Shown here in pieces: positions 1 through 64,000 of a stretch of 64,000 nucleotides of DNA. The position numbers were made by a program, and so were the translations under genes. The DNA is from Rhodococcus rhodochrous (GTDB lineage Bacteria; Actinomycetota; Actinomycetes; Mycobacteriales; Mycobacteriaceae). The number at the start of each line of letters is the position of its first letter. The stretch's first letter is position 1. The DNA lies in assembly GCF_014854695.1 (NCBI RefSeq), contig NZ_CP027557.1:4092001-4156000 (forward strand), given 5' to 3'. The notes beneath the pieces were generated by a model. That model did no database searches. It had not been told where the DNA came from and saw only the letters and a program-made list of their open reading frames with translations.

Positions 1-1
1 G

Positions 2-445
2 GAGATCGGCGTCTTCGTCTTCTTCGGGCTGGTCGCGGTGCTCGGCACCCAGTTCGTGCAGGCCGGTCGCGTCGACTGGGTGGGTCTGGCCTGCGCGGTC
101 GCCGTCGGCTCGATCTCGACGGCCGTGCTGGTGACGAACAATCTCCGCGACATCGCGACCGACGCGGAGACCGGCAAGCGGACTCTGGCGGTCAAACTGG
201 GCGACCCGAGTACCCGCACGCTGCACCTGGTGCTGGTCGTGGTGCCGTTCGTGATGTCGCTCGTGCTGGTCGCGGCGACGCCGTGGGCGCTCGCCGGTTT
301 CCTCGCCGCACCGTTCGCGGTCCGCGCGCACAAGCCGGTGCGGGCCGGTGCCCTCGGGCTCGCGCTGATCCCGGCGCTCAGCGATTCGGGTGTCGCGATG
401 CTCGTGTGGGCGGTGGCCACCGCGCCCGCGCTGGCCTTCGGCTGA
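2..445 (+). CDS. menA: MenA, 1,4-dihydroxy-2-naphthoate polyprenyltransferase (3' part)
   Basis: This is the C-terminal part of the UbiA-family membrane prenyltransferase that attaches a polyprenyl chain to 1,4-dihydroxy-2-naphthoate in menaquinone synthesis. The reading frame is open from the window edge (about 147 codons visible); the true start lies outside. The visible part holds the second Asp-rich motif, [14 protein letters not shown] followed by RTLAVKLG, which binds Mg-diphosphate, and then three hydrophobic helices. The NxxRDxxxD...GKxTLAVxLG signature separates MenA from other UbiA enzymes. The neighbourhood (cytochrome c maturation and haem genes further on) fits a respiratory role. 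The family call is firm; only the N-terminal half is missing. Confidence 0.93.
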
Positions 446-487
446 CCATGACGCGGGCGCGGCGGAACCGGTCGCGGGCGGACGGGC

Positions 488-877
488 TCAGTCGCGGTCC
501 GGGACGACCAGGCCGAGGACGAAGTTGACGATCGCGATGATCACGCCGCCCCACAGCGCCGCCCAGAAACCGTCGATCGTGAGGCCGTACTCGGTGAAGC
601 CGCTCAGCCACGCGGTGAGCATGAGCATCAGCGCGTTGACGACGAGCAGGAACAGCCCGAGGGTGAGGATCACCAACGGCAGCGACAGCAGCTTCACCAG
701 CGGCTTCACGAGTGCGTTGACGACGGTGAAGATGGCGGCCAGCACGACGAGCGAGATGACCTTGCGGGTCGTGTCGGAGGTGCCCGCAGGATCGGTGAAG
801 TCGATTCCGTCGACGAGCTCGACCGCGAGCCACAGACCGACCGCGTTGATGATCAACCGCAGTATCAGAGAAATCAT
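488..877 (-). CDS. Phage-holin-family-IV-like membrane protein
   Basis: A small integral membrane protein of 129 residues, starting at the ATG that gives MISLILRLIIN. It has four hydrophobic segments, around residues 3-20, 37-60, 62-82 and 98-125, and a short polar C-terminus. This pattern fits the widespread bacterial family annotated as phage holin superfamily IV, found in many genomes without any phage. Nothing near it suggests a prophage. It converges with menA, 42 bases away, and diverges from the QLxDG-repeat gene. An upstream GTG extension of 14 residues is possible, but its sequence is polar and unlike the family. Function is unknown; a lysis role is unlikely. Confidence 0.7.
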   Translation of the reverse strand: MISLILRLIINAVGLWLAVELVDGIDFTDPAGTSDTTRKVISLVVLAAIFTVVNALVKPLVKLLSLPLVILTLGLFLLVVNALMLMLTAWLSGFTEYGLTIDGFWAALWGGVIIAIVNFVLGLVVPDRD

Positions 878-988
878 GGTGCCACTGTGGCACACGGAAC
901 CCGGTCTCGTAACGGGCAAATCGGACTCCTCCGATGTCGCCCCTCCCCCTCAGGGGCCTCTCAGCGACGGACGGTAGCGTCGGCCGGC

Positions 989-1975
989 GTGCGTTCACGT
1001 CTTCTCCCCCTGTTTCTCGCTGTAGCCGGACTGCTCCTCGTGGGCACGGGTTCGGTCTTCGCCTGGCTCGACCGCCCCGAGACGACGGTCGCAACCGTCG
1101 CGGAAGAGCCGAGTCCCTCGGCGGACGGCGTCGACGAGGCGCGGAGCAATCTGCAGCGGGCCGGACTGCCGCTGTCGGTGCTCGACGGCGGGGTCGGGCA
1201 GCTGACGGAGGGCAGCACCCAGCTCGACGACGGTGCCCACCAGCTCTCGGACGGCCTCCGGCAGGCCCGTGACGGTGGGGAGCAGCTCGCCGACGGCCTC
1301 GGGCAACTCGACGGCGGTGTCGACATGCTCGGCGACGGTGCTCGCCAGGTGAGCGGTGGCGTCGACGAGGTGGTCGACCGTCTCTCCGGTTTCGGGGAGA
1401 TGCAGGGCGACGTCACGGCGCGGCTCACGGCCGTCGCCGACACGCTCGGCGCGTCCGCGGATCCGGTCTCGCAGGGCGCGGCCGGCCAGTTGCGCGGACT
1501 CGTCGAGACCCTCGACACGCAGGGCCTCGGGCCGGACACCCTCGATCAGCTCGGGCAGTTGCGCGACGGTGCACGGCAGCTCGCCTACGAACTCACCGAT
1601 CCGAACGCGCAGTTCGTCGCGGGCATGGCGCAGGCCGCCGACGGCTCGCGACAGCTCCGCGACGGCCTCGTTCTCCTCGACGACGGTGGCCGGGCCCTGA
1701 CGGACGGCACCGGACAGCTGGTCGACGGCGTCGGGCCGGTGGCCGATGTCGTGAGTGGCATCGCCGACAACGTCCGGTCGGCCACCGAAGCGCTGCCGCG
1801 CACCGCGCCGGCTGCTCCGGACACGCAGGCAGCGGAAGCCGTGGCCACGTCGGATCGTCAGTGGTGGCCGTTCGCGACGATCGCGGCCGGCACGCTGCTG
1901 CTCGTCGCGGCGGCGGTCGTCCCGCTCGTCGCCGGGCGCCCACTCGCCGTCGCTCCCGCACAGCCGACCCGGTAG
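989..1975 (+). CDS. Membrane-anchored QLxDG-repeat protein (YhgE/Pip-like stalk)
   Basis: A 328-residue protein beginning at GTG 989, directly before a hydrophobic anchor (LLPLFLAVAGLLLVGTGSVFAW). An in-frame ATG about 100 bases upstream would put a polar extension before the anchor, so I prefer the GTG. Residues about 60-260 carry many copies of a short repeat resembling QLxDG, such as QLDDGAHQLSDG and QLADGLGQL, spaced like a long amphipathic helix. A second membrane helix (WWPFATIAAGTLLLVAAAVVPLV) lies near the C-terminus. The repeats resemble the extracytoplasmic stalk of YhgE/Pip proteins, but the usual multi-helix transporter-like C-terminus is absent. It probably spans the envelope as a coiled stalk; its partner is unknown. 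Confidence 0.6.
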   Translation: MRSRLLPLFLAVAGLLLVGTGSVFAWLDRPETTVATVAEEPSPSADGVDEARSNLQRAGLPLSVLDGGVGQLTEGSTQLDDGAHQLSDGLRQARDGGEQLADGLGQLDGGVDMLGDGARQVSGGVDEVVDRLSGFGEMQGDVTARLTAVADTLGASADPVSQGAAGQLRGLVETLDTQGLGPDTLDQLGQLRDGARQLAYELTDPNAQFVAGMAQAADGSRQLRDGLVLLDDGGRALTDGTGQLVDGVGPVADVVSGIADNVRSATEALPRTAPAAPDTQAAEAVATSDRQWWPFATIAAGTLLLVAAAVVPLVAGRPLAVAPAQPTR

Positions 1976-1987
1976 CCGCCCGAAGGA

Positions 1988-2551
1988 TCAGGCTGCGGCG
2001 TCGAGGTGGCCGTTCAGGCGCTGACGGAGCTGCTCGCGCGGCACGTGTGCTTCCACGAGGGCTCCGGTCGCCGGGTCGTCGCTGCGCAGCAGTCCGAGCA
2101 GGATGTGCTCGGGGCGGATGACCCGTTCGCGGCGTGCGACCGCCTCCCGCAGCGCGAGCTCGAGCGATTTCTTCGCTGCCCGGTCGAACGGGATGTGACC
2201 GAGGCGGTTCGCGATGCCCCGCCGATCGGTGCTCTTCCCGTCGAGCACCCCCTTGCCGAAGGCGGCTTCGAGACGGCTCCGGACCTCGTCGAGATCGATC
2301 CCGATCGCTTCGAGCGCCGCGGCGTCCTCGTCACCGAGCGGGGCGTCGGCGGTGCGGGCGGCCCGGTCGGAGCGGAGCCCGTCGACCGTGAGACCTTCCT
2401 CCGCGAGCAGGACCCGCAGCGGTTCATCCGCGGCGACAGCGGCCCCGATGAGCAGGTGCGATGCCTCGATCCGGGGATCGCGCACCCGGATCGCCTCCTG
2501 TTGCGCTGCGACGACGGCAGATCTGGCACCGTCGGCGAATCGTTCGAACAT
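1988..2551 (-). CDS. Stand-alone Clp N-terminal (double-repeat) domain protein
   Basis: 187 residues starting at MFERFADGARSAVVAAQQEA, which is the first helix of a Clp N-domain (compare MFERFTDRARRVVVLAQ in ClpC). The second repeat unit is near residues 115-175 (FDRAAKKSLELALREA, HILLGLLRSDD). In ClpC and ClpB this domain binds substrates and adaptors, but here there is no AAA+ ATPase module, so the protein cannot unfold anything alone. It follows the 71-residue HTH gene by five bases, so the two are probably one transcription unit. It may compete for, or deliver, clients to ClpC; that is inference. The domain assignment is secure. Confidence 0.82.
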   Translation of the reverse strand: MFERFADGARSAVVAAQQEAIRVRDPRIEASHLLIGAAVAADEPLRVLLAEEGLTVDGLRSDRAARTADAPLGDEDAAALEAIGIDLDEVRSRLEAAFGKGVLDGKSTDRRGIANRLGHIPFDRAAKKSLELALREAVARRERVIRPEHILLGLLRSDDPATGALVEAHVPREQLRQRLNGHLDAAA

Positions 2552-2556
2552 GACGA

Positions 2557-2772
2557 TCACCTGCGCTTCCGATTGTGCTTCTGATGGACCGCCTGGCGGC
2601 TGACGCCGAGTTCGTCGGCGATGGCCTGCCAGGACCAACCCCGCTCGCGGGCATTCGCGACCTGGACCTCCTCGAGTCGTTCCAGCAACCGGCGCAGGGC
2701 ACGCACGGCGCGCAGGCCTACTGCGGGATCGGAGCTCGCGGCGGCAGCGGCGAGGGTGGTGGCTTCACTCAT
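2557..2772 (-). CDS. Small helix-turn-helix DNA-binding protein, partner of Clp-N protein
   Basis: 71 residues from ATG 2772. The N-terminal half is Ala/Leu/Arg-rich helix (LRAVRALRRLLERLEEVQ), the C-terminal half a compact HTH (WSWQAIADELGVSRQAVHQK) ending in a basic tail. The form matches small actinobacterial HTH proteins encoded beside Clp-N proteins. The start codon lies six bases after a -10 element, so the message is probably leaderless. Two identical GTCAA-N6-TTGAC palindromes overlap this promoter, which suggests the protein represses its own operon. No catalytic domain is present. Confidence 0.8.
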   Translation of the reverse strand: MSEATTLAAAAASSDPAVGLRAVRALRRLLERLEEVQVANARERGWSWQAIADELGVSRQAVHQKHNRKRR

Positions 2773-2775
2773 GTT

Positions 2776-2818
2776 GTCAATATAGGTTGACACCGAGGGC
2801 GCGTCAACGAAAATTGAC
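2776..2818 (-). promoter_or_regulatory. Leaderless promoter with two GTCAA-N6-TTGAC operators
   Basis: Read on the minus strand, a -35 TTGACG, a 17-base spacer and a -10 TATATT are followed by gacaac and the ATG of the HTH gene, the spacing expected for a leaderless transcript. Two palindromes with identical arms, GTCAA-TATAGG-TTGAC (2776-2791) and GTCAA-CGAAAA-TTGAC (2803-2818), sit 27 bases centre to centre. One covers the -10 and the other covers the -35. This is the geometry of a repressor operator pair, and the HTH protein encoded immediately downstream is the obvious candidate ligand. Confidence 0.7.
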
Positions 2819-2846
2819 AGAAACGGAATCTGCGCAGGTGAAGGCT

Positions 2847-3944
2847 CTACCGGGGCCAGCCGCCGGTGGTCGCGAACTTCTCCAGGACCGCGAGCGGCCC
2901 AGCGAGGTCCATCCCCTCCGCAGCGACCCACTCGTCGGAGAAATAGGTGTCGGCGTAGCGCTCGCCGCCATCGCACAGCAGCGTCACGACGCTGCCCTCC
3001 CGGCCCTCCGCGAGCATCTCGGCGATCAGGCCGAAGGCTCCCCAGAGGTTCGTGCCGGTCGAGCCGCCCACCTGACGTCCGAGCGCGGTACTCGCGTGCC
3101 GCATGGCGGCGATGGACGCCGCGTCGGGCACCCGCACCATCCGGTCGACGACCTCGGGCACGAAGGACGGCTCGACGCGCGGACGCCCGATCCCCTCGAT
3201 GCGCGAGGGCATGCCGGTCGCGTAGTCGGCCGATCCCGTCTCGAACCCGCCGAAGAACGCCGAGTTCTCCGGGTCGACGACGGCCAGCCGCGTCCGGTGA
3301 CGGCGATAGCGGATGTAGCGGCCGAGGGTCGCGCTCGTGCCGCCGGTCCCGGCGCCGACGACGATCCACTCCGGCACGGGATGACGCTCGAGACGCATCT
3401 GCGAGTAGATGCTCTCGGCGATGTTGTTGTTGCCCCGCCAGTCGGTGACCCGCTCGGCGTTCGTGAACTGGTCCATGAAGCAGCCGCCGAGCTCGTCGGC
3501 GAGCCGCTGCGCCTCGGTGTAGATCTCGGGTGGGCGGTCGATGTAATGGCACCGGCCGCCCTGGGCCTCGATGAGCGCGACCTTCGCCGGCGAGGTGCGG
3601 CGCGGTACGACGGCCACGAAGTCGAGGCCGAGGAGTCGCGCGAAGTACGCCTCACTGACCGCGGTGGACCCGGAGGACGCCTCGATGATCGGGGTCCCTT
3701 CACGGATCCAGCCGTTGCACAGGGCGTAGAGGAACAGCGAGCGCGCGAGACGGTGCTTGAGGCTGCCCGTGATGTGCGTCGACTCGTCCTTCAAGTACAG
3801 GTCGATGCCCCAATCCGCGGGGAGCGGGTAGCGGAGCAGGTGGGTGTCGGCGCTGCGCTGGGCGTCGGCCTCGATGAGCCGGACCGCGTTGTCGACCCAG
3901 TCCCGGGGTGCACTGCGGTCGACGACCGCGCCGGTCGCCGTCAC
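2847..3944 (-). CDS. cds1: PLP-dependent L-cysteine desulfhydrase Cds1-like
   Basis: A 365-residue fold-type II PLP enzyme of the cysteine synthase family. The PLP lysine sits in [11 protein letters not shown] (about residue 63), the substrate loop is [14 protein letters not shown], and the phosphate-binding loop is [10 protein letters not shown]. The extended signature ([18 protein letters not shown] and [20 protein letters not shown]) matches, from memory, mycobacterial Cds1 (Rv3684), which breaks cysteine to pyruvate, ammonia and H2S, rather than CysK or CysM, which make cysteine. It overlaps the upstream DUF4229 gene by an ATGA, so the two are co-translated. The enzyme should be cytoplasmic and act in cysteine or sulfide homeostasis. 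Family certain; exact reaction inferred. Confidence 0.82.
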
Positions 3945-4321
3945 CGCCCGTTCTCGCCGCGCATGCGCTTCTCGAGGTCGGCGCGTTCGGTGCGTCGACG
4001 CTCGTCGACCGCGGCGATGCCCTCGTTGACGCGACGCCGCAGCGACGCGAAGAGCACGAGCGAGACGGGCAGGGCGATGAGCACGGCGAACAGGGCCGCG
4101 ACGAGGAGGGGGATTTCCACCCCGAATGCCCGAGGAACGTAGAGAATGAGCAGGGTGAGCACGACCACGAGGGCGAGTCGCGCCACCGAGTACAACGCGA
4201 CGTCCCGGATCAGGGACCCGGTCCCCGCCTGACCGCCGGCGGCCGTGGCGCCCTCACCGTGAGGGTGTGGAGTGCGCTGGGAGGGGGTATCCGAGGGTTC
4301 GTTCCGGCGTTCGTCGTTCAC
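3941..4321 (-). CDS. DUF4229-type two-helix membrane protein
   Basis: About 126 residues. A polar N-terminus of roughly 40 residues is followed by two hydrophobic helices ([22 protein letters not shown] and [22 protein letters not shown]) and a basic C-terminal tail ([16 protein letters not shown]). This layout fits actinobacterial DUF4229 proteins. Two consecutive GTG codons could start it. I chose the inner one (4321) because a TAACCT -10-like element ends six bases before it, as in other leaderless genes in this window. It overlaps cds1 by four bases. Function unknown; the membrane protein could anchor or regulate the downstream desulfhydrase, but nothing in the sequence shows that. Confidence 0.7.
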
Positions 4322-4532
4322 CACTCCAGGTTAACCGGCGGCCCGGACGACGAGCCCCGCGACGATTTCCGGAAGTCGGACATCCGTCCGTTTTGTCTAT
4401 TACTTCCGCTTTACCAACCGTAGACCGTTCGAGCAACCAGGGGTATCGGTGCCACCATGGGCTTGGACATCCCGATCGAACAACTCGATCGCGTCGAACA
4501 ACACGATCACGACAACCGGGAGGACATTCGCA

Positions 4533-4742
4533 ATGAGCGCACCCACTTTCAACGGCGCGAAGGAATCCCTGCTGACCCCGGGCCAGGTGGCGGCACTGTT
4601 CCATGTGGATCCCAAGACCGTCACCCGGTGGGCCCACGCCGGCCGATTGGGCTCGCTGCGGACCCCCGGTGGCCATCGCCGCTTCCGTGAGTCCGAGGTC
4701 CTGGCGCTTCTCCGCTCCCTCACGACCGAAGCGACGCGCTGA
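4533..4742 (+). CDS. BldC-like MerR-family DNA-binding regulator
   Basis: 69 residues from ATG 4533, with a good ribosome site (gggagg, about nine bases upstream). The core LLTPGQVAALFHVDPKTVTRWAHAGRLGSLRTPGGHRRFRE is, in parts, almost the BldC signature: a winged helix-turn-helix without an effector domain. BldC in Streptomyces binds direct repeats cooperatively and delays development; in rhodococci its targets are not known to me. The longer upstream reading frame (from 4449) is not needed, since homologues are short and the ribosome site marks this start. The gene stands alone between divergent and convergent neighbours. Confidence 0.86.
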   Translation: MSAPTFNGAKESLLTPGQVAALFHVDPKTVTRWAHAGRLGSLRTPGGHRRFRESEVLALLRSLTTEATR

Positions 4743-4932
4743 TCCGAGACAGCAGAATCCGCACTTCCGGCGTGCACCTGCCGGACCCCGGCCGACCACC
4801 CGCGGAGCCCACGTGCCGGACCGGGTTCCGCCCACCTAGAATGTGGACGAACCGGTCTGCGGTCGCCGCGGCCCGGAGGTGCACGGCGAGGGCACGTCCT
4901 CGTCCGGCACCGCCACGGTCAGGAGGTGCAAC

Positions 4933-5133
4933 GTGCTCTATCTGTTGGCACTCATCGGTGCGGTGACACTCGCCGTCCTGCTGTGGAAGGCGTACGGTCC
5001 CACATCTCGTCCGCCGAGCCGCGTGATGGGTCCGGACGACGATCCCGACTTCCTGTGGAAGGTCGATCGCGAGGTGCACCGCCGCCGCAGTGGCGACGGC
5101 ACCGGCGAGTCCGATCAGGAGCAGGGCGACTGA
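4933..5133 (+). CDS. Small single-pass membrane protein, 66 residues
   Basis: Starts at GTG 4933 behind a near-perfect ribosome site (aggaggt, five bases away), which decides this start over an upstream ATG at 4843. Residues 2-20 (LYLLALIGAVTLAVLLWKA) form one membrane helix. The rest is polar and acidic to basic (GPDDDPDFLWKVDREVHRRR) and probably cytoplasmic. A -10-like TAGAAT lies about 90 bases upstream. Its position between menA-side genes and the ParA-like ATPase resembles the small Rv0530A locus in M. tuberculosis, but I cannot confirm homology. Function unknown. Confidence 0.65.
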   Translation: MLYLLALIGAVTLAVLLWKAYGPTSRPPSRVMGPDDDPDFLWKVDREVHRRRSGDGTGESDQEQGD

Positions 5134-5159
5134 CCGTGCGCGTCACGCCGAGCGGTCTG

Positions 5160-6149
5160 TCACCGCGCGGCGAAACCGTCGGCGATATCGGCGGCGAGTC
5201 CGAGCAGGGCGCGCCGCGTACCCGACTGCAATCGGTCCAGATCGATCTCCGCCCCCTCTTCGAGGTGGGGGTCGAAGGGTAGGACGTGGACCGCGCGGCA
5301 CCGCTGTTCGAAGTGCCGCACCACGAGGTCGAGATCGACCTTGCCCGACCTCGGCCGCACCGCGTTGACGACGGCCACCGACCGCTCGACGAGTTCGCGA
5401 TAGCCGTGCGCGTCGAGCCAGTCGAGCGTGGCCGACGCGCTGCGGGCGCCGTCGACCGAACCGGAACTGATGACGACCAGCGTGTCGGCGTTCTCGAGGA
5501 TCGCGCTCATAGCGGAGTGCATGAGCCCGGTCCCGCAATCGGTGAGCACGATGCTGTAGAACCGTTCGAGCAGACCCAGCGTCCGTTCGTAGTCGTCGGC
5601 GCTGAAGGCCTCCGAGACCGCCGGATCGGTGTCCGAGGCGAGTACCTCGAGACGATGCGTGTTCTGCGAGGTGTAGGCGCGCACGTCCGCGTAGGTCTCG
5701 AGAAGCTTCTGATCGCGCAGCAGCGTGCGCACCGTGGCCGGCGTCTGTTCGGCCACCTTCTGACTCAACGTCCCGCGGTCCGGATTCGCGTCGACCGCGA
5801 CGATCCGATCGCCACGCAGCTCCGCGAAGGTCGAGCCGAGCGTGACCGTGGTGGTCGTCTTGCCCACCCCGCCCTTGAGACTCAGCAGGGCGATCCGGTG
5901 GCAGCCGTGCAGCGGTGCACGCACCCGCTCGGCCGTTTCCTCCTTGCGCTGCTGCCGGGAACTCTCCCCCACGTGGACCCGACCACCCGTCGCCCGGTAG
6001 ACGACCCGCCGCCAGCCCTTCCGCGGCGGCGCGGCGACCGGGCGTACCAGTAGCGACGAGTCCAGCGCCGTCGCGTCCAATGCGTGTCCGTCGAGCCCCG
6101 ACGAACCGTTACCGGCCCCATCCACCGCGTTCCCCCCGTCGACTGTCAC
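5160..6149 (-). CDS. MinD/ParA-family ATPase, EspI-like
   Basis: About 329 residues from GTG 6149. The first 90 residues are polar and poorly conserved. Then comes a deviant Walker A (LSLKGGVGKTTTTVTLG), the A' region VDANPDRGTLSQKV, a Walker B-like segment SIVLTDCGTGLMHS, and a C-terminal ParA-like region. The text RIALLSLKGGVGKTT...DRIVAVDANPDRGTL is typical of the EspI-type ATPases tied to mycobacterial type VII secretion, yet no esx genes are nearby. The M. tuberculosis equivalent by position is Rv0530. It ends convergently with the 66-residue membrane protein and begins 25 bases after ccsB. Role unknown; positioning or secretion regulation is plausible. Confidence 0.78.
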   Translation of the reverse strand: MTVDGGNAVDGAGNGSSGLDGHALDATALDSSLLVRPVAAPPRKGWRRVVYRATGGRVHVGESSRQQRKEETAERVRAPLHGCHRIALLSLKGGVGKTTTTVTLGSTFAELRGDRIVAVDANPDRGTLSQKVAEQTPATVRTLLRDQKLLETYADVRAYTSQNTHRLEVLASDTDPAVSEAFSADDYERTLGLLERFYSIVLTDCGTGLMHSAMSAILENADTLVVISSGSVDGARSASATLDWLDAHGYRELVERSVAVVNAVRPRSGKVDLDLVVRHFEQRCRAVHVLPFDPHLEEGAEIDLDRLQSGTRRALLGLAADIADGFAAR

Positions 6150-6174
6150 GGACGACGGCGCGACGATAGCAGCC

Positions 6175-7164
6175 TCAGTTGAGCCCGGCGTACGAGTGCA
6201 GGCCCGAGACGACCATGTTGATGATGAACAGGTTGAACAGCATCGCGACGAAACCGGCGATGTTGATCCAGGCCGCGCGGGTGTTGCGCCAACCGGAGGT
6301 CGCACGTGCGTGCAGGTAGGCGGCGTAGACGACCCACGTGATGAACGAGACCGTCTCCTTGGGATCCCAACCCCAGAAGCGTCCCCAGGCCGCCTCGGCC
6401 CAGATGGCACCGAGGATGATGCCGGCACCGAACAGCGGGAAACCGATGATCGTGGTGCGGTAGGCGAGCCGGTCGAGGGTCTGGGCGTCGGGCAGACGCT
6501 CGGCGAGCGCCGCGAAGACGCCGCTGCGCTCCTCACCCTTGGGGAAGCGGATGCGCAGCAGGAACAGCAGGCTCGCGACACCCGAGACGAGGAAGATGCC
6601 ACTGCCGACGCTGATGATCGTCACGTGGATCGGCAGCCAGAACGAGCGCAGTGCGGGAACCACGGGAGCGGCGTCGGCATAGAGCACGGTCGCCGCGAGG
6701 AACATGAGGATCAGGACGGGGACCAGCAGGTACACCCACATGGTCCGGTAGGCCGGCTTGCGCAGGACGATCAGGCCGAAGACCACGGCGGCGGCGCACG
6801 CCATCGCGACGAACTCGTACATGTTGCCGAGGGGGAACCGCTCGGTGGCCAGGCCACGCAGCACGATCGAGGCGACCTGCAGTCCGGCGACCACGACGAC
6901 GAGCGCGCGGCCCATGTTGCCGAGGCGCTGCGACAGGGCGCGCTTCGGCGCCTCCTCGACACGACCCGGGCCGGCGGTGCGGTCGACGGTGCCGGAGGCC
7001 GCTCGGCGGCCGGCGGCGACGAGTTCGCGTTCCCGCTCGGCCACGACGTCGGCGCGGTGGGTCGCATATTCGGCGACGAGCAGCACCAGCGCCAGCACGA
7101 GCACCGCGAACGCCGATTCGAAGGCCCAGTCGCTGTACCGCGCCAGGGTGTCGTTCTCTGTCAT
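6175..7164 (-). CDS. ccsB: CcsA/CcsB haem-handling protein of cytochrome c maturation (system II)
   Basis: 329 residues with about eight membrane helices. The haem-binding WWD motif is intact (WAEAAWGRFWGWDPKE, near residue 265), and conserved histidines lie in the flanking helices (LPIHVTIISVGSG, SGLHSYAGLN). Together with ResB it exports haem and attaches it to CxxCH motifs of apocytochromes c on the outer face of the membrane. The stop codon of resB overlaps this ATG by one base, so the two are co-translated. A polar stretch of about 45 residues after the first helix is usual for mycobacterial homologues. It closes the ccd/res operon. Confidence 0.95.
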   Translation of the reverse strand: MTENDTLARYSDWAFESAFAVLVLALVLLVAEYATHRADVVAERERELVAAGRRAASGTVDRTAGPGRVEEAPKRALSQRLGNMGRALVVVVAGLQVASIVLRGLATERFPLGNMYEFVAMACAAAVVFGLIVLRKPAYRTMWVYLLVPVLILMFLAATVLYADAAPVVPALRSFWLPIHVTIISVGSGIFLVSGVASLLFLLRIRFPKGEERSGVFAALAERLPDAQTLDRLAYRTTIIGFPLFGAGIILGAIWAEAAWGRFWGWDPKETVSFITWVVYAAYLHARATSGWRNTRAAWINIAGFVAMLFNLFIINMVVSGLHSYAGLN

Positions 7165-8831
7165 CAGTTCTTCTTCTCCTGTGCCGCCGGGGCGGAGGGT
7201 GCATCGTCACCGAGAAGACGCTCGACCAGTCGGTCGAACTCGTCTCCCCATCCGGCCTGATCGGTCCGTGCGAGACCACCGAGTTCTACTACGGTTCGTC
7301 GTTCACCGTCGTTCACTGTACCGCTCGGGTACGCACGCGCCCACACTCTGCGTCGCTTGACCAGCAGCGACACGAGCAGACCGGCCATCATCGCGATCGC
7401 CGCGACGAGCACCCACTGCTGCGCCGGGTCGTGCGAGACCTGCAGGTTGACGAAGTCGGTGGCCTTGTCGAACCGCACCTCGGTGCCGTCGGCGAGCGTC
7501 ACGCTCTCCCCCGGACGCAGGTTCACGCGGTCCTGCTTCACGAGGCGGCCCTGGTTGATCAGTTCCTTGTTGAGCGAGAACAGCGACTGTGGGCTGCCGG
7601 TGTCGAGACCGGAGTCGCCCTTGTAGACGTCGATGGCGACGGCGGGGTCCATCATCGACGGGAAGATCGATGTGAGCAGCGTGCCGTGGAAGGACGCCGT
7701 CGGCGCGAACAGTCCCTCGAGCGCGATCTGGTTCTTCCGGCGCTCGTCGGCGTCGGGGTACATGCCGCCGGGCGGGTCGAAGCGCATGGCGCCGCTGCTG
7801 AGGAAGGTCGTCGCATCGTCGGGTGCCCACTGCAACGTCTCGGTGCGGGTCTCGCCGTTCGGCCAGGTGACCGTGAAGGTCGGGGCGTAACCGTGACCCT
7901 GCAGATACACGCGATCGCTACCGACCCGCAGTGGATGGTTGACCTTCAACTGCGCGTCGCGCCAGGTGTTCGTGACGAGGTCGTCGCCGTACTGGTACTC
8001 GATGTCGGAGGTGAACATCTCGGCCTGACCGTTGTCGAGATAGTCGGCGACGAAGGTGTTCACCCGCACGCACATGGGGTTCAGGCCGGTGCCGTCGAGC
8101 GTGCTGCCGGCGCGGAACGAGTCGAAGGAGGCGGGCGAGGTGGTGCAGAACTCCTCGCCGTTCGCGACGAGGATGCGCTGTCCCTCGTAACCGAAGAGCT
8201 TGCCGGCGGCGACGGCGACGAGCAGCCCCACGAGAGAGATGTGGAAGACCAGGTTGCCGGCCTCACGCAGATAACCCTTCTCGGCGGACAGGGTCACCTC
8301 GCCGTCACGCCCGCGGGCACCGCCCTCGCGGCGCACGACCTTCCACCCGCGCAGCTCCTTCTGGATGCGGTCGAGGGCGTCGGCGGGGGCCTCGGCCACG
8401 GTCGTCTGCGTGTGGTGCGGCAGGCGCTGCAGGTTGCGCGGCGCGGGGACCGGCGGGGTGCGCAGGGCGTGGAAGTGCTCGACGCAGCGCGGCAGGATGC
8501 AGCCGACCAGCGAGACGAACAGCAGCACGTAGACGGCGGTGAACCAGAAGCTGCCGAAGACGTCGAACAGTTCGAACCGGTCCATGATCGGTCCGAGCGT
8601 CGGGCGGGCCGCGATGTACTCCTCGACCTTCTGGGTGTTGAGGCTGCGCTGCGGCAGGAGTGCGCCCGGGATCGCGGCGAGCGCGAGCAGGAACAGCAGG
8701 ACCAGTGCGGTCCGCATCGACGTCAGGCCGCGCCAGGTGTTCCGCACGAAGGCCGTGGCACGTCCGAGCGCGCCCTGTCGCGGCGGAGGCGACGGCTGCG
8801 GTGCGGGGGTCGGGGTGTGTGTCGCGGTCAT
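7164..8831 (-). CDS. resB: ResB (Ccs1) cytochrome c synthetase subunit
   Basis: 555 residues. Three helices lie in the first half (MRTALVLLFLLALAAIPGALL, FWFTAVYVLLFVSLVGCIL, LVFHISLVGLLVAVAAG). A long extracytoplasmic domain (about 230-490) follows, then a last helix (WVLVAAIAMMAGLLVSLLV) and a cytoplasmic tail. The early segment ALLPQRSLN and the CxLPR following helix 2 are family hallmarks. ResB pairs with CcsB to deliver haem to apocytochrome c. It overlaps ccdA by ATGA upstream and ccsB downstream. A proline-rich N-terminus of about 25 residues precedes the first helix; another start inside it is possible but not required. Confidence 0.94.
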   Translation of the reverse strand: MTATHTPTPAPQPSPPPRQGALGRATAFVRNTWRGLTSMRTALVLLFLLALAAIPGALLPQRSLNTQKVEEYIAARPTLGPIMDRFELFDVFGSFWFTAVYVLLFVSLVGCILPRCVEHFHALRTPPVPAPRNLQRLPHHTQTTVAEAPADALDRIQKELRGWKVVRREGGARGRDGEVTLSAEKGYLREAGNLVFHISLVGLLVAVAAGKLFGYEGQRILVANGEEFCTTSPASFDSFRAGSTLDGTGLNPMCVRVNTFVADYLDNGQAEMFTSDIEYQYGDDLVTNTWRDAQLKVNHPLRVGSDRVYLQGHGYAPTFTVTWPNGETRTETLQWAPDDATTFLSSGAMRFDPPGGMYPDADERRKNQIALEGLFAPTASFHGTLLTSIFPSMMDPAVAIDVYKGDSGLDTGSPQSLFSLNKELINQGRLVKQDRVNLRPGESVTLADGTEVRFDKATDFVNLQVSHDPAQQWVLVAAIAMMAGLLVSLLVKRRRVWARAYPSGTVNDGERRTVVELGGLARTDQAGWGDEFDRLVERLLGDDAPSAPAAQEKKN

Positions 8832-9646
8832 ACGGGCAGAGTCACTTCCGAGATGAACGAGTCACGGACCCAGGACACGAACAGGTCCCACGCACCGGTG
8901 ACGAGAGCGATGCCGACGGCCATGAGCATCAGGCCACCGACGATTTGCACGGTCCGCGCGTGGGTGCGCAACCAGCCCACCCCGCGCAGCGCCCGCGCCG
9001 AACCGAGCGCGAGCACGACGAACGGCAACCCGAGGCCGAGGCAGTAGGCGACGATCAGCGTCACCCCGCGTGCCGCGGTGGTGCCCTCGGTGCCCGCCGC
9101 GAGCGAGATGACGCCGGCGAGGGTGGGGCCGAGGCACGGGGTCCACCCGAGCGCGAAGACCGCGCCGAGCAGCGGGGCTCCCGCGAGGTTCGAGATGCGC
9201 CGGGGCGCCGGACGCGTGTCGCGCTGCAGGGCCGGGATGAGACCGATGAAGACCAGGCCCATCACGATGGTGACGACACCGCCGATCCGCATGAGCAGTT
9301 CTCGGTTCACGGCGAGCGCGGAGATCGCCCCGAACACCGAGGCCGTCGCGAGGACGAACACGACGGTGAATCCGAGGACGAACAGCCCGGCGGCACCGGC
9401 CACCCGGAGGCGGCCGTCGCTGCGGACGGTCGTGGTGCGGGCACCGGCCTGCTCGGCGGTGACGGCGGGGGCCTCGGCTCCCACCACTCCGGCGAGATAG
9501 GACAGATAGCCGGGAACGAGCGGCACGACGCACGGCGATGCGAAGGAGACGAGACCGGCGAGCAGGCACGCACCCATCGCCAGCAGCAGCGGACCCGAGA
9601 GGGCCGCGTTCTGGAAGGTCTCCCCGACACCCGACGCAAGGATCAC
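8828..9646 (-). CDS. ccdA: CcdA thiol-disulfide interchange membrane protein
   Basis: 272 residues from GTG 9646, two bases after the stop of resA. It has six membrane helices with the two redox cysteines in the expected places, FASPCVVPLVPGYLSY in helix 1 and GWTPCLGPTLAGV in helix 4. It carries electrons from cytoplasmic thioredoxin across the membrane to ResA, which then reduces the CxxCH of apocytochrome c. A polar loop of about 25 residues (AEAPAVTAEQAGART) lies between helices 1 and 2. The frame stays open far upstream, but that stretch is the shadow of resA. It overlaps resB by four bases. Confidence 0.93.
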   Translation of the reverse strand: MILASGVGETFQNAALSGPLLLAMGACLLAGLVSFASPCVVPLVPGYLSYLAGVVGAEAPAVTAEQAGARTTTVRSDGRLRVAGAAGLFVLGFTVVFVLATASVFGAISALAVNRELLMRIGGVVTIVMGLVFIGLIPALQRDTRPAPRRISNLAGAPLLGAVFALGWTPCLGPTLAGVISLAAGTEGTTAARGVTLIVAYCLGLGLPFVVLALGSARALRGVGWLRTHARTVQIVGGLMLMAVGIALVTGAWDLFVSWVRDSFISEVTLPV

Positions 9647-9648
9647 TG

Positions 9649-10254
9649 TTACTGCTCCGAATCCGGTTCCGCCGCGACCCGCTCGACGACCGGTTGCAGG
9701 TCGTCGGCGAGCAGTTCGGTCAGATAGACCGCAGCCACGCGGTGCTCCCGGTCGAGGACGACCGTCGTCGGCACGACCGAGGTCGGGTAGTTCCGGCCGA
9801 GGGCGAGCAGCGAACGCATCGGCGGGTCGTAGATCGACGGGTAGCCGATCTGCTGGTCGGTGACGAAGTCCTGGGCCTTGTCGCGTTGGTTGTCGCGGAC
9901 GTTGATGCCGAGGAACTGCACACCGAGGTCCTTGGTGGCCTCGTAGACCTCTTCGAGATCGTCGGCTTCGCTGCGGCAGGGGGCGCACCACTGGCCCCAT
10001 ACGTTGAGCACGACGACCTGGCCCTCGTAGTCGTCGAGGGAGATGGTCTCGCCCTCGTTCATGAGGTCCTCGCCGGTGAGTTCACCGAGGGTGCCCCGGT
10101 CGGCCGGGGGGTCGTAGAAGATGCGGGTCTGCCCGCCGGGCGAGACGAAGTCGAACGTTCCCCCGGTGGCGACGGCGTCGTCCCCGGTGGCGCAGGAGGT
10201 GAGAAGGACGGCACCGCAGATCGCGGCGACCGTCGCCCGGAACACCTTTCTCAT
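9649..10254 (-). CDS. resA: ResA/TlpA-like thioredoxin lipoprotein
   Basis: 201 residues. The N-terminus is a lipoprotein signal (KVFRATVAAICGAVLLTSC), with the lipobox cysteine near residue 21, so the protein sits on the outer face of the membrane. The redox site is WGQWCAPC (WCxPC), followed by thioredoxin-fold features including the cis-proline region YPTSVVPTTVVLD. The partner is CcdA, encoded immediately downstream; the substrate is oxidised apocytochrome c or another exported protein. It overlaps the upstream phosphatase gene by ATGA. In mycobacteria the equivalent gene at this place is Rv0526. Confidence 0.92.
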   Translation of the reverse strand: MRKVFRATVAAICGAVLLTSCATGDDAVATGGTFDFVSPGGQTRIFYDPPADRGTLGELTGEDLMNEGETISLDDYEGQVVVLNVWGQWCAPCRSEADDLEEVYEATKDLGVQFLGINVRDNQRDKAQDFVTDQQIGYPSIYDPPMRSLLALGRNYPTSVVPTTVVLDREHRVAAVYLTELLADDLQPVVERVAAEPDSEQ

Positions 10255-10901
10255 GCGCCGTGGACGTTCGGGTCGGAGGCGCCGGCCGGCTCGGAGTAGA
10301 CCAGGTCGACGAGGGTGTCGCCCTCGTAGACCAGGGAGGTCAGCGAGGCGAGGCTGCACTGGCGGCGACGCGGGTCGTGCCACAGTCGCTCGCCCTCGAG
10401 GAAGCGGCGCAGCGTCCACACCGGGAGCTGGTGGCTCACGCACACCGCTTCCCGTCCCACTGCGGCCACGCGGGCCGCGTTGACGGCGGCGAGCATGCGG
10501 TGGGCGATCTGCAGGTAGGGCTCGCCCCAGGAGGGGGTGAACGGATCGCGCAGTTTCCACCAGTGGCGCGGGCGGCTGAGCGCACCGTCACCGACCGAGA
10601 CCTTCAGGCCCTCGAAGTCGTTGGCCGCCTCGATGAGGTTCTCGTCGGTGCGGATCTGCAGCCCGTGCTTCTCCGCGATCGGAGCGGCCGTCTGCTGGGC
10701 CCGTTCGAGCGGGGACGCGACCACGTGAGCGATGTCGTGGTCGGCGAGTGACGCCGCGACCGCCCGTGCCTGGGCCTCACCGGTCACCGACAGCTTGAAG
10801 CCGGACAGGCGACCGTAGAGGATTCCGGAGGGGTTGTGGACCTCTCCGTGGCGGAGCACGTGCACGATCGTGCGGGTCTCGGACGGGGCGGCGTCGGTCA
10901 C
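10251..10901 (-). CDS. Histidine phosphatase superfamily protein (Rv0525-like)
   Basis: 216 residues from GTG 10901, with a ribosome site (gagga) about eight bases before it. The catalytic motif is VLRHGEVHNPSG (RHGE), and a second conserved histidine lies in CVSHQLPVW, where canonical mutases have GHG. The protein belongs to the phosphoglycerate-mutase-like phosphatases; a true glycolytic role is unlikely because gpmA is present elsewhere in the window. It heads a run of overlapping genes leading into cytochrome c maturation and lies just downstream of hemL, so it is probably expressed with them. Substrate unknown. Confidence 0.85.
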   Translation of the reverse strand: MTDAAPSETRTIVHVLRHGEVHNPSGILYGRLSGFKLSVTGEAQARAVAASLADHDIAHVVASPLERAQQTAAPIAEKHGLQIRTDENLIEAANDFEGLKVSVGDGALSRPRHWWKLRDPFTPSWGEPYLQIAHRMLAAVNAARVAAVGREAVCVSHQLPVWTLRRFLEGERLWHDPRRRQCSLASLTSLVYEGDTLVDLVYSEPAGASDPNVHGA

Positions 10902-10962
10902 GTCGATGTTCCTCGAGGGGTGTGGGAGGGGCGGGTCGGGCTGGGCAGGCAGAAGAGCGGTG

Positions 10963-12288
10963 TTACGGCGCGGTCGCCGCGGCGGCCGCGCGAGCGGCGT
11001 GCGGCAGCGCGTCGGCGATCCTCGAGAACGCGTCGTCGTCGAGCGCGGACGAGACGAACCACGTCTCGAAGGCGCTCGGGGGCGCGTAGACGCCGCGCTC
11101 GAGCAGCGCGTGGAAGAAGGCCGGGAAGCGCCAGGTCTGCGCGGCCTTGGCCTGCTCGTAGTTCGTCACCGGCTCGGCGGTGAAGAAGACGCTCAGCAGC
11201 GTGCCGGCGTTCTGGACGCGGTGCGGCACCCCTTCGGCGGCGAGTGCATCGCCGAGCAGACGCCCGAGGGTCTCGGCGTTGCGGTCCAGTGCGGCGTAGA
11301 CCTCGGCGTCGGCGGCACGCAGGCTCGCGAGGCCGGCGGCGACGGCGACGGGATTACCGGACAGGGTGCCGGCCTGGTAGACCGGTCCGCTCGGGGCGAG
11401 ATGGGCCATGACGTCGGCGCGACCACCGAAGGCCGCGGCGGGCAGACCACCGCTCATGACCTTGCCGAAGGTCATCAGGTCTCCGGAGACCCCGTCGATG
11501 CCGTGCCAGCCGGTCGCGCTCGCGCGGAAGCCGGTCATCACCTCGTCCATGATCAGCAGCGCGCCGTGCTCACGGGTGAGGTCGCGCAGGCCCTCGTTGA
11601 AGCCGGGCACCGGGGGGACGGTGCCCATGTTGCCGGCGGCGGCCTCGGTGATGACCGCAGCGATCTCGCCGGGGTTCGCCTCGAAGGCGGCACGCACGGC
11701 GGCGAGGCCGTTGTAGGGGACGACGATGGTGTCGCCCGCCTGGGCGCCCGTGACGCCGGGCGAGGTGGGCAGACCGAAGGTGGCGACGCCGGAACCGGCG
11801 TCGGCGAGCAGCGCGTCGACGTGACCGTGATAACAGCCCGCGAACTTCACGATCTTCGACCGTCCGGTGAATCCGCGCGCGAGACGGACGGCGCTCATCG
11901 TCGCCTCGGTGCCGGAGTTGACGAGCCGGACCTGCTCCACCGGCGCGATGCGGGCGACGATCTCCTCCGCGAGTTCGACCTCACCCTCGGTGGGGGCACC
12001 GAACGACAGACCCGCCACGGCGGTGGATCGGACGGCCTCGACGACCGCCGGATGCGCGTGCCCGAGAATCATCGGACCCCAGGAACACACCAGGTCGACG
12101 TAGGTTTTTCCGTCGACGTCGGTGAGCAGCGGACCCGATCCCGATGCGAAGAAAGGAGGATTGCCGCCGACCGATCCGAACGCGCGGACCGGAGAGTTGA
12201 CGCCCCCCGGTGTCACCTTCGATGCCCGGTGGAAGAGTGCGGCGGATCGAGTGTCGTGGGTGGACGAAGCATCGGGGGTCGCAGTCAC
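10963..12288 (-). CDS. hemL: Glutamate-1-semialdehyde 2,1-aminomutase
   Basis: 441 residues from GTG 12288. This PLP enzyme converts glutamate-1-semialdehyde to 5-aminolevulinate, the second step of the C5 haem pathway that starts with HemA. The PLP lysine is in [12 protein letters not shown], the cofactor aspartate in [12 protein letters not shown], and the family signatures [16 protein letters not shown] and GCYHGH are present. The frame runs open for another 700 codons upstream, but that part is antisense to the acyl-CoA oxidase-like gene and is a GC-rich shadow. It shares a 126-base divergent promoter region with that gene. Confidence 0.96.
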
Positions 12289-12414
12289 GACTTCCAGTGT
12301 CCGTAGTTTCGCGAGATTTGCCAAAAACAGCGGTCCCCAAACCTCCTGTGTTTTTTCTCCCTTACCAGGAAAAAGGGACACCGTGAGTGACTTGTCGCAC
12401 CTATCGTCTGAGGC

Positions 12415-14361
12415 ATGCCGACGACAGCCGAACACCTGCGCATCGCACTCGACGGTGCGTGGCACGAAGCCCGCGAACGCGCCCGCAAGGATCTCGCGCA
12501 CGAGAAGTTCGCGCCGCACTACACTCCCGAGACCGACAAGGCCCGCGCCATCACGCTCGAGCAGATGCGCATCCTCGCCGAGCACGGCTACGCCGCGTCG
12601 GGTTTCTCCGTCGAGTCCGGTGGCACAGGCGACGCGGGCGGTGCGGTCGCCTCCATCGAGATGCTCGCGATGTCCGACCTGTCGCTCATGGTCAAGGCCG
12701 GCGTGCAGTGGGGCCTGTTCGGCGGTGCCGTCGAGAACCTCGGCACCGAGCGGCATCACGAAAAGTACGTCAAGCGGCTCATCGATCTCGACGTGCTGGG
12801 TTGCTTCGCGATGACCGAGACGGGTCACGGCAGCGACGTGCAGTCGCTCGAGACCACGGCGACCTACGATCCGGACACCCAGGAGTTCGTGATCCACTCC
12901 CCCACCCCGTCGTCCCGCAAGGACTACATCGGGGGCGCGGCGCAGCACGCCCGGTTCGCGGCCGTCTTCGCGCAGCTCGTCACGCAGGGCGAGACGCACG
13001 GCGTGCACTGTTTCGTCGTCCCGATCCGCGACGAGAGCGGCAACGACCTGCCGGGTGTGACGACCTCCGACTGCGGTTACAAGGGCGGCCTGCCGGGTGT
13101 CGACAACGGCCGCATCGTCTTCGACCAGGTGCGCATCCCCCGGGAGAACCTGCTCAACAAGTACGCGGACGTCGAACCGGACGGCACCTACGCCTCGGAC
13201 ATCGACAACCCGAGCCGACGGTTCTTCACGATGCTCGGCACACTGGTCCGCGGGCGCATCACCGTCGGCGGCTCGGCGGGTGCGGCGGCGCGGGTCGCGC
13301 TGAGCATCGCCACTCGCTACGCCGAGAAGCGTCGCCAGTTCGACGCCCCCGGACGCGACGGCGAGGTGCCGATCATGGACTATCTCGTCCACCAGCGGCG
13401 CCTGCTCCCGCTGATCGCCCGCTCGTACGCGCTCGGTTTCGCCCAGAACGAGCTGCTCACCACGATGCACCGGCTGCAGTCGACGTCGTTGCAGGAACTC
13501 GACGCGCAGGAACAGCGCGAACTCGAGGGCCGCGCGGCCGGTCTCAAGGTCGCCAACACCTGGCACGCGTCGCGAGCGATCCAGGAGTGCCGCGAGGCGT
13601 GCGGTGGTGCCGGCTACATGGCCGAGAACCGGCTGACGGCGCTGCGCGCGGACGTCGACGTGTTCACGACCTTCGAGGGCGACAACCACGTCCTGACCCA
13701 GCTGGTCGCGAAGGAACTGCTCACGGCCTACGCCGACGAGGTGCAGGGCATGAGCCCGGTGGAGTGGATGCGCTTCGCCGCGACCACCATCTCCGACATC
13801 GTCAAGAAGCGCACCGCAGCGCAGCAGATCATCCAGACGATCGTCGACACCCGCCAGGACAACGAGGAGGACGGCAGCCTCTTCGACCGCGGCACCCAGG
13901 TGACGATGTTCGAGGACCGGGAGCAGTACCTGCTGTCCACTGCGGCCCGGCGCCTGCAGGCCGCGATGAAGCGCGAGGACAACCCGTTCGACGCCTTCAA
14001 CTTCGTGCAGGACCACGTTCTGCACGCCGCCCGCGCGCACATCGACCGGGTCGTGCTCGAGGCGTTCGTCGCCGCGATCGAGGACTGCAAGGACGAAACC
14101 GCCCGCGACCTGCTGTCGGAGCTGTGCGATCTCTACGCGCTGACGATCATCGACGAGGACAAGGCGTGGTTCATGGAGCACCGCCTGCTGTCGGTCGAAC
14201 GCGCCAAGGCCGTCACGCGCGGGATCAACGAGCGGTGCCGCAGCCTGCGTCCGCACGCGCTGACTCTCGTGGACGGGCTGGGTGTGCCCGACTACCTGCT
14301 CGGCTCGGCCATGCTCGAACGTGAGGGAGCGGTCGTCCCGCCTCAGGACGTCGCGGTCTGA
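12415..14361 (+). CDS. Acyl-CoA oxidase/dehydrogenase-family flavoenzyme
   Basis: 648 residues, longer than ordinary acyl-CoA dehydrogenases (about 380) and close to acyl-CoA oxidases. Visible features are the FAD/substrate segment [23 protein letters not shown] (about residues 137-160), [25 protein letters not shown], and the catalytic-glutamate region [13 protein letters not shown] near residue 420, which is of the oxidase type (TFEGDN). The C-terminal third forms the extra oxidase domain. It should catalyse the first step of beta-oxidation, passing electrons to oxygen or to ETF; sequence alone does not settle which. It is divergent from hemL; TATCGT ends seven bases before the ATG, so it may be leaderless. 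Confidence 0.85.
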
Positions 14362-14888
14362 CCGGGGTCGCCGACGAGCTCGCCGAGCCGTGCTCGCAGC
14401 TCGTCGGCGTCCTTCGCCCACGCCCGCACGAACGTTCCTCCGATGAGCCGCAGTCCGACGGGTTTGCGGCCGCGCGGCACATCCGCCAGCTCGCCGAGGC
14501 TCCGGGCGGTCTCCCAGCGTTCCGGATCGCGCCGGTCGTCCGGTGGCGGCGGCAGCACCGCCTCGATCTCGGCGACCGGCAGTTCCTCGGTGCCCTGCCG
14601 CAGGACCGTGGAGGTGAGCTCGACGCTGACGTGCCGACGAGCAGCCACGACCATCACGTAGGAGAAACCGGCGAGCACGATCGCGATGATCGGCAGCGCG
14701 ACCCAGTGCACGACAGGGCCGGTGAGCAGTTCGACGACGAGGGCCACGACGCAGACCAGCGGGCCGATGGCGACCGTGCGCCGGCGCGCTCCGGGTTCGT
14801 GGAACAGCGGCCCGGCCGGGTCGGTACCCATCGGATCGGTGCCCATCGGATCAGGGATCGCCGGATCGGGGACCGTCGGGTCGGTCAA
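14343..14888 (-). CDS. PH-like (DUF3093-type) two-helix membrane protein
   Basis: About 181 residues. The body begins near [10 protein letters not shown] with two helices ([43 protein letters not shown]), followed by a PH-like soluble part ([25 protein letters not shown]) and [24 protein letters not shown]. This resembles actinobacterial DUF3093-type proteins; the family name is from memory. The start is uncertain. A TTG at 14888 overlaps the stop of the 39-residue gene (TTGA), implying coupling; ATG codons at 14846 and 14831 are alternatives. Between them is a DPxxx pentapeptide repeat. Its 3' end overlaps the convergent acyl-CoA oxidase gene by 19 bases. Function unknown. Confidence 0.6.
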
Positions 14889-15004
14889 GCGGCGAACGCG
14901 CCGGGGATCACCAGTAGCACGGTGGTCACCAGGCCGAGGAGGGCGATGAGAGCGATCAACACCAATTCGCGACGGCGCCCATAGGGCCGCGGTTCCACCT
15001 GCAT
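14885..15004 (-). CDS. 39-residue single-helix membrane microprotein
   Basis: A short ORF from ATG 15004 to TGA 14885. A basic head (MQVEPRPYGRRREL) is followed by one strong membrane helix (VLIALIALLGLVTTVLLVIP) and ends GAFAA. A ribosome site (aaagga, about five bases upstream) and the stop codon overlapping the TTG of the next gene support real translation. It lies between two other small membrane proteins in the hemB-distal cluster, all on the same strand. The composition is that of a membrane protein rather than an antisense shadow. Function unknown; it may form a complex with its neighbours. Confidence 0.6.
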   Translation of the reverse strand: MQVEPRPYGRRRELVLIALIALLGLVTTVLLVIPGAFAA

Positions 15005-15097
15005 GACGTCCTTTTCGCTCGACGGGAAGGGCCTTGCGGCCCACATGGTGAGCCCACCGTACTCTTCCGTCGCGCCGGACGAAACCGAGTGGTACGT

Positions 15098-15631
15098 CTA
15101 TTCTTCCGGCAGTCGCAGGAAGAAGCGATTGGCATCCCGCCGGTGCATCAGCACGATCGCTCCGACGGTCGCGACGGCTTGCAGAATGCCCACCACACCG
15201 AGTATCCAGCCCGCCCCGCCCTCCCCGACGCCCACACCGAAGACGGTGGGCAGCGTCGACAGCGACATGAACACCCCGAGCAGGGTCAGCAGCATCCGGG
15301 CCCAGTTCTTGGCCTTCAACAGCTGCCTGACCACCAGATACAGCAGTCCGACGATCACCAGGCCGATGCCGGCGGTCAGCGCCACCAGCACCGGTACCGC
15401 CGACTCGAGTTGCTCCGTGCTGACACCCTCGACGGCCTGATCGGCGGCCATCGTGGTCATGAGATCGAGCAGTTCGTCGCGTCGGTTCAGCAGGTCGGCG
15501 AGACTTGCCGCCAAACTCACGACGGCGAGAGCGAGTACCCCGCACCACAATTGGTAGGCCGTCGTGACGTCTCCGGGAACGGGACGATTCGCCGCGGGGC
15601 CGGGCCCGACAGGAGGCGCGGGGAAGCTCAT
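15098..15631 (-). CDS. Four-helix membrane protein downstream of hemB (Rv0513-like)
   Basis: 177 residues. A proline-rich start ([20 protein letters not shown]) is followed by four hydrophobic helices: near residues 26-46, 79-105, 113-130 and 140-162. Its ATG overlaps the hemB stop codon (ATGA), so the two are co-translated. Position and topology match the conserved membrane protein Rv0513 beside hemB in M. tuberculosis, which also has no known function. There is no catalytic motif. The constant link to hemB suggests a membrane function related to haem supply, but that is inference. Confidence 0.75.
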
Positions 15632-16605
15632 GACAGGCGACCCGCGACCTCGGCGGCCCAGTAGGTGAGGACGACGTCCGCACCGGCTCGCCGGATGCCG
15701 ACCAGCGATTCGAGGATCGCCGCATCGCGATCGATCCAGCCCTTCTGCGCGGCCGCGGTGATCATCGAGTACTCCCCCGAGATCTGGTAGGCGGCCACCG
15801 GGACGGGCGAGCGGTCGGCGACCTCGCGCAGCACGTCGAGATACGACATCGCCGGCTTGACCATCACCATGTCGGCGCCCTCGGCGAGGTCGAGATCCAC
15901 CTCGTGCAGCGACTCGCGACGGTTCGCCGGATCCTGCTGGTAGGTGCGGCGATCTCCCTCGAGGGACGAGCCGACGGCGTCGCGGAAGGGACCGTAGAAC
16001 GCCGAGGCGTACTTCGCGGAGTAGGCGAGCTGACCGACCTCGGTGTGCCCCGCCTCGTCGAGCGCGGACCGGATGAAACCGATCTGGCCGTCCATCATGC
16101 CGCTCGGGCCGAGCAGGTGCGCCCCGGCCTCGGCCTGCGCGACGGCCATCTCGGCGTAACGCTCGAGGGTCGCGTCGTTATCGACGACGCCGGTGTCGGT
16201 GAGCACACCGCAGTGGCCGTGATCGGTGAACTCGTCGAGGCAGGTGTCGGCCATGATCACCGTGGAGTCGCCGAGTTCGCTGCGCAGCGACCGCAGCGCG
16301 CGGTTGAGCACACCGTCGGGATCGCTCGCCGCGGAACCGCGGGCGTCCTTGTCCTCGGGGCGGGGCACACCGAAGAGCATCAGGCCGCCGACACCGGCGG
16401 ACACGGCCTCGGCCGCGGCCTTGCGCAGCGAATCGGCGGTGTGCTGGTACACCCCGGGCATCGACGCGATTTCGCGCGGCTCGTCGAGGCCGTCGGCCAC
16501 GAACATGGGGAGCACGAGGTGGCGGGGTTCGAGGGAGGTTTCTGCCACGAGCCGTCGGATGGCGGGTGTGCTGCGCAGCCGGCGGGGACGGATGTCGGGA
16601 AACAT
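15628..16605 (-). CDS. hemB: 5-aminolevulinate dehydratase (porphobilinogen synthase)
   Basis: About 325 residues. It condenses two 5-aminolevulinate molecules to porphobilinogen. Both active-site lysines are visible, in [14 protein letters not shown] and [12 protein letters not shown]. The metal region reads [15 protein letters not shown]: the first and last of the three zinc cysteines are present, but the middle one is aspartate, so this is an intermediate site rather than a full Zn triad. I chose the ATG at 16605 (MFPDIRPRR) because ggaagg lies ten bases upstream; another ATG six codons earlier is possible. It overlaps the four-helix gene by four bases and is separated from hemD by a strong hairpin. 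Confidence 0.94.
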
Positions 16606-16630
16606 GGGGAGAACACCTTCCATACGGGTC

Positions 16631-16670
16631 GTGCGCGGCCCCGGTAGTGGCGACTACCGGGACCGCGCAC
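16631..16670 (-). terminator. Hairpin between hemD and hemB
   Basis: Arms of 18 bases (16631-16648 and 16653-16670) pair with a single mismatch around a four-base loop. There is no clear T tract, as is common in actinobacteria. It lies 21 bases after the hemD stop and just upstream of hemB, so it probably ends the rex-hemACD transcript and leaves hemB with its own promoter. Confidence 0.7.
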
Positions 16671-16691
16671 GGATCATCGGATCACGAGAGA

Positions 16692-18257
16692 TCAGCGGCG
16701 GGCGCGGGACTTCTTCCGCGGCGGAGGCAGTGCGCCTTCCGCGCGGAGCCGGGCCGCGTGCTCGGCGAGCGCGTCGACCAGGGGCCCGATCTGCGCGGTC
16801 TCGGGCTGCACGTCCACCCGCAGGCCGAACTCGATCGCCGTCTCGGCCGTCTTCGGGCCGATGCACGCGACGATCGTGCGGGCGTGGGGCTTGCCGGCGA
16901 TACCGACGAGATTGCGGACGGTCGACGACGAGGTGAAGCACACCGCGTCGAAGCCACCGGTCTTGATCATCTCGCGGGTCGCGGCCGGCGGCGGAGCGGC
17001 ACGCACGGTGCGGTAGGCGGTGACGTCGTCGATCTCCCAGCCGCGCTCGCGCAGGCCCTCGGCGAGGGTCTCGGTGGCGATGTCGGCGCGCGGCAGCAGC
17101 ACCCGGTTGACCGGGTCGAAGACGTCGTCGTACGGGGCGAACTCGGCGAGCAGGCCGAGGCTGGACTGTTCGCCGCTGGGCACGAGCTCGGGGATGATGC
17201 CGAACGAGCGCACCTTCGCGGCGGTGGCCTCACCGACGCACGCGATCTTGACGCCGGAGAACGCGCGCGCGTCGAGACCGAACGCCTCGAACTTCTCCCA
17301 CACCGCACGCACCGCGTTGGTGGAGGTGAACACCACCCACTGGTACCGGCCGTCGACCAGGCCCTTGACCGCACGTTCCATCTGCGCGGGGCTGCGCGGC
17401 GGCTCGACCGCGATGGTCGGCACCTCCATCGGGATCGCGCCGTGGGTGACGAGCCGCTCGCTCATCTCGCCGGCCTGATCCTTGGTGCGGGGCACGAGCA
17501 CGGTCCAGCCGTACAGGGCGCGCGACTCCCACCACGACATCTTGTTGCGGTGCGAGACGACCTTGCCGACGGTGACGACGAGCGGCCCGACGAGCTCGGA
17601 ACCCGCATCGTTCAGGGTCGCGAGGGTGGCCTCGACGGTGCGCTGCTGACGGGTGGTGCCGCGCACGGTGATCGCGGCGGGGGTCTGCGGCGCCAGGCCG
17701 TGCTCGACGAGCGCGCTGGCGGTCTCGGCGAGGTGACCGGAGGTCGCGTGGAGGACGAGGGGGCCGGGGGCTGCGGCGAGCGCGGCCCAGTCGACCTCTC
17801 CGCGCACGTCGACCTCGGTGTGGCACGAGCCGAGCGCCATACCGGCGTAGCTCGGCACCGACGACCCGGCGGGCAGGCCCGGCAGGACCTCGAAGACCAC
17901 CTGGGTGCGGGCGACGGCGTTGACCTCGGCGATCACCGAGTCGGTGGTGAGCGGGTCGCCGGCGACGAGGCGCACCACGTCGCGTCCGGCCTTCGCCTCG
18001 GCGACGAGCGTCTTGGCGACCTCGGCGGGCTCGCCGAGCGCGGGACGGACCTCGGCGACGGGCTCACCGGTCTCCGGGTCGGTGCCGTGGTCGACACCGA
18101 CGAGGGCCACGACACCCTTGTCGACATCGGGGTCGGTGAAGGCGATCGTGGCGCCCGCCAGCACGTCACGCGCGCGCACGGTGAGCAGCGCAGGATCGCC
18201 CGGACCCGATCCCACGAACAGGATGCGCCCGGGGTTGTGCTTACGGACTCGGCTCAT
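16692..18257 (-). CDS. hemD: Fused uroporphyrinogen-III methyltransferase / uroporphyrinogen-III synthase
   Basis: 521 residues with two domains. Residues about 10-245 are a SAM-dependent uroporphyrinogen-III C-methyltransferase, with the signature FVGSGPGDPALLTVRA and the active-site stretch FEVLPGLPAGSSVPSYAG. Residues about 260-505 are uroporphyrinogen-III synthase (HemD), which closes the tetrapyrrole ring, with GWTVLVPRTKDQAGEMSERL and the C-terminal VCFTSSSTVRNLV. The fusion puts the branch point between haem and sirohaem/cobalamin on one polypeptide, as in M. tuberculosis Rv0511. It follows hemC by 63 bases and is the last gene before the terminator hairpin. A basic tail (PPPRKKSRARR) ends it. 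Confidence 0.94.
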   Translation of the reverse strand: MSRVRKHNPGRILFVGSGPGDPALLTVRARDVLAGATIAFTDPDVDKGVVALVGVDHGTDPETGEPVAEVRPALGEPAEVAKTLVAEAKAGRDVVRLVAGDPLTTDSVIAEVNAVARTQVVFEVLPGLPAGSSVPSYAGMALGSCHTEVDVRGEVDWAALAAAPGPLVLHATSGHLAETASALVEHGLAPQTPAAITVRGTTRQQRTVEATLATLNDAGSELVGPLVVTVGKVVSHRNKMSWWESRALYGWTVLVPRTKDQAGEMSERLVTHGAIPMEVPTIAVEPPRSPAQMERAVKGLVDGRYQWVVFTSTNAVRAVWEKFEAFGLDARAFSGVKIACVGEATAAKVRSFGIIPELVPSGEQSSLGLLAEFAPYDDVFDPVNRVLLPRADIATETLAEGLRERGWEIDDVTAYRTVRAAPPPAATREMIKTGGFDAVCFTSSSTVRNLVGIAGKPHARTIVACIGPKTAETAIEFGLRVDVQPETAQIGPLVDALAEHAARLRAEGALPPPRKKSRARR

Positions 18258-18320
18258 CGGTCATTCTCCAGTGCGGTCAAATCAGCGGTAAGGGCAAATC
18301 GGGTGACGGTGACGGCTGGG

Positions 18321-19331
18321 TCAATCATCGGCAGGTCTCGTCTCGGGGACGACGCCGTGCTCGACCATGAGCTCGCGCGCACCGAGGTCGAGCAGTTCGC
18401 GGGCGATACGGCGACCGAGTTCCTCGGCCTTCTCCGGCGCCCCCACCGCGCTCGCTCGCAGCACATCCGATCCGTCCAGGGCGGCGGCGCATCCGCGCAC
18501 CGACAGTTCCTCGATCACCCGGCCGTCGTCGTCGAGCGATTCGACGACCTCGGCGATCGCCCCCACCGGTGCGGTGCATCCGGCTTCGAGTTCGGCGAGC
18601 AACGAGCGCTCCGCGACGACGGCGGCGCGGCTCGGCGCATGGTCGAGTCCGGCGAGCAGCTCGATCATCTCGGGATCGTCCGACCGGCACTCGACGGCGA
18701 GCGCACCCTGCGACGGCGCGGGCAGCATCTGCACCGGTTCGAGGGACTCGGTGACGCGGTCCAGGCGTCCGATGCGCGACAGTCCGGCACGCGCGATGAC
18801 GATCGCGTCGAGTTCGCCGGAGTCGACCTTGCCGATGCGGGTGTCGATGTTGCCGCGCAGCGGTTCGATCTGCAGTCCCAGACCGAGCGCGGCGAGTTGT
18901 GCCCGCCGGCGCGGCGCCGAGGTACCGACCTTCGAGCCGGGCGGCAGCTCGCCGAGGACGAGTCCGTCGCGGGCGACGAGCGCGTCGCGCGGGTCCTCCC
19001 GCTCGGGGACGGCCGCGACGACGAGGCGCGGATCCTGGAAGGTCGGCAGGTCCTTGTAGGAGTGCACGGCGACGTCGACCTCACCTGCGAGCAGCGCCTC
19101 GCGCAGCTCGGCTGTGAACACGCCGACACCGATGCGCTGCACCGGGCCGGGCGTCACGTCGCCTTTCGTGGTGATGATGACGAGCTCTGCCGGGCGACCG
19201 GCGGCGATGAGTGCGTCGCGCACGGTACCGGCCTGGGTCGTGGCGAGCACGCTGCCGCGGGTACCGATCCGCAGGGGACGATCCTGCCGAGCAACGTCGT
19301 CGCGGGAAACCGATGCGGCTTCGGTGCTCAT
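18321..19331 (-). CDS. hemC: Porphobilinogen deaminase (hydroxymethylbilane synthase)
   Basis: 336 residues. It polymerises four porphobilinogens into hydroxymethylbilane using a dipyrromethane cofactor bound to a cysteine, here in [12 protein letters not shown] (about residue 253). Other conserved parts are [14 protein letters not shown] at the N-terminus, HSYKDLPT with the catalytic-region aspartate/lysine, and the arginine-rich [11 protein letters not shown]. The ATG overlaps the hemA stop (ATGA), so translation is coupled. Length is slightly above the usual 310, through short N- and C-terminal extensions. Confidence 0.96.
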
Positions 19332-20755
19332 GCGGTGCCGTCCTTTCGTGAGGCCTGGAGTTCGGTGGTGACAGCGGGATCCAGTGCGGCGGACAGATCC
19401 CCCGAGAGGGTGGGATCGGTCAGCGTGCTCAGTTCCAAATCCTTGGTGGGTGTCGCGACCGCTTCGGCCGAACCCGGGCTCAGCTCGAAGAGTTCGCGCA
19501 GAGCCTCGGCGTACTGGTCGCCTCCCGGCGTCGACGCGAGTTGCTTGACGCGCACCGTCGGTGCGTGGAGGAGCTTGTCGACGACCCGGCGCACGGTGCG
19601 AGCGACCTCGCCGCGCTGACCGTCGTCGAGATCGGGCAGTCGCGATTCGAGGCGCATCAGTTCGCCCTCGACCACCTCGGCGGCGCGCTGACGCAGTGCC
19701 GTCACGGTGGGGGTGACCTCGGCGAGTCGCTGCGCGGTGAGGTACTGCGACAGTTCGGCGGCGACGATCTTGCGGGCGGCCTCCGCGTCGGTCGCGGCGG
19801 CGCCGGCCGACGGATCGCGCTGCAGCGACTCCATGTCGAAGACCTGCACGCCGGGAAGACCGGCCACGGCGGTGTCGACGTCGCGCGGCAGACCGAGATC
19901 GCAGATCGCGAGGGGGCGTTCGCCGCGGCCGGGCTGCGCGAGTGCGCGGTGCGCGTCGGCGAGGGTGACGACGGCCCCCACCGCTCCGGTGCAGGTGACG
20001 GCGACGTCGGCGCGGCTCAGCGCGGTCGCGAGATCGTCGAATCCGACGACCTCGGCGTCGACACCGGCGGCCCGTGCGGTCTCGGCGAGTCGCTCGGCGC
20101 GGTCGCGGGTGCGGTTGGCGACGACGATCGAGCCGACCTCGGCCCGGACGAGATGCGCGACGGCGAGGCCGCCCATGGCGCCGGCACCGATCACCGCGGC
20201 GGTGCGGCCACGGAGGTCGCCTCCGAGGAAGTTCGCGGCCTTGTCGAGCGCGACCGACACGACGGACGCACCGGCGGCGTCGATGCCGGTCTCCGTGTGC
20301 ACCCGCTTGCCGACGCGCAGCGCCTGCTGGGCGAGTTCGTGCAGGGTGCGGCCGGCGGCCTGCTGGGCGTCGGCGGCGGCGTAGGCGGTGCGGATCTGGC
20401 CGAGGATCTGCTGCTCCCCCACGACCATCGAGTCGAGTCCGCTGGCGACGGAGAAGAGGTGTTCGGCAGCGGCCTCGCTGTACCGGACGTAGGCGTGCTT
20501 GTGCAGTTCGGTGACGGGCAGACCCGAGTGCTCGGCGAGCAGTTCGCTGACCGCGGCGAGTGCGCCGTGGAAGGCGTCGACCACCGCGTAGATCTCCACC
20601 CGGTTGCAGGTGGAGACGATCATCGCTTCGGAGATCTTGTCCGACGCCAGCATCTTGTCGGTGAGCTTGGGGCGGTCGGTGTCCGTGACCGCCACCTTCT
20701 CGAGCACCGGGACCGGTGCGCTCCTATGCGATATCCCGACGAGGAGAACACTCAC
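19328..20755 (-). CDS. hemA: Glutamyl-tRNA reductase
   Basis: 475 residues from GTG 20755. It reduces the glutamate of Glu-tRNA to glutamate-1-semialdehyde with NADPH, the committed step of tetrapyrrole synthesis, feeding HemL. Visible are the N-terminal [10 protein letters not shown], the nucleophilic cysteine in [12 protein letters not shown] (about residue 50), [15 protein letters not shown], and the NADPH-binding [18 protein letters not shown]-terminal dimerisation helix is followed by an extension of about 50 residues ([20 protein letters not shown]). The GTG overlaps the rex stop codon, so rex and hemA are translated together. Confidence 0.96.
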
Positions 20756-21621
20756 GGTGCGATCACCGATCCGTTTCTGGTCGCGGCCGAGCCCATCGGA
20801 CCCGCCTTTCCTGTTGTGGTATGCCGAGCAGAGCTTCGGGTGGACACCCGCGGGATGCCGGCGGGGCGTACGTCGCCGGCAGCAGGACGAACGTCAGCCG
20901 TCGCGGCGCGGGGGGTCTCCCCGTTACGCGTGCTGTTGAAGGACAGGACCTGCATCTCGACGGACAGATCGACGCGTCGGATCTCGACGTGGTCGGGGAC
21001 ATCGAGTTCGACGGGAGCGAAGCTCAGGATGCTGCGCACTCCTGCGAGCACGAGCCGATCGCACACCTGCTGCGCTGCCTCGTCGGGGGTGGCGACGACA
21101 CCGATGGTCGCGCCGAGTTCACGGGCTCCGTTCTCGAGATCGTCGACGTGACGCACGACGAGATCGCCCACACGTGTGCCCACCACGTCGGGATCGGAAT
21201 CGAAGAGGCCGGCCATCGTGAAACCGCGGCGGTCGAAGCCGGGATATCGGGCGAGGGCGCGTCCGAGACTGCCCACTCCGACGAGCACGACGCGATGGCC
21301 CCGGTCGAGTCCGAGCGCTGCTTCGATGCGGGACTGGAGGCGCAGGACGTCGTAGCCGACGCCGCGCACTCCGTTGGGTCCGAGGAAGGACAGATCCTTG
21401 CGCAGTTTCGCCGAACCGACCCCGGCGGCGGCCGCGAGTTCCTCACTGGAGACGATGAGCGTGCCCGCTTCGGCGAACGCACCGAGGACCCGGAGGTAGG
21501 TCGCGAGACGCGTCACAGTAGCCTGTGGGATATCGCGGACCGGAGGGGTGGGAGTGGCACCCTCGCCGGACTCGGCGGTGCCGCGAGCGTCCTCGCCCTG
21601 CGGTGGGTGCAACTGCGTCAC
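20752..21621 (-). CDS. rex: Redox-sensing transcriptional repressor Rex
   Basis: 289 residues from GTG 21621, with a gaggag ribosome site nine bases upstream. The winged-helix domain (about residues 33-100) includes [26 protein letters not shown]. The Rossmann domain, which senses NADH/NAD+, carries [16 protein letters not shown]. Rex leaves its operators when NADH rises. Downstream of [11 protein letters not shown] there is an unusual tail of about 55 residues, rich in Arg, Thr and Ala. It heads the rex-hemA-hemC-hemD operon, the arrangement known from Streptomyces. A matching operator covers its own promoter, so autorepression is very likely. Confidence 0.94.
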
Positions 21622-21692
21622 GGTACGTGGCTCCTCGTCCGGCCGGTGGATACACGCCTGGCCTCACGGTGATCCGGGAATTCGTTCACACC

Positions 21693-21721
21693 ACGGTAAC
21701 CGCTTGTGAAGCCATGCACAA
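21693..21721 (-). promoter_or_regulatory. rex-hemACD promoter with Rex operator
   Basis: The 18-base sequence TTGTGAAGCCATGCACAA (21704-21721) matches the Rex consensus TTGTGAA-N4-TTCACAA at all but one arm position. Read on the minus strand, TTGTGC (21721-21716), a 17-base spacer and TACCGT (21698-21693) make a plausible -35/-10 pair. The operator covers the -35 and most of the spacer, so bound Rex would block RNA polymerase. The transcript would carry a leader of about 65 bases before the rex GTG. Confidence 0.8.
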
Positions 21722-21780
21722 AGTTGCTCGAAGCACCCCGAATGTGCTTCCCACCTGCTGTACGACGAGGACCTGCCGAC

Positions 21781-22071
21781 TCAGCGAGCGAGATCTGCGC
21801 GCAGTCGCGGCTCGTCGACCTCCCAGTAGCTGTGCTCGCGTCCGTCGAGCAGAACGACGGGCAGACGGTCCCCGAATTCGGCCCGCAGATCGGGATCGGT
21901 TGCGGCAGCGACATCCACGTCGATGCAGGTGACCTCGACGCCGAGCTCCTCCGCGAGCGCCTCGAGCTGCTCGCGCGCCGGACCGCACGCACCGCACCCG
22001 GCGCGCACGAGAAGGGTCAGGTGATGACGGCTCGCAGAGCCGCTCGTTGCCGATGACGATTGCTCACTCAT
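21781..22071 (-). CDS. Glutaredoxin/thioredoxin-like thiol protein (Rv0508-like)
   Basis: About 96 residues starting at ATG 22071 ([11 protein letters not shown]); a GTG six codons earlier is the alternative. The fold is a short thioredoxin-like domain with the redox pair CGAC in [17 protein letters not shown] and the cis-proline region [12 protein letters not shown]. This is the DUF836/glutaredoxin-like family, seen at the same place in M. tuberculosis (Rv0508). In a mycothiol-producing organism it may work as a small oxidoreductase, but the partner is unknown. It lies between rex and the divergent HAD phosphatase gene. Confidence 0.8.
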
Positions 22072-22279
22072 GCCTCCACTGTGCGGCACGGCCTGTCGAG
22101 ATGAACGTCACACCCGGTCACGGGGGCGACGGCCTCCCGGTGAGGGGCGGTATCGCGGGCTAGGCTTGGCGCGGGTCGCCCGTGCATGCGGTCGTCGTGT
22201 GGGCGGCGCCCGGAGCGCTGGGGTCACACGGAGCCCGCCCGTTTCGACAGCCCCGCCCGTTACGACACCGGAGGTGCGA

Positions 22280-23269
22280 GTGCCAGGACGTTCGTTTCCC
22301 TACGGATGGGGCATGGGTGAGACGTGGGCGCGCATCATCCGTCCCGGACGTCGGCTCTTCTCTCGCAAGTTCGGGCCCAGCGAGGAAGAGGTCCGCGCCA
22401 ATCTCGCAGGTGAGGCGAGCGCCGATGCCGCCCTCGCGTTGCAGGAATCACGCGTCGAGCCCGAGCCCTCCCCCGACACCGCTCCCGTCCCGCGTGATCT
22501 GACCGCGGCGGCGTTCTTCGATGTCGACAACACGATGGTGCAGGGCGCGTCGATCATCCACTTCGCCCGCGGCCTCGTCGCCCGGGACTACTTCGACAAG
22601 TCCGACCTGTTCGAGTTCGCCTGGCAGCAGGTCAAGTTCCGCCTGACGGGCAAGGAGAACATGAACGACGTCGCGTCCGGTCGCGACAAGGCGCTGTCGT
22701 TCGTGCAGGGCCGCTCCACCGAAGAACTGCGCCGGCTCGGCGAGCAGATCTACGACGACATCATCGCCGACAAGATCTGGCCGGGCACCCGCGCGCTCGC
22801 GCAGAGGCACCTCGACGCGGGCCAGCAGGTGTGGCTCGTGACCGCGACGCCGGTCGAACTGGCCGACGTCATCGCCGAACGCCTCGGCCTCACCGGTGCG
22901 CTCGGCACCGTCGCCGAGTCGGAGGACGGCGTCTTCACCGGCCGCCTCGTCGGCGACATCCTGCACGGTCTCGGCAAGGCGCACGCAGTGCGGGCCCTCG
23001 CGATCCGCGAGGGTCTGAATCTCAAGCGGTGTACGGCCTATTCGGACAGCCACAACGACGTGCCGATGCTCTCGGTGGTCGGCACGGCCGTCGCGATCAA
23101 TCCCGATCCGGATCTACGGCAGGTCGCCCGCACACGCGGGTGGGAGATCCGCGACTTCCGGACGGCGCGCAAGGCCGCGAAGGTCGGGGTGCCGACGGCG
23201 CTCGGTCTGGGTGCCGCGGGTGGTGCCGTCGCGGTCCTCGTGGGTCGCCGCCGCGACCGAGCGGCCTGA
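22280..23269 (+). CDS. HAD-IB family phosphatase, SerB1-like
   Basis: 329 residues from GTG 22280, with ggagg five bases upstream; the longer frame from 22070 is unnecessary. The HAD nucleophile motif is [13 protein letters not shown] (DVDNT), motif II is WLVTATP, and motif III/IV is [14 protein letters not shown] (SDSxND). Cap-domain helices lie between. This is the HAD-IB subfamily that includes SerB phosphoserine phosphatase, but related proteins act on other phosphate esters; Rv0505c carries the same name. A C-terminal hydrophobic patch ([16 protein letters not shown]) ends in a basic tail and may touch the membrane. The stop codon lies inside a 27-base tandem repeat. Confidence 0.83.
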
Positions 23270-23320
23270 CAGTACAGTCGCGATCGAGCGGCCTGACAGT
23301 ACAGCCGCGACCGAGCGGCT
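23252..23320. repeat. 27-bp tandem repeat, 2.5 copies, spanning the SerB1-like stop codon
   Basis: Unit 1 is 23252-23278, unit 2 is 23279-23305 (two differences), and a 14-base partial copy follows from 23306. The shared core reads GAGCGGCCTGACAGTACAG. The TGA of the HAD phosphatase gene is inside unit 1, so the last codons and the stop have been duplicated. It fills the gap to the convergent acyltransferase gene. Confidence 0.85.
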
Positions 23321-23335
23321 CGATTTTCGAGGTGC

Positions 23336-24319
23336 TCAGCCGAGGAAGACGTTCCGCCTGCGTGTGAGCAGCTTGTAGAGGGTCTGCTGGATCGTCTCGC
23401 GCACGTGGTCGGTGACCTCGAACAACACCATCGGATCCTCCGCCGAGGCGTCGTCGTACACGTCGGTGACGATGGGGGTGCCGAACTCGATGTACCACTT
23501 CGACGGCAACGGCACGATCCCGAGCGGGCCGAGCGCCGGGAACAGCGGGGTGATCGGGAAGTAGGGCAGTCCGAGCAGGCGCGCGAGCGAGGTGAGGTCG
23601 GCGATGTTCGGGTAGATCTCCTCGGAGCCGACGATCGAGCACGGCACGATGGGCGCCTGGGTGCGCAGAGCCGCCGACACGAAACCGCCGCGGCCGAACC
23701 GCTGCAGTTTGTAGCGCTCCTTGAACGGTTTGCCGAGGCCCTTGTAGCCCTCGGGGAAGACCGCGACCACCTGGTCCTGGCGGAGGAGTCGTTCGGCGTC
23801 GGGATGGCACGCGAGGGTGTGGCCCGCCTTGCGGGTCACCGTCCCCACCACGGGCAGACCGAAGGCGAGGTCGGCGGCGAGCATCCGCAGGTGACGATCC
23901 GCATGGTCGTGCACGGCGACGGAGGTCATCAGTGCGTCGACGGGGAGCGTGCCGGCGTGGTTGGCGACGACGAGTGCGCTGCCCTCGGCGGGGATGTTCT
24001 CCACGCCGCGGACCTCGACGCGGAACCATTTGTCGAACAGGGGTCGCAGCACCGGCAGGACGACGTTCTCGGTGAAGTGCGGGTCGAAACCGAAGTCGTC
24101 GACCTCGTAGTCGCCGGTCATCCGGCGGCGGACGAACTCGGCGGTGGCGGTGACCTGGTGCGCGAGGGTGCCGCGCAGGTCGTCGAGGAACCGGTCGGTG
24201 CGGCTCATCTGCTCGGGGGTGGGCGGTGGCCCCATCGACGGATGGGGTGTGCGTGTGACCCGTTCGCCGGGACGGCGGTTGCCGGCGTGCAACGGGATGA
24301 CCTTCGCGACCTCCGTCAT
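23336..24319 (-). CDS. Lysophospholipid acyltransferase family protein (Rv0502-like)
   Basis: 327 residues from ATG 24319. The PlsC acyltransferase motif HxxxxD is clear in VVANHAGTLPVDAL (about residue 125), and the glycerophosphate-binding motif is VVAVFPEGYKGLGK. A third conserved block is IVPCSIVGSEEIYPNIA. The N-terminal 90 residues are polar and may regulate or bind partners. The reaction is acyl transfer to a lysophospholipid or similar acceptor at the membrane. The ATG overlaps the stop of the epimerase gene, so the pair forms an operon, as in M. tuberculosis (Rv0501-Rv0502). Acceptor unknown. Confidence 0.86.
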   Translation of the reverse strand: MTEVAKVIPLHAGNRRPGERVTRTPHPSMGPPPTPEQMSRTDRFLDDLRGTLAHQVTATAEFVRRRMTGDYEVDDFGFDPHFTENVVLPVLRPLFDKWFRVEVRGVENIPAEGSALVVANHAGTLPVDALMTSVAVHDHADRHLRMLAADLAFGLPVVGTVTRKAGHTLACHPDAERLLRQDQVVAVFPEGYKGLGKPFKERYKLQRFGRGGFVSAALRTQAPIVPCSIVGSEEIYPNIADLTSLARLLGLPYFPITPLFPALGPLGIVPLPSKWYIEFGTPIVTDVYDDASAEDPMVLFEVTDHVRETIQQTLYKLLTRRRNVFLG

Positions 24320-25419
24320 CGCGTCTCCCTCGTCTCTCCGAGCACGGAGAGCGCCATCGACTCGGCCTTGTCCACCCATTCGGTCTTCACGATGCGGGTG
24401 AGGGCGAGGCCCCGGGCGAAATCGTCGAGCGCTTCTCTCGTGGTCCAGCGTGGTTCGAATCCGAACTCGTTGCGCATGCGCGTGGTGTCGAGTCCGCATC
24501 CGAAATGGAAATAGTCGAGTTCTTCCTTGGTGAAGGAGTTCATCACCGAACCCATGAGTGCGTGCCCGACCGTGCGGAACAGCGCATAGGGCATCGGCAC
24601 CGTCATGCCCCCGGCCCGGCGTACTGCCTGGGTCATCATGACGATCCCTTCACCGGCGATGTTGTACGTCCCGGGCGGTCCGGCGACGACCGCGTGTTCG
24701 AGCGCACCGAGCGCGTCCTCCTCGTGCAGCAACTGCAGTCGCGCGTCGCGGCCGAGCACGTTGGGGACGAGCGGGGAGGTGAGATAACTCGACACCGAGC
24801 CGGGCAGCCGGGTCCCCACGGTGGGGGCGAGCCGGAGGATGGTGGTCGCGAGGTCGGTGCGCCGCCGGGCGACGCCGCGCAGATACCCCTCGACTTCCAT
24901 CATGTCGCGGGCGAAAGCGCCCGTGGGCCGGCGGCGGGCGCTCATCTCCTCCGTGAACTTCGCGGGGTCCTTGGCACTCGAGCCGTAGACGACGGACGAC
25001 GAGCGCAGCACGATCCTGCGCACCGAGGGCGCCTTCTGGCACACCGCGAACAGTTGCATCGCGCCGAGGACGTTCATGTCCTTCATCGCCGTGCGGCTCC
25101 CGGACTTCGGGGCCTTCGTGACGGCGGACGCGTGGACGACGGTGTCGACGTCCATGTTGCGGATGATCTTGCCGATGAGAGGGTTGCGGATGTCGGCGAG
25201 CACGAATTCGGCCCGGCCCATGCGTCGGAGCATGTCCTTCGACGGCGACTGGGTGTCGACGCCGATCACCCGCTCGATGTCCGGATTCTGGGCGAGCCTG
25301 GTGACGAGGAAACCACCCAGGAACCGACTCGCTCCGGTGACCAGCACGGCTCGTGGACGTGCCACTTCGTGCCCCTGCGAAACCACTCGTGAAACCCCCT
25401 GCTGCACCACACGCGTCAT
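24316..25419 (-). CDS. NAD-dependent epimerase/dehydratase (extended SDR; Rv0501-like)
   Basis: 367 residues. The nucleotide-binding motif near the N-terminus is VLVTGASRFLGGFLVTRL, a variant of TGxxGxxG. Next come VLADIRNP, a DTVVHASAV segment and the SSSVVYG region. The active-site YxxxK does not read cleanly: FARDMMEVEGYL occupies its place, with no Tyr/Lys pair. The M. tuberculosis homologue is called galE2, but a UDP-galactose 4-epimerase activity is doubtful with these residues. Coupling to the acyltransferase suggests a lipid or envelope substrate. Start ATG 25419 chosen by frame; no strong ribosome site. Confidence 0.8.
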   Translation of the reverse strand: MTRVVQQGVSRVVSQGHEVARPRAVLVTGASRFLGGFLVTRLAQNPDIERVIGVDTQSPSKDMLRRMGRAEFVLADIRNPLIGKIIRNMDVDTVVHASAVTKAPKSGSRTAMKDMNVLGAMQLFAVCQKAPSVRRIVLRSSSVVYGSSAKDPAKFTEEMSARRRPTGAFARDMMEVEGYLRGVARRRTDLATTILRLAPTVGTRLPGSVSSYLTSPLVPNVLGRDARLQLLHEEDALGALEHAVVAGPPGTYNIAGEGIVMMTQAVRRAGGMTVPMPYALFRTVGHALMGSVMNSFTKEELDYFHFGCGLDTTRMRNEFGFEPRWTTREALDDFARGLALTRIVKTEWVDKAESMALSVLGETRETR

Positions 25420-25524
25420 CGGTCACATTCGCCCCGACGCGGTATGCCGTCCCACAATACGGCCACTTCGCTGCCATCGCACGACTCGCGGGTGAACTTT
25501 CGGGTGTGGGGATGCGCAGACGAA

Positions 25525-25558
25525 CGATGCCCGCCACCATGGAAGGTGACGGGCATCG
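25525..25558 (-). terminator. Hairpin downstream of the bTHX-like gene
   Basis: A 14-bp stem with one mismatch (25525-25538 and 25545-25558) encloses a six-base loop. The outer arms read CGATGCCCG and CGGGCATCG. It lies 15 bases after the stop of the 33-residue ribosomal-protein gene and before the epimerase gene on the same strand, so it is the likely end of that short transcript. Confidence 0.65.
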
Positions 25559-25572
25559 GACAGGCGCAGGGC

Positions 25573-25674
25573 TTACTTGCCGAGTTTACGACGCTGCACT
25601 CGGGTGCGGCGGAGCAGCTTGCGGTGCTTCTTCTTCGACATGCGCTTACGGCGCTTCTTGATCACAGATCCCAT
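25573..25674 (-). CDS. Very basic 33-residue ribosomal protein (bTHX/AURKAIP1-COX24 type)
   Basis: [20 protein letters not shown] and a similar basic tail make up the 33 residues, 19 of them Lys or Arg. This is the AURKAIP1/COX24-domain peptide found on mycobacterial 30S subunits and annotated beside proC in actinobacteria (Rv0500B position). A ribosome site (gaggga) precedes the ATG by about nine bases. The longer upstream frame is not needed. The peptide should bind rRNA in the small subunit. It has its own hairpin downstream. Confidence 0.9.
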
Positions 25675-25935
25675 GTGGGCATCCCTCACGTTCCTTGTAG
25701 CGTTCCTGCGCACGCCGGTGACGTACGCCTGATGTATGTCGACGCTGGGCCTCGTGGCGACGAGTAACAGCGCCTCACGACACCGGCTGGCCGGTACGAC
25801 GACAAGCAATCCTACCGGGGCGGCCCACCCGGCGTGAAACCGAGGTCCGCCCCGGAACGCGACTTCCCTCGCGCACCGGATCCGTTCGTCGTACCGTCGT
25901 CCCCCGACGACGCGCCGATCGTCCCTGTCCGACCT

Positions 25936-26172
25936 CTATCCGACGTCGAAGTACGACGTCTCGAGGTAGTCGTGGACGGCCTTCGCATGCACGCGGAACG
26001 AGCGTCCCACGCGCACTGCGGGTAGTTCGCCACTGTGCACCAGCCTGTACACGGTCATCTTCGACACCCGCATGAGAGCTGCCACTTCGGCAACCGTCAG
26101 GAACTGGGTACCGGCGAGAACCGACTGTCCGTCTTGAGGTTGACCCTTCGACGGCGTGTTTCCTGAAACCAT
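25936..26172 (-). CDS. Excisionase-family helix-turn-helix protein (Rv0500A-like)
   Basis: 78 residues from ATG 26172 behind a strong ribosome site (ggaggt, five bases upstream). Residues 24-75 form a MerR/excisionase-like winged HTH: FLTVAEVAALMRVSKMTVYRLVHSGELPAVRVGRSFRV. The N-terminal 20 residues are polar. Despite the excisionase label there is no integrase or attachment site nearby; this is a conserved chromosomal gene next to proC and the tiny ribosomal protein in mycobacteria too. Its DNA targets are unknown. A 9-bp inverted repeat (25815-25823 with 25847-25855) downstream may end the transcript. Confidence 0.87.
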   Translation of the reverse strand: MVSGNTPSKGQPQDGQSVLAGTQFLTVAEVAALMRVSKMTVYRLVHSGELPAVRVGRSFRVHAKAVHDYLETSYFDVG

Positions 26173-26323
26173 TACACACCTCCGGCACGCCCGCGCCGCC
26201 GGCTTCCCCTCCGGCGGAACAGACACGCACGTGCTGATTCGAGCTTAGCGTGACGAATGGTTCCTGTGCGACGATGCAGCCGGGGAATTTCCGGCGGGCG
26301 GCTGTTCGTCGCCACGCTACGCC

Positions 26324-26415
26324 CCGCAGTGACGTCTGTCAGCGTTCCGCAGGGACGTCTGTGAGCGTTCCGCAGTGACACCTGTCGGCGTTCCGCAGGG
26401 ACACCTGCGAGAGCC
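26324..26415. repeat. 23-bp tandem repeat, about four copies, downstream of proC
   Basis: Units begin at 26324, 26347, 26370 and 26393, each opening with CCGCAG. Units 1 and 3 continue TGAC..CTGTC, units 2 and 4 continue GGAC..CTG, so the array looks like a duplicated dimer. The last copy is degraded. It starts 17 bases beyond the proC stop codon and occupies much of the 259-base gap to the excisionase-like gene. No ORF or promoter is evident in it. Confidence 0.85.
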
Positions 26416-26431
26416 TCGGGTGGATGCCCTG

Positions 26432-27292
26432 TCAGGCCGTCCCGGAGAGCCCCTCGCGGGCCGCGGGCGACGGCTGATCCGATGCCGCCCCGAGTTGCGC
26501 GGAGCGGCGCTTCGCGGCGTCGAGCGCCTCGTAGAAGGCCGTACGCAGGCCTCCACGCTCGAGTTCGCGGATCGCGGCCGCCGTGGTGCCACCCGGCGAG
26601 GTGACCGCGGCGCGCAGGTCGGCAGCGTTGTCCCCCGAACGCGCGAGCATCGCGGCCGAGCCGGTCATCGTCTGCACCACCAGATCGGTGGCCACCGCCC
26701 GCGTCAGGCCGAGCGAGACACCCGCGTCGATCATCGCCTCCGCGACGAGGAAGAAGTAGGCGGGGCCGGATCCGGAGACCGCGGTGACCGCGTCGATCTG
26801 CGATTCCGGGACCACCGAGACCGTTCCCACGCTCGCGAGGATCTCGCGGACCGTGTCGAGATGCTGCTGCTTGACGTACCGACCGGCGGACAGCACGCTC
26901 GCGCCCTCCCCGACGAGCATCGGGGTGTTCGGCATCACGCGCACGACGGGGAAGCCGGCCGGGAGCTTGGTCTCGTAGCGGACCGTCGGGATGCCCGCGG
27001 CCAGCGACACCAGGATCTGCTCGTCGTCGTTCCCGGCGTCGACCGCCGCGAGAGCGGTGACGACGACGTCCACGTCGTTGGGCTTGACGGCCACGACCAC
27101 CACGTCGGCGCCTTCCGCGGCGTCGGCGGTGCTGTCGGTGACCCGGATCGAGTAGGCCCGGGACAGTTCCTCACGCCGTTCCTCGAACTTCTCGGCGACC
27201 ACGAGATCCTTGGTCGCGAAGCCGTTCTTCAGCAGACCCGAGACCAGCGCCTCGCCGATCCTGCCGCCACCGATCACTGCGATTCTCGTCAT
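26432..27292 (-). CDS. proC: Pyrroline-5-carboxylate reductase
   Basis: 286 residues. It reduces 1-pyrroline-5-carboxylate to proline with NAD(P)H, the last step of proline synthesis. The Rossmann fold opens with IAVIGGGRIGEALVSGL. The C-terminal dimer/active-site helices carry AVSGSGPAYFFLVAEAMIDAG and VTSPGGTTAAAIRELE, both typical of ProC. The cytoplasmic enzyme is of ordinary length. Its C-terminus ends with a slightly long Ser/Ala-rich tail (QLGAASDQPSPAAREGLSGTA). It is not overlapped by neighbours and probably has its own promoter in the 77-base gap upstream. Confidence 0.96.
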   Translation of the reverse strand: MTRIAVIGGGRIGEALVSGLLKNGFATKDLVVAEKFEERREELSRAYSIRVTDSTADAAEGADVVVVAVKPNDVDVVVTALAAVDAGNDDEQILVSLAAGIPTVRYETKLPAGFPVVRVMPNTPMLVGEGASVLSAGRYVKQQHLDTVREILASVGTVSVVPESQIDAVTAVSGSGPAYFFLVAEAMIDAGVSLGLTRAVATDLVVQTMTGSAAMLARSGDNAADLRAAVTSPGGTTAAAIRELERGGLRTAFYEALDAAKRRSAQLGAASDQPSPAAREGLSGTA

Positions 27293-27369
27293 GGGGACAG
27301 CCTGCCACGACCGCCCGTGCGGCCTACACCACGGTCACCGCCTGTCGGAACCTGCCGCGCTCCGGCGCA

Positions 27370-28227
27370 TCAGCGCGGCATCATGGCCAGCTGACGCGAT
27401 TGCACGACCACCTGGCCGGTCGAGTCGACGACGGTGTGGTCCTCCTCGAACCAGGTGTTGCCGAGCACGCTGCTCTCCGCGATGACCCGCAGCCATCCCG
27501 GAGCCGGAACCCGCCGCAGATAGGCGGTGAGCTGCACCGTCGGCGCCCAGCCGAATCGGCCGAGGTTCATCGCGACGGGAGCCGACACGTCGCCGCACAT
27601 GAGCGCGAACAGCACCGAGGTGCCGACGTCGGCCTCGTCGCCCGGCGACGGCCGCGTCCACATCGACACGAGCGGTTCACCCTGCTGCCCGTCGAGGAAA
27701 CGCGCGGTCGAGGCGTCGATCCGGAGCCGGGAGGTGGCGGCGAACTTCACGATCTGCCCCATGGGGTGCTCGGGGGTGACGAGCACCGACTCGGCCGGCG
27801 GGTCGACGGGCATGGTGGTCGCGCGGTGCGGCACCGTGTGGAAGGGCTCCTCGGAGTCCGGCGTACCGAGGGTGACACTCGCCCGCACCGCCACACGTCC
27901 GGCCTGGGACAGTTCGACGTCCACAAGGGTGATCTGCTTGCCCTGCTTGCGCAGGAGGGTGGTGAGTTCGACGTCACCGGGGTCGGGCGCGGCGACGAAC
28001 GAGGCACTCACGGCGAGCGGCTGGGTGAGCGGGTCGACGCCGGCGTCGAGCACCGACCTGCGCGCCGCGGACGCGCAGACCGCGAGCATGCATCCGCCGT
28101 GCACCTTGGGTCCGATGGTCCACACCGGATCGATGTGCGCCTGCCAGGCATCGGTGCCATCCGGGTGCTCCCCCGGCACTCGGGTGACCGAGGTCAGGTC
28201 GAGGAAGGGCTGGTCGGTGGGGGTCAC
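27370..28227 (-). CDS. Thioesterase-family (double hot-dog) protein, Rv0499-like
   Basis: 285 residues from GTG 28227. Two hot-dog-like halves are visible: the first with VWTIGPKVHGGCMLAVCASAA, the second with WAPTVQLTAYLRRVPAPGWLRVIAES and WFEEDHTVVDSTGQVVVQSRQLAMMPR, a common ending of acyl-CoA thioesterase-family proteins. The likely activity is hydrolysis of an acyl-CoA thioester; chain length is unknown. The GTG overlaps the stop of the MerR gene, so regulator and enzyme form one operon. This pairing suggests that the MerR protein responds to a substrate or product of the thioesterase. Confidence 0.82.
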   Translation of the reverse strand: MTPTDQPFLDLTSVTRVPGEHPDGTDAWQAHIDPVWTIGPKVHGGCMLAVCASAARRSVLDAGVDPLTQPLAVSASFVAAPDPGDVELTTLLRKQGKQITLVDVELSQAGRVAVRASVTLGTPDSEEPFHTVPHRATTMPVDPPAESVLVTPEHPMGQIVKFAATSRLRIDASTARFLDGQQGEPLVSMWTRPSPGDEADVGTSVLFALMCGDVSAPVAMNLGRFGWAPTVQLTAYLRRVPAPGWLRVIAESSVLGNTWFEEDHTVVDSTGQVVVQSRQLAMMPR

Positions 28228-28889
28228 TGCTGCTCCTGGTCGTCGTTCGGGGCCGGATCGGCGCCGGTGGTGGGGAGTTCACCGGACCCGAACATGCGGG
28301 CGGCGAGATGCTGATGGGCCAGTCGGCGCATGGCCGTGAGGACCGGTTCGTACAGAGCCGTCCCGAGCACGGCCGCTTCCACGGTGGCCTCCCGGGAGTG
28401 CGTCGGCAGCAGTTCGAGGTCGAGTTCGGCGATGGCGCGGACGTGACGGCCGTAGGCGTCGATCCGGCGGTCGTCCATCCGCAGGCCGGCGGCTTCGAGT
28501 GCCGTGAGCGCGTGTTCGAGTTGCGCCACGGCCGCGAACCGGGGGTCGTAGATCTGGCCGAGGTGCTCGAGCACGCGGCGGGCGCGGGGATAGTCGAGAC
28601 CGGCCGAGTCCTCGACGTAGGGCGGCAGCGCGGCGATGGCGTGGCCGAGTTCGACGAACAGGTCGTCGCGGGGGTTGTCGACGAGATCCACGACGGTCTT
28701 GATCTTCTCGAGAGGCAGACCCTGCGCGGCAAGTGCCCGGACCAGGCCCAGGCGCCGCACGTGCCGGTCGTCGTAGGTCGCCGAGGTGACGCTCGTCGCC
28801 ACGCCCGGCATGAGCAACCCCTCGCGCAGGTAGTACTTCACCGTCGGCAGCGGTATGCCGCAACGCTCGGCGAGTTCCGAGATACGCAC
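28224..28889 (-). CDS. MerR-family transcriptional regulator
   Basis: 221 residues from GTG 28889, with an excellent ribosome site (gaggtgatc). The N-terminal winged HTH is complete (ISELAERCGIPLPTVKYYLREGLLMPG and YDDRHVRRLGLVRAL). A long C-terminal region of about 140 helical residues follows, with no metal-binding cysteines, so an organic effector is more likely than a metal. It is co-translated with the thioesterase gene and divergent from a four-helix membrane protein. Two inverted repeats in the 116-base divergent region are probable binding sites. Confidence 0.9.
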   Translation of the reverse strand: MRISELAERCGIPLPTVKYYLREGLLMPGVATSVTSATYDDRHVRRLGLVRALAAQGLPLEKIKTVVDLVDNPRDDLFVELGHAIAALPPYVEDSAGLDYPRARRVLEHLGQIYDPRFAAVAQLEHALTALEAAGLRMDDRRIDAYGRHVRAIAELDLELLPTHSREATVEAAVLGTALYEPVLTAMRRLAHQHLAARMFGSGELPTTGADPAPNDDQEQQ

Positions 28890-28905
28890 CGATCACCTCC
28901 GTCCC

Positions 28906-28965
28906 TTGACACCGGATACTACAACTATCCAGTATTGGATAGTGAAGCTATCCAGCAACGGACAG
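28906..28965. promoter_or_regulatory. Divergent promoter with two inverted-repeat operators
   Basis: A perfect palindrome, CTATCCA-GTAT-TGGATAG (28925-28942), is followed by a second, imperfect copy, CTATCCA-GCAA-CGGACAG (28948-28965), 23 bases on. A -35-like TTGACA (28906-28911) points to the membrane-protein gene at 29006; with a 19-base spacer, AGTATT would be the -10, the long spacing that MerR activators use. The MerR gene diverges from the same region, so these are its likely sites. Confidence 0.65.
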
Positions 28966-29005
28966 TGGAACCGTCAGTCACGGAGTACCGGCCGAGGAGG
29001 CCCTC

Positions 29006-29422
29006 ATGCATCCGATCGTGACCATCGTTCTCGGGAGCACCGTGCTCACCGTCGCAGGCATCGCCTTCGGAGGCACCTTCCTGCTACGCGTCGCCGCGGG
29101 CGGCGTACCCACCAACGACCTGCAGAAGACGTTCTTCCGTGCCGGTCACGCCCACGCGGGAGTACTCGTCACGCTGGGGCTGCTCATCGCCGTTCTCACG
29201 CACGTCGTGGGCGCATCACCCGGTTGGTCGGCGGCCGGCGCCATCGCCGTGCTCGTCGCCGCGATCCTGATCCCGGCAGGCTTCTTCCTGTCGGTTCTCG
29301 GGCCCGATCCGACGCGGCCCGGCCGGATGTTCGCGGCGGTCCGGCTCGGCGCCGTCTCCCTCACCGCGGGCGTGCTGATCTCAGGTGTCGCCGTGCTCGC
29401 CGCCGGAATCGCTGCCCTCTGA
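29006..29422 (+). CDS. Four-helix integral membrane protein
   Basis: 138 residues from ATG 29006 with a good ribosome site (gaggagg). Helices lie near residues 3-28, 50-68, 76-97 and 111-136. Between helices 1 and 2 is a conserved-looking segment FFRAGHAHAGVLV with two histidines, which could bind a metal or haem; that is a guess. The gene is divergent from the MerR/thioesterase operon and shares its operator region, so it may belong to the same regulon. Its 3' end overlaps the sugar-isomerase gene by 42 bases, tail to tail. I do not recognise the family. Confidence 0.75.
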   Translation: MHPIVTIVLGSTVLTVAGIAFGGTFLLRVAAGGVPTNDLQKTFFRAGHAHAGVLVTLGLLIAVLTHVVGASPGWSAAGAIAVLVAAILIPAGFFLSVLGPDPTRPGRMFAAVRLGAVSLTAGVLISGVAVLAAGIAAL

Positions 29423-30334
29423 GGCGGGGACGCGCGCGATGTCCGTGTGCCGGGGACTCTCGGGGCCGGCGGTGATCGCGCGCGTCGCCGAGCGATCCAG
29501 GTGCGTGCGCGCGAAGGCCAGCGAACGCGCCAGCATCCCGGCGCGCTCCGCACGCGTCCGTGCGCTCTGGGTGCTGATCTCGAGCACCACGTGACCGCCG
29601 AAGTCGCTCGCGGCGAGCCGGCGGCACACGTCCGCACACGGCTGCGTGCCCGTTCCCGGGACGAGGTGTTCGTCGAGCGAGGAACCCCGGCCGTCGGCGA
29701 GATGGAGGTGGGCGAGCCCCTCCCCCATCCGATCCGCGAGCGCGAGGGCGTCGGCCCCCGCGGTCGCGGTGTGCGACAGGTCGAGCGTGTAGTGCGCGAA
29801 ACCGGTGTCGGTGGGGTCGAGTGACGGACTGTAGGCCGAGACCGCGCGGCCGGGACCGCGTCGGCGCAGACGTTCGGCGCCGCGATCACGACCGCCGAAG
29901 ACGACGTCGGCCCTCATCGGGTACATGTTCTCGACCGCGACCACCACGTGGCTGTCGGCCTCGAGCGCCGCGACCTGGTCGGAGAATCCCTCCGCATAGC
30001 GACGCTGCCACCGGAAGGGCGGATGGACCACGACGGTCTCCGCACCGAGGATCTCGGCGACACGCACCGAACGGTCGAGTTTGGCGGCGGGATCGGATCC
30101 CCACACGCGCTGCGAGATCAGCAGGCACGGCACGTGTACGGCGAGCACCGGCACGCCGTACTCGCGGACCAGGCGCTCCACCGAGGTGGGGTCCTGGCTC
30201 ACCGGTTCGGCCCACACCATCAGCTCGACCCCGTCGAAACCGAGATCGGCCGCGAAGCGGAACGCCGCTTCGGTGTTCTCCGGATAGACCGAAGCGGTGG
30301 ACAGCCCTACCCGGATTCCCTGCGCGGTCGGCAT
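29381..30334 (-). CDS. Sugar phosphate isomerase/epimerase-like TIM-barrel protein (Rv0498-like)
   Basis: 317 residues from ATG 30334. The AP-endonuclease-2-like barrel is recognisable from GLSTASVYPENTEAAFRFAADLGFDGVELMVW, VVVHPPFRWQ, VVAVENMYPM, a later DLSHTA and VVLEIST. The Glu and His residues at the barrel ends (ENMYP, DLSHTA, HLHLADG, LEIST) form the metal site. Substrate is unknown; the family includes sugar isomerases and inosose dehydratase. The last 40 residues are poorly conserved and overlap the convergent membrane-protein gene. It sits four bases after the low-complexity membrane-protein gene and is probably co-transcribed with it and ppx. Confidence 0.83.
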   Translation of the reverse strand: MPTAQGIRVGLSTASVYPENTEAAFRFAADLGFDGVELMVWAEPVSQDPTSVERLVREYGVPVLAVHVPCLLISQRVWGSDPAAKLDRSVRVAEILGAETVVVHPPFRWQRRYAEGFSDQVAALEADSHVVVAVENMYPMRADVVFGGRDRGAERLRRRGPGRAVSAYSPSLDPTDTGFAHYTLDLSHTATAGADALALADRMGEGLAHLHLADGRGSSLDEHLVPGTGTQPCADVCRRLAASDFGGHVVLEISTQSARTRAERAGMLARSLAFARTHLDRSATRAITAGPESPRHTDIARVPASEGSDSGGEHGDT

Positions 30335-30338
30335 CGGC

Positions 30339-31673
30339 TCACCCGGGCAGCAGGAACAACAGCGGCCCGAAGGCCACGAATGCTCCCACCGCGAGCGCGA
30401 TGAGCTGACTCGTGATGTCGTCGGTGCGCCGCAGGACACGCACCAGCGCGACCAGGCCCACGATCACCAGCAGCGCGAGTGCGAAGGCGACCCACGGCAT
30501 GAGGTCCCACAACCGCTCGAAGCCCTTGAAGAGCAATCCGCCCGCGACGATCGCGGCGACGCTCTCGCCGATCAGCAACGCCCACTGCTTGAGGCCACTG
30601 CCCTGCTCTGCATCGGTGGACTCGTCGTCCGCACTCTTCCGTGCCGAGTCGTCGGCGGCGTCGGACGTCGCCTTCCCGCCCTTGCCGCGGGACTTCCGCG
30701 ACCGCGACGATGCCGATCCCTCGGAAGCGTCGGACGCGGCATCCGCAGCACCGATGGTGTCGGTGGAGTCGTCGGCGTCGGAACCGGTGCCCTGCAGGTC
30801 GCTGGCCGGGCCGGACAGCAGTCGAGGTTCGGCGACGTCGGCCTTGCGCACCGACACCGCAGGGGCGCTCGCCTTCTCGGACTTCTTGTCGGCGACCGCC
30901 GCTCCCTCACCGGACGGCGAGCCCGTCGCGACCGCTCCGAGATGCGCCCGCGCACGCCGCGGAAGCGCCTCGGGGCGGATGACCTCGGTCGGCGACTCGA
31001 TCTTGGGTGGAGCCGCCGCGGCCGCCTTGGACGCTGTCTCCGTCGACGCAGCCGCCTTGGACGTTGCACCCGCCTTCGACACTGCATCCGTCGATGCGGG
31101 CGCCTTCGACACTGCGTCCGTCGATGCGGGCGCCTTCGAGGCCGGGCCCGGCGGTGTCTTCGCGGCGGGCGGTGTCTTCGCGGCGGGCGTCTTCGGGACG
31201 GACGGCGCCTTCGTGACGGCAGGCGTGCCCGTTCCGGCCTTCGGCGGGGGCGTCTTCGTCTCGACGGCGACCCGCGGGGTCACGGTGGTCTTCTCGATGT
31301 CGGACAGCGCGAAAGTCGCCGTCTTCGGCGTCTCGAGCTTCGGTGTCTCGCTGTTCGGGGTCTCGGCCTTGCGCGGCGCCGGGACGACCTTCGGCGGGGT
31401 CCTCACATCGGTAGCCGCGGCAGAGGAAGCCGAATCCGACTGTCCGGCAGCACTTTCCGCGTCGGCGGCGGTGTGTCGCTCGCCCTTGCTGTCTGCGCGG
31501 TCGTCGGCCGCGCGCGTGATCGGGATCTCGCCCGTCAGTTCGGCGACGGAGATGCCGCCGCTCGCGCCTCGTCGGCGTCGTCCCCCGGCCCGCGTTCCCA
31601 CCTTCTGGCCGTTACGCGCCAACAGCTCGGCCACGGAGATCTGCCCCGTGTCGTTGCTGCGATTCTCGCTCAT
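30339..31673 (-). CDS. Ala/Thr/Pro-rich membrane protein with ISVAEL repeats (Rv0497-like)
   Basis: 444 residues from ATG 31673, overlapping the ppx stop (ATGA). The first 50 residues contain a repeated short motif, QISVAELLARNG and GISVAELTGE, separated by basic GGRRRRGA. Residues about 60-330 are low complexity, with TPPKAGT, AKTPPG and a duplicated SKAPASTDAV. Three hydrophobic helices lie at the end (LLIGESVAAIVAGGLLF, MPWVAFALALLVIVGLVALV, LIALAVGAFVAFGPLLFLL). The N-terminal part probably lies in the cytoplasm as a flexible docking tail. M. tuberculosis Rv0497, at the same place, has similar architecture. Function unknown. Confidence 0.75.
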   Translation of the reverse strand: MSENRSNDTGQISVAELLARNGQKVGTRAGGRRRRGASGGISVAELTGEIPITRAADDRADSKGERHTAADAESAAGQSDSASSAAATDVRTPPKVVPAPRKAETPNSETPKLETPKTATFALSDIEKTTVTPRVAVETKTPPPKAGTGTPAVTKAPSVPKTPAAKTPPAAKTPPGPASKAPASTDAVSKAPASTDAVSKAGATSKAAASTETASKAAAAAPPKIESPTEVIRPEALPRRARAHLGAVATGSPSGEGAAVADKKSEKASAPAVSVRKADVAEPRLLSGPASDLQGTGSDADDSTDTIGAADAASDASEGSASSRSRKSRGKGGKATSDAADDSARKSADDESTDAEQGSGLKQWALLIGESVAAIVAGGLLFKGFERLWDLMPWVAFALALLVIVGLVALVRVLRRTDDITSQLIALAVGAFVAFGPLLFLLPG

Positions 31674-32623
31674 CCGGTTGCCACCACCAGTTCGCCACCC
31701 ATATCCGTATCGAGCTTCCGAAGAATCAGGCCTTCGCGCAACGCCCACGGGCAGATCTGCAGCGTCTCCACTCCGAGGGCACGCATGCTGGCCTCCGCGA
31801 CGAGGGCGCCGGCGACGAGTTGCTCGGACCGGTCCGAGCTGACACCTTCGAGTTCTGCCCGGTCCGCCATGGTCATCCGGGAGATGAAGGCGATGAGCTG
31901 GCGCAGGCCGCTGGCCGTCAGGGTCCGTTGTACCCGCAGGCCGGCGGACGAGGGGGCCGCGCCGGTCAGGCGGGCGAGAGTCCGGAAGGTCTTGGAGGTC
32001 CCCACACACAGGTCGGGGTCGCCCGCGTTGCGTATGACCTTCGCCGGCTCGGCGAGTTCGGCGTCGAGCCAGTCGCGCAGCGCCGAGATCCGGCGCTTGC
32101 CGGGCGGGTCCTCACGGAACCAGTCACGGGTGAGCCGTCCCGCACCGAGCTGGAGCGAGTAGGCGATCTCGGGGTCCTCGTCGCCGCCGAAGGTGAGCTC
32201 GAGCGAACCACCGCCGATGTCGAGGTCGAGGATGTTCCCGGCGCTCCAGCCGTACCACCGGCGCACGGCCAGGAAGGTCAGCCGCGCCTCGTCCTCGCCG
32301 GAGAGCACGTCCAGCGACACCCCGGCCTCCCGGCGCACCCGCTCGAGGACGGCCTCGGAGTTGCCGGCGTCGCGCACCGCGGACGTCGCGAACGCCATGA
32401 GCTCACCGCATCCCGAGGTGCGGGCGATGCTGGCGAATTCGGCGGTGGTCTCGACGAGCCGCTCGGCCCCCTTGGAGGTGATGTCGCCGTTGTCGTCCAT
32501 GTTCTCGGACAGCCTCAACGTGGCCTTCGTCGAACTCATCGGCGTGGGGTGCCCACCACGATGGGCGTCCACCACCAACAGGTGAACGGTGTTGCTTCCG
32601 ACGTCGAGTACCCCTAAGCGCAC
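31670..32623 (-). CDS. ppx: Ppx/GppA-family exopolyphosphatase (Rv0496-like)
   Basis: 317 residues from GTG 32623, which follows a TACCGT -10-like element by six bases (leaderless). The ASKHA phosphate loops are [17 protein letters not shown] and [15 protein letters not shown], with [10 protein letters not shown] between them. Such proteins hydrolyse polyphosphate or, in the GppA branch, pppGpp. The M. tuberculosis homologue was reported as a short-chain exopolyphosphatase; this is from memory. The short form lacks the C-terminal HD domain. It lies near senX3-regX3, whose phosphate-limitation role fits polyphosphate turnover. Confidence 0.9.
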
Positions 32624-32656
32624 ATCAATACGGTACTGGGTCTACCGTCGGGACCT

Positions 32657-33499
32657 GTGACAGCAGGTATGTCCCATGCCCCACACAAACTCGACCCGGC
32701 CCCCGAAGTCCCTCTCGACTTTCCTCGGGAATGGGTGGAGTTCACCGACCCCGACAACGACGAACACGTCATCGCTGCAGACATGACATGGCTGCTCTCG
32801 CGGTGGACCTGCGTGTTCGGCACTCCGGCGTGCCAGGGCATCATCGCCGAGCGACCCGACGACGGGTGCTGCTCGCACGGTGCGTTCCTGTCCGACGACG
32901 ACGATCGCAAGAAGCTGGCGAAGGCAGTGAAACACCTCACGCCGGCCGATTGGCAGTTCATGGACAAGGGCCTGGGCAAGAAGGGCTACCTCGAAGAGGA
33001 CGAGATCGACGACGAGCCCGCCCTGCGCACCCGCCGCTACAAGGGTGCGTGCATCTTCCTGAACCGTCCCGGATTCGAGGGCGGCCAGGGCTGCGCCCTC
33101 CACACCATGGCGTTGCGACGCGGCATCGAACCGCTCGAGATGAAGCCCGACGTGTGCTGGCAGCTCCCGATCCGGCGCACCCAGGACTGGGTCGAGCGTC
33201 CCGACGGCACCGAGATCCTGCGCACGGTCATCACCGAGTACGACCGGCGCGGCTGGGGTGAGGGTGGCCACGACCTCGACTGGTACTGCTCCGGCTCTCC
33301 CGACGCGCACGTCGGCGAGCGTCCGGTCTGGCAGTCGTACGCCCCCGAGCTCACCGAACTCCTCGGTGCGGCGGCCTACGACGAGCTCGCGCGCCTGTGC
33401 CGGCGACGCCAGGGGCTGGGGCTGATCGCGATCCATCCCGCGACGTCGGCAGCACAGGCGGGCTCCGGTGCCGGTTCCGATCAGGCCTCGAGCTTGTAA
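32657..33499 (+). CDS. Conserved Cys-rich protein (Rv0495c-like)
   Basis: About 280 residues, beginning at GTG 32657; an ATG four codons later is an alternative. Eight or so cysteines fall in conserved-looking positions ([52 protein letters not shown]), reminiscent of YkgJ/DUF3109-like cysteine clusters that bind zinc or iron. It is divergent from ppx; TACCGT eight bases upstream of the start suggests a leaderless transcript. Its last 19 bases overlap regX3, tail to tail. This protein is conserved at the same place in mycobacteria; function unknown. Confidence 0.8.
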
Positions 33500-34170
33500 C
33501 CCAGGCCGCGCACCGTCACGAGGTGACGTGGCTTGGCAGGATCCTCCTCGATCTTCGAGCGCAGACGCTTGACGTGGACGTCGAGGGTCTTGGTGTCGCC
33601 GACGTAGTCGGCGCCCCACACCCGGTCGATGAGCTGTCCGCGGGTGAGCACCCGCCCGGAGTTCCGCAGGAGATATTCGAGCAGGTCGAATTCCTTGAGC
33701 GGCATGGCAACCGGCTCACCGTTGACGTGCACGACGTGACGGTCGACGTCCATCCGCACGGGCCCGGCCTCGAGTAGTCCGTCGTCCGCCGCTACCTCGC
33801 TCTCGGTGTCGGCCCCGCGTCGCAGGACCGCGCGGATGCGGGCGATGAGTTCGCGCGCCGAGTACGGCTTGGTGACGTAGTCGTCGGCGCCGAGTTCGAG
33901 CCCGACGACCTTGTCGATCTCGCTGTCGCGAGCGGTGACCATGATGACCGGCACACCCGAGCGGGTCCGCAACTGCTTGCACACGTCGGTGCCGCTCATC
34001 CCGGGGAGCATCAGATCGAGCAGGACGATGTCGGCGCCCTCCCGGTCGAACTCGGCGAGGGCCGAGGGGCCGTCGCCGGCGATAGTCGTCTCGAACCCCT
34101 CCTTCCGCAGCAGGAAGGCGAGCGGATCCGCCAACGATTCCTCGTCCTCGACGATCAGCACACGCGTCAC
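33481..34170 (-). CDS. regX3: Response regulator RegX3 (OmpR/PhoB type)
   Basis: 229 residues. The receiver domain (1-120) has acidic residues VEDEE, phospho-acceptor Asp in [13 protein letters not shown] (about residue 52), VTAR and the lysine in [15 protein letters not shown]. The DNA-binding winged helix (about 130-228) contains [29 protein letters not shown] and [17 protein letters not shown]. It is the partner of SenX3, 61 bases upstream. In mycobacteria the pair activates phosphate uptake and other starvation genes. The gap between the two genes holds no repeat of the kind found in M. tuberculosis. Confidence 0.96.
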
Positions 34171-34231
34171 GAGCTGGTCCTCCGTCTGTTTCTCGATATC
34201 CGTCCGCCCGGGAGCCCGGGTGGGGTCTGCG

Positions 34232-35413
34232 TCACGATCCGACCACCTTCTCGGTGCGGTCGGCGGTGTGGTTCTCGTCGTCCTCGGCGTCCTCGACGTG
34301 GGCCGGGACGAGAAGGGTGAAGGTGGAGCCGGTACCGGGCTTGCTCCACAGGGTGATCTCGCCGTGATGGTTCGCGGCGACGTGCTTGACGATGGCCAGC
34401 CCGAGGCCGGTGCCTCCGGTGGCCCGCGACCGGGCCTTGTCGACGCGGAAGAAGCGCTCGAAGACCCGTTCCTGGTCCTCCTTGGCGATACCGATCCCCC
34501 GGTCGGTGACGGCCATCGCGACCTTCCCGTCGCGCAGCGACCTGCTGATCGTCACCGGTGAGCCGGCCGGCGAGTAGGCGATCGCGTTCTCGATGAGGTT
34601 GGTGAGGGCGCTGACGAGCAGCGTCCGGTCGCCGAGGATCTCGAGGCCGCTCGGCCGGTCGGTGCTGATGGTGATCGAGGCGTTCTCGGCGGTCAGGCGC
34701 GTGCGGTCGAGGGCCTCGTCGACGACGGCGTCGACGTCCACGACCTCGAGATCGGGCAGTTTCTCGGCGCCCTGGAGCTTGGAGAGGGCGATCAGTTCGG
34801 TCACCATGTTGCCGAGGCGCGTCGCCTCGCGTTGGACCCGTTCGCCGAAGTGACGGACGGTCTCGGGATCGTCGACGGATTCGAGCAGCGCCTCCGCGAG
34901 CAACGCCATCGCGCCGACGGGGGTCTTCAGTTCGTGGCTGATGTTGGCCACGAAATCGCGCCGGGTGGCCTCCATGCGGACGTGTTCGGAGTCGTCGAAG
35001 GCGTAGAGCACGACGAAGCGCGGGTCCTGGTCGAGCAGCGGCCGGACGGTGCAGCGCACCGCGACGGGCTCGCGGCCGAGCAATGCCTTCGCGCCCAGGT
35101 CGAGTTCGATCGACTTCCTCGTCTCGAGCACCTGGCAGGCGGCCACCCAGGCCCGGTCGTCGATCTGCCGGTTGCGGACGAGGCCGAGTTCCTCGGCGCG
35201 CGGGTTCGACAGGACGACGTCGTGGAACTTGTCGACCACCGCGATACCGGTCGACGCCCCGTGCACGACCCGGTCGAGCACGTCGAACATCGTGAGGTCG
35301 GTTTCGTCGCTACCGTGGGCCCGGCGCTGCACCAGCCTCCCGACGGCGACGGTGACGATCCCGCCGAGGACCGCTGCGACCACGGCCAGCAACACGGCCT
35401 GCGTAACACTCAC
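34232..35413 (-). CDS. senX3: Sensor histidine kinase SenX3
   Basis: 393 residues from GTG 35413; TACGAT ends seven bases before it, which supports a leaderless start here and not in the longer frame. One N-terminal helix (AVLLAVVAAVLGGIVTVAV) anchors the protein, followed by a PAS-like domain. The phosphorylated histidine is in DFVANISHELKTPVGAMALL. The ATPase domain carries N (TNLIENAIAYSP), G1 (DRGIGIAKED), F (RFFRVDKARS) and G2 (GGTGLGLAIVKHV) boxes. It phosphorylates RegX3 in response to phosphate limitation in mycobacteria, where the phosphate transporter takes part. A PHO-box-like repeat lies upstream. Confidence 0.96.
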   Translation of the reverse strand: MSVTQAVLLAVVAAVLGGIVTVAVGRLVQRRAHGSDETDLTMFDVLDRVVHGASTGIAVVDKFHDVVLSNPRAEELGLVRNRQIDDRAWVAACQVLETRKSIELDLGAKALLGREPVAVRCTVRPLLDQDPRFVVLYAFDDSEHVRMEATRRDFVANISHELKTPVGAMALLAEALLESVDDPETVRHFGERVQREATRLGNMVTELIALSKLQGAEKLPDLEVVDVDAVVDEALDRTRLTAENASITISTDRPSGLEILGDRTLLVSALTNLIENAIAYSPAGSPVTISRSLRDGKVAMAVTDRGIGIAKEDQERVFERFFRVDKARSRATGGTGLGLAIVKHVAANHHGEITLWSKPGTGSTFTLLVPAHVEDAEDDENHTADRTEKVVGS

Positions 35414-35506
35414 ACTTCGAATCGTAATGACACCGGTACCCCACCGGACAGCGGGTCGACGGCATTTCCCGCACGTCACACCCCATTTTTCGGGTGTTGG
35501 AGTGTT

Positions 35507-35524
35507 GTTCACCCTTTGTTCGCC
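35507..35524 (-). promoter_or_regulatory. PHO-box-like direct repeat upstream of senX3
   Basis: GTTCACC (35507-35513) and GTTCGCC (35518-35524) are separated by four bases, giving an 11-base period. On the coding strand this is GGGCGAAC-aaa-GGGTGAAC, the layout bound by PhoB/PhoP/RegX3-type regulators. It lies 94 bases before the senX3 start and fits autoregulation by RegX3. The distance to the inferred -10 is long, so a second promoter may be used. Confidence 0.55.
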
Positions 35525-35562
35525 CAGAACCGACCACTCCGCGACGGACCTGCACGAACGAA

Positions 35563-35594
35563 CCGACCCCGTCACCGAACGGCAACGGGGTCGG
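35563..35594 (-). terminator. Hairpin downstream of gpmA
   Basis: Perfect 10-bp arms (CCGACCCCGT, 35563-35572; ACGGGGTCGG, 35585-35594) around a 12-base loop, 21 bases after the gpmA stop codon and before the senX3 control region. It would insulate senX3-regX3 from gpmA transcription. Confidence 0.65.
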
Positions 35595-35614
35595 GTCTCG
35601 CTTCCGTGGAGCTG

Positions 35615-36361
35615 CTACTTGGCGCCCTGGTTCGCGACCGCTGCCGCACCGGCAGCTGCGGCCTCGGGGTCGAGATAGGTGCCACCCGGGTTCAGCGGGC
35701 GCAGGTTCTCGTCGAGGTCGTAGCGCAGCGGGATGCCCGTCGGGATGTTGAGTCCGGCGATGTCGTCGTCGGAGATCCCGTCGAGATGCTTGACGAGCGC
35801 GCGCAGCGAGTTGCCGTGCGCGGTGACCAGCACCGTCTTGCCCGCGAGCAGATCCTTGGAGATCGTCGACTCCCAGTACGGGATGAAGCGGGCGACGACG
35901 TCCTTCAGGCACTCCGTCAGGGGGACCTCGTCGACGTCGGCGTAGCGCGGATCGGTGTCCTGGCTGTACTTCGAACCCGGCTCGATCGGCGGCGGCGGGG
36001 TGTCGTAGCTGCGACGCCACAGCATGAACTGCTCCTCGCCGAACTCGTCCTTGATCTCGGACTTGTTCTTGCCCTGGAGCGCGCCGTAGTGGCGCTCGTT
36101 GAGACGCCAGTCGCGGATGACGGGGATCCAGTGCCGGTCGGCGGCGTCGAGCGCGAAGTTGGCGGTGCTGATCGCGCGGCGCAGCAGGGAGGTGTAGGAG
36201 ACGTCGGGAAGCACGTTGTGCTCGGCGAGGAGGGCACCGGCCCGCTTGCCCTCGGCGATCCCCTTGTCGGTCAGATGCACGTCCACCCAGCCGGTGAACA
36301 GGTTCATCGCATTCCATTCGCTCTCGCCGTGGCGGAGCAGAACAAGTGTTCCGATAGTCAT
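35615..36361 (-). CDS. gpmA: 2,3-bisphosphoglycerate-dependent phosphoglycerate mutase
   Basis: 248 residues, the usual length of dPGM. It interconverts 3- and 2-phosphoglycerate in glycolysis. The phosphohistidine motif [18 protein letters not shown] is at residues 8-25, the second histidine in [20 protein letters not shown], and the substrate loop [14 protein letters not shown] is intact. The start ATG has a weak purine-rich ribosome site (agga). The gene is beside senX3 as in mycobacteria (gpm1), with a hairpin between. A short Ala-rich tail ([15 protein letters not shown]) ends the protein. Confidence 0.96.
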
Positions 36362-36504
36362 GACCCAATCCTGACATGCACGGATGGCGATTTCGCCACG
36401 GGCGCCCCCCTTCGTGGGCTATATCTGACAACGCGTGTTGCCAAGAACACGGGAGTCGGCGCCGCGCACGACAGTTCGTCATCACCGACACACACGGGGG
36501 TTCG

Positions 36505-38328
36505 ATGTCACACGGGGGTCGGCAGTCACACGGGGGTCGGCAGTCATATGGGGGTCCGCAGCCCGACGGACGTATGTCCCGCCGCACCGTCCTCACCGCT
36601 CTCGGGGCCCTCGGGGCCGCCGCAGCCCTGCCGGCCACGGCGAGCGCACAGCCGAGCCGCCGCGCGCCGGCGGTGCACTCCGGGGGACGCCGGGTCGCGA
36701 TCCTCGGCGGCGGGATGGCCGGACTGGCCGCCGCACACGAGTTGATCGAGCGCGGCTTCGAGGTCACCGTCTTCGAGCCGACCGCGCTCGGCGGCAAGGC
36801 GCGCAGCATCCCTTCCCCCGGCACCGCGGCAGGCGGCCGCCTCGATCTGCCCGGTGAACACGGCTTCCGCTTCTTCCCCGGCTTCTACCAGCACATCCCC
36901 GACACGATGCGACGGATCCCGTTCCCCGGAAACCCGAACGGTGTGTTCGACAACCTCGTTGCGGGACACGGCTTCCGGATGGCGATCCCCGGCGCGCCCG
37001 ACCTCACCGCCCCGGCCTCCATCGCACCGCTGCGCTTCGACATCTACGACCCGCTGAGTCTGCAGGAGAGCCTGACGGCGGCCTTCTCCCTCGGCGGTTC
37101 GATCCCGCCACACGAACTCGCTGTCTTCATGCGCAAACTCGTCATGTTCCTCACCAGCAGTCTCGAACGTCGCAACGACCAGTGGGAACACGAGACGTGG
37201 GCGCAGACCCTCGAGGCCGACGGCAAGTCGAAGGGGTACCGCGAGATCCTCGTCTCCGCACTGACGCGACAGCTCGTCGCGGCACGGCCGCAGACGGTCT
37301 CGACCCGCACCATCGGCATCATGGGCCAGGCCTTCGTGTGGAACGCGATGGGCACCGTGCCGCAGTACGGACATCTCGACCGCCTGCTGTCGGCACCGAC
37401 GAACGAGGCGTGGATCGATCCGTGGGCGCAGCTCCTGCGCGACCTCGGGGTGAAGTTCGAGATGGGCTGGGCGGCCGAGGCTCTGGAGATCTCCGGCGGA
37501 CGGATCACCGGTGCACGGGTCGTCGACGGGTCGGGCAACCGGGCCCGCGCCGAGGCCGACTGGTTCGTCGCGGCCATGCCGGCCGAACGCGCCGTCTCGC
37601 TGTGGTCGCCCGAGATCCTCGCGGTCGATCCCGGCCTCGAACGGATGAACGCTCTGGTCACCGACTGGATGGTCGGCATCCAGTACTTCCTGCGCCGGCC
37701 CACCCCCATCACGCCGGGCCACGTCGCCTATCTCGGTTCGCCGTGGGCGCTCACGTCGATCAGCCAGGCCCAGTTCTGGCGCGGCGACTTCGCCCGACGG
37801 TACGGCGACGGTTCGGCGCACGACTGCCTGTCGGTGGACATCGCCGACTGGGACACCCCCGGCATCCTCTACGGCAGAACCGCCAAGCAGTGCACGCCCG
37901 AGGAGATCGCCCGCGAGGTGTGGGCGCAGATGTCGGCCTGCCTCGAGGACGGGACGGGCGCGATCGACGAGAACGACATCGTCTCGTGGTTCCTCGATCC
38001 CGGCGTGAGGTGGGGAGCCGGCGGCATCACCAACGACACCCCGCTGCTCATCAACACCGCCGGGTCGCTCGCGAACCGGCCCGAGGCACACACCGCGATC
38101 CCGAACCTGTTCCTCGCGGGCGACTACGTCCGCAACGACATCGACCTCGCCACGATGGAGGGCGCGAACGAATCGGCGCGGGCAGCAGTGGGTGCGTTGC
38201 TGCAGACGGCCGGCTCCCCCGCCGCACCGCCGGCACTGTACAAGCTGCACGAACCGCCCGAACTGGAACCGTTGCGGCGCATCGACGCCGACCGGTACCG
38301 GGCAGGGCAACCGCACATGCTGGCCTGA
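36505..38328 (+). CDS. Tat-exported FAD-dependent oxidoreductase (hydroxysqualene-dehydroxylase-like)
   Basis: About 607 residues if started at ATG 36505, or 584 from ATG 36574. A twin-arginine signal is plain: MSRRTVLTALGALGAAAALPATASA. The FAD motif is VAILGGGMAGLAAAHELIERGFEVTVFE, followed by GGKARS, the amine-oxidase/phytoene-desaturase pattern, and a C-terminal FAD segment NLFLAGDYVRNDIDLATMEGANESARAAV. HpnE-type hydroxysqualene dehydroxylases share this plan, but a Tat signal is unusual for them. The substrate is unknown. The longer start encodes an 18-base tandem repeat (SHGGRQ units) ahead of the signal. It lies alone between gpmA and an acyl-CoA synthetase. Confidence 0.75.
   Translation: MSHGGRQSHGGRQSYGGPQPDGRMSRRTVLTALGALGAAAALPATASAQPSRRAPAVHSGGRRVAILGGGMAGLAAAHELIERGFEVTVFEPTALGGKARSIPSPGTAAGGRLDLPGEHGFRFFPGFYQHIPDTMRRIPFPGNPNGVFDNLVAGHGFRMAIPGAPDLTAPASIAPLRFDIYDPLSLQESLTAAFSLGGSIPPHELAVFMRKLVMFLTSSLERRNDQWEHETWAQTLEADGKSKGYREILVSALTRQLVAARPQTVSTRTIGIMGQAFVWNAMGTVPQYGHLDRLLSAPTNEAWIDPWAQLLRDLGVKFEMGWAAEALEISGGRITGARVVDGSGNRARAEADWFVAAMPAERAVSLWSPEILAVDPGLERMNALVTDWMVGIQYFLRRPTPITPGHVAYLGSPWALTSISQAQFWRGDFARRYGDGSAHDCLSVDIADWDTPGILYGRTAKQCTPEEIAREVWAQMSACLEDGTGAIDENDIVSWFLDPGVRWGAGGITNDTPLLINTAGSLANRPEAHTAIPNLFLAGDYVRNDIDLATMEGANESARAAVGALLQTAGSPAAPPALYKLHEPPELEPLRRIDADRYRAGQPHMLA
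36508..36561. repeat. 18-bp tandem repeat at the start of the oxidoreductase gene
   Basis: Three 18-base units, 36508-36525 and 36526-36543 (identical), then 36544-36561 with three or four changes; a degraded fourth unit precedes them and contains the ATG. Units encode SHGGRQ, SHGGRQ and SYGGPQ in frame with the Tat signal. The length is a multiple of three, so copy-number change would keep the frame. Confidence 0.85.
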
Positions 38329-38388
38329 CGGTACGGCGAAGGGCGCGGCTCCGATGCGACGGCACCGGAACCACGACCTCCGCGAGTC

Positions 38389-39975
38389 TCAGGCGTTCAG
38401 GGCACGCAGATCCTTCCGAAGGATCTTGCCCGCAGAGGATTTCGGCACCGTGTCGATGAACTCGACCTGGCGGACCTTCTTGTGCGGCGCGACCCGCGCG
38501 GCCACGAACTCGATGACCTCGTCCTCGTCGATCGTCGAATCCGGCTGCCGGACGACGAAGGCCTTCGGGACCTCCTCGCCCTCGTCGTCACGGACGCCGA
38601 TCACCGCGGCGTCGGCGATCTGCGGGTGCGTGAGCAGCAGAGCCTCGAGCTCGGCCGGCGGCACCTGGTAACCCTTGTACTTGATGAGTTCCTTGAGCCT
38701 GTCGACGATCCGGACGGCACCCTTCCCGTCGACCGTGGCGATGTCGCCGGTGTGGAGGAAGCCGTCCTCGTCGAGGGTGTCGGCCGTGGCCTCGGGATTG
38801 CCGAGATAACCGACCATGACGTTCGGCCCCTTGCACCACAGTTCGCCGGGCGCCGAAACACCGTCGCCGGTGGGATATTCGACTTCCTCGCCGGTCGCGG
38901 GATCGACGATCTTGCATTCCATGTTCGCGATCGTCGGACCCACCGAATCGAGTTCGGTCTCATTGTCCTCGAAGGGAATTGCATGCGACACGGGCGACAT
39001 CTCCGACATGCCGTAGCCCTGCCGGACGTTGCAGCCCAAGCGCTTCGCGACCGATCCGGCGAGTTCCTTGTCGAGCGGTGCGGCACCGGAGAAGACCGTG
39101 TGCACGCTCGACAGGTCGTACTGGTCGACGAGGGGGTGCTTGGCGAGCGCGACCGCGACCGGCGGCGCGATGAACACGTACGTGCACTTGTGTTCCGAGA
39201 TGTAGGTGAGGAAGTCGACGAGGTCGAACTTCGGCATCGTCACCAGCGACGCGCGGTTGTACAGCGCGGCGTTCAGCAGCACCGTCATGCCGTAGATGTG
39301 GAAGAACGGCAGCAGTGCGAGCACACGGTCGTCGGCGGCGATACCCATCCGCGGGGTGATCTGGCAGACGTTCGCGACGAGGTTGCGGTGCGTGAGCATC
39401 ACGCCCTTGGGCCGGCCGGTCGTGCCCGAGGAGTACGGCAGTACCGCAAGGTGGGTGGCCGGATCGAACTCGACGGCGGGAGCCGGTGAACCCTCGGTGA
39501 GTACGTCGCGCAGGGACGGATGGCCCTCGGCGCCGTCGAGCACGAAGAGCAGCTCATCGGGGATCCCGGCGGCCTCGGCGGCCTCCTTCGCCTGCGGCAG
39601 GAACGGGGACACCGTGAACAGTGCGACGGCCCCCGAGTCGTCGAGCTGCTTCGAGATCTCCCCGGCCGTGTAGAGGGCGTTGATCGTGGTCGCGGTGGCA
39701 CCGGACCTCAGGATGCCGTGGAAGACCGAGGCGAAGGCCGGCACGTTGGGTGCGAGCAGCCCGACGACCTTCCCCACACCGATACCCCGGGCGGCCAGCG
39801 CTCCGGCGACGGCGTCGATGTGGGCCACGAGCGTGCGGTAGTCCGTCACGGTGCCGGACGCGCCGTCGATCAGCGCGGGTCGATCGAGCTCGGACTCGTC
39901 GAGCGAACCGAACAGGAAGTCGTAGACACTCGATGCCGGGATGTCGACGTCGGGAAAGGGACTGCGGAAACTCAT
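38389..39975 (-). CDS. Acyl-CoA synthetase / 4-coumarate-CoA-ligase-like enzyme
   Basis: 528 residues from ATG 39975, with a strong ribosome site (ggagg, eight bases). Adenylation motifs are in order: LPYSSGTTGRPKGVMLTHRN (A3), QGYGMSEMSP (A5), GELWCKGPNVMVGYLGNP, FLHTGDIATVDGKG, RIVDRLKELIKYKGYQVPPAELE and the catalytic lysine in PKSSAGKILRKDL. It activates a carboxylic acid to acyl-AMP and then acyl-CoA. The hinge and substrate pocket resemble 4-coumarate-CoA ligase-type fatty acid or aromatic acid ligases; the acid itself is not certain. A CRP-type palindrome overlaps its promoter, implying control by cAMP. Confidence 0.9.
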   Translation of the reverse strand: MSFRSPFPDVDIPASSVYDFLFGSLDESELDRPALIDGASGTVTDYRTLVAHIDAVAGALAARGIGVGKVVGLLAPNVPAFASVFHGILRSGATATTINALYTAGEISKQLDDSGAVALFTVSPFLPQAKEAAEAAGIPDELLFVLDGAEGHPSLRDVLTEGSPAPAVEFDPATHLAVLPYSSGTTGRPKGVMLTHRNLVANVCQITPRMGIAADDRVLALLPFFHIYGMTVLLNAALYNRASLVTMPKFDLVDFLTYISEHKCTYVFIAPPVAVALAKHPLVDQYDLSSVHTVFSGAAPLDKELAGSVAKRLGCNVRQGYGMSEMSPVSHAIPFEDNETELDSVGPTIANMECKIVDPATGEEVEYPTGDGVSAPGELWCKGPNVMVGYLGNPEATADTLDEDGFLHTGDIATVDGKGAVRIVDRLKELIKYKGYQVPPAELEALLLTHPQIADAAVIGVRDDEGEEVPKAFVVRQPDSTIDEDEVIEFVAARVAPHKKVRQVEFIDTVPKSSAGKILRKDLRALNA

Positions 39976-40029
39976 TACTCATCCTCCGAGCATTCTGCCG
40001 GCACGCCGTGCCGACTTTCGGTCGAGTTC

Positions 40030-40061
40030 ACACTACCGCAGCGGCTGTGAAGCCCATCACA
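40030..40061 (-). promoter_or_regulatory. CRP-type operator over the acyl-CoA synthetase promoter
   Basis: TGTGAAGCCCATCACA (40046-40061) is a perfect TGTGA-N6-TCACA palindrome, the consensus of CRP and of mycobacterial Crp/Cmr. Downstream on the minus strand, TAGTGT (40035-40030) is a possible -10; the operator then covers the -35 region. Bound Crp-cAMP could activate or block, depending on the true start site. It is 71 bases upstream of the start codon. Confidence 0.75.
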
Positions 40062-40120
40062 CCCGCTGTGTGAGGATTGCGAGGATACCGTTCCCGGCGC
40101 GATTCGCCTGCCGGAGAGCA

Positions 40121-40156
40121 CGAACCCCGCGTGCGACGGGTCGCACGCGGGGTTCG
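40121..40156 (-). terminator. Strong hairpin downstream of rpf
   Basis: A perfect 17-bp inverted repeat, 40121-40137 and 40140-40156, with two bases between the arms (in practice a loop of four to six). Arms start CGAACCCCGCG. It lies 66 bases after the rpf stop codon and ahead of the acyl-CoA synthetase promoter, so it should end the rpf transcript. Confidence 0.8.
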
Positions 40157-40222
40157 GAAGCTACTGGAGCTGCACTCACGATGTCGTGTGAGCTGCGCTC
40201 GCTACGCCCGAGGGCGCTGCGG

Positions 40223-40996
<774 letters not shown>

Positions 40997-41551
40997 TCAC
41001 CCGTTCGCTTCGCGCCGATCCTCGGTTTCGTCGTCGTCCACATCGGGCTCGAACGGCGTGCCGGTCTCCTCCTCGATGAGGTGACGGAACGGCTCGAGAT
41101 TGCGCAACGGTTCGCCGCGCGAGACCCGCCACTCCCATTCGCGCTTGATGGACGTGATGAACCCGATACCGAGGATGATGTTGAAGTCGTGGTCCGCCGC
41201 CTCGAGGACCTGCCCGAGGACCGCGTCGATCTCCTCGGGGGTCACCGCGTGCGCGGCGATGCGGCCCACCAGATAGATGTCGCCGACCTTGTCGAGCGTG
41301 TACGCCACGCCGTAGAGGCGACGGTTGCGGCGCAACAGGTAGCGGTATACCGATTCGAAGTTCTCGTCCGGCTTGCGGCACACGAACGCCTCGACCCGCA
41401 CACCGTGCTGTCCGACGCTGAGCAGGGTGGTCGTCTTCAGCTTCTTCTCGCCCGGGAGCTCGACGACGAAGTGCCCGCCCTCCTTGACGGAGAACTCGAG
41501 CTCGCGATCGCGCAGCGTCGATTCGATCAGTTCGATGAGCCGGTCGCTCAT
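40997..41551 (-). CDS. YbjN-domain protein (Rv0487-like)
   Basis: 184 residues from ATG 41551, overlapping the mshA stop (ATGA). The YbjN fold (type III secretion chaperone-like) spans about 20-150: [74 protein letters not shown]. An acidic tail ([16 protein letters not shown]) ends it. It has no catalytic motif; such proteins are thought to act as chaperones or adaptors. The tie to mshA is conserved in mycobacteria (Rv0486-Rv0487), which suggests a function linked to mycothiol synthesis, though none is known to me. Confidence 0.85.
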
Positions 41552-42882
41552 GCCGTGACTCCCCTCGTCCGTCGCAACTTCCACACTCCACGCTGCCGTC
41601 GCAGCGAGTGCTCGCCGGTACCGAAGGCGCGGTTGCGACGCATCCCGGCCCGTCGGTAACTGTCGAGCAGTCCTTCCGCGGTGTGTTCCCACGAGAAGGA
41701 CTCCGCATGCACGGGCGCGGTCGCCGCGAATCGGGCGAGACGATCCGAATCGCCGACGAGCGACCGCAACGCCGTCGCCCAGTCGTCGATGCGGTGCCCG
41801 TCGACGAGCACGCCGGTCTCCCCGTCGCGCACGGCGACGCCGAGACCACCGACGTTCGCGGCCAGCACGGGCGTGCCGCAGGCCTGCGCCTCGATCGCGA
41901 CGAGACCGAACGACTCCGAATAGCTCGGCACCGCAACGAGATCCGCAGCCCGGTAGACCTGGACGAGGCGGTCCGGCGGCTGCGGCGGGAGGAAGGTGAC
42001 CCGCGATGCGATACCCAGTGCGGACGCGAGTTCGATGAGCGCGTCGGGGCGCTCGAGACCCGTTCCCGAGGGACCTCCCACCACGAGCACCCGCAGCGGC
42101 ATACCGGGGTCGTCGGCGAGTGCCCGCGCAGCGGCCTCGAGCAGTACGTCGGGGGCCTTGAGCGGCTGGATACGGCCCACGAACGCCACGACGGTCTCGC
42201 GCGGATCGAGTCCGAGCTCGGCGCGGGCGGCCGCGCGGTCGCCGGGCCGGTAGCGGTTCAGGTCGGCGCCCGGTGCGACGACGTCGATCTTCGCGGGATC
42301 GGCACCGTAGATGCGTTCGAGCTGCCCCGCTTCGTCGGCGGTGTTGGCCACCAGGCGGTCGGACTCCGCGACGACCTGCTGTTCCCCGATCTGCCGCGCT
42401 GCGGGTTCGGGGGTGTCGCCCTCGGCGAGCGACGCGTTCTTCACCGCGGCGAGAGTGTGGGCGGTGTGCACGAGCGGCACACCCCAGCGGTCGCGGGCGA
42501 GCCAGCCGACCTGCCCCGACAACCAGTAGTGCGAGTGCACCAGGTCGTAGTAGCCCTGCGGGTGCCGTGCTTCCTCGCGCAGCACGCCGGCGGCGAAGGC
42601 ACACAGCTGCGTCGGCAGGTCGTGTTTGTCGAGTCCTTCGAACGGACCGGCCTCGATGTTGCGGACGAGCACCCCGGGCGCGGCCTGCTGGACGGCCGGA
42701 TCGGCCGACGAGGTCGCGCGGGTGAAGATCTCGACTTCGACGCCGCGACGCGCGAGCTCGACGGCGGTCTGCAGGACGTACACGTTCATACCGCCTGCGT
42801 CCCCGGTTCCGGGCTGCGCCAGCGGCGAAGTGTGGACCGAGATCACGGCCACGCGGTGCGGGCGGCTGGGCTGGGACGTCAC
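41548..42882 (-). CDS. mshA: D-inositol-3-phosphate glycosyltransferase (mycothiol synthesis)
   Basis: 444 residues from GTG 42882, overlapping the hydrolase stop codon (GTGA). This GT4-family enzyme joins N-acetylglucosamine from UDP-GlcNAc to inositol-3-phosphate, the first step of mycothiol synthesis. Visible are the N-terminal [22 protein letters not shown] substrate loop, [33 protein letters not shown] and the EX7E motif in [25 protein letters not shown]. Mycothiol is the main thiol of these bacteria, so the gene ties into redox and detoxification. The frame extends upstream of 42882, but that part is antisense shadow of the hydrolase frame. Confidence 0.95.
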
Positions 42883-43781
42883 CCCTCCATACTGCCCTGC
42901 TGCCGATCTTCGCGTGTCGCCGCCTCCGTCGTCGCGGCGCGAGCGAACTCTCCGACCTCCGACACGAACCGGTGGGGATCCTCGACGAACGGACCGTGGT
43001 CGACGCCCTCCCAGATCGAGGTCGTGGCGCGACGCAACAGCGACGCCGCGTGGTGCGCCGCGGAGACGTCGACGACCGAGTCGGCGTCGCCGTGCAGGAG
43101 GAGAACCGGCACGTCCAGGCCGGCGAGCAGGTCGTCGTTGCCGACCGCCCGGTCGAACAGCGCCGCACGGACGCGCGGCGGGGTGGACAGGCTCGCACCG
43201 AACAATGCCTGCGACACCGCGCCCTTGCCTTCGAGGAGAGCGCTGCCCTCGACGACAGGACCGGTGAGGGCGTTGCCGAAGGAGCCGAGCGCGCGCACCG
43301 CTTCCTTCGGGTCCTCCGACATCGCGGCGGGGATCGCGGCACGCATCGAGGCACCGACGCGTCCGCCCTTCTCGCCACGGCCGATGCTCGTGATGGCACC
43401 CACGAGGACCAGGCCCGCGACGGCTCCCGCGCCGTGTTCGGCGAGATAGTCGCAGATCACCAGGCCGCCGTACGACCAGCCGAGCAGCACCGCCGGGTTC
43501 GTCTCGGAGACGTTCTCGGCGGCGAGCACCGCGGCGAGGTCGCCGGCCCACAGGCCGCGATCGGCGTATCCGGTCTCGGGAGCCTGCGAATAACCGTGTC
43601 CGCGCAGGTCGACGGCGACCACCCGGAAGTCGCGGGCGAGCGCGTCGAGAACCCCGTCGCCCCAGCACCGCGACGACTGCGCCCACCCGTGGAGCAACAC
43701 CAGAACCGGTGCCGTCTCGGAGCCGAATGCGCGATAGACGAGGGAGGTGCCGTCGATACCGGCCACTTCACGAACTGCCAT
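42879..43781 (-). CDS. Alpha/beta-hydrolase upstream of mshA
   Basis: 300 residues from ATG 43781. Oxyanion region [13 protein letters not shown], nucleophile elbow [10 protein letters not shown] (Ser in GWSYGG), the acid in [13 protein letters not shown] and catalytic His in [13 protein letters not shown] make a complete triad. Substrate unknown; small-ester hydrolase or lactonase are common guesses. TAGAGT ends seven bases before the ATG, inside the 3' end of the MFS gene, so a leaderless promoter for hydrolase-mshA-ybjN is likely. It overlaps mshA by four bases, which implies coordinated dosage with the mycothiol enzyme. Confidence 0.85.
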
Positions 43782-43786
43782 GCGCG

Positions 43787-44980
43787 TCACTCTAACCGTG
43801 CCCGCACATGGATCCCGCCGGCACAGGTGACCGCGAGGATGCCCGCGGCGACCGCCACGAGATATCCGGTGCCGGCGTCGGTCCGGTCGATGACCTGTCC
43901 CACCAGCGCCGACCCCCCGGCGACACCGACGCCGAGACCCGCAACCGTCCACGTGATGCTCTCGGTGAGCCGGTCGGGCGGCACGATCTGCTGCGTCAGC
44001 GACGTCGCCACGATCATGATGGGCGAGATCGCGCATCCGGCAACGAAGTACAGCACCGTGAGCATCGGCACCGAACCGGCGAGCAGCAACGGGCACAGCA
44101 GGACGGCGAGAATGCCGGTGGCGGCGAACAACTGGCGGGTCGGAGCACTCGATCCCACCCGGCTACCGAAGATCAGGCCGCTCATCGCCGAACCCGTCGC
44201 GAACAGTGCGAGCGCGAAGGTGGCCGATCCCGGAGAGTTCTGTTCGGCCGTGAACGCGACGGCCGCGACATCGATCACCCCGAAGACCACACCCATCGCG
44301 ACCATCACCACGACGATCGACAGGAGGACGGGCATGCGCAGGATGTTCGTCCGCGCACGGTCGTCGGTGTGCGGTTGCACGGGAGGCTCCGTGCTGCGCA
44401 GCGCCGCGAGGGCGAGGGTCCCGACGAGCAGCAGGACCGCGCCGAGCAGCGGGCCGGCCTCGGGGAAGACCGCCACGCTCAGGCCCACCGACAGGACGGG
44501 GCCGACGATGAAGCACACCTCGTCGACCACCGCTTCGAGCGCGAAGGCGGTGCGCAGTCGTGGAGTGCCGCCGTAGAGCTGCGTCCACCGCGCCCGCACC
44601 ATCGCGCCGATCGTGGGCATGAGTCCTGCCGGGATCCCGCAGACGAACAGCCATATCGTGGGCACCTCGAACCGGACGCCGGCGAGCATCGCGAGGGTGG
44701 CGACCGCACTGACGGCCGCGGCCGTGGGCAGGACCCGTCGCTGGCCGTACCGGTCGACCGCGCGGGAGACGATCGGGGTGAGCACGGCGTACGACAGCGC
44801 GAACACCGCGGACAGTGCGCCGCCGACCGCGTAGTTCCCCTCGAGCTGGGAGAACATCGTGACGATGCCGATCCCGACCATCGCGATCGGCAGGCGCGCC
44901 ACGAATCCCGCCAGGCAGAACGCGGCTGCACCCGGCGCTGCGAACAACTCGCGGTACGAGCCGCCCTTCTCTCCTGTCAC
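43787..44980 (-). CDS. MFS transporter
   Basis: 397 residues from GTG 44980 with a gagaag ribosome site. About twelve helices are visible. The loop 2-3 motif typical of MFS reads SRAVDRYGQRRVLPTAAA (RxxDRxGxRR). The second half opens with helix ILRMPVLLSIVVVMVAMGVVFGV. No binding-site residue tells the substrate; sequence style fits a drug or metabolite efflux pump. The long upstream frame to 45214 is not part of it; it is antisense to the start of the tocopherol-cyclase-like gene. It lies just upstream of the hydrolase-mshA operon on the same strand. Confidence 0.85.
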   Translation of the reverse strand: MTGEKGGSYRELFAAPGAAAFCLAGFVARLPIAMVGIGIVTMFSQLEGNYAVGGALSAVFALSYAVLTPIVSRAVDRYGQRRVLPTAAAVSAVATLAMLAGVRFEVPTIWLFVCGIPAGLMPTIGAMVRARWTQLYGGTPRLRTAFALEAVVDEVCFIVGPVLSVGLSVAVFPEAGPLLGAVLLLVGTLALAALRSTEPPVQPHTDDRARTNILRMPVLLSIVVVMVAMGVVFGVIDVAAVAFTAEQNSPGSATFALALFATGSAMSGLIFGSRVGSSAPTRQLFAATGILAVLLCPLLLAGSVPMLTVLYFVAGCAISPIMIVATSLTQQIVPPDRLTESITWTVAGLGVGVAGGSALVGQVIDRTDAGTGYLVAVAAGILAVTCAGGIHVRARLE

Positions 44981-45165
44981 GTACTTCTCGCGTTCTCTTC
45001 GGTCCGATCCGGTCCGGTCAACGTTATGGCCGACCGACCACGCGAGGTGCAGGTACCTCCCGGCCTCCGGACGTCGCCGCCCGATTCCGCACGTTCCGTG
45101 ACGGGAACGGCCATGCTGGGTACATCCGGGGAACGGACAGGACGGATCTACGGAACGGAGCGGGC

Positions 45166-46260
45166 ATGGCGGTGCACGAACGACACGGGCGGCTCTCACC
45201 GAAGGAACTCTCACCGAGGAGTCTGTGGACCCGTTACCGCGCGTCGGGAGCGGATCTGCCCTTCGGGAATCCGCTCGCCGCGCACGGCGTCGCGATGGAG
45301 GGTTACTTCTGGCGCTTCACCCAGCCCGGAACCGGCCGCGTCGTCATCGCCCTGTGCGGGGTCAACCGTGCGGACGACTCGGGAGGGCCCGGCTCGCACT
45401 GGGCGACCCTCGGCCTGGCCGCCCATCCCGGGGGTTTCCTGCGCACCGCCGCGCATCCGGTGGCCGCTGCCGATCCCGATCGGCTCGGCGCGTCGGCCGG
45501 CGACGTCTTCTGCGGCGACAGCGAACGCGTGTGGATGGATCTCGGCGACGACGCCCGTCTCGACATCCGGTTGTCGGATCTGCGGTCCTGGCCGCGACGC
45601 CGCTTCGGCGCGTCGAGTGTGTTCCATTCCGTCCCCGGCCTCAACCAGTACTGGCATTCCTGGCTGCTCGGCGGCCGGGTGGAAGGGCACGCGATTCTCG
45701 GCGACGAGAAGTGGGATCTGACCGGAGCCCAGGTCTACGGCGAGAAGAACTGGGGCAAGGGCGGTTTCCCCGAGTCGTGGTGGTGGGGTCAGGCACAGGG
45801 ATTCGCCGACCTGCAGGCGTGTGTGGCGTTCGCCGGCGGGCAGGTGCATTCGGGTCCACTGCGCACGGAGGTCACGGCGGTCGTCGTCGCACTACCGGAC
45901 GGGCGCATCGTGCGGCTGGGCAATCCCGTCACATCCCCGGTCCGGGCGACGGTCACCGACGAGAGCTGGAACCTGCGTGGTCGCAATGCCCGTTGGAGCG
46001 TGGAGATCTCGGGAAGCTCACCCCTCGGAGCGGCGCACGTCCTGCCGGTCCCCCTGCCCGCGGAACGACGGAACGTCGCCGGTTCGATCGAGCATCTCGG
46101 CGGTCGCATGACCGTGACGGTCCACGAACGCGGGAAACTGGTGTGGGCCGACGAATCGCACTCGGCCGCACTCGAACACGGCGGGCTGGACCGGGCCCGG
46201 GCGGAACTCGACCGGCGGGGCGCCGCTGCGGATGCGACGGACGCCCCACCGAGCGTGTGA
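45166..46260 (+). CDS. Tocopherol-cyclase-like lipocalin-fold protein
   Basis: 364 residues. The hallmark is QVYGEKNWGKGGFPESWWWGQAQ at residues about 188-210, the EKNWG..FP..WWW motif of the tocopherol cyclase (VTE1) family; GLNQYWHSWLLGGRVEGHA precedes it, as in that family. Actinobacteria do not make tocopherol, so it must act on another prenylated or lipid molecule, or simply bind one. No signal peptide is evident. It is divergent from the MFS transporter and converges with the ROK regulator. A second protein of probably similar fold, DUF2804, lies 3.2 kb away. Confidence 0.75.
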   Translation: MAVHERHGRLSPKELSPRSLWTRYRASGADLPFGNPLAAHGVAMEGYFWRFTQPGTGRVVIALCGVNRADDSGGPGSHWATLGLAAHPGGFLRTAAHPVAAADPDRLGASAGDVFCGDSERVWMDLGDDARLDIRLSDLRSWPRRRFGASSVFHSVPGLNQYWHSWLLGGRVEGHAILGDEKWDLTGAQVYGEKNWGKGGFPESWWWGQAQGFADLQACVAFAGGQVHSGPLRTEVTAVVVALPDGRIVRLGNPVTSPVRATVTDESWNLRGRNARWSVEISGSSPLGAAHVLPVPLPAERRNVAGSIEHLGGRMTVTVHERGKLVWADESHSAALEHGGLDRARAELDRRGAAADATDAPPSV

Positions 46261-46275
46261 ATCCGACGGGATCGC

Positions 46276-47601
46276 TCAGAGTTCGGTGCGCTTCATCGCC
46301 GCGATGGGATCCGAGAACAACGAGCTGAGCGAGACGACACCCGCAGCGTGGGCCTGCACCCGGTTGCCGAAGCCGGTGATGCGGATGTCCTTGCGCGGCA
46401 GGGTGGTCGACGCGGCGAACGCGCGGGCGACGTGCGGAACCGCGGCCGGGTACTCGGTGAAGGCCTGTCCGCCGAGAATCACGCGGTCGGGATTGAACAG
46501 GTCGCGCAGCATTCCGACGGTGCGGCCGAGCACGGTGGCCCGCTCGACGAGCAGACCGTGAGCGACCTCGGAACCGTCCCGCGCGAGGCGGTAGAGCGAC
46601 TGAATGGTGTCGTCGCCGTCGGCGAAGATGCCCTCGGCCACCGCGCGCTGCACGACCGCCCGATCGCTCACCGTCGCTTCGAGGCAACCCGTGCCACCGC
46701 ACGAGCACCGGGCCGACGAACCGGTGGGGAAATGCGTCACCGAACCCGGACCGCCGGCAGGGGTGTGCACCTTGCCGTCGAAAGTGATTGCCACACCGGC
46801 CGTCTCCCGAACGTAGAAGTACAGGCCGGTGCCCTTGGCCTCGGGGGCGTCGCGATCGGGAGTGAGGAGCAGCTCGGAGGCGGCCATCGCCTCGACGTGC
46901 GCGGCCACCGAGACCGGAAGCCCCATACCGCCACCGACGATCGCGCCGACACGGGCGTCGACCCAGCCGAGTCGCGGGTGCGTCACGACGGCGGTGTTCG
47001 AGTCCACCCGTCCGCCGAGTGCGACGCCGACCCACAACGGGGTGCGGCGGTGCCACCGTCCGGCAAAGGCCTTGGCGCTCGCGGTGATCGACGCGAGCGC
47101 GGCGTCCTGGTCGCCGGTGGGCGTGGGGACCTCGACGGCGCCGATGATGCGACCGCGCAGGTCACTGGCGACGATACCGGTGGTGACGGCACCGATGTGG
47201 ATGCCGACCGTCAGGTACCGCTCGTGGTCGACCTCGACGGGAACACGCGGCCGGCCGACGGCGCCGGGTTCGGTCAGGTCGGCGCGCTCACGCAGCAGAC
47301 CTGCCGAGAGCAGGGCCGACACCTGGCGGTTGACGGTGGCGATGCTCGCCCCGGTGACCTTCGCGATCACGTCGCGCGAGACGGGGCCGCGATTGGCGGC
47401 GACACGGAAGACCGACGCCCCGGTGCCGTCGGCGATACGCAGGTCCGGCGGAACGATCCTGACCGGGCTCGACACACGGGAGGTGCGGGGACGGACGACC
47501 GTCGCACGCGTGGATCCACGGACGGCGGAACCGGTGGCGCGACGAGGCGCGGACGACCGCGAGGGAAGGGAAACGGACGGCGAGAGAGTGGGAACCGACA
47601 C
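46276..47601 (-). CDS. ROK-family transcriptional regulator (Rv0485-like)
   Basis: 441 residues from GTG 47601, with aagga about eight bases before it. An N-terminal basic tail of 50 residues is followed by a winged HTH (VFRVAANRGPVSRDVIAKVTGASIATVNRQVSALLSAGLLRE) and a ROK sugar-kinase-like domain with the zinc motif CSCGGTGCLEA. The kinase catalytic Asp region reads LGGRVDSNTAVVTHP, so activity is doubtful and the domain probably only senses. Rv0485 in M. tuberculosis is reported to control a PE/PPE pair; here no such genes are near. A Cys-rich mini-ORF precedes it. Confidence 0.87.
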   Translation of the reverse strand: MSVPTLSPSVSLPSRSSAPRRATGSAVRGSTRATVVRPRTSRVSSPVRIVPPDLRIADGTGASVFRVAANRGPVSRDVIAKVTGASIATVNRQVSALLSAGLLRERADLTEPGAVGRPRVPVEVDHERYLTVGIHIGAVTTGIVASDLRGRIIGAVEVPTPTGDQDAALASITASAKAFAGRWHRRTPLWVGVALGGRVDSNTAVVTHPRLGWVDARVGAIVGGGMGLPVSVAAHVEAMAASELLLTPDRDAPEAKGTGLYFYVRETAGVAITFDGKVHTPAGGPGSVTHFPTGSSARCSCGGTGCLEATVSDRAVVQRAVAEGIFADGDDTIQSLYRLARDGSEVAHGLLVERATVLGRTVGMLRDLFNPDRVILGGQAFTEYPAAVPHVARAFAASTTLPRKDIRITGFGNRVQAHAAGVVSLSSLFSDPIAAMKRTEL

Positions 47602-47727
47602 GGCGCTGATCCTTGGCTGCTGATCCGGACGTGATGACCGGAGAACGGGCGGGAGACGATCGACGCACCGAGACCCGACGTGGAGAACACGATCGGAGAC
47701 GGACCCGCACGACGAGGGCGGGATCGG

Positions 47728-47746
47728 TGCGGAGTTACTTTCCGCA
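47728..47746 (-). promoter_or_regulatory. Hairpin overlapping the end of the polycysteine mini-ORF
   Basis: In the transcript, TGCGGA and TCCGCA pair around a seven-base loop that contains the stop codon. The 5' arm is made of the last Cys codon and the Gly codon of the mini-ORF. A ribosome paused on the cysteine codons would cover this arm, which is the geometry of an attenuator. Confidence 0.5.
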
Positions 47747-47842
47747 GCAGCGACAACAGAGTTCGCGCGCCAGAGGCAGCCGTGATCCCAGCGCGGCGGT
47801 CACATAGGTGACCCGCGGTGCGGAGGTGTGGCCGACTGACAT
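47735..47842 (-). CDS. Leaderless 35-residue mini-ORF ending in CCRCC (candidate Cys attenuator)
   Basis: ATG 47842 to TAA 47735. The peptide begins MSVGHTSAPR and ends LARELCCRCCGK: four cysteine codons in five. A -10 TAGTTT (47855-47850) ends seven bases before the ATG, and TTGGAC sits 18 bases further up, so the transcript should start at the ATG itself. Leaderless polycysteine mini-ORFs of this type regulate downstream genes by cysteine-dependent ribosome stalling in mycobacteria. Here the next gene is the ROK regulator, 133 bases on; mycothiol gene mshA is further downstream on the same strand. The peptide itself probably has no function. Confidence 0.65.
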   Translation of the reverse strand: MSVGHTSAPRVTYVTAALGSRLPLARELCCRCCGK

Positions 47843-47849
47843 GTCGATC

Positions 47850-47879
47850 AAACTATCGCCCGAACCGCGTCGTGTCCAA
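47850..47879 (-). promoter_or_regulatory. Promoter of the polycysteine mini-ORF
   Basis: On the minus strand TTGGAC (47879-47874), an 18-base spacer and TAGTTT (47855-47850) are followed by seven bases and the ATG. It lies between the stop of the TetR gene and the mini-ORF. Confidence 0.55.
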
Positions 47880-47882
47880 TCC

Positions 47883-48560
47883 TCACCGATCCGGTGGGAA
47901 ACCTTCCTGCACGTCCCCGCGTGCGTGCGCGGTCTCCGCCGACACCGGGGCGAGCAGCAACGCCTCCCACGCGTCGACGAGCGCCGCGAGTTCTGCCGTG
48001 GTGGGTGATTCGCCTGCACGGTGACACCGCGCCAGCGCACCGACGGTGCCGGAGTAGACCAGCCGCAGACGCTGCCCGGCGATGTCGTCGGGCAACGGCC
48101 CGAGGAGGGTCCGTAGCGCGGTGTCGGACCGGCGGCCGCTCTCGGTTCCCGTCGGTCCGGTGACGCGGAAGCACTCGGCGAACCGGTCGTGGTTCGACAG
48201 CCGGTCGAGGAAGGCGACGTAGTGGTTGTTGCGGCCGAGCGTGCCGGCCAGGGGGCGGATGATCACCCACAGCAGGTCGCGTACCGAGAGAGTCTCCCGC
48301 GTCCGCAGCATCTCGGCGAGGAGCGCTTCCCGTTGGGAGTTCAGGGCGGGCAACCGGTGGGAGAAGACCGCCTCGAGCAGCCCCTCCTTGGTGCCGAAGT
48401 AATAACCGACCACCGACGAGTTGTGCTGTCCGGCGGCCTTGCGGATGTCGGCGAGGGTGACCCCGTCGTATCCACGGCGGGCGAAGAGCCGCTCGGCGGC
48501 TTCGACGAGCCGGATCCGGGTCTGTTCGCCCGAACTGTATCGACCGCGGATGGTGGTCAT
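47883..48560 (-). CDS. TetR-family transcriptional regulator
   Basis: 225 residues. The HTH (about residues 14-60) reads RIRLVEAAERLFARRGYDGVTLADIRKAAGQHNSSVVGYYFGTKEGLLEAVF, a standard TetR N-domain. The C-terminal ligand domain is helical and not recognisable. It is divergent from the SDR gene at 48643, with 82 bases between, and that enzyme is its most likely target. An 8-bp inverted repeat (GCCGCACG ... CGTGCGGC) in the gap may be the operator. Downstream on the same strand lies the polycysteine mini-ORF with its own promoter. Confidence 0.9.
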   Translation of the reverse strand: MTTIRGRYSSGEQTRIRLVEAAERLFARRGYDGVTLADIRKAAGQHNSSVVGYYFGTKEGLLEAVFSHRLPALNSQREALLAEMLRTRETLSVRDLLWVIIRPLAGTLGRNNHYVAFLDRLSNHDRFAECFRVTGPTGTESGRRSDTALRTLLGPLPDDIAGQRLRLVYSGTVGALARCHRAGESPTTAELAALVDAWEALLLAPVSAETAHARGDVQEGFPPDR

Positions 48561-48573
48561 ACGCCGCAGGGTA

Positions 48574-48611
48574 GCCGCACGGAGAGGACTTCGCAGGCCG
48601 GGACGTGCGGC
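48574..48611. promoter_or_regulatory. Possible TetR operator and leaderless SDR promoter
   Basis: GCCGCACG (48574-48581) and CGTGCGGC (48604-48611) are perfect inverted arms 22 bases apart, longer than most TetR sites. Downstream, TACGAT (48631-48636) ends six bases before the SDR start codon, which suggests a leaderless transcript. The operator assignment is weak. Confidence 0.35.
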
Positions 48612-48642
48612 GGCATCCGGTGCCCGACACTACGATTGCCCC

Positions 48643-49392
48643 ATGAGTATCTCTCCCGATTCCCGCGTCGCCGTCGTCACCGGAGCTTCCTCCGGAATCG
48701 GCGAGGCGACCGCCCGCACGCTTGCCGCACAGGGCTTCCACGTCGTGGTGGGCGCACGCCGACTCGACCGCCTGCAGAAGCTCGCCGACGAGATCGGCGG
48801 TACCGCGCTCGAGCTCGACGTCACCGACGAGGATTCGGTCGAGGCCTTCACCACGGTGCTGCCGCGGGTCGACGTGCTGGTCAACAATGCCGGTGGCGCC
48901 AAGGGCCTCGCGCCCGTGGCCGAGGCCGTCGAGGACGACTGGCGCTGGATGTGGGAGACCAACGTCATCGGCACCATGCGCATCACCAAGGCGCTCATCC
49001 CCAAGCTCATCGCCTCGGGCGACGGCCTGATCGTCACCATCACCTCGGTCGCGGCCTTCGAGGCCTACGACAACGGCGCCGGTTACACCTCGGCCAAGCA
49101 CGCGCAGGCCGTGCTGCACCGCACACTGCGCGGCGAACTGCTCGGCCGGCCGGTCCGTCTCACCGAGATCGCGCCGGGCGCGGTCGAGACCGAGTTCTCG
49201 CTGGTGCGCTTCGAGGGCGACAAGGATCGGGCCGACAAGGTGTACGAGGGCATCACCCCGCTGGTCGCCCAGGACATCGCCGACATCATCGGCTTCGTCG
49301 CGTCGCGTCCGTCGCATGTCAACCTCGACCAGATCATCGTCAAGCCGCGCGATCAGGCCAATGCCGGCCGGTTCCACCGCGTCACCGACTGA
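48643..49392 (+). CDS. Short-chain dehydrogenase/reductase (Rv0484c-like)
   Basis: 249 residues. Classical SDR motifs are complete: cofactor TGASSGIGEATA (residues 14-25), NNAGG, and the catalytic Ser-Tyr-Lys in ITSVAAFEAYDNGAGYTSAKHA. ARRLDRL after strand 2 favours NADP. It resembles the E. coli YdfG/3-hydroxy acid dehydrogenase group by sequence style, so a small hydroxy acid is a possible substrate. It is divergent from TetR, which probably controls it, and followed by a strong hairpin. The upstream frame from 48421 is not used; ATG 48643 follows a -10 element directly. Confidence 0.9.
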   Translation: MSISPDSRVAVVTGASSGIGEATARTLAAQGFHVVVGARRLDRLQKLADEIGGTALELDVTDEDSVEAFTTVLPRVDVLVNNAGGAKGLAPVAEAVEDDWRWMWETNVIGTMRITKALIPKLIASGDGLIVTITSVAAFEAYDNGAGYTSAKHAQAVLHRTLRGELLGRPVRLTEIAPGAVETEFSLVRFEGDKDRADKVYEGITPLVAQDIADIIGFVASRPSHVNLDQIIVKPRDQANAGRFHRVTD

Positions 49393-49400
49393 CCGACCGC

Positions 49401-49436
49401 GGTGGTGGGCGCGGCGAGGCGGTCGCGCCCACCACC
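49401..49436 (+). terminator. Hairpin downstream of the SDR gene
   Basis: Perfect 13-bp arms, GGTGGTGGGCGCG (49401-49413) and its complement (49424-49436), around a ten-base loop, nine bases after the SDR stop codon. There is no T tract. Confidence 0.7.
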
Positions 49437-49455
49437 GTCGGTACTGTCACGGGAT

Positions 49456-50490
49456 ATGCGCCAACGACGCCTCGCGCCCGGACCGTTGCTCGACGACGAC
49501 GGGAGGCTCGCCGAAGCCGGCTGGAGCACCTCCGAGGTCCGCACCTACGACCGGCAGCGGGTCGCAGCGTCACGGTTCCGCATCAAGGAGTGGGACTACT
49601 ACTGCGTCCTGGCCGACAGCGAGGACGGACCGTTCGGGATCGCGCTGACCGTCGCCGACAACGGTTACGTCGGGCTCCTCGGAGTCAGCGTGCTCGACCT
49701 CGCGGGTCGCTCCGAGACCACCGAGAACGCCCTCGTCCCCTTCCCGCTCGGCCGGATGCGCCTGCCGCGCACCGCCGACGGCGGCGATGTCGTCGTCCAC
49801 CACGGCGGACTCCGCATCGAGTACCACCACGAAGGAACGGCCCGGCGGCTGGTCGTCGACCATCCCCGTTTCGGCGGCGGGCGCGGACTGTCCGGAGAAC
49901 TCGTGCTCACACAGCCGTCCGACGATCGGATGGTGATCGCGACACCCTTTCCCCGCGCACCGAAGGCCTTCTACTACAACCAGAAGATCAACTGCCTGCC
50001 CGCGCAGGGCACGGTCACCGTGGATGGGCGGGAGCTGGTCTTCGATCCCGCCACCGCCTTCGGGGTGTTCGACTGGGGTCGAGGGGTGTGGACCTACGAC
50101 AACACCTGGTACTGGGGGTCGGCCTCGGGGATCCACGAGGGTGTGCGATTCGGGTTCAACATCGGCCACGGCTTCGGCGACACCACCGCGGCGAGCGAGA
50201 ACATGCTCTTCCACGACGGTGTGGCGCACAAGCTCGACCGCGTGCACTTCCATCTGCCCCGCGGCACCTACGACGGGGCCCCGTGGCGGTTCACCAGCAA
50301 CGACGAGCGGTTCGAGATGGAGTTCGAACCGATTCTCGACCGCGCGGCCGACGTGAACGCCCTGCTCGTGCGGTCCACGCAGCACCAGGTCTTCGGACGG
50401 TTCACCGGCAGCGTCGTGCTCGACGACGGCACCCGGCTCGAGATCGAGAACCTGCTCGGCTTCGCGGAGGAGGTCCGCAACCGCTGGTGA
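49456..50490 (+). CDS. DUF2804 family protein
   Basis: 344 residues from ATG 49456 (MRQRRLAPGPLLDDDGRL), the usual DUF2804 start. Conserved blocks are RIKEWDYYCVLADSE, FYYNQKINCLPAQG, FDWGRGVWTYDNTWYWGSASG and the C-terminal QHQVFGRFTGSVVLDDG. The family is predicted to adopt a lipocalin-like barrel, in the same broad group as AttH/CrtC and tocopherol cyclase, but no enzyme activity is established to my knowledge. No signal peptide or membrane helix is seen. TACTGT ends eight bases before the ATG. It converges with murB, 16 bases away. Confidence 0.85.
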   Translation: MRQRRLAPGPLLDDDGRLAEAGWSTSEVRTYDRQRVAASRFRIKEWDYYCVLADSEDGPFGIALTVADNGYVGLLGVSVLDLAGRSETTENALVPFPLGRMRLPRTADGGDVVVHHGGLRIEYHHEGTARRLVVDHPRFGGGRGLSGELVLTQPSDDRMVIATPFPRAPKAFYYNQKINCLPAQGTVTVDGRELVFDPATAFGVFDWGRGVWTYDNTWYWGSASGIHEGVRFGFNIGHGFGDTTAASENMLFHDGVAHKLDRVHFHLPRGTYDGAPWRFTSNDERFEMEFEPILDRAADVNALLVRSTQHQVFGRFTGSVVLDDGTRLEIENLLGFAEEVRNRW

Positions 50491-50506
50491 CGGGCCGGGC
50501 CGTCCG

Positions 50507-51601
50507 TCAGATCACGCAGTTCACGGTGACGGGTTCGGGATGCAGCCGCACCCCGAAGGCGTCCTCGACGCCGTCGCGCACCGTCCGCGCCAGCGCCACG
50601 AGATCCGCGGCCGATGCCGCTCCCCTGTTGGTGAGCGCCAGCGTGTGCTTCGTCGACAACCGTGCCGGTGCGTCGGCGGCGGGGAAACCCTTCGCGAAAC
50701 CGGCCCGCTCGATGAGCCATCCGGCCGACAGCTTGGTGCCACCGTCCGCAGGGAACTGCGGGATGCGCACGTCCTCCCCCACCTTCGCCGCGATGGCCGC
50801 GAGCACCTGCGGCAACCGGTCGTCGGGGACGACGGGGTTCGTGAAGAACGATCCGGCGCTCCACGTGTCGTGGTCGTCGGCGTCGAGCACCATGCCTTTG
50901 CTGCGGCGGAGCGCGAGCACGTGCTCGCGGACCTGCGCCGCCGGCCGGCGTTCGCCCTCCTCCGCGCCCAGCGCGACCGCGAGCTCCCGGTATGCGAGGG
51001 GCGCGGACGAACCGTCGCTCCGCACGTCCAGTTCCACCTCGAGGACGACCGCCGCGTCGGTGTGCTTGAGGATGCTGGTCCGGTAGCCGAGACCGAGCGC
51101 CTCGGGGCCGACCCACGAGTCCTGTCCGGTTGCGCGGTCGAGCAGGCGGACGCGGCGCAGGATCGAGCCCACCTCGACGCCGTACGCCCCGACGTTCTGC
51201 ACCGGCGTCGCTCCCGCGGAGCCCGGGATGCCCGACAGGCATTCGAGTCCGCCGAGGCCGGCCTCCACGGTGGCCGCGACGACGGCGTCCCACCCGGCTC
51301 CCGCGTCCACCCGGACGTGGTCGTCGCGGAGGTCGACACCGGTGGTCGCGACACGCACCACGACGCCGTCGAAACCCTCGTCGCCGATGACGAGGTTGGA
51401 GCCGCCCGCGAGGAGCAGCAGCGGCACTTCCTGCTCGTCGAGCAGGCGCACGACCTCGATCAACGACGCGGTGGACGTGCATTCGACGAGATACCGGGCA
51501 GGGCCGCCGAGCCGGAGGGTCGTGAATTCCGACAGCGACACCTGCTCGGACACCGTGGCTCCCGTTTCGACGAGCCGGGCCCTGGTACGTGGATCAAGCA
51601 C
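50507..51601 (-). CDS. murB: UDP-N-acetylenolpyruvoylglucosamine reductase
   Basis: About 364 residues. MurB reduces UDP-GlcNAc-enolpyruvate to UDP-MurNAc with NADPH, using FAD, in peptidoglycan synthesis. The FAD-binding LLAGGSNLVIGDEGFDG, GLECLSGIPGSAGATPVQNVGAYG, SAGSFFTNPVV (catalytic serine) and the final PEPVTVNCVI (glutamate) are all present. The start is uncertain: I chose GTG 51601, which follows TACCGT by six bases as a leaderless start; a TTG two codons earlier is the other option. It is divergent from a DUF2505 gene in both this organism and M. tuberculosis (Rv0482-Rv0481c). Confidence 0.94.
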   Translation of the reverse strand: MLDPRTRARLVETGATVSEQVSLSEFTTLRLGGPARYLVECTSTASLIEVVRLLDEQEVPLLLLAGGSNLVIGDEGFDGVVVRVATTGVDLRDDHVRVDAGAGWDAVVAATVEAGLGGLECLSGIPGSAGATPVQNVGAYGVEVGSILRRVRLLDRATGQDSWVGPEALGLGYRTSILKHTDAAVVLEVELDVRSDGSSAPLAYRELAVALGAEEGERRPAAQVREHVLALRRSKGMVLDADDHDTWSAGSFFTNPVVPDDRLPQVLAAIAAKVGEDVRIPQFPADGGTKLSAGWLIERAGFAKGFPAADAPARLSTKHTLALTNRGAASAADLVALARTVRDGVEDAFGVRLHPEPVTVNCVI

Positions 51602-51607
51602 TAGCAA

Positions 51608-51617
51608 ACGGTAGCGT
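51608..51617. promoter_or_regulatory. Overlapping divergent -10 elements, murB and DUF2505
   Basis: In ACGGTAGCGT, the minus strand reads TACCGT (51613-51608), six bases before the murB GTG; the plus strand reads TAGCGT (51612-51617), seven bases before the DUF2505 ATG. Both fit TANNNT at leaderless spacing, and they share two base pairs, so the two promoters should exclude each other. Confidence 0.5.
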
Positions 51618-51624
51618 GCCCCGT

Positions 51625-52134
51625 ATGGGCAGCCCTATCGACCACACTGCGAACTACTCGTCCCCGCCTGCTGCGGTCCACGCGGCGTTCGTCGATCCGC
51701 AGTACTGGCAGACCCGGCTGCGTGAGGTCGGGGGCCCGGGCGCGGCGGTCGAACGCGCCGACACCGGCGACGGCACGATCGAACTCGACCTCCACCAGGC
51801 CATCCCGGCCGAGCACCTGCCGAGCATGGTCACGAGCCTCCGCCCGGGCGATCTCGTCATCCGGCGTCACGAATCGTGGGGCGCGTTCGCCGACGGTCGC
51901 GCCGAGGGCAGGTTCTCGGCCCACGTCGACGGTATGCCCGGCGAGGTCACCGGCGGGATGACACTCATCACCGACGGAGCGGGCTCGTCCGTCGTCATCG
52001 AGGGCACCGTCGAGGTGAAGATCCCGTTCCTCGGTTCCAAGATCGAGGGGATGATCGTCGAGCAGCTCGTCGAGCTCTTCGACGCGGAGCGCACCTTCAC
52101 CGAACAGTGGTTGAACGGGGCTCACTCGGCCTGA
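51625..52134 (+). CDS. DUF2505 protein A (Rv0481c-like)
   Basis: 169 residues from ATG 51625. START-like (SRPBCC) fold, judged from IDHTANYSSPPAAVHAAFVDPQYWQTRLREVG at the N-terminus and VEGTVEVKIPFLGSKIEGMIVEQL-like C-terminal helix (here VVIEGTVEVKIPF). The family binds hydrophobic ligands by analogy, but no function is known. A close relative follows 76 bases downstream (protein B, with HIPFVGGKLEELIL at the equivalent place), so the pair arose by tandem duplication. It is divergent from murB with overlapping -10 elements. Confidence 0.85.
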   Translation: MGSPIDHTANYSSPPAAVHAAFVDPQYWQTRLREVGGPGAAVERADTGDGTIELDLHQAIPAEHLPSMVTSLRPGDLVIRRHESWGAFADGRAEGRFSAHVDGMPGEVTGGMTLITDGAGSSVVIEGTVEVKIPFLGSKIEGMIVEQLVELFDAERTFTEQWLNGAHSA

Positions 52135-52210
52135 TCGCACCCCCGCGGGGCTCCCCCGTGGACGGTCGCGATTTCCGGGCAGGCCGCCCGGCGCGGTAAC
52201 CTGGCCGGTC

Positions 52211-52711
52211 GTGGCACGGCGTATCGACTACTCCGCCCGCTTCCCTCATCCACCGGAGCGGGTGTACGAGGCTCTCGCCGACCCCGCCCACTGGGAAGCG
52301 CGGATGACCGAGATGCGCAAGTACTCGGAGAACCACGTCCGCGAGTTCACGGTCTCCGGATCGGGCATCGCGCTGGTGTTGCACCACGTCCTGCCGCGTT
52401 CCGACCTGCCGGAGATCGCCCGCACGGTGATCAAGAAGGACATGGTCATCACGCGCAAGGAGAACTACGGGCCGTTCACCGACGGCGCGACCGGCACCTA
52501 CCAGGCGTCGATCCCCGGCGGTCCGGGCAGCCTCACGGGCACGATGGAGCTCTTCGCCGACGACCACGGCGCCACGCTCCGCACCACCTCCGAGGCCAAG
52601 GTGCACATCCCGTTCGTCGGCGGCAAGCTCGAAGAACTCATCCTCACCAATCTCGTCGACGTGTTCCGCACCGAAGCGGCCATCACCGCCGACTGGCTCG
52701 CCGGTCGGTAG
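52211..52711 (+). CDS. DUF2505 protein B, paralogue of the preceding gene
   Basis: 166 residues from GTG 52211; TAACCT ends eight bases upstream, again leaderless in style. The same fold as protein A is seen: IDYSARFPHPPERVYEALADPAHWEARMTEMRKY at the start and EAKVHIPFVGGKLEELILTNLVDVF at the end. The two share the pattern KIPF/HIPF-x-G-x-K-x-E. The middle differs, with a positively charged VIKKDMVITRKENYGPFTDG. Function unknown. It is followed closely (three bases after the stop) by the methyltransferase-like gene and may be co-transcribed with it. Confidence 0.85.
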   Translation: MARRIDYSARFPHPPERVYEALADPAHWEARMTEMRKYSENHVREFTVSGSGIALVLHHVLPRSDLPEIARTVIKKDMVITRKENYGPFTDGATGTYQASIPGGPGSLTGTMELFADDHGATLRTTSEAKVHIPFVGGKLEELILTNLVDVFRTEAAITADWLAGR

Positions 52712-52714
52712 CGC

Positions 52715-53524
52715 GTGCGGAATCGAGGACCCGTCGGTGTCGTCACGCGCGGCACCACCGGCATCAACAGGCTGCGCCGCAGCGACCGCTGGGCGATGCA
52801 CGACCCCCACATCACGAGGGCGTTGACGCACGCCACCGACCCGCTGGTGGTCGATCTGGGTTACGGCGCCATGCCGGTGACGACCCTCGAACTCGCCGCG
52901 CGCCTGCGTCGGGTCCGCAGCGATCTGCGCGTGGTCGGTCTCGAGATCGATCCGGACCGTGTGGTCCCGGGCCGCGACGGTGTCGAGTTCGCCCGGGGCG
53001 GCTTCGAGCTCGCGGGCCTGCGCCCGACCCTGGTCCGGGCCTTCAACGTGCTCCGGCAGTATCCGGAGGAGGCGGTCGAACCGGCGTGGGCGCACCTGCG
53101 TTCCGGCCTCGCTCCCGGCGGCCTGCTCATCGACGGCACGTGCGACGAGCTGGGCCGGCGCTGCGCCTGGGTGCTCCTCGACGAGCACGGTCCCCGTTCG
53201 CTGACCCTGGCGTGGAGCCCGTTCCACGTGGAGAGACCGTCCGACGTCGCCGAACGGCTGCCGAAGGCGCTGATCCACCGGAACGTCCCGGGCGAGCCGA
53301 TCCACGCGCTGCTCCGCGCGGCCGACCGGGCGTGGGCGACGAGCGCTCCGCACGCGGCGTTCGGGCCGCGGATCCGATGGAAGGCGACGCTCGAGTTGCT
53401 GCGGGATCAGGGCTTCCCGGTGTCCCAGCCCCGCCGTCGTCTGCGCGACTGTGTACTGACGGTGCCCTGGGACGCGGTCGCACCCGCCGGTGCACCTGTC
53501 GTGTCCGAGCTCGTGGCGGTCTGA
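52715..53524 (+). CDS. SAM-dependent methyltransferase-like protein
   Basis: 269 residues from GTG 52715. VVDLGYGAMPVTTLELAARL resembles the SAM-binding motif I (DxGxG), and VVGLEIDPDRV the acidic end of strand 2 in Rossmann methyltransferases. The rest (LRSGLAPGGLLIDGTCDELGRRCAWVLL) looks like motif III/post-I regions. The C-terminal half is specific to this actinobacterial family. Target unknown. It begins three bases after the DUF2505 B gene, so the two are probably one transcript. It converges with the AbiEi-like gene. Confidence 0.75.
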   Translation: MRNRGPVGVVTRGTTGINRLRRSDRWAMHDPHITRALTHATDPLVVDLGYGAMPVTTLELAARLRRVRSDLRVVGLEIDPDRVVPGRDGVEFARGGFELAGLRPTLVRAFNVLRQYPEEAVEPAWAHLRSGLAPGGLLIDGTCDELGRRCAWVLLDEHGPRSLTLAWSPFHVERPSDVAERLPKALIHRNVPGEPIHALLRAADRAWATSAPHAAFGPRIRWKATLELLRDQGFPVSQPRRRLRDCVLTVPWDAVAPAGAPVVSELVAV

Positions 53525-53553
53525 GACCGTCCACCCGAGCTCGTCCCGGTCGT

Positions 53554-54171
53554 TCAGCCCGCGGCGAGGAGTGCCAGCTCGATCCGGTCGGCCACGGCGG
53601 CCGGCTGGTTCGCCACCGCGGCGTGCAGCCGGTCGGAGTCGACCCGGCCGAGCGCGATCGCGTCGCCGACGAGTTCGTCGAGCACTTCCTGGGACACGCC
53701 ACCGGCCGCGAGGTCGACCGCGGTACGGGCGGGTGTGGTGATCCGGAAGGCCCCGACGACCTCGCAGTCCTCCTCCGCCAGCGTCCGGTGATGCAGCGCG
53801 AGCCGGTTGCTCGGCACGGTGCGCTGGTCGGGGGTGGACAGGTGCAGGAAGCGCGGCTGCAGGTGGCCCATGCCGTGCAGGTCGGCGGCGCTCTGGTGCG
53901 AGACGACCGCCTCCCCCTCGTACCAGGTGCACCACTGGGCGAATTCGTCGAACTTCGTCCGTGGGCTGTCGCTGAGGCGGAACAGTTCGGTCTCGACGCG
54001 GATCCACAGTCCCGCCTCGATGCGTTCCGCGAAGTCGTGAGCTGCTATCCCGTGACCGACGGCCTGGCGTGCGGTGAAGAACCCGGCTTGCGTGGCGGCG
54101 AGGCGCCGCAGCGAGTCGTCGGCATCGGCCCGCCCGGTTGCGTCGTAACCTGAATCCGTCCACCCTGTCAT
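53554..54171 (-). CDS. Solitary AbiEi-like protein
   Basis: 205 residues. The N-terminal winged-helix-like domain (LRRLAATQAGFFTARQAVGHGIAAHDFAERIEAGLWIRVETELFRL) is typical of AbiEi antitoxin-domain proteins, and the following region (DEFAQWCTWYEGEAVVSHQSAADLHGM, VPSNRLALHHRTL, ITTPARTAVDLAAGG) fits the same family. In type IV toxin-antitoxin systems AbiEi represses the operon and counters the AbiEii nucleotidyltransferase. No AbiEii gene lies on either side, so this copy is solitary, which is common in actinobacteria. It may act as a regulator. TACGCT ends seven bases before the ATG. Confidence 0.75.
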   Translation of the reverse strand: MTGWTDSGYDATGRADADDSLRRLAATQAGFFTARQAVGHGIAAHDFAERIEAGLWIRVETELFRLSDSPRTKFDEFAQWCTWYEGEAVVSHQSAADLHGMGHLQPRFLHLSTPDQRTVPSNRLALHHRTLAEEDCEVVGAFRITTPARTAVDLAAGGVSQEVLDELVGDAIALGRVDSDRLHAAVANQPAAVADRIELALLAAG

Positions 54172-54275
54172 GGCGCCCAGCGTAGCCGACGAATGTGGTA
54201 CACCTCACATATTTTCCTCATCCTGTGGCCGTGTGCTCAGTCGATCCTCAGCGTCGTCCGGAAGAATCGGCGACC

Positions 54276-55028
54276 ATGACGCAACGGAAGCGCAACCGCA
54301 CCGTCACGATCGCCGTCGTTCTCGTCGCGGCGCTGGTCGCAGTCCTGGTGGGCGCGGAGGTCTACGTCCGCAACCGCGCGACGACCTGCCTCGCCCAGTC
54401 CTTCGAGAGCGAGCTCGGCACGGGAGTCGACGTCGACCTGAGCTGGAAGCCGGTGCTGCTCCAGCTGCTCGACCGACAGGTTCCCTCGGTCGCCCTCGAC
54501 AGCGACGACACCGCCTTCGGTCCGGCCCAGCAGATGCAGGTGCACGCCGAGGTCAAGGACGTCGACCTGCGCGACTCCGCCGAGGGTGCCGGCACCATCG
54601 GCAGCTCGAGTGCCGACGTCTCGTGGCCCACCTCCGGGATCCTCGCGACCGTGCAGAGCCAGTCGGTCGGTGGCCTCGTCACCGATGTCACGGCCGACGA
54701 GAACGCGGGCACCCTGACGTTCACCGTCGGCGGCCAGGGCCTCGCGGAGTTCACTGCGCGACCGGTGGTGAACGGCGGTGTGGTGACGGTCGAGACGACC
54801 GACGCGACGATCCTCGGCATCGGGCTCCCGACGGCCCTCGTCGACGGCGTCGTGGAGATCCTGACCTCGGGTCTGCAGCAGTACCCGCTGGGTATGCAGG
54901 CCACCGAGGTGAACGTCACCGACAGCGGCATCGACCTCCGCCTCGAGGGGGGCCGCTTCGTGTTGCCGGAGGCCCCGCAGGGACAGCAGCAGCAACAGCA
55001 GGAGGGCAGCTGCGGCCTCCTGTCGTAA
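54276..55028 (+). CDS. DUF2993 / LmeA-like lipid-binding protein
   Basis: 250 residues. A basic head and signal-anchor helix (VTIAVVLVAALVAVLVGAEVYVRN) put the rest outside the membrane. The body has the DUF2993 pattern: a lipid-binding, TULIP-like fold (FESELGTGVDVDLSWKPVLLQLLDRQVPSVALDSDD, VHAEVKDVDLRD, GQGLAEFTARP). LmeA of mycobacteria, the best-known member, supports lipomannan maturation. The C-terminus holds a run of six to seven glutamines (CAG/CAA repeat) and a lone cysteine. I use ATG 54276, because the in-frame ATG 27 codons upstream gives a polar stretch unlike a signal. Confidence 0.8.
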   Translation: MTQRKRNRTVTIAVVLVAALVAVLVGAEVYVRNRATTCLAQSFESELGTGVDVDLSWKPVLLQLLDRQVPSVALDSDDTAFGPAQQMQVHAEVKDVDLRDSAEGAGTIGSSSADVSWPTSGILATVQSQSVGGLVTDVTADENAGTLTFTVGGQGLAEFTARPVVNGGVVTVETTDATILGIGLPTALVDGVVEILTSGLQQYPLGMQATEVNVTDSGIDLRLEGGRFVLPEAPQGQQQQQQEGSCGLLS

Positions 55029-55040
55029 CCGAAGAGAGAC

Positions 55041-55098
55041 CCTCGAGAGCTGTCGTCAGCTCTGCAGCCCCTCGAGAGCTGTCGTCAGCTCTGCAGCC
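55041..55098. repeat. 29-bp tandem duplication with hairpin, at the deoC 3' end
   Basis: 55041-55069 and 55070-55098 are identical. Each unit holds AGAGCTG-tcgt-CAGCTCT, a seven-bp hairpin, so the gap between the convergent DUF2993 and deoC genes carries two equal stem-loops that may work as a two-way terminator. The stop codon of deoC (55085-55087) falls in the second unit. Confidence 0.88.
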
Positions 55099-55750
55099 CG
55101 TCCAGCACCGCGCGGCTGCCGGACAGTCCGAGGCGCGTCGCTCCGGCCTCGATCATTGCGACCGCGTCCTCGGCGGTGCGGATGCCGCCGCTCGCCTTGA
55201 TGCCGAGCTTGCCGCCCACCGTCTCCGCAATGAGCGCGACCGCGTGGGTCGTGGCACCACCCGCGGGGTGGAAACCGGTGGAGGTCTTCACGAAGTTCGC
55301 ACCGGCCTTCTCCGCGGCGCGGCACACCTCGACGATGGCCTCGTCGGAGAGCACGGCGGATTCGATGATGACCTTGAGGACGGGGTCGAAACCGATCGAT
55401 TCACGCACGGTGAGGATGTCGGCGAGGACGGCGTTGTAGTCGCCGGCCACCGCTGCGCCCACGTCGATCACCATGTCGATCTCGCGCGCCCCCTCGTCCA
55501 CGGCGAGTCGCGCCTCGGCGCCCTTGATGAGCGAATGGTGCTTGCCGGAAGGGAAACCGACGACCGTCGCGACCGTGACCCCCTCGGCCCGCAGGGGCAG
55601 CATCGATGGCGACACGCACACCGCGTACACGCCGAGTTCGACGGCTTCGTCGACGAGGGCCCGCACGTCCTGCGAGGACGCTTCGGGCTTGAGGAGGGTG
55701 TGGTCGATCATCGACGCGACCTGCGCGCGGGTCAACGTGGTTCCGGACAT
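55085..55750 (-). CDS. deoC: Deoxyribose-phosphate aldolase
   Basis: 221 residues, normal length. It splits 2-deoxyribose-5-phosphate into glyceraldehyde-3-phosphate and acetaldehyde in nucleoside catabolism. The Schiff-base lysine is in [11 protein letters not shown], the second lysine in [11 protein letters not shown], and the N-terminal [11 protein letters not shown] segment is diagnostic. ATG 55750 opens the conserved start; a frame upstream is unused. The final codons (GLQS and stop) lie in a 29-base duplication. It is conserved near here in mycobacteria. Confidence 0.96.
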
Positions 55751-55826
55751 GACTGCAGCTTTCCACACGGCGAGATCCGACGGCCGTGCTCGGCATGCGT
55801 CGCCCCGTGCCGGGTAGCCGATTCCC

Positions 55827-55904
55827 ATGGAAATCCTGGTGATCGCGCTTCTCGTTGCAGTCGTGGCCGTCGTGGTGGTCCGGAGGAACAGCAGACGGCG
55901 ATAA
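55827..55904 (+). CDS. Possible 25-residue membrane micropeptide
   Basis: ATG 55827 to TAA 55904 encodes [20 protein letters not shown] plus NSRRR: one membrane helix and a basic C-terminal tail, which would be positioned inside the cell. The codons are clean, but the ribosome site is poor. It lies between deoC (divergent) and the GNAT gene, 40 bases upstream of the latter. It could be a genuine micropeptide or a chance frame. Confidence 0.35.
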
Positions 55905-55944
55905 ATCGATACCGCAGCGCCGCTTCGGCCACGACAATGATCGC

Positions 55945-56478
55945 GTGCTGATCCGTCGAGAGCTCCCCGCCGACGTCCGTGCGATCGCCGACGTGCATCG
56001 CGCCGCCTTCGCGCCGTTCGCCCCGGAAGGTCGCGAGCCGGTCGAACCCGGCCTGGTCACGTCGTTGCGGGCGAGTGATGCATGGCTGCCGTCGTTGTCG
56101 CTCGTGGCCGAGGACGCCTCGGGCGCGATCGTCGGCCATGTCGTCGCCACCCGGGGTCACGTCGGCACCATCCCTGCCCTGGGCCTCGGTCCGCTCGGTG
56201 TCCGTCCCGATTCCCAGCGCTCCGGAGTGGGCGCCGCTCTCATGCACGCCGTGCTCGGTGCGGCGGACGCCCTGGACGAGTCGATCGTGCTCCTGCTCGG
56301 ACATCCCGACTACTACCCCCGCTTCGGTTTCGTGCCCGCCGCCGAACTCGGGATCTCCCCCGACGTCGAGGAGTGGGCGTCCCACTTCCAGGCACGGGCG
56401 CTCACGGCACACGACCCCGAGCTGCGGGGCACCTTCCGGTACGCCGAGCCGTTCTACACCCTCGAGGAGCAGGCATGA
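55945..56478 (+). CDS. GNAT-family N-acetyltransferase
   Basis: 177 residues from GTG 55945, which starts [22 protein letters not shown], the usual GNAT beginning. The acetyl-CoA pyrophosphate loop is [21 protein letters not shown] (Q/RxxGxG/A). The C-terminal [15 protein letters not shown] is typical of YhbS-type acetyltransferases. Acceptor unknown. The stop overlaps the ATG of the methyltransferase gene (ATGA), so they are co-translated. No part beyond the single domain is present. Confidence 0.87.
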
Positions 56479-57347
56479 ACGACGATCCCGGGAACCCCTG
56501 GGCCGATTCCGCCGAGACCGCACGCACCTTCGACGCGGCGAGCGGGGATTTCGACGAGCTGACCCCGACGGTGTGGGGACCGGCCGGGCAGGCGCTGGTC
56601 TTCCAGCTCGGCGTCGCCCCCGGCGAGGCGGTGCTCGACGCGTGTTGCGGAACGGGATCGTCCGCGCTTCCCGCCGCCGCAGCCGTCGGACCCGAAGGTC
56701 TCGTCCACGGCGTCGACGTCGCCGACGAGATGCTCGAACACGGCCGCCTGACCGCGGAACGCCGCGGCCTGAAGAACATCGAATTCGTCTGTGCGGACGC
56801 CTCGCAGTGGGAGGCGCCGTCGGACGTACCCGAGGCCGGCTACGACGTGCTGTCGATCTCCTACGGGGTGTTCTTCCTCCCGGACATGGACCGCACCTTC
56901 TGGCGTCTGGTCTCGCTCGTGCGGCAGGGCGGACGCGCCGGCGTGACGGTCTGGCGACGCGGCGCGATGGAGGAGTTCTCGTCGATCGTGTTCGACGTCG
57001 CGTCGCGCTACTCCCCCGAACTGCGCGAGCGCGGTGCCCTGCGCGACCGCACACCGCTGCACCGGATCGACACGCCGGACACACTCGAGACGTGGCTCGC
57101 GGACGCCGGAACCGATTCCGTGGAGGTGCGCACGCTGTCGAATCTCCTTCCGGCGACGGACGAGTTGTGTTGGTCGCTGGTGACGGGCACCGGTCTGCGT
57201 GCGGCGCTGACCGGGCTCGACTCCGGGCAGGTGGCGTCGGTGCGGCAGCAGATCGCCGAGGAGGTCACCGCTCGCGGACTGCACACGATCGACGCGACCA
57301 CCCTCGTCGCCACGGGCACGGTCCGGCGTCCTCCGGTCTCGGGCTGA
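56475..57347 (+). CDS. Class I SAM-dependent methyltransferase (UbiE-like)
   Basis: 290 residues from ATG 56475. SAM motif I is AVLDACCGTGSSALPAAAAVG, the acidic residue of motif II lies in VHGVDVADEMLEHGRL, and CADASQWEAP is motif post-II. YDVLSISYGVFFLPDMDRTFWRLVSLVRQGGRAGVTVW covers motif III. The fold is UbiE/Coq5-like, but no substrate can be named. The gene is co-translated with the GNAT enzyme, so the pair may modify one small molecule in sequence. The long frame from 56082 is a shadow in the GNAT gene. Confidence 0.87.
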   Translation: MNDDPGNPWADSAETARTFDAASGDFDELTPTVWGPAGQALVFQLGVAPGEAVLDACCGTGSSALPAAAAVGPEGLVHGVDVADEMLEHGRLTAERRGLKNIEFVCADASQWEAPSDVPEAGYDVLSISYGVFFLPDMDRTFWRLVSLVRQGGRAGVTVWRRGAMEEFSSIVFDVASRYSPELRERGALRDRTPLHRIDTPDTLETWLADAGTDSVEVRTLSNLLPATDELCWSLVTGTGLRAALTGLDSGQVASVRQQIAEEVTARGLHTIDATTLVATGTVRRPPVSG

Positions 57348-57423
57348 CGACCGGCGGCAGGGTCTACCAGGAGCAGGGCCGACCGGAAGTAGGACGCCGT
57401 ATGTCACCTGAGACAATCGGGGC

Positions 57424-58311
57424 ATGACGCTCGCCTCATCCGCCGACGATCGACGTTACGTTCTGACCCTGGGCTGCCCGGACACCACCGGGATCGTCGC
57501 CCGCATCGCGACCTTCCTCGCGGAGGTCGGTGGTTCGATCGTCGAGGCGGCCTATCACGCCGATCAGGACACCGGTTGGTTCTTCACCCGGCAGGCCGTT
57601 CGGGCGTCGTCGATCCCGTTCGGCCTCGACGAGCTGCGCGAGAAGTTCGCGAGTGTCGCCGCCGACATCGGCCCTCAGACCGAATGGACACTCTCCGACA
57701 CCGGCAAGCGCAAGCGCGTCGTACTGCTCGTCAGCAAGGAAGGGCACTGCCTGCACGACATCCTCGGACGGGTCGCCGCAGGGGAACTCGACGCCGAGAT
57801 CTGCGCGGTCATCGGCAACCATCGCGATCTCGAACCGGTCGCGCAGCGACACGGCATCACCTTCCATTACGTGTCGTTCCCGAAGGATCCCGCCGAGCGC
57901 GGACCGGCCTTCGAGCAGGTCCGCAAGCTCGTCGACGCCCACGACCCTCACGCGGTGGTCCTCGCCCGGTTCATGCAGGTGCTCCCGGAGGATCTGTGCG
58001 AGCACTGGGCCGGCCGCGCGATCAACATCCACCACAGCTTCCTGCCGTCGTTCATCGGCGCACGGCCCTACCACCAGGCCTTCACGCGCGGCGTGAAGCT
58101 CATCGGCGCGACCTGCCACTACGTCACCGCCGAACTCGACGCGGGCCCGATCATCGAACAGGACGTCATCCGTGTCAGTCACAGCGACAGCGTGAGCGAC
58201 ATGGTCCGTCAGGGCCGTGACGTCGAGAAGCTGGTCCTCTCCCGCGGTCTGCGCTGGCATCTCGAGGATCGGGTGCTGGTGCACGACAGCAAGACCGTCG
58301 TCTTCCGGTAG
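57424..58311 (+). CDS. purU: Formyltetrahydrofolate deformylase
   Basis: 295 residues. PurU hydrolyses 10-formyl-THF to THF and formate, balancing one-carbon pools. The N-terminal ACT-like domain (VLTLGCPDTTGIVARIATFLAEVGGSIVEAAYHAD) is followed by a formyltransferase-type catalytic domain with INIHHSFLPSFIGARPYHQAF and TAELDAGPIIEQD, which contain the catalytic histidine and aspartate. Length and both domains match the family. It is followed by a strong terminator hairpin. Confidence 0.96.
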   Translation: MTLASSADDRRYVLTLGCPDTTGIVARIATFLAEVGGSIVEAAYHADQDTGWFFTRQAVRASSIPFGLDELREKFASVAADIGPQTEWTLSDTGKRKRVVLLVSKEGHCLHDILGRVAAGELDAEICAVIGNHRDLEPVAQRHGITFHYVSFPKDPAERGPAFEQVRKLVDAHDPHAVVLARFMQVLPEDLCEHWAGRAINIHHSFLPSFIGARPYHQAFTRGVKLIGATCHYVTAELDAGPIIEQDVIRVSHSDSVSDMVRQGRDVEKLVLSRGLRWHLEDRVLVHDSKTVVFR

Positions 58312-58339
58312 ATCCCCAGCGGTAGACCCCGGACCCGGA

Positions 58340-58369
58340 ACCGGTCCATCCGCGAGCGGATGGACCGGT
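58340..58369 (+). terminator. Terminator after purU
   Basis: A perfect 13-bp stem (ACCGGTCCATCCG, 58340-58352; complement 58357-58369) with a four-base CGAG loop, then CTTTC. It sits 29 bases after the purU stop codon and before the convergent hydrolase gene. Confidence 0.85.
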
Positions 58370-58393
58370 CTTTCGTGTGTGCGAGTGATCGAC

Positions 58394-59431
58394 TCAGCCG
58401 ACGGGCACACCGGCTCGTTCGACGAGGTGCGCGAGCTCCTCGTCGAACCGGTCGATCGCTTCGACCGAGCTCATGTGGCCGATGCCGTCGAGCACCACGA
58501 GACGTTCGAGGTTGCCCGCACGGTCGAGTTCCTCGGCGAGACGCCGGGCGTGGACGGGCGGGGTGAGACGGTCGGCGGTCCCGACCAGCACCGTCGTCGG
58601 CACGGTGAGATTGCGCAGGCCCTCACGGATGTCGAGGGCACTCAGGGCCCTGCCCCAGCCGCCCCGCGTGCGCGGCGGGCAGCCGAGCACGATCTTCTCG
58701 CAGAACTGCACCTCCGCGGCGCTCGCGCCGGGCGAGAGGGCCACGTAACGCAGGGCCCGCGTCGTCACCGGGGACGCCGCCAGCGGAACCGTCGCACCCA
58801 TGAGCCGGCTTGCGACGGGCACCGGCACCCGCGGGAAGCGTTGCGGCAGTGGCACGATCGCCGAGTCCGCGACCAGCCGGTCGGTGCCGGTGCTCGCGAG
58901 CAGCACGCCCCCGACCGTGCGGTCGACGTTCTCCGGGTACTTCTCGGCCCACGCGATGATGCTCATCCCGCCCATGCTGTGACCGGTGAGCACGGCCTTC
59001 GAACCGGGCCGGACCACGGCGTCGAGGACCGTCTGGAGATCGTCGGCGAGCACGTCGGCTCCCAGCGGTCGCGCCCCGGCCTCGCTGTCGCCGTGCCCGC
59101 GCTGGTCGTAGACCACCACCCGGTAGTTCTCCGCGAACGCGTTGATCTGCGGGGTCCAGTACGCGGCGTTGCACGTCCAGCCGTGACAGAACACCAGCAC
59201 GGGAGCGTCCGCGTCGCCGTAGGCGAGCACGTTCAGCCGGGCACCGTCCTCTGCGCGGACATCGAGGATCTCGGGTTCGAGTTCCGGTTCGCGCAGCAAC
59301 TCGTGCGGCGCGACGTCCTCGGTACGGACGACCGTCCGACGACGCCGCCGGACGAGCACGGCAGTGGTGGCCGCGGCAGCGAGGACGATCGAACCCGCGA
59401 CGATCGACGCGGTCGGGGACGGCTTTCTCAC
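58394..59431 (-). CDS. Membrane-anchored alpha/beta-hydrolase
   Basis: 345 residues from GTG 59431, with ggaga about ten bases before it. An N-terminal helix (ASIVAGSIVLAAAATTAVLV) followed by RRRRR anchors the enzyme with its body in the cytoplasm, judged by the positive-inside rule. Catalytic triad: Ser in LTGHSMGGMSII, the acid in VLVGTADRLTPP and His in DGIGHMSSVEAI. The oxyanion motif is FCHGWTCNAAYW. Substrate unknown. It follows the diiron oxygenase by 40 bases and is probably co-transcribed with it, so it may act on that enzyme's product. Confidence 0.86.
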   Translation of the reverse strand: MRKPSPTASIVAGSIVLAAAATTAVLVRRRRRTVVRTEDVAPHELLREPELEPEILDVRAEDGARLNVLAYGDADAPVLVFCHGWTCNAAYWTPQINAFAENYRVVVYDQRGHGDSEAGARPLGADVLADDLQTVLDAVVRPGSKAVLTGHSMGGMSIIAWAEKYPENVDRTVGGVLLASTGTDRLVADSAIVPLPQRFPRVPVPVASRLMGATVPLAASPVTTRALRYVALSPGASAAEVQFCEKIVLGCPPRTRGGWGRALSALDIREGLRNLTVPTTVLVGTADRLTPPVHARRLAEELDRAGNLERLVVLDGIGHMSSVEAIDRFDEELAHLVERAGVPVG

Positions 59432-59471
59432 GGGTGGGATTCTCCTGTCGATTCGGTGGAGGAGCGCCGCG

Positions 59472-60395
59472 TCACAGGACGTGCGCGCGGCGCAGAAGCA
59501 GAGTGGACGGACCGCCGATCAGCCCCACCTCGTCGAGGAACTCGACCGTGCGGCGAGTGCCCTGACGGAGCTTGTCGTGGTAGTGCCTGTTCTTCCGCGC
59601 GACTTTCTTCGCTTCGGCGATGTCGAGTCCGGCCGCGGCGTAGACCTGGTCGTTCACGAGGCTGGTGACGACGAAGTACGCGCTCACCCCGAGGTGGATC
59701 CGGATCCATGCCCGCTCGAGACGACCGAGCCGGGCCGAGCGCCTGCGGGTCTCCTCGCGGGCGTAGCGGATGTGCCGCGATTCCTCCACGACGTGGACGT
59801 GGCTCACCGTCCGGGTGATGGGCTGCACCCGCTCGTCGCGCATGAAGTCGCGCTGCATCATGTCGAGGATCTCCTCGGCGAACAGGGTGCCGCCGTAGGC
59901 GAGGGCGCCGCGCGCGACGGCCTTGAACAACCGGCCGGTCTCCCGGATCCAGCGCTTGGGCCGGTACGAGGGGATACCGTATCGCTGCGCCGACCGCGCG
60001 AACATGATCGAGTGTCGGCATTCGTCGGCGATCTCGGTGAGCCCGAACTGCACGTAGGGGGTCGCCGGATCGTGCCGGTAGAGATCGCGGACGAGCATCT
60101 GCATGAGGATCATCTCGAACCAGATCCCGGTGCCGGCGATGCTCGCGGCCTCATGCTTGGTGAGGGTGATGCGCTGGTCCTCCGACATGCGTTCCCACAG
60201 GTCGGTGCCGTAGAGACTGCACCATTCCGGGGTCATGCCGTACTTGCCGTCCACGAGCGGCGCGTCCCAGTCGATCTCGAGCCCGGGATCGTAGGAGAGC
60301 CGTGCCGACGAATCGAGCAGGCGCTGCGCGGTTTCCTGCCGGTGATCCGTGGAATGTTCACCCGGCAGGCTGTCGTGCTTTCGCAGGAGCGTCAT
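59472..60395 (-). CDS. AurF-like diiron oxygenase
   Basis: 307 residues. The metal ligands of the AurF/CmlI family can be picked out in a four-helix bundle: E in TKHEAASIAGTGIWFE, ExxxH in LTEIADECRHSIMF, E in TLFAEEILDMMQRD and ExxxH in HVVEESRHIRYAREE. Known members oxidise arylamines or similar groups; the substrate here is unknown. The promoter lies under a 25-base palindrome, so it is regulated. With the hydrolase downstream it forms a two-gene operon. It resembles metal-dependent membrane-associated proteins annotated widely in Rhodococcus and Mycobacterium. Confidence 0.8.
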   Translation of the reverse strand: MTLLRKHDSLPGEHSTDHRQETAQRLLDSSARLSYDPGLEIDWDAPLVDGKYGMTPEWCSLYGTDLWERMSEDQRITLTKHEAASIAGTGIWFEMILMQMLVRDLYRHDPATPYVQFGLTEIADECRHSIMFARSAQRYGIPSYRPKRWIRETGRLFKAVARGALAYGGTLFAEEILDMMQRDFMRDERVQPITRTVSHVHVVEESRHIRYAREETRRRSARLGRLERAWIRIHLGVSAYFVVTSLVNDQVYAAAGLDIAEAKKVARKNRHYHDKLRQGTRRTVEFLDEVGLIGGPSTLLLRRAHVL

Positions 60396-60432
60396 CGTCG
60401 ACCACCTCGTCTCGGAAATTATCCGTTACCCG

Positions 60433-60457
60433 AAGTGTCATTATCTGGATCACACTT
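60433..60457 (-). promoter_or_regulatory. 25-base palindrome over the diiron-oxygenase promoter
   Basis: Arms AAGTGT and ACACTT, with matching inner AT steps, give a 25-base imperfect palindrome 38 bases upstream of the start codon. A -35-like TTGACA (minus strand, just upstream) abuts it, so a bound repressor would stop initiation. The size suits a TetR protein; the regulator is not adjacent. Confidence 0.5.
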
Positions 60458-60467
60458 GTCAAGCGAA

Positions 60468-60511
60468 AGGGAGGCCCACCCGCCCTACCACCGAGGACGA
60501 CGGACCTCCCT
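60468..60511 (-). terminator. Possible terminator between DUF2516 and diiron genes
   Basis: AGGGAGG (60468-60474) and CCTCCCT (60505-60511) are perfect arms with a 30-base interior that folds only weakly. It could end the transcript of the DUF2516 gene, but the long loop makes this uncertain. Confidence 0.3.
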
Positions 60512-60513
60512 GA

Positions 60514-60578
60514 TCACCACCGCGAAGTTCGGGCTCCGCAGTCACCACCGCGAAGCTCGGGCTCCGCAGTCACCACCG
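60514..60578. repeat. 28-bp tandem duplication at the DUF2516 3' end
   Basis: 60514-60541 and 60542-60569 differ at one base; the first nine bases of a third copy (60570-60578) include the stop codon of the DUF2516 gene. The unit opens TCACCACCG and ends CTCCGCAG. The duplication thus abuts the stop codon exactly. Confidence 0.88.
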
Positions 60579-60863
60579 ACGGCGTTGAACCTCCTCGACC
60601 CGCGGGCGGACGTCCACGAGGTACACGCACACCGCGACAACCGCGATGATCCCGAGCAGACCCACCGCGCCGAAGACGACGAGGACGAGCAGCGCGGCCA
60701 CGAGGATGCCGAGCCAGACCGGCTTGGTCAGCTTGTCGACGGCCGGAAACGCCTCGGCGGGCTGGCGCACGACGTGGAACAACGCGAATCCCGCCCCGGC
60801 GATGGCGATGATCTGCAGCGCGAGGATGATCAGACCGGCAAGTGAATCGACATTCGTCACCAC
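60570..60863 (-). CDS. DUF2516 membrane protein (Rv0476-like)
   Basis: 97 residues from GTG 60863 (a second GTG follows). Two or three hydrophobic helices are visible: LAGLIILALQIIAIAGAGFALFHVV, PVWLGILVAALLVLVVFGAVGLLGII and AVVAVCVYLVD. DUF2516 proteins are found beside hbhA in mycobacteria and have no known function. A hairpin separates it from hbhA upstream. Its 3' end is in a 28-base tandem duplication. Confidence 0.85.
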   Translation of the reverse strand: MVTNVDSLAGLIILALQIIAIAGAGFALFHVVRQPAEAFPAVDKLTKPVWLGILVAALLVLVVFGAVGLLGIIAVVAVCVYLVDVRPRVEEVQRRRW

Positions 60864-60877
60864 CCCAGTCTACGAGA

Positions 60878-60911
60878 ATCGGCCCCCGTGCGAGTTTGCA
60901 CGAGGGCCGAT
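60878..60911 (-). terminator. Hairpin downstream of hbhA
   Basis: A 14-bp stem with one mismatch (60878-60891 and 60898-60911), loop of six bases, 13 bases after the hbhA stop codon. Outer arms read ATCGGCCC and GGGCCGAT. Confidence 0.7.
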
Positions 60912-60924
60912 CGATCGCTGCAGG

Positions 60925-61851
60925 TCAGGAACCGCTGGTCTTGCGCGGCGCTGCCTTCTTGGCAGGGGCCTTCTTGGCCGGAGTCTTCGCCGGAGTCTTG
61001 GCAGCGGCCTTGGCCGGAGCCTTCGCGGCGGGCGTCTCGGCAACCGTCTTGGCCGGCATCTTCGCGGGGGTCTTGGCCGGAGCCTTCTTGGCCGGAGCCT
61101 TGGCCGGGGTGACCTCGACCGGCTCGACCGGGGTGGCCACCGACTCGACCTTCTCCGCAGCCTTGTCGGCCGCCTCGCGGACCTCGCCGCGGGCCGACTC
61201 GACCCGTCCGGCGGTCTCGGAGCCCGTCGCCTCGGCACGCTCACCGAGCTCGACGACGCGCTCGGCAGCCTTGTCGCCGGCGTCGGACACGGCCTCGCTC
61301 ACCTCATCGCTCGCCTCGGAGATGCGGCCGGCTGCGCGACCCGCGAGCTTCGCGGCCTGCTCACCGACCTCGCGGGTCCGGCGGGCCACCGTCCCGAGTG
61401 CTTCCTCGGTGAGGTCGGCGGCGTCGCCGAGTACGGCTTCGGCGCGACCGAGGCCGTCCTCGAGGGCCGGCTGGGAACGCAGACGCTCGATGGTCTCCTC
61501 ACCGCGCTCGGCGAGAGCGGTGTAGAGGTCGGAGGCGACCTTCAGGTACGCCTCGGCGACCTTACGCAGCTCCTCGGCACTGAAACGCTCGCGCAGGTCC
61601 GCGATCTCCTCGGGCAGCTCGGCCGGGAGTTCGGCGAGACGCTCGCGGAGGGACTCGACGGTCTCGGTGAGATCGGCGGGCAGGGTCGCGAAGCGGTCGC
61701 GGGCGGTCTCGACCCGCTCGGCCACCTCGTTGCGGTTGGTCTCCGCACGTCGGCGCGCCTGGGCCACGAGGTCGGCGACGGCCTGGACGACGGCGTCGCC
61801 GGCACCGACCGCGGCGTAGAGGGAGGTACGGATGCTGGTGGGATCGGTCAT
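60925..61851 (-). CDS. hbhA: Heparin-binding haemagglutinin HbhA homologue
   Basis: 308 residues, longer than mycobacterial HbhA (about 199). Residues 1-225 are almost all helix with heptad-like coiled-coil stretches (VESLRERLAELPAELPEEIADLRERF, RRTREVGEQAAKLAGRAAGRISEAS). The C-terminal 70 residues are Lys/Ala/Pro repeats (PAKAPAKKAPAKTPAK), the basic tail that binds heparan sulfate in M. tuberculosis and resembles histone H1. There is no signal peptide, as in known HbhA, which reaches the surface by an unknown path and also binds lipid inclusions. It overlaps the XRE regulator gene by ATGA. Confidence 0.9.
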   Translation of the reverse strand: MTDPTSIRTSLYAAVGAGDAVVQAVADLVAQARRRAETNRNEVAERVETARDRFATLPADLTETVESLRERLAELPAELPEEIADLRERFSAEELRKVAEAYLKVASDLYTALAERGEETIERLRSQPALEDGLGRAEAVLGDAADLTEEALGTVARRTREVGEQAAKLAGRAAGRISEASDEVSEAVSDAGDKAAERVVELGERAEATGSETAGRVESARGEVREAADKAAEKVESVATPVEPVEVTPAKAPAKKAPAKTPAKMPAKTVAETPAAKAPAKAAAKTPAKTPAKKAPAKKAAPRKTSGS

Positions 61852-62324
61852 GAAGATTTCTCCTCGTCGAAGTCTGTCGGGTGGTCGGGCCGGGCATCGC
61901 CGGTGTTCTGCTGGTTCTCCCGGCAGAACGAGTCGTAGATGTCGAGCAGGACCTGCTTCTGCCGCTCGGTGAGAACGGTGTCGACGAGCACCGCATCGCG
62001 CACGGCGCTCTCCGCTCGATGCTCGAGGATCCCCGCTCGTACGTAGAGAACCTCGGCCGAGAGCCGCAACCCCTTGGCGATCTGGGCGAGCACTTCCGCG
62101 GACGGCTTGCGCAGGCCCCGTTCGATCTGGCTCAGGTACGGGTTGCTGACACCGGCCAGTTGCGACAACTGCCGGAGCGAGACCTGTGCGGCCTCGCGCT
62201 GCGACCGGATGAAGGCGCCGATGTCCTGGGCGGCGTTGTTGACCACCCGGGCGGCGATATCCCCCGGTCCGGCGCTGTCGTCCGGCGTGTCCGAGCCCTC
62301 GATCGGATCTGGTTCCGTGGACAC
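61848..62324 (-). CDS. XRE-family regulator upstream of hbhA (Rv0474-like)
   Basis: About 158 residues. I chose GTG 62324 because TAGAGT ends seven bases before it; another GTG three codons earlier overlaps that element. The Cro-like HTH is at residues about 35-90: IGAFIRSQREAAQVSLRQLSQLAGVSNPYLSQIERGLRKPSAEVLAQIAKGL. A C-terminal tail of about 70 residues (AVLVDTVLTERQKQVLLDIYDSFCREN) may dimerise or bind a partner. It is co-translated with hbhA, so it most likely controls that gene and itself through the palindrome at its promoter. Confidence 0.88.
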   Translation of the reverse strand: MSTEPDPIEGSDTPDDSAGPGDIAARVVNNAAQDIGAFIRSQREAAQVSLRQLSQLAGVSNPYLSQIERGLRKPSAEVLAQIAKGLRLSAEVLYVRAGILEHRAESAVRDAVLVDTVLTERQKQVLLDIYDSFCRENQQNTGDARPDHPTDFDEEKSS

Positions 62325-62331
62325 ACCGACC

Positions 62332-62375
62332 ACTCTACGGACAAGTGCTAGCTACAGCAAGCACTCTGCTAGCAC
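62332..62375 (-). promoter_or_regulatory. Leaderless XRE-hbhA promoter with GTGCTAGC palindrome
   Basis: Minus strand: -35 TTGCTG (62360-62355), 17-base spacer, -10 TAGAGT (62337-62332), then seven bases to GTG 62324. GTGCTAGC (62345-62352) lies in the spacer and its complement GCTAGCAC (62368-62375) just upstream of the -35, with a nested AGTGCT/AGCACT pair (62344-62349 and 62360-62365). The XRE protein encoded downstream is the likely ligand. Confidence 0.65.
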
Positions 62376-62385
62376 GTGACCGTCG

Positions 62386-63648
62386 TCACGCGAACAGCAA
62401 CTCCGACACCGTGTAGATCGTCAACCCGGCGAGCGAACCGACCACCGTGCCGTTGATGCGGATGAACTGCAGGTCGCGCCCCACGGCGAGCTCGATCTTG
62501 CGGCTGGCCTCCTCGGCGTCCCAGCGCTCGACGGTCTCGCGGATGACGGAGGTGATCTCGTCGGCGTAGTTGGACGCGACGAAGCGCACCGCGTCGAGCA
62601 GCCAGCCGTCGATCTTGGTGCGCAGCTCGGCGTCCTCACGCACCCGGATGCCGAACGCCATGACGTTCTCCGCGATCTTCGTGCGCAGGGTGCTGTTCGG
62701 GTCGTCCACCGAGTCGAGGATCATCCGCTTGGCCGTCCGCCAGGTCGCCGCGGCAAGGCCGGTGATCTCGTCGCGGCCCATGATCTCGGCCTTGACCTTC
62801 TCCGCCTTGGCAATGGTCACGGGATCGTTCTGCAGGTCGCGGGCATAGTCGGCGAGGAACTTGTTGACCGCGAGGCGCACCTCGTGGTCGGGATTCGACC
62901 GCACCTTCCACGTGAACTCCACGAGTTCGCGGTGGATCTTCTCGCCGAGCAGCAGGTCGACGAACTTCGGCGACCACGACGGCGAGTCGCGGCTGATCAC
63001 GCGGTCGATGGTCTCCTGGCTCCCGAGCGCCCACTGGTGCGCGCGTTCGGCGAGCATGTCGACGAGCGGCAGGTGGCGGTTCTCGGCGAGGAGTTCGGTG
63101 AGGACACGCCCGATGGGCGGTCCCCATTCCGGTTCGGCGATCCGCTTGACGATGGTGTGGTCGATGATCTGCTGGATGTCGTCCTCCCGCAGGATTCCGA
63201 CCACACCGCGCAGGACCGTCGACGTCTCCTTGGCCACGCGCTGGGCGTTCTCAGGTTCGGCGAGCCAGGTACCGACCCGCAACGGGATCTGCGCCGACTC
63301 GACCTTGGCCGACACCACCTCCGGTGCGAGGAAGTTGTTGCCGACGAACGAGCTCAGGTTGGCGCCGAGCTGGTCCTTCTTCCGCTTGATGATCGCCGTG
63401 TGCGGGATCGGTATCCGCAGTGGGTGCCGGAACAGGGCGGTCACGGCGAACCAGTCGGCGAGCGCGCCGACCATGCCGGCCTCGGAGGCCGCGCGCACGT
63501 AACCCACCCATGCACCGGCGCCGCGGGTTTCCTGCCAGCGGCAGAAGAGATAGATGATCGCGGCGGCGACGAGGAAGCCGGTCGCGACCGCCTTCATACG
63601 GCGGAGTTCTCGGCGTTTGATCTCGTCGTCGGTCGTCAGGAGCTGCAC
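62386..63648 (-). CDS. DUF445 membrane-associated protein
   Basis: 420 residues from GTG 63648. An N-terminal helix (MKAVATGFLVAAAIIYLFCRW) is followed by the DUF445 block AASEAGMVGALADWFAVTALFRHPLRIPIPHTAIIKRKKDQLGANLSSFVGNNFL and a long helical body; a last hydrophobic helix (VVGSLAGLTIYTVSELLFA) closes it. The family is related to YheB/YjiN and of unknown function, possibly bridging or curving membranes. Length is normal. It is divergent from the TetR gene at the window end, with 105 bases between; the frame extending upstream of 63648 is not used. Confidence 0.87.
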   Translation of the reverse strand: MQLLTTDDEIKRRELRRMKAVATGFLVAAAIIYLFCRWQETRGAGAWVGYVRAASEAGMVGALADWFAVTALFRHPLRIPIPHTAIIKRKKDQLGANLSSFVGNNFLAPEVVSAKVESAQIPLRVGTWLAEPENAQRVAKETSTVLRGVVGILREDDIQQIIDHTIVKRIAEPEWGPPIGRVLTELLAENRHLPLVDMLAERAHQWALGSQETIDRVISRDSPSWSPKFVDLLLGEKIHRELVEFTWKVRSNPDHEVRLAVNKFLADYARDLQNDPVTIAKAEKVKAEIMGRDEITGLAAATWRTAKRMILDSVDDPNSTLRTKIAENVMAFGIRVREDAELRTKIDGWLLDAVRFVASNYADEITSVIRETVERWDAEEASRKIELAVGRDLQFIRINGTVVGSLAGLTIYTVSELLFA

Positions 63649-63753
63649 CCGATCGATTGTGCCGAAAGTCGGCACTCGGCGGACGGATCGCCCTCGAGTT
63701 CTGAAGGACGGGAGGCCGGATCGTAGACTGAGCCGACGATCGAAACCGAACGG

Positions 63754-64000
63754 ATGTGCCACACAGTGTCCAGCAGACCGCAGACGACTTCGAACCCGAC
63801 CTCGAGCGAGGCCGCCCCGCCCGTGAAGCAGGACGGCCGCAAACGGCGCTGGCACGAGCACAAGATCGCCCGCCGGGAAGAGCTCGTGGACGGCACCATC
63901 AACGCGATCCGCTCGCGCGGCCACGAGATCGGTATGGACGAGATCGCCGCCGAGATCGGCGTGTCGAAGACGGTGCTCTACCGCTACTTCACCGACAAGA
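63754..64000 (+). CDS. TetR-family regulator, 5' part (cut by window end)
   Basis: The open frame runs from ATG 63754 (or GTG 63766) to the last base; about 82 codons are visible. After a polar head (SSRPQTTSNPTSSEAAPP) and basic KQDGRKRRWHEHKIARREELVDGTINAIRSRGHEIG comes the HTH, MDEIAAEIGVSKTVLYRYFTDK, a textbook TetR recognition helix. The ligand domain lies outside the window. In M. tuberculosis, Rv0472c occupies this place. It is divergent from DUF445, a possible target. Confidence 0.9.
   Translation, partial: MCHTVSSRPQTTSNPTSSEAAPPVKQDGRKRRWHEHKIARREELVDGTINAIRSRGHEIGMDEIAAEIGVSKTVLYRYFTDK

Follow-up and report, generated by a model that had tools for sequence, protein, structure and literature searches.

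The window, a stretch of 64,000 nucleotides from Rhodococcus rhodochrous (contig NZ_CP027557.1), carries on its minus strand a gene for a ROK-family regulator (46276-47601; Pfam match PF00480). This gene starts with a GTG codon at 47601 and is preceded by AAGGA (47610-47614), which is likely to be its own Shine-Dalgarno sequence. Upstream on the same strand is a 35-codon ORF (47842-47735, with the stop codon at 47737-47735; MSVGHTSAPRVTYVTAALGSRLPLARELCCRCCGK) that ends in CCRCCGK and whose stop is 133 nt from the ROK GTG. A likely -10 element, TAGTTT (47850-47855, minus strand), is located 7 nt before the ATG at 47842, which suggests a leaderless start. The last codons and the stop are covered by a hairpin (47728-47746, minus strand) in which TGCGGA (47746-47741, codons Cys33-Gly34) pairs with TCCGCA (47733-47728). 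A first-pass annotation of this DNA had described the mini-ORF, the TAGTTT at seven bases, four Cys codons in five, the TGCGGA/TCCGCA hairpin, the ROK regulator 133 bases downstream and, further along the same strand, mshA; all of these were found on the minus strand, the last as a TIGR03449 match at about 42855-41647.

A TetR-type gene on the strand of the leader ends at 47883, 40 nt upstream of the leader, and an SDR gene upstream of the leader is encoded on the opposite strand. A plus-strand gene (45166-46260) sits between mshA and the ROK gene. This gene (Tocopherol_cycl, weak DUF2804 match) and another at 49402-50490 (DUF2804) are related and flank the ROK-TetR-SDR region. The ROK gene is taken here as the orthologue of Rv0485, an equivalence that we presume from the shared position of the leader and from the gene order of M. 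tuberculosis.

From the spacing of the -10 element we infer that transcription starts at the leader ATG. The motif TANNNT is found 6-8 nt before an in-frame start at 106 of 107 distinct ROK-linked loci when several in-frame starts are allowed per locus, as compared with 331 of 35,678 single ATG or GTG positions (0.93%) in loci of the same kind. No sigma-70 consensus promoter was found at the locus. Because the same-strand TetR-type gene ends only 40 nt upstream, a promoter upstream of that gene could also read through into the leader. Two Rfam matches within 45-50 kb (Guanidine-II, 21.1 bits with a gathering score of 32; MEG8_2, 26.3 bits with a gathering score of 45) fall below their gathering scores and were rejected as chance.

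Conservation of the leader at ROK loci

Leaders were sought by position alone, as ORFs of 8-65 codons with an ATG or GTG 6-8 nt after TANNNT, lying in the 480 nt ahead of approximately codon 45 of the ROK gene and with no residue motif. This search used 47 of 52 ROK loci (five weak matches, L026-L030, were left out), and L182 was dropped for having too little upstream sequence. A leaderless ORF is present upstream of the ROK gene at 43 of the 46 remaining loci, one at each, and all 43 ORFs contain Cys; one of them (L025) is a fragment whose ORF is doubtful. No such ORF was found at the other three of the 46 loci (L022, L024 and L178). Because the search asked for no residues, the conservation that it reveals is independent of Cys content. 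In 29 of the 43 leaders found by position, the ORF contains the ALG block, which belongs to the part of the leader that is kept, VTYVTxALGxRLPxxRxLCC. In the window this conserved block spans codons 11-30 (VTYVTAALGSRLPLARELCC; 47753-47812, minus strand).

Searching with the leader alone leads back to the same gene: a ROK gene is present at 79 of the best 80 of 112 related places in the genome collection. The gap between leader and ROK start ranges from 70 to 303 nt (median 116) at ROK-linked loci. The position of the leader, its leaderless spacing and its Cys codons are conserved in Rhodococcus, Rhodococcoides, Prescottella, Antrihabitans, Gordonia, Williamsia, Millisia and Mycobacteroides, and the same features are found in genera taken for Nocardia (g39, presumably) and Mycobacterium. 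A first model matches 351 of 401 family genomes at E-values up to 1, many of these matches being weak, and in an order-wide sample 9 of 200 genomes match, all in the window's own family and one of them the window's genome. These loci are related, and the counts are not independent. Judged by these comparisons, the ORF is a conserved leader and most likely a real regulatory one. In a record titled Kitasatospora arboriphila (L156), the leader peptide is the same as that of Williamsia muralis (L157) and a ROK gene lies downstream; this record is perhaps a contaminating contig or a mislabelled genome.

Conservation of the Cys codons in close relatives had been set as a test of the first-pass annotation, and it holds for the pair Cys29-Cys30 (47753-47758, minus strand). 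Among 110 leaders, Cys is absent at codon 30 in only three (L143, L179 and L181). The Cys codons after Cys30 are variable, and the leaders of R. ruber and R. aetherivorans (L114 and L117) end in LCCR. Counted from codon 29, two Cys are present at 36 of the 110 loci and a single one at another, so that 37 of 110 leaders fall short of a run of three or more, which is therefore not a general feature. The stress that had been laid on four Cys in five codons does not carry over to the relatives, as this arrangement occurs at 12 of 110 loci. It had also been proposed that the CC codons and the hairpin be aligned across Rhodococcus; the CC codons proved to be conserved and the hairpin did not. A perfect 6-bp stem at the ORF end is found at 10 of 110 loci including the window, and six of these are the window and its nearest relatives (L001-L006). 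Perfect 6-bp stems can be placed twice in the 152-nt stretch as against a mean of 0.36 in 500 shuffles, and the end hairpin alone is weak evidence.

Other genera have unrelated leaders at the same place. In genus g45, the leader at the ROK site is short, contains ACCC and lacks the conserved block (10 of 10 loci). This genus is probably Mycobacterium, given that PPE proteins exceed the cut-off in nine of ten of its genomes. Two of these genomes have 79 and 111 matches, G381 has none, and other genera show a few PPE matches as well. Three further genera have dissimilar Cys leaders at this position (L019, L023 and L166), ending for example in MCRMCCMHCC or SSCCRMCCRPS. It seems that leader sequences turn over and that the leaderless spacing and the Cys codons are retained. 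Because leaderless spacing and Cys codons are common to all leader types, they look like the functional minimum.

The ORF is probably a leaderless cysteine-responsive leader ORF, that is, an attenuator, of the ROK gene. Its Cys codons stand near the end of a short ORF, as in polycysteine leaderless attenuators of the mycobacterial type. Control of the ROK regulator by such a leader, the central claim of the first-pass annotation, is supported by the conserved position, the spacing, the Cys codons and a published orthologous locus.

Constraint on the peptide, the cysteine codons and the palindrome

Selection acts on the leader at the level of the peptide. In codons 16-28, pN/pS is 0.15 with pS at 0.51, so that synonymous change is free there, as against a pN/pS of 0.92 in codons 5-9; at the two Cys codons pS is also low (0.07). 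These values are from 3,829 of 5,995 locus pairs, namely those that are 70-95% identical. Because the residue pattern used to gather the 110-locus set fixes G19, R21, P23 and R26 and restricts certain other positions, pN is understated there and part of the invariance is built in. This pattern does not affect codon choice, Cys30 or the position-anchored set, and the same block emerges from a first alignment in which sequences were collected by Cys content and selected afterwards for similarity.

Arrest peptides of the TnaC and SecM type have conserved residues just before their stall codons. The leader shares this feature, with the same caveat about the gathering pattern; it differs in having Cys codons at the presumed stall site, and its stall is a prediction. 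It is possible, though we think it somewhat improbable, that ribosome stalling is brought about by the conserved block, as in TnaC, and triggered by the Cys codons or by the state of a thiol or metabolite. In that case the sensor would be the peptide and not simply the supply of Cys-tRNA. The low pN/pS of codons 16-28 favours this explanation, as does the placement of the block, which directly precedes the Cys pair and would sit in the exit tunnel. The block is also kept in three further copies of the leader at transporter genes (see below). However, the Cys leaders that the presumed Mycobacterium genomes carry at this site lack the block, and the gathering pattern itself lowers pN.

The Cys pair is constrained in its codons as well. 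Cys29 is encoded by TGT in 108 of 109 cases and Cys30 in 102 of 107 (Cys codons of the 110 loci). The ROK genes of 107 loci contain 253 TGC codons and five TGT codons in their first 1,260 nt. In eight other genes or frames of the window TGT is rare too (TGC 18, TGT 5), a milder contrast than in the ROK genes. Unrelated leaders from 11 loci of two other genera (ten of g45, one of g41) contain TGT 36 times and TGC nine times. Another leaderless Cys leader, VQNRHELMLTRRRAVDLCRLGGCCCPC, is found in the window's own genome (L215; C1 at about 854.2 kb, minus strand), with TAAACT 7 nt before its GTG and its CCC written TGT TGT TGT; its stop lies 689 nt before a rhodanese ATG, and another small gene would fit between the two. 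The use of a TGT pair in the leaders, set against TGC in the ROK genes, may reflect selection for a rarer, perhaps slower, Cys codon at the sensing site.

A second stem, absent from the first-pass annotation, lies within codons 10-15 (GGTCAC-N4-GTGACC; GGTCACCTATGTGACC, 47813-47798, minus strand) and may act as an RNA stem-loop or as a DNA site. Val11 is almost always GTC and codon 14 almost always GTG (109 of 110 loci in either case), although the ROK genes use both (GTC 2398 and GTG 1759 of 4608 Val codons). The stem appears in the consensus folds of two clades; in these folds the palindrome varies too little to show any covariation.

A tentative proposal, to which we give slightly less credence than to peptide arrest, joins these elements in a two-part sensor. 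The nascent peptide VTYVTxALGxRLPxxRxL in the exit tunnel and the rare TGT pair at the decoding site would be synchronised by an early RNA pause hairpin at codons 10-15. Such a sensor would be a portable module, which in one actinobacterial lineage would stand in place of the plain poly-Cys leader of its relatives and would have been copied to a sulfatase/transporter locus.

The palindrome could instead serve as an operator in the DNA shortly after the start, perhaps bound by the ROK protein in autoregulation, and protein binding would then explain part of the conservation. The constancy of the two Val codons and the retention of GTCAC-N4-GTGAC in the three transporter copies agree with this idea, which we nevertheless hold to be unlikely. 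The tighter site, GTCACNTANGTGAC, occurs once in the window's genome, so that there is no wider regulon with the exact site, and the palindrome was rejected as a regulon operator. None of the 11 loci with other leader types has GTCAC-N4-GTGAC, peptide selection runs on past the palindrome, and an RNA stem accounts for it equally well. The looser GGTCAC-N4-GTGACC is found at six places in the genome as against one for a reversed control. The site GTCACNTAYGTGAC is present in 82 of 151 family genomes, and at two such sites away from the leader (L196 and L197) no leader ORF of this kind was found.

It is very unlikely that the ORF encodes a working Cys-rich small protein that acts in trans by binding a metal or a thiol. 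Purifying selection on the peptide would fit such a protein, but beyond Cys30 the C-terminal Cys cluster lacks conservation, the leaderless Cys ORFs retained in other genera do not encode this peptide, and no NCBIfam family matches the leader. That the ORF arose by chance and has no function, for which its shortness and the missing family match might speak, can be practically dismissed, as none of 40 dinucleotide-type shuffles of the window yields such an ORF with its four Cys in five, and the position-only search recovers a leaderless Cys ORF at 43 of 46 ROK loci. In the 64-kb window itself, a rule requiring TANNNT, a spacing of 6-7 nt, an ATG or GTG and 10-60 codons returns two leaderless short ORFs, and four Cys in five are found only in the leader ORF.

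A proposed model for cysteine-responsive control

The proposed model for the cysteine-responsive leader is as follows. Transcription would start at the leader ATG, and a 70S ribosome would translate the leader at once. When Cys-tRNA is plentiful, this ribosome would run through to the stop codon. When cysteine is short, it would stall on the two rare TGT codons, 29 and 30, with the conserved peptide VTYVTAALGSRLPLARE in the exit tunnel, perhaps strengthening or tuning the stall. The stalled ribosome would prevent the leader RNA from pairing back onto the ribosome-binding site of the ROK gene, shield the gap from Rho, or both, and the ROK regulator would be made when sulfur is short. In the mycobacterial polycysteine attenuators, RNA structure is reportedly what hides the downstream ribosome-binding site, and a ribosome at the Cys codons is said to relieve this.

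Predicted folding is consistent with unmasking to a limited degree. With a ribosome on Cys29, the predicted openness of the ROK Shine-Dalgarno sequence increases from 0.316 to 0.395 (92 of 107 loci), as compared with 0.324-0.327 for three control placements at the 92 loci; the site becomes more open at 41 of the 92 loci and less open at 13. A ribosome at the stop codon opens it as much as one at Cys29 (0.393). The duplex between leader and ribosome-binding site has a predicted energy of -13.9 kcal/mol in native pairs versus -12.9 kcal/mol in species-swapped pairs (lowest of 30 swaps, -13.3 kcal/mol). The native duplex is stronger than the mean of its own shuffles at just 54% of 96 loci, and pairing with the ribosome-binding site is equal or better for other windows of the leader. 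The signal is weak against both swaps and own shuffles, and the tail of the leader and the ribosome-binding site were rejected as a coevolved pair. The consensus folds of two clades contain no anti-Shine-Dalgarno pairing conserved by covariation. A downstream ACAACA, the complement of TGTTGT, was rejected as a conserved partner, being present at 8 of 110 loci.

The gap between leader and ROK gene (47602-47734, minus strand) contains no site resembling an intrinsic terminator, and none was found in the whole of 47500-48000, such that the locus does not have the layout of a classical trp-type attenuator. The gap contains TTTT at 15 of 107 loci. Its base composition (C 0.38, G 0.27) says little on Rho, because the start of the ROK coding sequence is likewise richer in C than in G (C 0.43, G 0.29).

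A possible link to sulfur supply and relation to known leaders

Copies of the leader also occur at loci of a kind that suggests sulfur scavenging: a second copy is present in 3 of 80 genomes (L190, L193 and L194), where it precedes binding-protein and permease genes that are divergent from a Sulfatase gene. The binding protein is identified as SBP_bac_5 by Pfam in two of the three copy loci (L073 and L079). At L190 the permease is confirmed, the binding protein is assigned by likeness and a TauD-type dioxygenase gene is also present. All three copies keep the conserved block. Because these copies adjoin sulfatase and transporter genes, a general tie to sulfur is better supported than one to mycothiol, and sulfur supply is a natural candidate for the signal on the evidence of gene neighbourhoods. 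The first-pass annotation had linked the regulator to cysteine or mycothiol supply by way of mshA; the mycothiol part of this link is unsupported, since mshA is about 3.4 kb away beyond a plus-strand gene, and mshA was rejected as a target on account of the opposite-strand gene between it and the ROK gene. Among sulfur genes of the window's own genome, the loci of three of three NIR_SIR, 12 of 21 rhodanese and two of two sulfatase matches were scanned, and one site has a leaderless Cys leader.

The first-pass annotation knew of no leaderless Cys leader upstream of a ROK regulator, but the arrangement is already in print for M. tuberculosis and M. smegmatis: conserved leaderless small ORFs with noted Cys enrichment lie upstream of cysA2, Rv0485/Msmeg_0932 and nirA (Shell et al. 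2015, PMC4633059, Fig 7). The ORF shown there at Rv0485/Msmeg_0932 (Fig 7B) resembles the Rhodococcus leader in lying upstream of the presumed orthologous regulator, in being leaderless and in its enrichment in Cys. The presumed Mycobacterium leaders studied here differ in containing ACCC without VTYVTxALGxRLPxxRxLCC, the block being a feature of Rhodococcus and relatives. The Rv0485 orthologues of M. marinum and M. bovis are listed with a high 5'UTR-to-CDS ratio (PMC4128351).

Polycysteine leaderless sORFs carry out cysteine-responsive attenuation in mycobacteria (Canestrari et al. 2020, doi 10.1111/mmi.14498, as summarised in PMC9031893 and PMC13236596), and six Cys-regulatory ORFs are predicted in M. 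tuberculosis, their G/C skew being lowered by the Cys codons (Smith et al. 2022, PMC9094748). As summarised in those sources, the attenuators of Canestrari et al. are like the leader described here in being leaderless and in having contiguous Cys codons; in the Rhodococcus leader, by contrast, near-invariance is limited to two Cys codons, and selection acts on a peptide block. Cys leader peptides were also predicted in 2005 for the cys operons of Mycobacterium and Propionibacterium and for cbs of Bifidobacterium (PMC1262725). In the passages of that paper on these leaders, they appear as short ORFs with Cys runs near the stop and no terminator hairpin, for which Rho is suggested; the same passages differ from the present case in including no ROK locus and in saying nothing on leaderless starts.

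The place and the principle of the leader are thus already published, and it is a variant of a known leader type. The literature searched, which did not extend to the main attenuator paper, yielded no account of a peptide block of the Rhodococcus type, of the TGT rule or of the copies at sulfatase/transporter loci. The part not found in print consists of the constraints on peptide, codons and palindrome together with the copies at a sulfur locus.

The Rhodococcus leader would widen the range of leaderless cysteine attenuation beyond mycobacteria to the remainder of the family. It suggests that sensing cysteine may involve more than consecutive Cys codons, as the rare synonymous codon and the peptide next to it both appear to be selected. 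An Rv0485-type ROK regulator would be tied to sulfur supply by two lines, the Cys codons of its leader and the copies of that leader at sulfatase/transporter loci, and this tie makes the ROK regulon directly testable in a Rhodococcus that is harmless.
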